In this document: positions 1 to 19,747 of the stretch, one piece after another | Layout: every line of letters begins with the position of its first letter | How positions within the stretch are numbered: position 1 is the first letter of the stretch | NCBI GenBank assembly: GCA_002284615.2 | Contig: MU069900.1 | Location: 214,654-234,400, forward strand | Reading direction: 5' to 3' | Source: Dunaliella salina | Taxonomy: Eukaryota; Chlorophyta; Chlorophyceae; Chlamydomonadales; Dunaliellaceae | DNA length: 19,747 bases | Notes under the pieces: model-generated | Database searches by the model: none | What the model was told of the DNA's origin: nothing | What the model saw: only the letters and a program-made list of their open reading frames with translations | Translations under genes and position numbers: made by a program

Positions 1-55
<55 letters not shown>

Positions 56-65
56 TATATATATA
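1..65. repeat. AC/TA dinucleotide microsatellite
   Basis: Positions 1-52 are 26 uninterrupted AC units. After one C, an alternating TA run follows to 65. The tract is cut by the left edge of the window, so its true length is unknown. It is an ordinary compound simple repeat. Confidence 0.98.
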
Positions 66-1008
66 CGCAAACTTGTAGAGTACTCAGCATGTTGACATTC
101 TTGGTTGCAATGCCCACAATTTAGTGGATTCATTTTGCTTTGGTGAATGCCTCTTTGTGTAACACATAACACATTGCTTCCAGAACCCACTCTCATTGTT
201 TTCCTCTCGCACACTTTCCCTCAGGGAGAGGTGGCTTGGTGTTGCTGGAATGCCTTCGACGCTGAATGGCCAGCCAATTAGCACAAGGCCTTGCCAAGAT
301 ATCAGCAAGGCCTACCTTTATGCCACCACACCACACATGTTTGAGGGTAGGTGGGGACACAACAAAATCATGAGGTTTGGTTGACCTTTGAGAATGCTGA
401 ATAATATTTGGGATTTGAATTGGTGTGCTTTATGTAATTGCGTGGCAGTTAAGGTGTTGGATGCTGCCAAAGGTTGCCATCTTTCAAGCCTTCAACTGGC
501 CAAATTTATCCCAAGGTGGATGCAAAGCAAAGTCAAGAGAAATATTTTGCCCATGCCTGATGCACAGCACAGCAAAGCAAAGCCCATGATTGATGTAAGC
601 AAAGCCGAGAGACATACCTTCGCTCCCTGCACATTTCTGTCCATGCATGCCGGGATGGTTTACGCTCTCTTTACAAGAAGTGAACACTCGAGTGTTCTCT
701 CTGCAAGGATTTGCCAGAAGTAAGGAAAATCACATGGGATAACCAATTAAATTTTATGATACATCTTAACCAGTAGTTGTTGGATGTTCACCCTCAAAGT
801 TTTTGGCATAAAAGGCCTGTTGTTCTTCTTCACCATTGCTCCACGGTCATATTGCGTATTCCAATTCAGCGTAATAATTTCCGTGCCCAGAAGTACTTGC
901 AAGACAGGGAAGGAAGGAAAGGGTTGCATAGCTATTACTGACCGCACAAACTGCTTATCCAAAATACAGAGCTGCTCGCAAGTGCCCCTAAGCCCACGTC
1001 CATGGTTC
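66..1008. other. No recognisable gene
   Basis: Short open frames occur on both strands, the longest about 110 codons, but none shows a recognisable motif or a supporting exon structure. I see no tRNA, terminal inverted repeat or tandem array here. Treat it as intergenic or as the interior of an unidentified repeat. Confidence 0.5.
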
Positions 1009-1016
1009 TTTGTGAT

Positions 1017-1217
1017 TAGGGATCGGCGTTGGCATATAGCGCTATATAGCATATAGCGCTATATAGCATTATATCGCGCTATATAATTTTGGGATATAGC
1101 GCTATATGCCGATCTATAGGTCGTTATAGCGCTATATGTTAAAAAAGCGCTATATTGCTATATATCGCTATATAGCGCAATAGGTTTGGCCCATATAGCG
1201 CTATATGCCGATCCCTA
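1017..1217. mobile_element. hAT-like miniature element (MITE), 201 bp, palindromic
   Basis: The element begins TAGGGATCGGC and ends with its exact reverse complement, an 11-bp terminal inverted repeat. It is flanked by a perfect 8-bp duplication, TTTGTGAT, at 1009-1016 and 1218-1225. An 8-bp duplication with TAGGG/CAGGG-type ends is the signature of the hAT superfamily. There is no coding capacity, so this is a non-autonomous MITE. The interior is built from the self-complementary motif ATAGCGCTAT, perfect five times and degenerate at least three more, so either strand can fold extensively. The left arm carries a small GTTGGC insertion relative to the right arm. The perfect target duplication suggests a fairly recent insertion. 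Confidence 0.88.
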
Positions 1218-1225
1218 TTTGTGAT

Positions 1226-2030
1226 GTGTTGTATGCTCGCACATTTCGAGGTAACAATCAAGCTGGTTGAAAGCATGAACTGCTTGTAAGTGCCCATGTG
1301 CCCTCGATCCCTTTTACCTCAACGTGTGTTGCTGATCCCTCTGTCTTTCATTTGTCATGATAAATCGCACGTGCACACACATCGTGAGCTCACGTCTCAA
1401 GCAGTGGCACTGGGTTGCAGGTGCCTCTGAGGCTGCTTTCAACCGTGTGCGGGACGCTGTGCGCATCCCCATGTACGGTATGTGCTGGTGCTGTTTGCAT
1501 GGTGCATGCTGTGCAATAATCATCCAAACCTTTGAATGTGAGCATGCTTAAATGTCTGAAGCACAAGCGTGCATGTATTGTAAATCGTGCTTGCCTGAAA
1601 GTTTGATGTGTGAGTATGACATACTCGGTTGGCATCGCTGCTTGCACTCTTTCTTAGTGCCTTCAAATGACATAAGTTGGGATGTGACCACTCTTGCGCT
1701 GATGTCTTCCTTGGCTAAATTTGTGTCTGCATGCCTGAAATGCCATGACTGAACCCCAAGTGTTGCCTTCCAGCTCAGACTGGTTTGGTTACAGGCATTT
1801 GCTTCAGCTAAGCTACCCCCGCAGGCAGATGTAGTTGTGTGACCCTTTTCTTTCCTTTCCTTTCTCGGCGTCTCTGGTCGATCCAGCTCTCGAAGCGACT
1901 CCATCTTTATGTCGACACTGTCGATGCTGCTTTTTGCCATTAGTGCAACTTATCTCTGCTATTCATCACCTGCTTGCTTGCAACACTGCTTTTCTCTCAG
2001 CATAAAATCATGTGCATCACAAAATTTCTC
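1226..2030. other. No recognisable gene
   Basis: Open frames up to 130 codons exist on the minus strand (1548-1940), but their composition is unremarkable and no domain is recognisable. A pyrimidine-rich run of CTTTC/CTTTC type lies near 1844-1865. No inverted or tandem repeat of note was found. Confidence 0.45.
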
Positions 2031-2945
2031 CAAGCAGTAGAACCATGTGGTGCATGATGTGGTTCAGCAAGCAATTAAATCATGTAGTGCACCATATGGT
2101 GCATCATGTGGAGCAGCAAGCAACTGACTCATGTGGTGCACTACGTTGTGCAGCAAGCAATTGAACCATGTGGTGCATCATGTGGTGCAGCAAGCAAATG
2201 AAACGTGCGCCTGGGTGCATCATGGCAGTTGGATCATATGGTGCATTGTGTGGTGCATCATGTGGTGCAACACAGCAATTCAATCGTGTGGTGCATCACA
2301 TTATGCAGCAAGCAACTGATTCATGTGGTGCATTACGTCGTGCAGCAAGCAATTGAACCATGTGGCGCATCATTTCGTGCATCATGTGGTGCAGCAAGCG
2401 GCTTTTTCATGTGGTGCATGATTTGGTGCATTAATTGGTGCAACACAGCAATTGAATCACGAGGTTCATCATGGGAAGCAGCAAGCAAGTGACTCATGTG
2501 GTGCATCATTTTGTGCATCATGTGTGCAATACAGCAATTTAACCATGCGGTGTATCATGTGGAGCTTCATGTGGTGTTTCATGTGGTGCAGCAAGCACTT
2601 GACCCTTGTGGTGCAGCAAGCATTTGAATCATGTGGTGCATCATGTAATACAGGGATGGGTCATATGCAGGTCTGGGAGGAGCCGTGTGTGTTCAAAAAA
2701 CACGTGAAACACGCGCATGTTGCATGCAAACGTGCTGCATGCGATAGGCATTTTAGGCAATTTTTGCATTTGCATCTGCAGCATACACGCTTAAGCGTCA
2801 GCTTTCTTGTTACGGTAAAAAAAATACGTCTTTGCGTATGACCCATCCCTGTTGTGGTGCATCACGCAGTGCAACACAGCAATTGAATCATGGTGTGCAT
2901 CATGTGGAGCAGCAAGCCACTGAATCATGTGTGGTTCAAGCTGTG
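2031..2945. repeat. Minisatellite-like array built on CATGTGGTGCA
   Basis: Short units combine the core CATGTGGTGCA (often doubled as CATCATGTGGTGCA) with the spacer AGCAAGCAA and a variable TTGAATC-type link. The composite period is roughly 35-45 bp and copies are diverged. The array is split by the miniature element at 2651-2851 and resumes after it to about 2945. Several overlapping plus-strand open frames (Cys-Gly-Ala-Ser-rich) are by-products of the repeat and are not annotated as genes. Confidence 0.85.
2651..2851. mobile_element. hAT-like miniature element (MITE), 201 bp, inside the minisatellite
   Basis: The left end CAGGGATGGGTCATATGCA matches the reverse complement of the right end at 18 of 19 positions. 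CAGGGATG ends are typical of Ac-like hAT elements. The element interrupts the tandem array: array sequence is present up to 2650 and resumes at 2852. The flanking octamers, ATGTAATA on the left and TTGTGGTG on the right, no longer match. Both derive by few changes from ATGTGGTG, the array motif expected at that place (three G-to-A on the left, one A-to-T on the right). There is no coding capacity. The interior is rich in GCATGC/CACGTG-like short palindromes. Confidence 0.82.
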
Positions 2946-3024
2946 ACTGCTTCATGCTTTGAGTCCGTGATCTTATGTTCACCATGCTATTCACCAAACC
3001 ATGCACTTTCAGGGTGCGACTGCT

Positions 3025-3919
3025 ATGCATATGGGCTTCTAGCTGCCGGGCACACAGACATCGTATGTGAGGCTGATCTGAAGCCATATGACTACATGGC
3101 CTTAGTTCCTATCATCAAGGTGCGCCAGGGAGGACACATAAATATGTGGGTAGGATGCATACGGGCTGCTGCCGCGCACACAGGCATCCTGTGTGAAGCT
3201 GATCTGAAGCTGTATGACTACATGGCCTTGGTTCCTATCATCAAGGTGCGTCAACAGGGGCAAGGGCACAGAGGGAAACAAATAACATGAGAGCAGAATG
3301 CGTGCAGGCCGCTGCCTCACACGCAGACATCGTTTGTGAGGCTGGTTTGAAGCGACACTACTACATGGCCTTGGTTCCTATCAGCAAGGTGCGCCAAGGA
3401 GGAAAGCATGAATGTGTGAGTAGGATGCGTATGGGCTGCTGCCATGCACACAGACATCCTGTGTGAGGCTGATGCTGCATGATTGTATGGCCTTGGTTTG
3501 TATCATCAAGGTGCACCAACAGCGGCAAGGGCACAGAGGGAGACAAAAAAAAGTGCGAGGAGGATGCGTATGGGCTGCTGCCATGCACACAGACATCCTG
3601 TGTGAGGCTGACCTGGAGCTGCATGACAGTATCATCAAGGTGCGCCAAAGAGGAAAACGTAAATGTGTAAGTAGAATGCATACGGGCTGCTGCCGTGCAC
3701 GCATCCTGTGTGAGGCTGTTTTGAAGCTGCATGACAGTGTGGCCTTGGTTCCTACCATCAAGGTGCGCCAACAGGGGCAAGAGTAAAGAGGGAAACAGAA
3801 AAAAAAAAGTGTGAGTAGGATGTGTACAGGCTGCTGGCGCGCACACAGGTATGGTATGTGAGGCTGATTTGAAGCTGTGACTGTACGGACCTTCTTTCCA
3901 TCATCAAGGTGCGTCAAAG
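3025..3919. repeat. Tandem array, seven units of about 112-144 bp
   Basis: Each unit holds, in order, GGGCTGCTGCC, CACACAGACATCCTGTGTGA, GGCTGATCTGAAGCTG, GACTACATGGCCTTGGTTCC and ATCATCAAGGTGCGCCAA. A variable purine-rich link follows, such as CAGGGGCAAGGGCACAGAGG. The CACACAG landmarks fall at 3051, 3177, 3318, 3447, 3586, 3698 and 3842, giving spacings of 126, 141, 129, 139, 112 and 144 bp. Length varies mainly in the link. The open frames reading through the array, up to 195 codons on the minus strand, have no recognisable domain and follow the repeat. Confidence 0.88.
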
Positions 3920-4092
3920 TGGTAATCAAGCAAGACTTCAAACAGGCAGACAGAAGTGCTATCTCCATCAGCCAGGAAACCTGAGGAGGATGAAAGGTAA
4001 TCTGTTTTGCTGATTTCTAGTTCTCCGAAGTCCTCTAGCCGTTTGCTAAGAGGTTTTTGACATGGCAAACAGGAGGCATGTTGACCCAAAGT

Positions 4093-5790
4093 CACTGGCT
4101 GGCAGGTTTATGATGTCACTGGGTAGGTAGAGCTGCTTCGTCGAAAGTAGGCAAGAATCGTCCTGTCACTCTGAAGTAAACTCTTTTTGGCACTGGTTTG
4201 TGTTGTCACTGGAATGGCAAGGTCGTGCCGCTGGTAGGCAGGTTTATGATGTCACTGGGTAGGCAGATCTATGATGTCACTGGGTAGGTAGGGCTGCTTC
4301 GTCGAAAGTAAGCAAGTACCGTCCTGTCACTCTGAAGTAAATATCCTTTTTGGCACTGGCTCGTGCTGTCTCTGGTATCCTTTTTGGCACTGGCTCGTGT
4401 TGTCTCTGGTATCCTTTTTGGCACTGGCTTGTGTTGTCTCTGGTATGGCAAGGTCGTGCCGCTGGTAGGCAGATTTATGATGTCACTGGGTGGGCAGGGC
4501 TGATGCATCGCAAGTGGGCAAGTATTCACTGGTTTGTGTAGCCACACTGGCATGGCAAGGTCGTGTCGCTGGTCGGCAGGTTTATGATGTCACTGGGTTG
4601 GCAGGGCTGCTTTGACGCAAGTGGGCAAGTAGGCAGGTTTGTCCTGTCACTCTGAAGTAAATATCCTTTTTGGCACTGGCTTGTGTTGTCTCTGGTATGG
4701 CAAGGTCGTGCCGCTGGTTGGCAGGTTTATGATGCCACTGGGTAGGCAGGGATGATGCATCGCAAGTTGGCAAGTAGGCAGGTTTGTCCTGTCATTCTGA
4801 AGTAAATATCCTTTTTGGCACTGGTTTGTGTTGTCACCGGTGTGGCAAGGTCGTGCCGCTGGTTGGCAGGTTTATGATGCCACTGGGTAGGCAGGGCTGC
4901 CGCATCGCAAGTAGGCAAGTAGGCTGGTTTGTCCTGTCACTCAGCAAACTCTTTTTAGCACTGGGTTGTGTTGGCACTGGTGTGGCAAGGTCGTGCCGCT
5001 GGTAGGCAGATTTATGATGTCACTGGGTAGGCAGGGATGATGCATCGCAAGTAGGCAAGTATTCACTGATTTGTGTAGCCAAACTGGTATGGCAAGGTCG
5101 TGTCGCTGGTTGGCAGGTTTATGATGTCACTGGGTTGGCAGGGCCGCTTTGACGCAAGTAGGCAAGTAGACTGGTTCGTTCTGTAACTCTGAAGTAAATT
5201 CTTTTTGGCACTAGTTTGTGTGGCCACAATGGTGTGGCAAGATCGTGTTGCTGTCAGGCAGGTTTATGGTGTCACTGGGTAAACATGGCGGCATGTACGC
5301 ATGTTCGTCCTGTCACTCTAATGCAAATTCTTTTTGTCACTGGTTTGTGTTGTCACTGAAGTGGCAAGATCTAGTTGTTGGTATGCAGGTTTATGGTGTC
5401 ACTTTAGGCAGGGCTGCTTCGTCGCAAGTAGGCACACCTGCCTAAAGGCAGGTTCATCTTGTCACTCAGAGACAACTCTGCGCACTCACTGGTTTGCGTA
5501 GTCACTGGTACAGCAGGATCATGTGTCTGGGTTGGCGGGTGAGCATTTTCACTTGTATGGCAGGATCTTGTCACCGGTAAGCAGGTGGGTTCTATTCTGG
5601 CTTGTGATAGGCAAGAAAAGGCAATAAGGACAGGTCACACGTACCACTCGCCTCCAAGAACCTCAGTCCTACAGCTACTCATAGAACTGAGTGGTTTTGA
5701 CACTGTTAGGCAGGTCTGCTTCTTTGCAAGGCAAGATCACATCGCTGGTATACCAGGCGAGTTTCATCACTGGTGGAGAGGTCTGTGCTA
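4093..5790. repeat. Tandem array, about 145-bp unit, 11 or more copies
   Basis: The unit contains GGCAGGTTTATGATGTCACT, GGGTAGGCAGGGCTGCTTCG, CGCAAGTAGGCAAGTAGGC, GGTTTGTCCTGTCACTCTGA, CTTTTTGGCACTGGTTTGTG and TGGCAAGGTCGTGCCGCTGG. The GGCAGGTTTATGA landmark recurs near 4101, 4237, 4262, 4468, 4575, 4720, 4865, 5005, 5112, 5257 and 5384, with a degenerate copy near 5534. The commonest spacing is 140-145 bp, and 107-bp units are internal deletions. Degenerate traces continue to about 5790, which explains the 118-codon open frame at 5585-5941. Confidence 0.88.
4343..4444. repeat. Nested 34-bp triplication
   Basis: Three consecutive 34-bp copies (4343-4376, 4377-4410, 4411-4444) begin ATCCTTTTTGGCACTGGCT and end TGTCTCTGGT, with only a few differences. 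The segment is present once in neighbouring 145-bp units. This is therefore a local secondary expansion inside one unit of the larger array. Confidence 0.92.
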
Positions 5791-6233
5791 TGATAGCCAT
5801 GGAGATGTGCCATCAGGACTGCCCTTCGCTGGTCACAAGGAGGTCATACCAAGTATGAATCCAGTGCGGTTCAGTCAGCGCACACTGGAGTTTGTGGTTC
5901 GGGTTGAGAAATCAATTTGTCCACTGTGGTGGTGTCATTGATGATGGTTGATTGATAAGGGTGTGTGTAAGGACTACAAGGCCATTTTTCAGCCATCAAG
6001 AGGGCGAGCTGTTTGAGCAATCATGCTCGTCCCAGTTGTGCCTCATCTCCATCCATGGGGTGTTGCTGTCTTTACTTTTGGCATTGTCAGTGCCAGCTGA
6101 GGCCTCTCCATGGACACCCATTTTCATGTCAGATCTGGACAGTCTCGTTCCCTCTTTGCCTGTCTCGCTGCCCCTACTTTTGCCTTTTTCGGAAAGGGAA
6201 GGAATGGGTCTTTTGCTGTGTATGCCTCACGAG
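5791..6233. other. No recognisable gene
   Basis: A plus-strand open frame of 179 codons (5952-6491) crosses this stretch. It runs on through the tRNA-like sequence and into a terminal-inverted-repeat element, so it is not credible as a gene. No domain is recognisable. Part of this stretch may be the body of the SINE whose head lies at 6234-6304. Confidence 0.4.
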
Positions 6234-6304
6234 GGCAACTTAGCGGAGTCGAACCCAGGACCTCCCGATCCCAGGGGGGGCACCACTGCACCATGCAGCT
6301 TGCC
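6234..6304 (-). mobile_element. tRNA-derived SINE head with Pol III A and B boxes
   Basis: On the minus strand there is an A box, TGGTGCAGTGG (6283-6293), and a perfect B box, GGTTCGACTCC (6245-6255), separated by 27 bp. Both fit Pol III internal promoter consensus. A 71-nt tRNA-like span is bounded by GGCAA and TTGCC, which can pair as part of an acceptor stem. The T stem pairs at only two of five positions and no clear anticodon arm forms, so this is not a functional tRNA. A tRNA-derived SINE is the likeliest explanation. Its body would extend toward lower coordinates, but I could not find its 3' end or target duplication. Confidence 0.6.
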
Positions 6305-6419
6305 ACCTTTAGCTCGTTTTGGTGCTGACCATGGCTGTGCAATGAAGATATACCGTTTGAACAGACCTTGCCTGCTTTGCTTTTTTTTGTTGTCACAGGA
6401 GGGTAAAAAAAAAAGTAGT

Positions 6420-7078
6420 GGAGTACACGTCCAAAAACTGGGTGGGACCCCCCTGACCCACCCACCCACCCCAAAACTCCCCATGCAGTAACCCTAAGCG
6501 GACAAAAAGGGTATCAATCTGCTCCTTTTCGAAATGGCTATTCATCTGTATATTCATCGCACAGGAAAAATGAGTTGCAGCAGAGTTATGGGGCAAAAAC
6601 TGAGCAGCGGACGCACAAGCACACCTGCCCTTCCAGGCACCCACAACTGACTTGCAAGTCCACTAACTGCCCTCCTGACTTCACCATGCATAATGACATC
6701 ATACATTGTCACTATCCTGGAAGTTTGAACTGATTTGGCGCATGTTCGCCTCTACACCCCCTGCCGCCCACACCCTTGCGCGCATGGCACTGACCCCCAG
6801 CCATGCACACAGACCCCCCCTTTTTCTCAATTTCCCAAAGAGGGTGCCAATTGACAGTTCTTAAGCTCAGGAATCCAATGTGTCTTCAGAATTCTGTAGA
6901 AATGGCCCAGAAAATTTCTGGAGGGGGTGTCCCAAAAAGTCAAAAAGCCCATTTTCACCGCCAAACACCCCACCACCCCCCCCCCTCCTCGGATCGGACT
7001 CATATATATACCAATCGATAGCTCTTGATCCCAGGGTTCCGGATATATAGTTTTTAATAGGGCGGACACGTGTACTCC
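6420..7078. mobile_element. Non-autonomous TIR element, 659 bp, possibly MULE-like
   Basis: The left end reads GGAGTACACG-TCC and then AAAAACT. The reverse complement of the right end reads GGAGTACACGTGTCC and then, after GCCCTATT, AAAAACT. This gives an inverted repeat of about 30 bp with indels. The 9-bp flanks are AAAAGTAGT on the left and AAAAGTTAT on the right, 7 of 9 identical, consistent with an aged 9-bp target duplication as in Mutator-like elements. Interior C-rich tracts (near 6446-6475 and 6965-6990) lie close to each end. No transposase frame is present. The superfamily is inferred only from duplication length. Confidence 0.6.
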
Positions 7079-7139
7079 AAAAGTTATGCTTCTTGCAGCC
7101 TCCTGGTTGTCATCAGAATTTTCTGTCCTTGTACATCAC

Positions 7140-8013
7140 GTAATGTTTGTCCCATGATTGCTCACAAAGTGCGGGCAGCTGCACCACGGACTGGCCGGGT
7201 GGAGCCTTGAGTCGATAGCCTTGCCCTGGAAACGTTTTTTCCGACATTTGTAATTCCTGTCCCATGATTGCTCCCAGGGTGCAGGTGGCTGCATCACAGA
7301 CTGGGCAGGTGGAGCCTTGAGTCGATAGCCTTGCCTTGGAAACGTTTTTTAACATTTGTAATTCCTATTTCATGATTCCTCCCAGGTGCGGGTGGCTGCA
7401 TCACAGACTGGGCAGGTGGAGCCTTGAGTCGATAGCCTTGCCTTGGAAACGTTTTTTAACATTTGTAATTCCTGTTTCATGATTCCTCCCAGGTGCGGGT
7501 GGCTGCATCACAGGCTAGGCAGGTGGAGCCTTGAGTCGGTAGCCTTGCCCTGGAAATGTTTTTCTGACATTTGTAATTCCTGCCCCATGATTGCTCCCAG
7601 GGTGCGGGTGGCTGCATCACGGACTGGGCAGGTGGAGCCTTGAGTCGATAGCCTTGCCCTGGAAATGTTTCTCCGACATGTGTAATTCCTGTTTCATGAT
7701 TGCTCCCAGGTTGCGGGTGGCTGCACCACGGACTGGGCAGGTGGAGCCTTGAGTCGATAGCCTTGCCCTGGAAATGTTTTTCCGACATGTGTAATTTCTG
7801 TTTCATGATTGCTCCCAGGTTGCGGGTGGCTGCAGCACAGATGGGGCAGGTGGGGCCCAGAGTTGGTGGCCCAATCATGGAGACACGGCCCAGGTTGTTT
7901 TGTTTTCCCATCATATGACTTTTTGTCCCATGATTGATCCCAGGGTGCGGGTGGCTGCATCACGGACTGGGCAGGTGGGGCCCTGAGTTGGCGGCCCAAC
8001 CCTGGAGACACAG
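7140..8013. repeat. Tandem array, eight units of about 108 bp
   Basis: The unit contains TTGTAATTCCTGTCCCATGA, TTGCTCCCAGGGTGCGGGTG, GCTGCATCACGGACTGGGCA, GGTGGAGCCTTGAGTCGATA and GCCTTGCCCTGGAAATGTTT. The TAATTCC landmark falls at about 7251, 7359, 7466, 7574, 7683 and 7792, a spacing of 107-109 bp. Diverged first and last units lie near 7143 and 7919. Because most units are 108 bp, a multiple of three, long minus-strand open frames (7477-7914, 7694-8206) appear. They have no recognisable domain and are read as repeat artefacts. Confidence 0.92.
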
Positions 8014-8756
8014 ACCTTGTTAGCAATTGGCCTACTGAGGTGCTGGCCACCGGGGATGCGCGCACGCACAAGGAGGCCCTTAGACTGCTGCAGGGCTGAA
8101 GCGAGCATGTCTGATCAGGAATCAGCTGTTGCCAAGTGTGGATCCAGATGGCTTGCAGGAGTGAGGCTTCTATGCTCTCTAATTGTGCACTGCAGAGCTG
8201 GAGCACGGCTGCAAGGCGGACTTAGATGAATGTCTAGACCCTTGTGCATGCTGGCACGCTTGTTAACACTTGAGCAAGCGAGCTCATAATGCGTTCCAGC
8301 TGACAATTTGATGGCTGTGAGGTGCTGCGTGTGTATTTTTCATCTAACATTGCCCTCACTTTTTCCCTATACTTTGCTGCTGCACCTAAATCACTTGAAT
8401 AAATCTGAAAACGGACCCATGGTGGAGCACAGACCACTTTTAAAAGCTGTTGCATTTTGAGGCTGGACTGAATAATCCGAGGGACTCCCTCAAAGGAGAG
8501 AAACCACTTGAAAGCTGGCTCTCCAAAGTTTACCATGATTGTTTGCTTTCCATAGTTGCTGTGGAAGGGAAACGAGGAGGAAAAGCAGCAGCGGTTTGCT
8601 TTGACCAAGCAAACAGACTTTCGTGAATCCGGCAGCTTGTTGGCCACCTATCTGGGTAAGGTAAGTGTACATTACTGAATACGCCACAGCGGATATGTTA
8701 GTGGAATCGAGCTCCCAACCTACAGGAAGGCTAGGGCTGCCTGTTTAGGCATGCAA
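8014..8756. other. No confident gene; contains one exon-like segment
   Basis: This stretch lies between the 108-bp array and the tail of copy A. On the plus strand, 8556-8660 looks like an internal exon: it is preceded by a pyrimidine-rich acceptor (TTTGCTTTCCATAG), followed by a strong donor (AAG/GTAAGT), and is open for 35 codons. On the minus strand 8234-8647 is open for 137 codons. The two readings overlap and neither has a recognisable domain, so no gene is called. Confidence 0.35.
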
Positions 8757-8803
8757 AAAATGAAAAGTAAAAGTCTACGCTGGCACTTGCCAGCGTCCAT
8801 TAA
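8754..8803 (-). other. 3'-terminal hairpin and T-rich tail of copy A
   Basis: ACGCTGGCA (8777-8785) and TGCCAGCGT (8788-8796) form a perfect 9-bp stem with a 2-nt loop. On the coding strand it is followed by TAGAC and a T-rich run, and preceded by CTTTCCTTAATG. The same order (TTTCC-TTAATG, pairing segment, GCGTAG, TTTTC units) ends copy B, and a variant of it ends C and D. It is therefore probably the RNA 3' end recognised at insertion. Confidence 0.65.
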
Positions 8804-10355
8804 GGAAAGACTCAACAGTTAGCACTGGCACTGCACTGTGGCACTGTGGCACGTGCCAGTGCACTAACAGTGAGCCCCACCAAAGAAGGCTAGCTGTGAG
8901 CAACCCAGCTAATGAGGGTCCGGTGGGTCACCGGCCATTTGTCCGGCTGCGCGCCTCGCTGTCCTGTATGCAGCCCTCTCTGTAGGCCCCTCCCCCAAAC
9001 CCCCATTGTTTATGTTGCTGAATTGGATGGCATTTTTGATGTTGTGTTTTTTTGTTAGGGACTTTACAGCATGAAAGTGGAGTTCTTTGGCAGTTTTGTG
9101 AGCTTTGTCTTCGGTTAGGCCAAATTTGCAAAGGGGATCAATAATGTAGGGATTGAAGATAGTTCCAGAAACCCCAATTAGTATGGTATGTAGTGTGTCT
9201 CTGTCATTGCGATGTGCGTCCCAAAGAGATCTTGTGCATAAGCTTTCAATGGTGTGTTTGTGCTGATCTTGTGCAGTGTGGAGAGTTTATTCGGGTCTGG
9301 TGTCAAAACAAAATTTGAGCACAGTGAGGTGGATATCTCTGTCTTTAAGATTCATGCCCTGCGGGTGATGTGTGGAGTCTCTGCCTTCAAGGGGTAAACT
9401 GTAATGCCATCATGGCGACTGAGCTGTGTGGATGGTGGTTGTCTGGATGGAGGCAGCCAATGTGGAATGTGTCGGCGTACAGTATCTGGAATTTCCATAT
9501 GGAAATATGCATATCCAGTGAGCGTTGCCTCTTGGCATTGCATGCATCTATAGAGATAATGTGAGATTTAAAGTCTCCTTTGTTTATTGCTTCACCGCAG
9601 ATGCTGAGTGCTTGATGGTGGCGATCGATGTTCATTCTGTTTATTTGTGGGTGGGTGCATCTGAGTAGGTTATGGGAGGTGCTATCAGGTGTACCACAAA
9701 GAGGGCAAAGAGAAGGCCAGGGTAGCCACTGAAGCGTCTGGCATGTTTGCCATTGTACAGGGTGTCCATTCGATATTTGAGGACATCGGTTTGTTCTTTG
9801 GGGGTCACAGCCTTCATGTGCCCAAAAGCATCACTAACTTTTGAATTGGCAGTGGGGTGAGCATTGGACATTCTGAGCAGGTTCTGCCAATTTTGGTAGC
9901 TATGTGTGCAGAGGTTTGCTGTTCCCAATTTGTGTTTTCATGCAATACTTGTTTCAGTTTGTCCTGGAGGTTTGAAAGGGGCAAGTATTCTGCGTAAGAG
10001 CTATGTGTTGTGACAGATGCAGCAAGCCAATAGAGATGAAAGAAAGGAGTTTCTGCCTGGTTGAGGGAGGTGTTAGCTTTGTCAGGTAGCATAATTGCTT
10101 GATGAGCAAGGGCATCTGCGCCTTCATTACCAAATATGCCACTGTGTGATTTCACTTTGTAGAAGTGGGCAGGGCCCTCTGAAGCATTTATGCAGGCTAC
10201 AATTTCTTTGAGCAGCACTGGTGAGCACCAGGGGTGTGTTTTAGTGCGTGGACATATCCATGGGTTTTAGAAGTCTGTTTTTAATCTGATTAAGTGCTGA
10301 GGAACTGTCAGTTGCAATTGAAATGTGCCCTTGCTGTAGAGCTATCAAAATTGCC

Positions 10356-10403
10356 GTTAGGTGTCGCCAGCCTGGGATTGTTAGGTGCCGTCAGCCTGGG
10401 ATC
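10356..10403. repeat. 24-bp tandem duplication within copy A RNase H region
   Basis: Two adjacent 24-bp copies each consist of GTTAGGTG, a short variable part and CAGCCTGGGATY. They lie just upstream, in coding direction, of the ILIALQQ segment. The YTDGS region is not recognisable beyond them, so the duplication belongs to the decay of this copy. Confidence 0.85.
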
Positions 10404-11672
10404 TTTTGTTGCAGGGGTTGCAGGTATGGTTATATGTTAGGTGTGATGGTTCTTTGTTGGCTGCAGACTTTGAAAACGTTGTGCGTGTCAAGATACAAAG
10501 GTGCAAATGTTTTTCCCCTTGTGCAGGTTTCTTTGAAACAGAGGGTAATGTTTTGATATTCTGCAATCTGTTGACTGCTTCTTCGGTACCAGTTTCCTCC
10601 ATGGATATCTTGTTTTAAATCCTTAAGCCAATTTGGGTTATTTTGGAAGAGCTTTTGCTTTCCCTCATTGTTCCAAATGGCAAGAAGTTGCATGTTTCTC
10701 ATATGTTTTTAAGGAGGAGTAAGAGGAGTTAGGTAGGCTTGGCCAAGGGGTAGCTGGAATGTTAGACTTCCTGAGGGGAATTAGGTTGGGATTGTGGCAT
10801 GGTCTGGGTTACATGAGAACCTGCGCATGTATCTTTCTTTGATCCATCCCATCTGGCTGGGGAGGAGCATGAAGGCGGTCGTTGGGGTAGTTGTGCTAGT
10901 GATCGAAGACAAGGCATGCATGACATGGTAGTGGATGAATTCGTCATCATAGGCAGGGTGGCAAAAGGAGAACCCCGTAAACTTGGTTCCAGTGTTGGCC
11001 CCAAAAAAATTGTCTCGTGCAAAAGGGCTCCAGTATGCTTTGAAGTGTGTGTCATAATCAAGGGGGCTCGCAAGTTTTTCTTGGGTAACTAGCGCACAGC
11101 GTGTGAGAGCTGCGAGAATGTCAATTGGTGTGCACAGAGAATTGGATTCTTTATTATTTTGGTTGCCTTTTCCAAGGTGAGAAGTGTACATGTGTAGAAG
11201 GCCCATAAATCCTGTTGCTTCATGTTGAACAGGGGGCTGAATTGAGGAGTGTAGACCAGCTTGCCTGGCTGCACTGTATGCTTGGAGCAAAATTTGAAGA
11301 TGGTGAGGGGTGATAATGCCTGCGCATTTCCATTTGGTGTCATGAATGCATGCAGCTTGAGTGGTGAATGCAAGAGGGATTTTGGTTGTTCATCAGAATC
11401 CTTGTTGGATCCCGGTATGAGATCCACATTTCTCAGCCAACTTTCACATCTATTTGTTGGTATGATGTCTGTCTGGGGATTAGTAGTCTCGAGGTCAAAG
11501 CGTGCCTTGTTGCGCATGGGGTGGCCCCGGTTCGTGAGCCAGTGCCTGTATGGAGGCTGTGTGGCTCCCTCAAAACCTTGATGAGTGAGGTGTCTACAGT
11601 GTCGTCAGCAGGTGGTGAGTGTTGTTGTGGAGAAGAAAAGTTGTCTGCGTGAGATTGCTCGAACCTGTGGAC

Positions 11673-11705
11673 ATGCTCCTTGAAACCTGGATGTTCAAGG
11701 AGCAT
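11673..11705. repeat. Perfect 12-bp inverted repeat, 9-nt loop
   Basis: ATGCTCCTTGAA (11673-11684) and TTCAAGGAGCAT (11694-11705) are exact reverse complements around a 9-base loop. The hairpin lies inside the chromodomain-like coding part of copy A, where it encodes MLLEHPGFKEH. It may be chance imposed by the codons. Confidence 0.85.
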
Positions 11706-12039
11706 AGAAGTTGGTTCCCAAGTGGGCTGCCAGGTGACTTTGACCATTTCTGTATCTTCTGCTGTCTTGGTATGCTGTCTTTTTTAGACATGCACCTCAC
11801 TTTCTTGTGAAATGATGCCAGTTGTTCCTTCCTCCAGACGTGGGAAGGAATGAATGCTGTTGTGGATGTAAAACGTTCCTGGTAGCACTTGGCCTTGTAA
11901 AAGAAAAGAAAAGTCTACGCAAGCCAAAGGCCGCGTGCATTAAGGGAAAGTCCTCTAACTGGAAAGCTGGAGGCCTCCCCAGAAGGCCCTCAGAACCTAG
12001 ACTAGACACAGCTAGCCTAGGAGAGAGCCAGAAATAGAC

Positions 12040-13823
12040 CTAACGGTGATCAGGAGGGTTGCTCGCCATGCCTCCGGACGGCCGGACTCTCCTTCTCCCA
12101 TCCTCCGCCGCCGCGCGCCCAGCAAACCCCCTCCCAGAAACCCCCTGAGAGCAAAGAGCGTGTCTAGTGTTTTTGATAGTGATTAATCTTTGGATGGCAT
12201 GGTCCCTAAGCTTGGCTGCTAGTGATTTGGCTTTTTCTTTAGTAAGACTAAGATGTATGAGGGTGTAATTGTATACTCATTGTAAATGGTACAAGCCACA
12301 CCACTTAAGATGATGTGCAAGGTCACTTTGCTGATCCTGTTTGGATTTCTTGAGCTGCGGGTTTCAAGTTAGGTTATGGTGTGAGAACGTTGGGTCACTG
12401 CACGCTATAGGGTGATGGAGGGGTTTTTGTCGGGACAGAATTTTAGTTCAAAAAGAAGTACGTCCCTGTCTTGAGGTGGGATCTTGGAAGGATCAAGGTG
12501 AGTTTGTCTGCCTGGAAGAGGGCGCACAAAGATAGCATCAGGGCTGGTTTGGTGCCAGGCAGGGGAGCTAGTACCATTAGGGAAAATCCAGTCTGGAGTA
12601 GCTTTTGATATGTTTCCAGGGACTTGTATGCCCTGATCCAGGAGTCTCTCGTTATTGCAGCCATCCATACCAGCAAGGGATGAGCCATATTGACCTTTAC
12701 TGGGGGCTTTCACACAAAGACTTAGGGCTGCATTGTGTCCGTTGATGTGCATCCCGCTCATTGTTGAGTTTGTACACCTGAGGAGTATGTGGTCAATGTG
12801 GTCCATATCATCATATAGTGGGCATCCTCCAGAATTGGAAAAGTTGAATTTGAAAGCATGACTCTGATTGTACAGTGTACCTGTACGATACTTTATTATA
12901 CTTATTTGCTGTCTAGGGTAATTCCTGGATTTTTTCCTGAAGGAATTGCTGGTCTCTTTGTTTGCAAGTTGAGAGGTTGGGTTGCGAGATCCAGTATTTG
13001 CAATGGTAGTTGGTGGTAAGGCATCATTAAGTTTCTGCTATCTCTGGTAGTGGTAGCCAGAGGTGTCAGCAGAGCCGAGCTTGTGTTTTAGGTGCATGTA
13101 TTTAAGTTTGTCGTTCAGATTGGTAAGGTAGTGCATTGGGAAAGCGTGGGAGCGGTGGATGCTATCATCACGTGATGAAGAGGTCTTCAATGGAAGGCAG
13201 TAAAAATTGTGGAATGGGTCCCTGGCATCTGGAAATGCAATGTCCATGGTGTCTGGGAGGGCTGCGGTGCGAGCGCAAGCATCAACCCCCTCATTTCCTA
13301 TAATGCCAGAGTGGGCTTTCATTTCGTAGAAATGGATAGGGTGAGGGGAGTGTTTTAATATGGTTGATATTGCATGTATGAGCTCCGCATGTAGGTGATA
13401 CCTCATGCGCATCAGATTGAGGGTTTGTTTAGAAACCTGTAAGAGGCAGGATGCACTATCATTGGCAATTTGAGTTTGCTCGTGTTGGAGTGCCACAAGG
13501 ATACCCACAAGTTCTGCTCTGGTGATGGTTTTGGTGGGCCCATGGCCATTGGGTTTTATGTGCAGTTGTAAATGTTGAGAGGGTTGAGTTGTGTCCCTTC
13601 CCAGTTTGTAAACACCTGAATCAGAGAGTGGTGGGGAGTCGTCATCACTGTGTTTAATTACACTGCCATCAGTGTAGGTGACTTCCCTCCAGTCCTTGAC
13701 TTTAGGAGTGAACATCTTTATGTAATTGGCAGGGGTGAAGGCTGCCCTTCCCTGTGGGCAATTGTATGAACAGTTATGGATGTCATGGGGAAGTGATTTG
13801 AACTTTTGCTTAGGGGGCCCGGG
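12040..13823 (-). pseudogene. Copy B C-terminal half: RNase H, zinc knuckle, PD...ELK nuclease-like
   Basis: One frame is open from 13823 to 12405 apart from a TAG at 13038-13040. RNase H type 1 (from 13690) has all four acidic residues in place: YTDGS (D16 counted from the Met at 13715), TRAEL (E68), NDSAS (D86) and NEGVDACA (D145), plus KAHSG with the histidine. KYRTGTLYNQSHA follows, then a knuckle CPLY-H-C (from 12824) whose second cysteine is tyrosine. TPDWIFP, SPDAIFVRP (12542 down) and DRDVLLFELKFC (ELK at 12449-12441) resemble a PD-(D/E)XK nuclease core. Stops at 12405 and about 12370 precede TLHIILSGVACTIYN. A frameshift near 12250 leads to KEKAKSLAAKLRDHAIQ and the C-terminus ASNPPDHR-stop. 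It is the best preserved RNase H of the window but cannot make the full protein. Confidence 0.72.
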
Positions 13824-13868
13824 CTATCTGAGGCCCAAAGTCAGGTGTTTTTTGCACGCTCCTTGCGT

Positions 13869-13963
13869 ATGTTCTCCGTAACTGGTAATGTTCAAGGTTA
13901 ACTCCTATAGGTACAGGTTACCTCTAGGCCTATAGCATAAGGATTACCAATCACGGAGAACAT
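13869..13963. mobile_element. 95-bp hairpin MITE-like element
   Basis: The ends are 21-bp inverted repeats, ATGTTCTCCGTAACTGGTAAT and the reverse complement of ATTACCAATCACGGAGAACAT, matching at 19 of 21 positions. The interior also partly pairs (CTATAGGTA with TACCTCTAG; CCTATAG). No convincing target duplication flanks it, so the superfamily cannot be assigned. It lies in the gap between the two halves of copy B. Confidence 0.6.
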
Positions 13964-14206
13964 GCCAAATCAGCCATGGCATGAGCCCTAGTTTTTGGCA
14001 CCAAATCCCATCTGACCACCCACTACACCAAATTGAGTGATTAAAAGTGATTTGGAGTCCTTGTATCAGAACAAATCATTGCAAAAAAATGGAGTGAAAA
14101 GACCCAATGGTTGGTGTTTTATGGTGATTTGAGCCATTTCCCATATACAGCACCGGACTAGGGTTTAGTGCCCCAGGTGCTAGCACGAAGCGCTTCTGCT
14201 TTGTCT

Positions 14207-14318
14207 TGGTGAAGCGGATACACGGTGCCTCGGCCCTAGGTATCCTCTTTTCCTTAATTGATGTGGGGAGTGTTTTCACTGCCTGCGTAGCTTTTCTTTT
14301 CTTTTCTTTTCTTTTCTC
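14207..14318 (+). mobile_element. Fragment D: 3' end of a related element, plus strand
   Basis: From TGGTGAAG at 14207 the sequence matches the 3' UTR of copy C (from 16991), with roughly nine in ten bases identical by eye. The match runs through GGCCCTAGGTATCCTCTTTT and GTGGGGAGTGTTTTCACTGC to the TTTTC tail. The tail here has five TTTTC units (14291-14316), the longest in the window. Sequence to the left shows no coding match to the family, so this is a strongly 5'-truncated insertion. It is inserted opposite to copy B. Confidence 0.7.
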
Positions 14319-14390
14319 TCCAGGTGAGCTTTAGCACAATTTATCTATACACAAGGCAACGTACACAAATCTGAGCATATGCATGGGTAG

Positions 14391-15419
14391 CTAATAAAGC
14401 CAGCTTAAGTTTACAGCCAGATTTGTCCAAACCTGATGGAGTGGCTGTGAGTTACTGGCAGGATTTGGAGGATTCAAGGGCAGCCAACAGGATGGTACAT
14501 GTTTCTGGAGGAGTTGGAACCAGTCTTTGTTCGCGCTATCTAGCATTACTCTAGCATTAGGATTCCACACAGCGATAAGTTGCATAGGATAAGGTGGAGT
14601 GGGACTGGGCATGGTATCAAACCAGTATTGTGGTGCCTGAAATTGGATGTTTCTTGCCGGGAATCTGGCAAGCACTTTTGCAAAATCTGGGTACTGGCTA
14701 AGCCAACTCATATGTGCGTTACAGCCGAAGCCTCTCCAATGGGGCAGGAGCATGAAGGTGACAACTGGATCTGTGGTTTGGAGGGATGAGAGCACTGCGT
14801 GGCGCAGGATTTTAAACATTATTTTGTCCTCATGTGGGGGATGGCAGAAGAAAAAGCCAGTGCAGCGCACAGAGAGGGCGTCTGTGTGCGCTCCAAAGAC
14901 CTGGTCTTGGCAGTTTGTGCTGAAGTAGGTGTCGTAGGTCTCGCCAAATTCAAGGGGGTTGGAGAATCTATCTGTTGAGACCATGCACCATTTATGCAGG
15001 GCTAATCGGATGTGGAGAGTTGTGATCAGCGCGTTGGAAGTGTGGAGCTTTTTGCTCTTGGCTGAAAGATTTTGTTGTTGAGCCTTTTGTCAAGAGAGCA
15101 GTCCCGTAATTTCAGTTGCTGAATCCTGGACAGGTGGTTGAATGGTGGCATGGATGCCTGCACTTTTAGCTGCTTCATAGGCTTCAAACAGGGACACGAG
15201 CCTGTTTACAGTGAGCATGCCATCGCACTTGCCATTGGCATTGGAGGTACAGGCGCACTTGGTGGTAACCACCTCCAACATTCGTGCTGGCATGGCGACC
15301 CCATCAGATGTGTCAGGGTGAAAAGGTTCCTTCAAGAGATCAACACTTATAATGATAATGTTGCCATGTTGACATGATACCTGTCTGGAGGTTGATAGGT
15401 TGGAAGTCAGTGCCAGCAA
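14391..15419 (-). pseudogene. PCIF1-like methyltransferase-like half (copy B, or inverted part of C)
   Basis: One frame is open across 15419-14391 except for a single TGA near 15090. Conserved blocks shared with copy A are NGKCDGMLTVNRL, LFEAYEAAKSAGIHATIQPP (A: LLQAYSAARQAGLHSSIQPP), QVFGAHTDA, FFFCHPPHEDKIM (from about 14850), TFMLLPHWRG and MQLIAVWNPN. The arrangement (FG motif, Pro-Pro motif after a hydrophobic strand, then a hydrophobic strand ending in LPxW) resembles the adenine N6-methyltransferase fold of the PCIF1 family. The catalytic NPPF-type motif is CHPP here and CHPA in copy A, so activity is doubtful. The frame stops at 14391 without reaching RNase H. Assignment to PCIF1 is by pattern only. 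Confidence 0.55.
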
Positions 15420-17085
15420 TGCCCCATTTATGTCAATTTAAATGGAGCAGGAATCACCAACAACATCACAAAGGCTGAGTTGGCTGCAATAGCAGCTGCA
15501 ATCCTCCACGGCTACTCTTGCATTGCCACCAATAGCCTTGACTTCTACAACAGCAGAAAACAAACACTATATCCAGGGCTGCACCGCCAGCATGTTCAAA
15601 GGTATATCCTCAAGATATTAATACTGCTTGTGCGCAGCTCACCTACACCAATTAACTAATAATTGAAGGTTAAGTCTCATGTTGGAATTGCCGGAAACAA
15701 TTGTGCCAATACCATTGTCAAGCATCACGCCATCCATGATGATGGAAAACTGGCAGACATGACATTACCTTGTGTAAACCTTGAGGGCAATCCTTTTCAG
15801 AAAGAAAATTCAAGGAAAATGACCACACCCGCGCATATACATCAGGACGTACAAACTCACCTGCCTTAAAGCTAAAATACTTCTCCAACCTTCATGATCC
15901 TTGGAGGACGCACATGCATTCAAAACATGGAGCTTGGAAAGGCCAATACTGAGACAGGGTACTACTCTTTCTATCAAATTTCTACTTCCCACTGTCAATA
16001 AAAAGGTCAATAATGCCTTCTGGAACCTACCAACACGTCCTTTTAAAATGAAATGAAACACCTTTAACAACCACACAAGCACCCTCTTTAACAGATGCAT
16101 GCAGTATGCTTAAAAATTTCCACCTGCCTACAATGCCCCCTGCGTGGAGAACCTGACAGTGCCCTTCATATTCTATCAGGATGAAATACTCCACCATGTC
16201 CAACATGGTAACAGAGTGCCACAACATTGCCAGCAGGATCCTCCTCAAAGGTATCAGCAAAGACCCTCTCGGGGCAGGCCTTGCCTCCATGGATATTGGC
16301 AAAGCAGATCCACTTGCTTTATAGGACCTCCATATTCCTCAGAAAATAGACCCTCTCTAATTTATAAACACGTTTCCCTTCGTCATTTACCAGACAAAGA
16401 AATGCTCACTTCTAACCGCTTCGATGTAATATTAGTTGTTCCCATGAAAGAAGTGCCAAGGACCAATGCCCGGTATCAACTGAGGAGTGTAGGGGGGTGC
16501 GGAGGGAACATTGAGCACTCAGCGCCAGCCACAGCCACTCCTCCTACTTCCAAGGTCATCCTAGTCAGCTCCTGCCAGAACAGATGCGCATTCATCTTGT
16601 GGTAGTCAGATACTGTGAGCACACCCAGCCCTTCAGCTTGAGGCCTCCACGCAGCAGCACCGCGATTTGTGTTGCCACCTTAAAAGGGCTTCTGCTCAAG
16701 TCACCCTTCAGTAAATTCTGTTAGGTACACCGGTTTGGGTGGAGACATCTACACTCCCCACACTTTGGAGCCACTTAAAGAGCTTGGTCTTGACGCTCAC
16801 AAGCCAAGAAGCTTGCCCTGGAGCTTCATGCTGATCCTTTCCAGACATGCTTTCAAACTTGTCAGTCCTAGACGAAGTCTGGAGAAGACTTCTTTCAGCT
16901 CTAGTTGATGAGGTCTCATCAACAAAGTCAGGCGCAGGCTACTGGCAGTAACCCTCCAGATCCCCATTGACTTCTTTTCTCATTCTCTCGTGGTGAAGGG
17001 GATGCATGGTGCCTTGGCCCTAGGTATCCTCTTTTCCTTCTTTGACGTGGGGAGTGTTTTCACTGCTTGGGTAGTTTTCTTTTCT
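15420..17085 (+). mobile_element. Copy C, 5'-truncated, plus strand
   Basis: It starts abruptly in the middle of RNase H at about 15423 and runs to a T-rich tail at 17075-17085. A 3' UTR of about 105 bp shared with fragment D (GGCCCTAGGTATCCTCTTTT, GGGGAGTGTTTTCACTGC) precedes the tail. Its 5' breakpoint abuts the 5' end of the minus-strand methyltransferase-like half exactly. It is more decayed than copies A and B. Confidence 0.7.
15423..16970 (+). pseudogene. Copy C protein: RNase H to C-terminus, heavily disrupted
   Basis: One frame encodes TKAELAAIAAAILHG, CIATNSL and, after a double stop TAA TAA at about 15655-15660, KVKSHVGIAGNNCANTI. These are RNase H blocks in which two catalytic aspartates read as asparagine (IATN, CANT). 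A knuckle remnant, CPLRGEPDSALHILSG, begins at 16134 and meets TGA where the last cysteine is expected. MVTECHNIASRILLKGISKD (from about 16201) follows in another frame. The nuclease-like strand is RIHLVVVRYCEHTQP (about 16585-16630), with valine and arginine where copy B has E and K. The end is TGSNPPDPH with TGA at 16968-16970. It cannot encode a working protein. Confidence 0.7.
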
Positions 17086-17204
17086 GGTGAATTGTTTTCA
17101 ACCCACACAAAAGATCCCCATTGCAGTTTTGCTTCAACAACAAGAACGCCCTCAGAATTACAACCAAGCTCCATATCTTGCTGCGGAGGCTAAACAGAAA
17201 CTAA

Positions 17205-17360
17205 GAGCGCCAAACAAGCCATCCAATTCTGCAACTTAAGCAAGGAGGGTTAGGGGATGGGCTATGGGACAGCAGCTGCTGCTTACGGGAGTGTGAGGAG
17301 CACACCGGGGGGATGGCACCACCTGTCCTAAGGGTCCCACCACCACACAGACCACGAGGA
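17205..17360 (+). mobile_element. Possible C-terminal fragment of another family member (E)
   Basis: GCCATCCAATTCTGCAAC and the following purine-rich stretch (about 17218-17268) match the coding strand of copy A near 9030-8980, roughly three in four bases over about 50 bp. Translation gives AIQFCNLSKEGLGDG, compared with AIQFSNINNGGLGEG in A. No tail follows. It would be a short relic lying just after copy C's tail. Confidence 0.35.
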
Positions 17361-18710
17361 AGAGGTCACCGTGGTGGTAAAGATAAGGTTACATTACTAA
17401 ACCTGCCTACAAGGGCAGCTGAGCAGAAACACCGAGGCCTGCAACCGGACCTGGACAAAGAAAAGCTTAACTCTCAAAAATTAGACTGGAAAAAATAATA
17501 ACAAATCATGTCTGTTGTGGTCTGGTGATTAAATGAAATTGTGCGAGACAGATGGTGCTGGATCAAAAATGCTCAAATGTTCAGAGTACTTGCTGAAATG
17601 TTCAGAGTACATGCTGGAGTACATGTGCTGCTGTGTACGCTGCTGTGTACGCGTGTCTGCGATGGTACAGAATTCTGCGCCAGCAAGTTGGCCTCCACCA
17701 TGGGACCTACGACAGGAGCTGCCAGGCAGGACCTGTTCTGCAAACTCGAGACCCTCCCCTCAGTCCAGAAAAGTCTGTCCGACATCTCAGCATAGGCCCC
17801 CCTCTTGCGGGGGCCAACGCAAGACGGGAAGTGTGCACGCAATTATACAGACCCAAGTTGAGACGCTCCACCTCTGAACACCCTTTTTACCGCGCCGGTC
17901 TCTGGGACCACTTATGCACCAATGTCCTCCACCGCCGTGACCTGGCCCTCACGCAAACGCCAGGCCTGCGCCGTGAGCTAGCTCCAGAGGCCTCCTGCAT
18001 AGGACTGCTGTAAATGCACTGCCAATGTGAGGTCTTGGCTGTGGCGTTCCACCAATTAGGGGCAAAAACACTGCGTGTACCCCGCCTGCCTGGGGTAGCA
18101 GCACACCGTTTCCAGGGGACACTGTGTGGAGGTGCCTCACAAGTCCCTCAAGCCTGCACTTGATGCAGCTAGCCTCGTTGGGAACCGGAAACAGAGCTAA
18201 TGAAGATCTGTAAGGTCGACAGCCAGCCTCTTGGATGCCCATCAGCTATTCTGAGAGCTTTGATAAAATGGAAGGAAGTGACGAAACTGCAGCCAGGCAG
18301 TTCCGCGAGAGCTCCACTGTTTAGGACAGAGCTCCACTGTTAAGGACAGAGATCACTCTGGCACATACTGCATGAGACCTGGCGAAGCCTCACAGCAACG
18401 ACAAGGTGATCCATCTGAAAAGATAAATCTGATGATCCACACTACCTCCTCCTTGTATGGGTATGGGTGGGGCTGTCCACTCATGCTCATTCCCTGGATC
18501 AGCTCTATCCGGGATCATGCCTTGAGCGCGACCCCACAAAGACCTGTCAAACTTGCTCAAAGACTCCAGGTTCCATATGCACAATTTAAACACAAGCTTA
18601 CCTTTACTAGCATGTCATTTCAAACATCACCCTCTGACCTGCAGTAGAACTCCACGACACAGCTTCCTGCACGAACTGCATGGCCCATGCGATCCCTCCA
18701 CGCAGTTCAC
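17361..18710. other. No recognisable gene
   Basis: Open frames up to 126 codons (17633-18013 plus) and 97 codons (17949-18242 minus) overlap each other and show no recognisable domain. Local short duplications are present: GCTGCTGTGTAC twice at about 17626-17650, and a 20-bp duplication at 18309-18348. The stretch separates the mobile-element cluster from the shikimate kinase promoter. Confidence 0.45.
18309..18348. repeat. 20-bp tandem duplication
   Basis: Two adjacent copies of GAGCTCCACTGTTWAGGACA (18309-18328 and 18329-18348) differ at one base, and a partial GAG follows. It lies about 360 bp upstream of the TATA box of the shikimate kinase gene, with no evident role. Confidence 0.9.
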
Positions 18711-18717
18711 TATAAAA
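18711..18717 (+). promoter_or_regulatory. Candidate TATA box of the shikimate kinase gene
   Basis: TATAAAA in the context CACTATAAAATGA matches the plant TATA consensus. It would place transcription start near 18740-18750 and give a leader of about 240 nt before the ATG at 18989. No transcript evidence is available. A small upstream ORF, ATG at 18898 to TAA at 18972 (24 codons), would sit in this leader. Confidence 0.45.
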
Positions 18718-18988
18718 TGAAGTGTAAAGAAATATAGAGAGATATTGTCCGATGCCTGGCCAGAATATGTGCCTGCGACTCATTAGCCGCATTTTGCAAT
18801 CGTCTGCAGTCTGTCGTCGGCTCAACACACTGTTTTATGATATGTTACTAATTATTTCGTCTTAAGTGTTCTGCGTCATTTCATTCCCCGCCTTTGGATG
18901 GCCCGATTTTTCCAAATCCAGATCAATTGCGACAGAGTTTTGCGGGGCGACGAAGTTGGTGCATCATCATAAATTTTGTTGGGTAAAA

Positions 18989-19652
18989 ATGCAGGCTTCA
19001 TTGTTGAATAGCCGCCAAGTACCATGCCCAGGCCCTCGCTGCTCTTCCGCGAGGGGGTTGGCGCTGAGGCCGCCTGTTCTAGCACCGGTGCACGTGCAGC
19101 CCTCCATCTTACCAGCTGTTCATGTGCCAGGGTCCAAGCGTGTGCATCGGCGAGTGGCAATGCACAGGATGCAAGCGCAAGAGGAGAGCACTCCGGCCCC
19201 AGCACAAGAGCACCCATGTATGTATGCATGGCCAATCCAGGATGTTTACCTTGTAGCAAAGTCATGCTTGATGTCTGCCCCACAGATGGCACACCTTGAT
19301 TTACACCTTCAATCAAAGCACATGGTGCATGCATAGCTTGCAGCTAATTCAGCGGGCACTAACAACATGCATTTACGAGGTGCTGTCATGCAAGATAATG
19401 TAAAGTAGGCATTTATGTGCATTGCCTTGCTGTGCCATTTTGGCTTTGTGCCTCAATGCTGTTTGCCTAACTGGATTCTCTTGCTGGTAGATCATGTTTG
19501 CTGCCTTGCTTTTGCATGCATTTACAGTTCCGGAGGAGGCCGACTTTGATATGCTCACTACAAGGATTGCGGAGGTGACCAAGAACTTGAATGAGGAGCT
19601 GTGCGGCTGCAGCATCTACCTCGTTGGCATGATGGGCAGTGGGAAATCAACA
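18989..19652 (+). CDS. SK: Shikimate kinase, 5' part (exons 1 and 2), plastid-targeted
   Basis: Shikimate kinase phosphorylates shikimate at the 3-hydroxyl with ATP in the plastid chorismate pathway. Exon 1 (18989-19217) starts at the first in-frame ATG (context AAAAATGCA). It encodes about 76 residues rich in Ser, Ala, Arg and Pro and lacking acidic residues until QEE, as expected of a chloroplast transit peptide. Intron 1 (19218-19527, 310 bp) begins GTATGT and ends TTTACAG. Exon 2 (19528-19652) encodes PEEADFDMLTTRIAEV, then LCGCSIYLVGMMGSGKST, the shikimate kinase Walker A loop. A GTGAGT donor follows directly, and the window ends in intron 2. The phases agree: 229 plus 125 nt gives 118 whole codons. 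Plant enzymes are near 300 residues, so well under half is seen. A shikimate-kinase-like paralogue cannot be excluded, since the substrate-binding part lies outside. Confidence 0.82.
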
Positions 19653-19747
19653 GTGAGTTCGAGCTTGGGGCAGGCTGCTGCAGGATTGGGGTGTGCCACT
19701 TTTTGCATGTTGCATGCACGAATGCTTGTCTTGATCGCATAGGCCAA

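What the first reader, a model, noticed from the sequence alone, without database searches (positions are those of the whole stretch)
8757..17085. Element family encoding a methyltransferase-like domain fused to RNase H, zinc knuckle and a PD...ELK nuclease-like region, without a visible reverse transcriptase
Three copies and a fragment share the same protein order. In copy A the methyltransferase-like part (MQLLAIWNN block at about 10690) leads into RNase H sequence by about 10350 with no room for a reverse transcriptase. The C-terminal order RNase H, CPLC-H-C knuckle, PD...ExK recalls restriction-like LINE endonucleases and LINE clades with RNase H (for example the Dualen type). The methyltransferase-like fusion and the missing RT are not explained by that model. 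Either an RT lies further 5' in full-length copies, or these are RT-less passengers mobilised in trans.
Basis: partly seen in the sequence, partly recalled or inferred. Interest (0 to 1): 0.8.

Follow-up and report, generated by a model that had tools for sequence, protein, structure and literature searches.

The report
Retrotransposon with a cap-methyltransferase-like domain
These repeats are shortened, broken copies of a green-algal LINE retrotransposon whose fuller copies do encode a reverse transcriptase, together with a domain that has the fold of the mRNA-cap methyltransferase PCIF1 but not its catalytic motif.

The parts
8755..11898 (-). Copy A: 5'-truncated, frame-broken LINE copy (about 47% identical to L040 at its C-terminus, less elsewhere), from a chromodomain-like stretch to the 3' tail
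   Evidence: tblastn with L040, L004 and L005 proteins; 3' end GCGTAGACTTTT
10781..11389 (-). Copy A PCIF1-like domain (motif HPAY in place of NPPF)
   Evidence: PF12237 E 1.1e-7, over cut-off; alignment
9940..10266 (-). Copy A RNase H, C-terminal part
   Evidence: PF00075 E 0.0012, below cut-off; tblastn to RNase H of L040
8912..9830 (-). Copy A zinc knuckle (CPLC..H..C), nuclease region remnants and C-terminus in DPPDPH form
11899..15409 (-). Copy B: 5'-truncated copy of the main subfamily, interrupted by an insert
   Evidence: 68-71% identity to L040 in three blocks, residues 211-518, 532-1057 and 1042-1129; tail GCGTAGACTTTTCTTTTCTTTT; 5' limit
14391..15409 (-). Copy B PCIF1-like region (motif HPPH); the Pfam match itself is in 14391-15089
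   Evidence: PF12237 E 3.4e-8, over cut-off; own-genome relatives
13815..14453 (.). Insert in copy B; its 14195-14321 part is a plus-strand 3' end of the second subfamily with a (TTTTC)n tail
13038..13823 (-). Copy B RNase H (YTDGS, RAEL, NDSA, GNEGVDA present)
   Evidence: PF00075 E 9.6e-8; motifs
12405..13037 (-). Copy B degenerate zinc knuckle (CPLY..H..C by eye) and restriction-like nuclease PD...ELK
   Evidence: motif PDAIF...ELK; the knuckle pattern that I tried gave no match; family profile aligns to knuckle and RLE of R2, i-E 6.3e-5
15411..17085 (+). Copy C: second-subfamily fragment on the opposite strand, RNase H to 3' end, with NPPDPH stop and a TTTTC tail

Best explanation
The window holds dead, 5'-truncated copies of a non-LTR retrotransposon family with Dualen-type architecture in a green alga. 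The coding order, read from fuller copies and relatives, is Josephin-like cysteine protease, APE endonuclease, RT, PHD-like zinc cluster, PCIF1-type methyltransferase core, RNase H, zinc knuckle, restriction-like endonuclease, and then a conserved 3' end with a (TTTTC)n tail. It moves, by established LINE biology, through target-primed reverse transcription: an endonuclease nicks the target, RT copies the element RNA from its 3' end, copies often stop early (5' truncation), RNase H removes the template RNA, and short target-site duplications result. The architecture, tails, truncation and a few duplications are shown; the assignment of each nuclease to a step is inferred. The PCIF1-like domain is most likely non-catalytic: it keeps the fold but not the NPPF motif. 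I infer that it binds RNA or an RNA/DNA hybrid within the element's own ribonucleoprotein.
Against: No copy that I read is an unbroken full-length open frame, so the whole protein is inferred from overlapping pieces and from relatives of 1.6-1.9 kaa that lack the N-terminal part. Of four upstream stretches fetched only L047 showed RT and APE in place: L044 had none of this RT, L045 had a related RT on the other strand, L046 was partly unreadable. The Josephin and PHD matches in this genome are below the curated cut-offs. Two of 10 relatives keep Asn in the first motif position (P0066 NPEY, P0056 NVPA), and His in the local family is itself conserved, which could mean changed rather than lost catalysis. 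No binding or activity data exist. The cap-binding helical domain of PCIF1 is not covered by the structural match (PCIF1 417-658 only), which argues against simple cap recognition. In the profile search PCIF1 was not among the 60 rows shown of 188, which RT and RNase H chains fill.
Confidence: 0.62

Rival explanations
1. The PCIF1-like domain is an active methyltransferase with a non-canonical motif (H-P-x-[HY]) that methylates the element's RNA or new cDNA, for example to stabilise the RNA or mark the new copy.
For: Low dN/dS of the core, as in RNase H. Fold closest to PCIF1 and then to adenine and RNA methyltransferases. HPPH or HPIY in 31 of 36 rows of two subfamilies and HPPH in relatives at 57-63% identity (P0003, P0004, P0006). 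Precedent: retrotransposon cytosine methyltransferases that methylate DNA (PMC5890265, abstract and passages).
Against: The catalytic loop is not conserved across the wider family: FPDH, LLPH, VPDF, NVPA, HPGP, HPAA, NPEY, HPEH, LPPY, and one without such a motif, in 10 relatives. NPPF mutants of PCIF1 lose activity (PMC6318281 and PMC10544176, passages).
Confidence: 0.2
2. RT-less passenger elements mobilised in trans by another LINE.
For: The window copies themselves contain no RT. One locus (C223) has APE and PCIF1-like hits only 1.0 kb apart, as an internally deleted derivative would (not followed up).
Against: RT upstream on the same strand in L039 (part), L040, L041, L047, L050 and L051, and in single open frames of relatives. 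A repeat read as a target-site duplication bounds an RT-containing unit.
Confidence: 0.03
3. The methyltransferase resemblance is only a generic Rossmann-fold similarity or chance.
For: Single-sequence searches are weak: Pfam E around 1e-7 for the window pieces, no PDB hit in that region by single-sequence phmmer, and no hit in the first protein search.
Confidence: 0.02

Closest known systems
Dualen/RandI group of non-LTR retrotransposons (Chlamydomonas; in PMC4640811 and PMC8226300, passages; original description recalled, not held)
   Same: Both APE and RLE, RT, RNase H; green-algal host; pyrimidine-rich tails ((CTTT)n listed with RandI-2 for a Chlamydomonas SINE, PMC3747384 passage); a cysteine protease is recalled for Dualen
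   Different: A PCIF1-like domain and PHD-like cluster between RT and RNase H, which I did not see described in the passages read; not checked against Dualen reference sequences (none available here)
PCIF1/CAPAM, cap-specific adenosine N6-methyltransferase
   Same: Methyltransferase-core fold over residues 417-658, SPL and FG(A/S) motifs
   Different: NPPF replaced; no WW domain found; helical (cap-binding) domain not matched; embedded in a LINE protein
SymbioLINE-Dnmt, SymbioDIRS-Dnmt3, KnitGypsy-Dnmt3 and DIRS with Dam-like methylases (PMC5890265, abstract and passages)
   Same: Retrotransposons that carry a methyltransferase-type domain; purifying selection reported for the DNMT ones
   Different: Cytosine or Dam-type enzymes in other positions of the element; retrotransposon DNMTs were shown to methylate. 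Here a PCIF1-type core without its motif
R2 retrotransposon protein
   Same: Closest solved RT (E 6.3e-48) and a matching zinc knuckle plus RLE at the C-terminus
   Different: R2 has no APE, RNase H, PHD or PCIF1-like domain (recalled); no fixed target site seen here

Membership tests
Dualen/RandI LINE group | Encodes an APE endonuclease | tested here: met
   PF03372 E 2.3e-7 (L047) and 7.8e-8 (L050), over cut-off
Dualen/RandI LINE group | Encodes a restriction-like endonuclease at the C-terminus | tested here: met
   Profile aligns with R2 knuckle and RLE, i-E 6.3e-5 (9nl3) and 0.027 (9nl2); PD...E[VIL][KG] in 8 of 10 relatives by a pattern that allowed Lys or Gly, Gly in 4 of the 8; ELK in window B
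Dualen/RandI LINE group | RT and RNase H in the same element | tested here: met
Dualen/RandI LINE group | Cysteine protease (recalled feature) | tested here: inconclusive
   Josephin E 3.2e-4, below cut-off, in L050; 1.7e-11 in the Haematococcus relative P0078 with APE and RT
Dualen/RandI LINE group | RT branches between RLE-only and APE-only LINEs | not tested
   No reference RT set at hand; only the R2 and L1 scores
PCIF1/CAPAM enzymes | PCIF1 methyltransferase-core fold | tested here: met
PCIF1/CAPAM enzymes | NPPF catalytic motif | tested here: not met
   H first in 33 of 36 rows in this genome, N in none; NPPF in 0 of 10 relatives, Asn in its place in 2
PCIF1/CAPAM enzymes | WW domain binding phosphorylated CTD | tested here: not met
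   No WW match in the Pfam scans of 6, 5, 5 and 6 proteins
PCIF1/CAPAM enzymes | Helical domain that reads the m7G cap | tested here: inconclusive
   Structural match starts at PCIF1 residue 417; most of the upstream part of the model is low confidence
PCIF1/CAPAM enzymes | Cap-adjacent N6 methylation activity | not testable with these tools
   Needs biochemistry

The most novel reading that the evidence does not exclude
A PCIF1-type methyltransferase core is an ancestral, standing component of the whole Dualen/RandI LINE lineage that has gone unrecognised. Freed of catalysis, it serves the element as a reader of its own mRNA (cap-proximal or terminal adenosine region, or the RNA/cDNA hybrid), coupling template choice to the RT, RNase H and RLE that flank it in the same polypeptide.
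Probability: 0.3. Interest if true: 0.75.

Novelty: new variant of a known kind. Interest (0 to 1): 0.6.

Why it matters
A relative of the cap m6Am writer sits between RT and RNase H in all ten listed relatives that carry both and keeps a low dN/dS although its catalytic motif is gone. That makes a testable case for how a LINE recognises its own RNA. It also warns that PCIF1_WW matches in algal genomes can be transposon pieces: of the 150 scored in this genome none stands out as a cellular PCIF1 gene.

Tried and rejected
RT-less passenger model: rejected for the family. Host guess Cymbomonas: rejected, assembly sizes and scaffold numbers do not fit. The repeat 14204-14299/16988-17083 was first taken for a SINE and then recognised as the 3' end of the second subfamily. 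Viral contigs: 138 pattern matches, no relative. First protein search with a single sequence: none of 1125 candidates; the alignment search found 52. First structure model: mean pLDDT 47, too weak although PCIF1 already ranked first; the diverse alignment gave 74. L050 17-nt repeat not counted as a duplication because it is the element's own sequence; repeats of 8-9 nt (6 rows) taken as chance; no formal control was run for the duplications. A canonical host PCIF1 gene was looked for with PF12237: the 150 scored hits (of 881 candidates) have 36-47 bits and none stands out; I did not inspect each, and an intron-split gene is not excluded. RNase H dN/dS of L040 against L039 (0.34) covers 98 codons near a frame break and is less reliable than L040 against L041 (0.12); PHD plus linker of L040 against L041 is higher, 0.50 over 80 codons. 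Josephin and PCIF1_WW literature look-ups: nothing relevant in the three papers searched for terms. RT copy count in the genome: not completed.
Full report
What was checked. The window is G000:C465:214654-234400 of an unnamed 285-Mb assembly. The host is a green-lineage alga. A CP26-type antenna exon matches PDB chain 7pi0_S best (E 1.6e-75, against 1.4e-63 for the next). For an LHCII exon, long repeat-bearing chains of 9vfj rank first, then 7pi0_G (2.5e-46) ahead of 9is4 and 6kac. That 7pi0 is Dunaliella photosystem II is recalled, not from a call. So the genome is probably Dunaliella or a near relative; this is not proven.

The observation. Copies A and B on the minus strand carry a PCIF1-like part, RNase H, a zinc knuckle, a PD...ELK stretch (degenerate in A) and a C-terminus close to NPPDPH. 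Copy C is on the plus strand, resembles a second subfamily and starts at RNase H. The fragment is a 3' end of that subfamily inside B. B ends in GCGTAGACTTTTCTTTTCTTTT and A follows directly, head to tail.

Where the RT is. The PCIF1-like piece of B has 150 scored hits out of 4602 first-look candidates, one of them itself. Reading around better copies shows RT upstream on the same strand in L039 (part), L040 and L041, in L047 and in L050 and L051. The RT of L040 matches PF00078 at E 1.2e-20. Of the four upstream stretches fetched only L047 showed this; L044 had none of this RT, L045 had a related RT on the other strand, and L046 was partly unreadable. L042 and L043, fetched above L041 and L040, showed no APE among the open frames listed; the L041 copy is truncated there. 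L050 and L051 were chosen because APE and PCIF1-like hits lay together. Upstream of the RT lies an APE endonuclease and, in L050, a Josephin-like protease stretch (E 3.2e-4, below the curated cut-off). A second stretch in the same copy looks Josephin-like by eye but has no such Pfam match. Of the 150 hits, 12 have an APE hit on the same strand 4.5 to 5.4 kb upstream (contigs 1115, 182, 210, 154, 78, 389, 102, 438, 1085, 813, 196, 21); three more pairs lie 1.0, 8.3 and 9.3 kb apart (C223, C165, C774). I paired the two lists by hand; both are capped (APE: 140 matches from 134 scored of 570 candidates).

One mobile unit. Of 27 tail rows examined (L038 and L039 are one copy), five have an upstream repeat of 10 nt or more that I read as a target-site duplication: L004 11 bp, L016 10 bp, L022 12 bp, L041 12 bp and L044 19 bp. 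The one in L041 bounds a 6721-nt copy that runs from before the RT to the 3' tail; the others bound 79 to 762 nt. RT and the PCIF1-like part therefore moved together at least there. A sixth, in L050, was set aside as the element's own sequence. The remaining rows have no such repeat; for many the 5' end may lie outside the fetched locus.

Relatives. A profile of PHD to RLE found 52 proteins: 36 labelled Pelagomonas calceolata in EukProt, one labelled MMETSP1126, the others from jgi, ena, lgn or MMETSP sources without an organism name. A profile from RT to RLE found 131 (120 listed). Among them are six single open frames of 1628-1927 aa with PF12237, PF00078 and PF00075 (P0053, P0055, P0063, P0066, P0067, P0069) and four Haematococcus records (P0056, P0075, P0078, P0165). 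All ten listed relatives with RT and RNase H were scanned: eight match PF12237 between the two (E 1e-13 to 1.3e-3, four of the eight over the curated cut-off), P0056 and P0079 do not. A domain HMM built from nine family sequences, six of them among these ten, finds the domain in all ten; the four not used in training score P0054 8e-54, P0056 2e-29, P0058 5e-60, P0079 9e-19. None of 1032 shuffled or reversed controls scored. PHD fingers match at 1e-4 and 3e-4 in P0055 and P0054, below the cut-off.

The motif. In fetched loci a pattern that leaves the motif letters free gave 42 rows; I set aside six that are plainly not this domain. Of the 36 left, H is first in 33, and R, P, Q are first in one each. 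Copies whose flanking letters differ, such as window copy A (HPAY), escape the pattern. In ten relatives the four letters are FPDH, LLPH, VPDF, NVPA, HPGP, HPAA, NPEY, HPEH, LPPY, and one without such a motif. What is better kept is RF.SPL, Y.S, D..FGA and A..S. Disrupting NPPF lowers PCIF1 activity (PMC6318281 passages; PMC10544176 passages).

Selection. Between the long open frames of L040 and L041 dN/dS is 0.22 for the PCIF1-like core, 0.12 for RNase H, 0.20 for the knuckle region, 0.31 for the nuclease and 0.50 for the PHD and linker (80 codons); between L040 and L039 the core is 0.17. These are pairwise estimates from few copies.

How it works. Shown: architecture, 3' tails, 5' truncation, a few duplications, low dN/dS. 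From established LINE biology: target-primed reverse transcription. Inferred: which endonuclease cuts which strand, a protease role in processing, and the RNA-binding role of the PCIF1-like core.

Filing. Both APE and RLE in one element is how PMC4640811 (passages) describes Dualen; RNase H is listed there for Dualen/RandI too. Dualen elements were found in all species compared in PMC8226300 (passages). RT phylogeny was not done, and the original Dualen paper could not be read. I therefore call it Dualen-type. It is not filed as a PCIF1 enzyme, because the catalytic motif test failed.

Print search. I saw no paper joining PCIF1 with a LINE in searches (listings), which cover only open-licence PMC papers. 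Known relatives in kind are DNMT-bearing LINE, DIRS and Gypsy elements (PMC5890265, abstract and passages).

Noticed in passing
window 2011-2655, 3015-3919, 4101-5413, 7144-8021: Four dense arrays of diverged direct repeats with common spacings of about 37, 126-143, 107-145 and 107-110 nt.
   Followed up: no
window 1052-1213: TATAGCGCTATA-type repeat block, two copies of 63 nt, 76% alike.
   Followed up: no
L016, L018, L022, L050 and window 11899/11898: Several element tails are followed directly by the coding sequence of another copy of the same family, so the family can insert into itself; in the window B abuts A head to tail.
   Followed up: partly
G000 contig 223, about 341571-343953: APE and PCIF1-like hits only 1.0 kb apart on the same strand, too little room for the RT: possibly an internally deleted derivative.
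   Followed up: no
P0068, P0072, P0076, P0077: Relatives of this LINE RT sit in records labelled as bacterial MAGs (Spirochaetia, Agrobacterium, bacterium), probably eukaryotic contamination of bins.
   Followed up: no
P0056: Haematococcus gene model that runs from the Dualen-type RT, RNase H and nuclease into a Tf2-1-like SH3 and chromodomain, perhaps two transposons merged into one gene model.
   Followed up: no
36 of the 52 proteins P0001-P0052: They carry the EukProt label Pelagomonas calceolata, a pelagophyte by recall, at 37-81% identity; cross-contamination or true presence was not resolved.
   Followed up: no
relatives P0063, P0066, P0067, P0079: The nuclease motif has EVG or ELG where four others have E[VI]K, a change of the expected catalytic lysine.
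   Followed up: no
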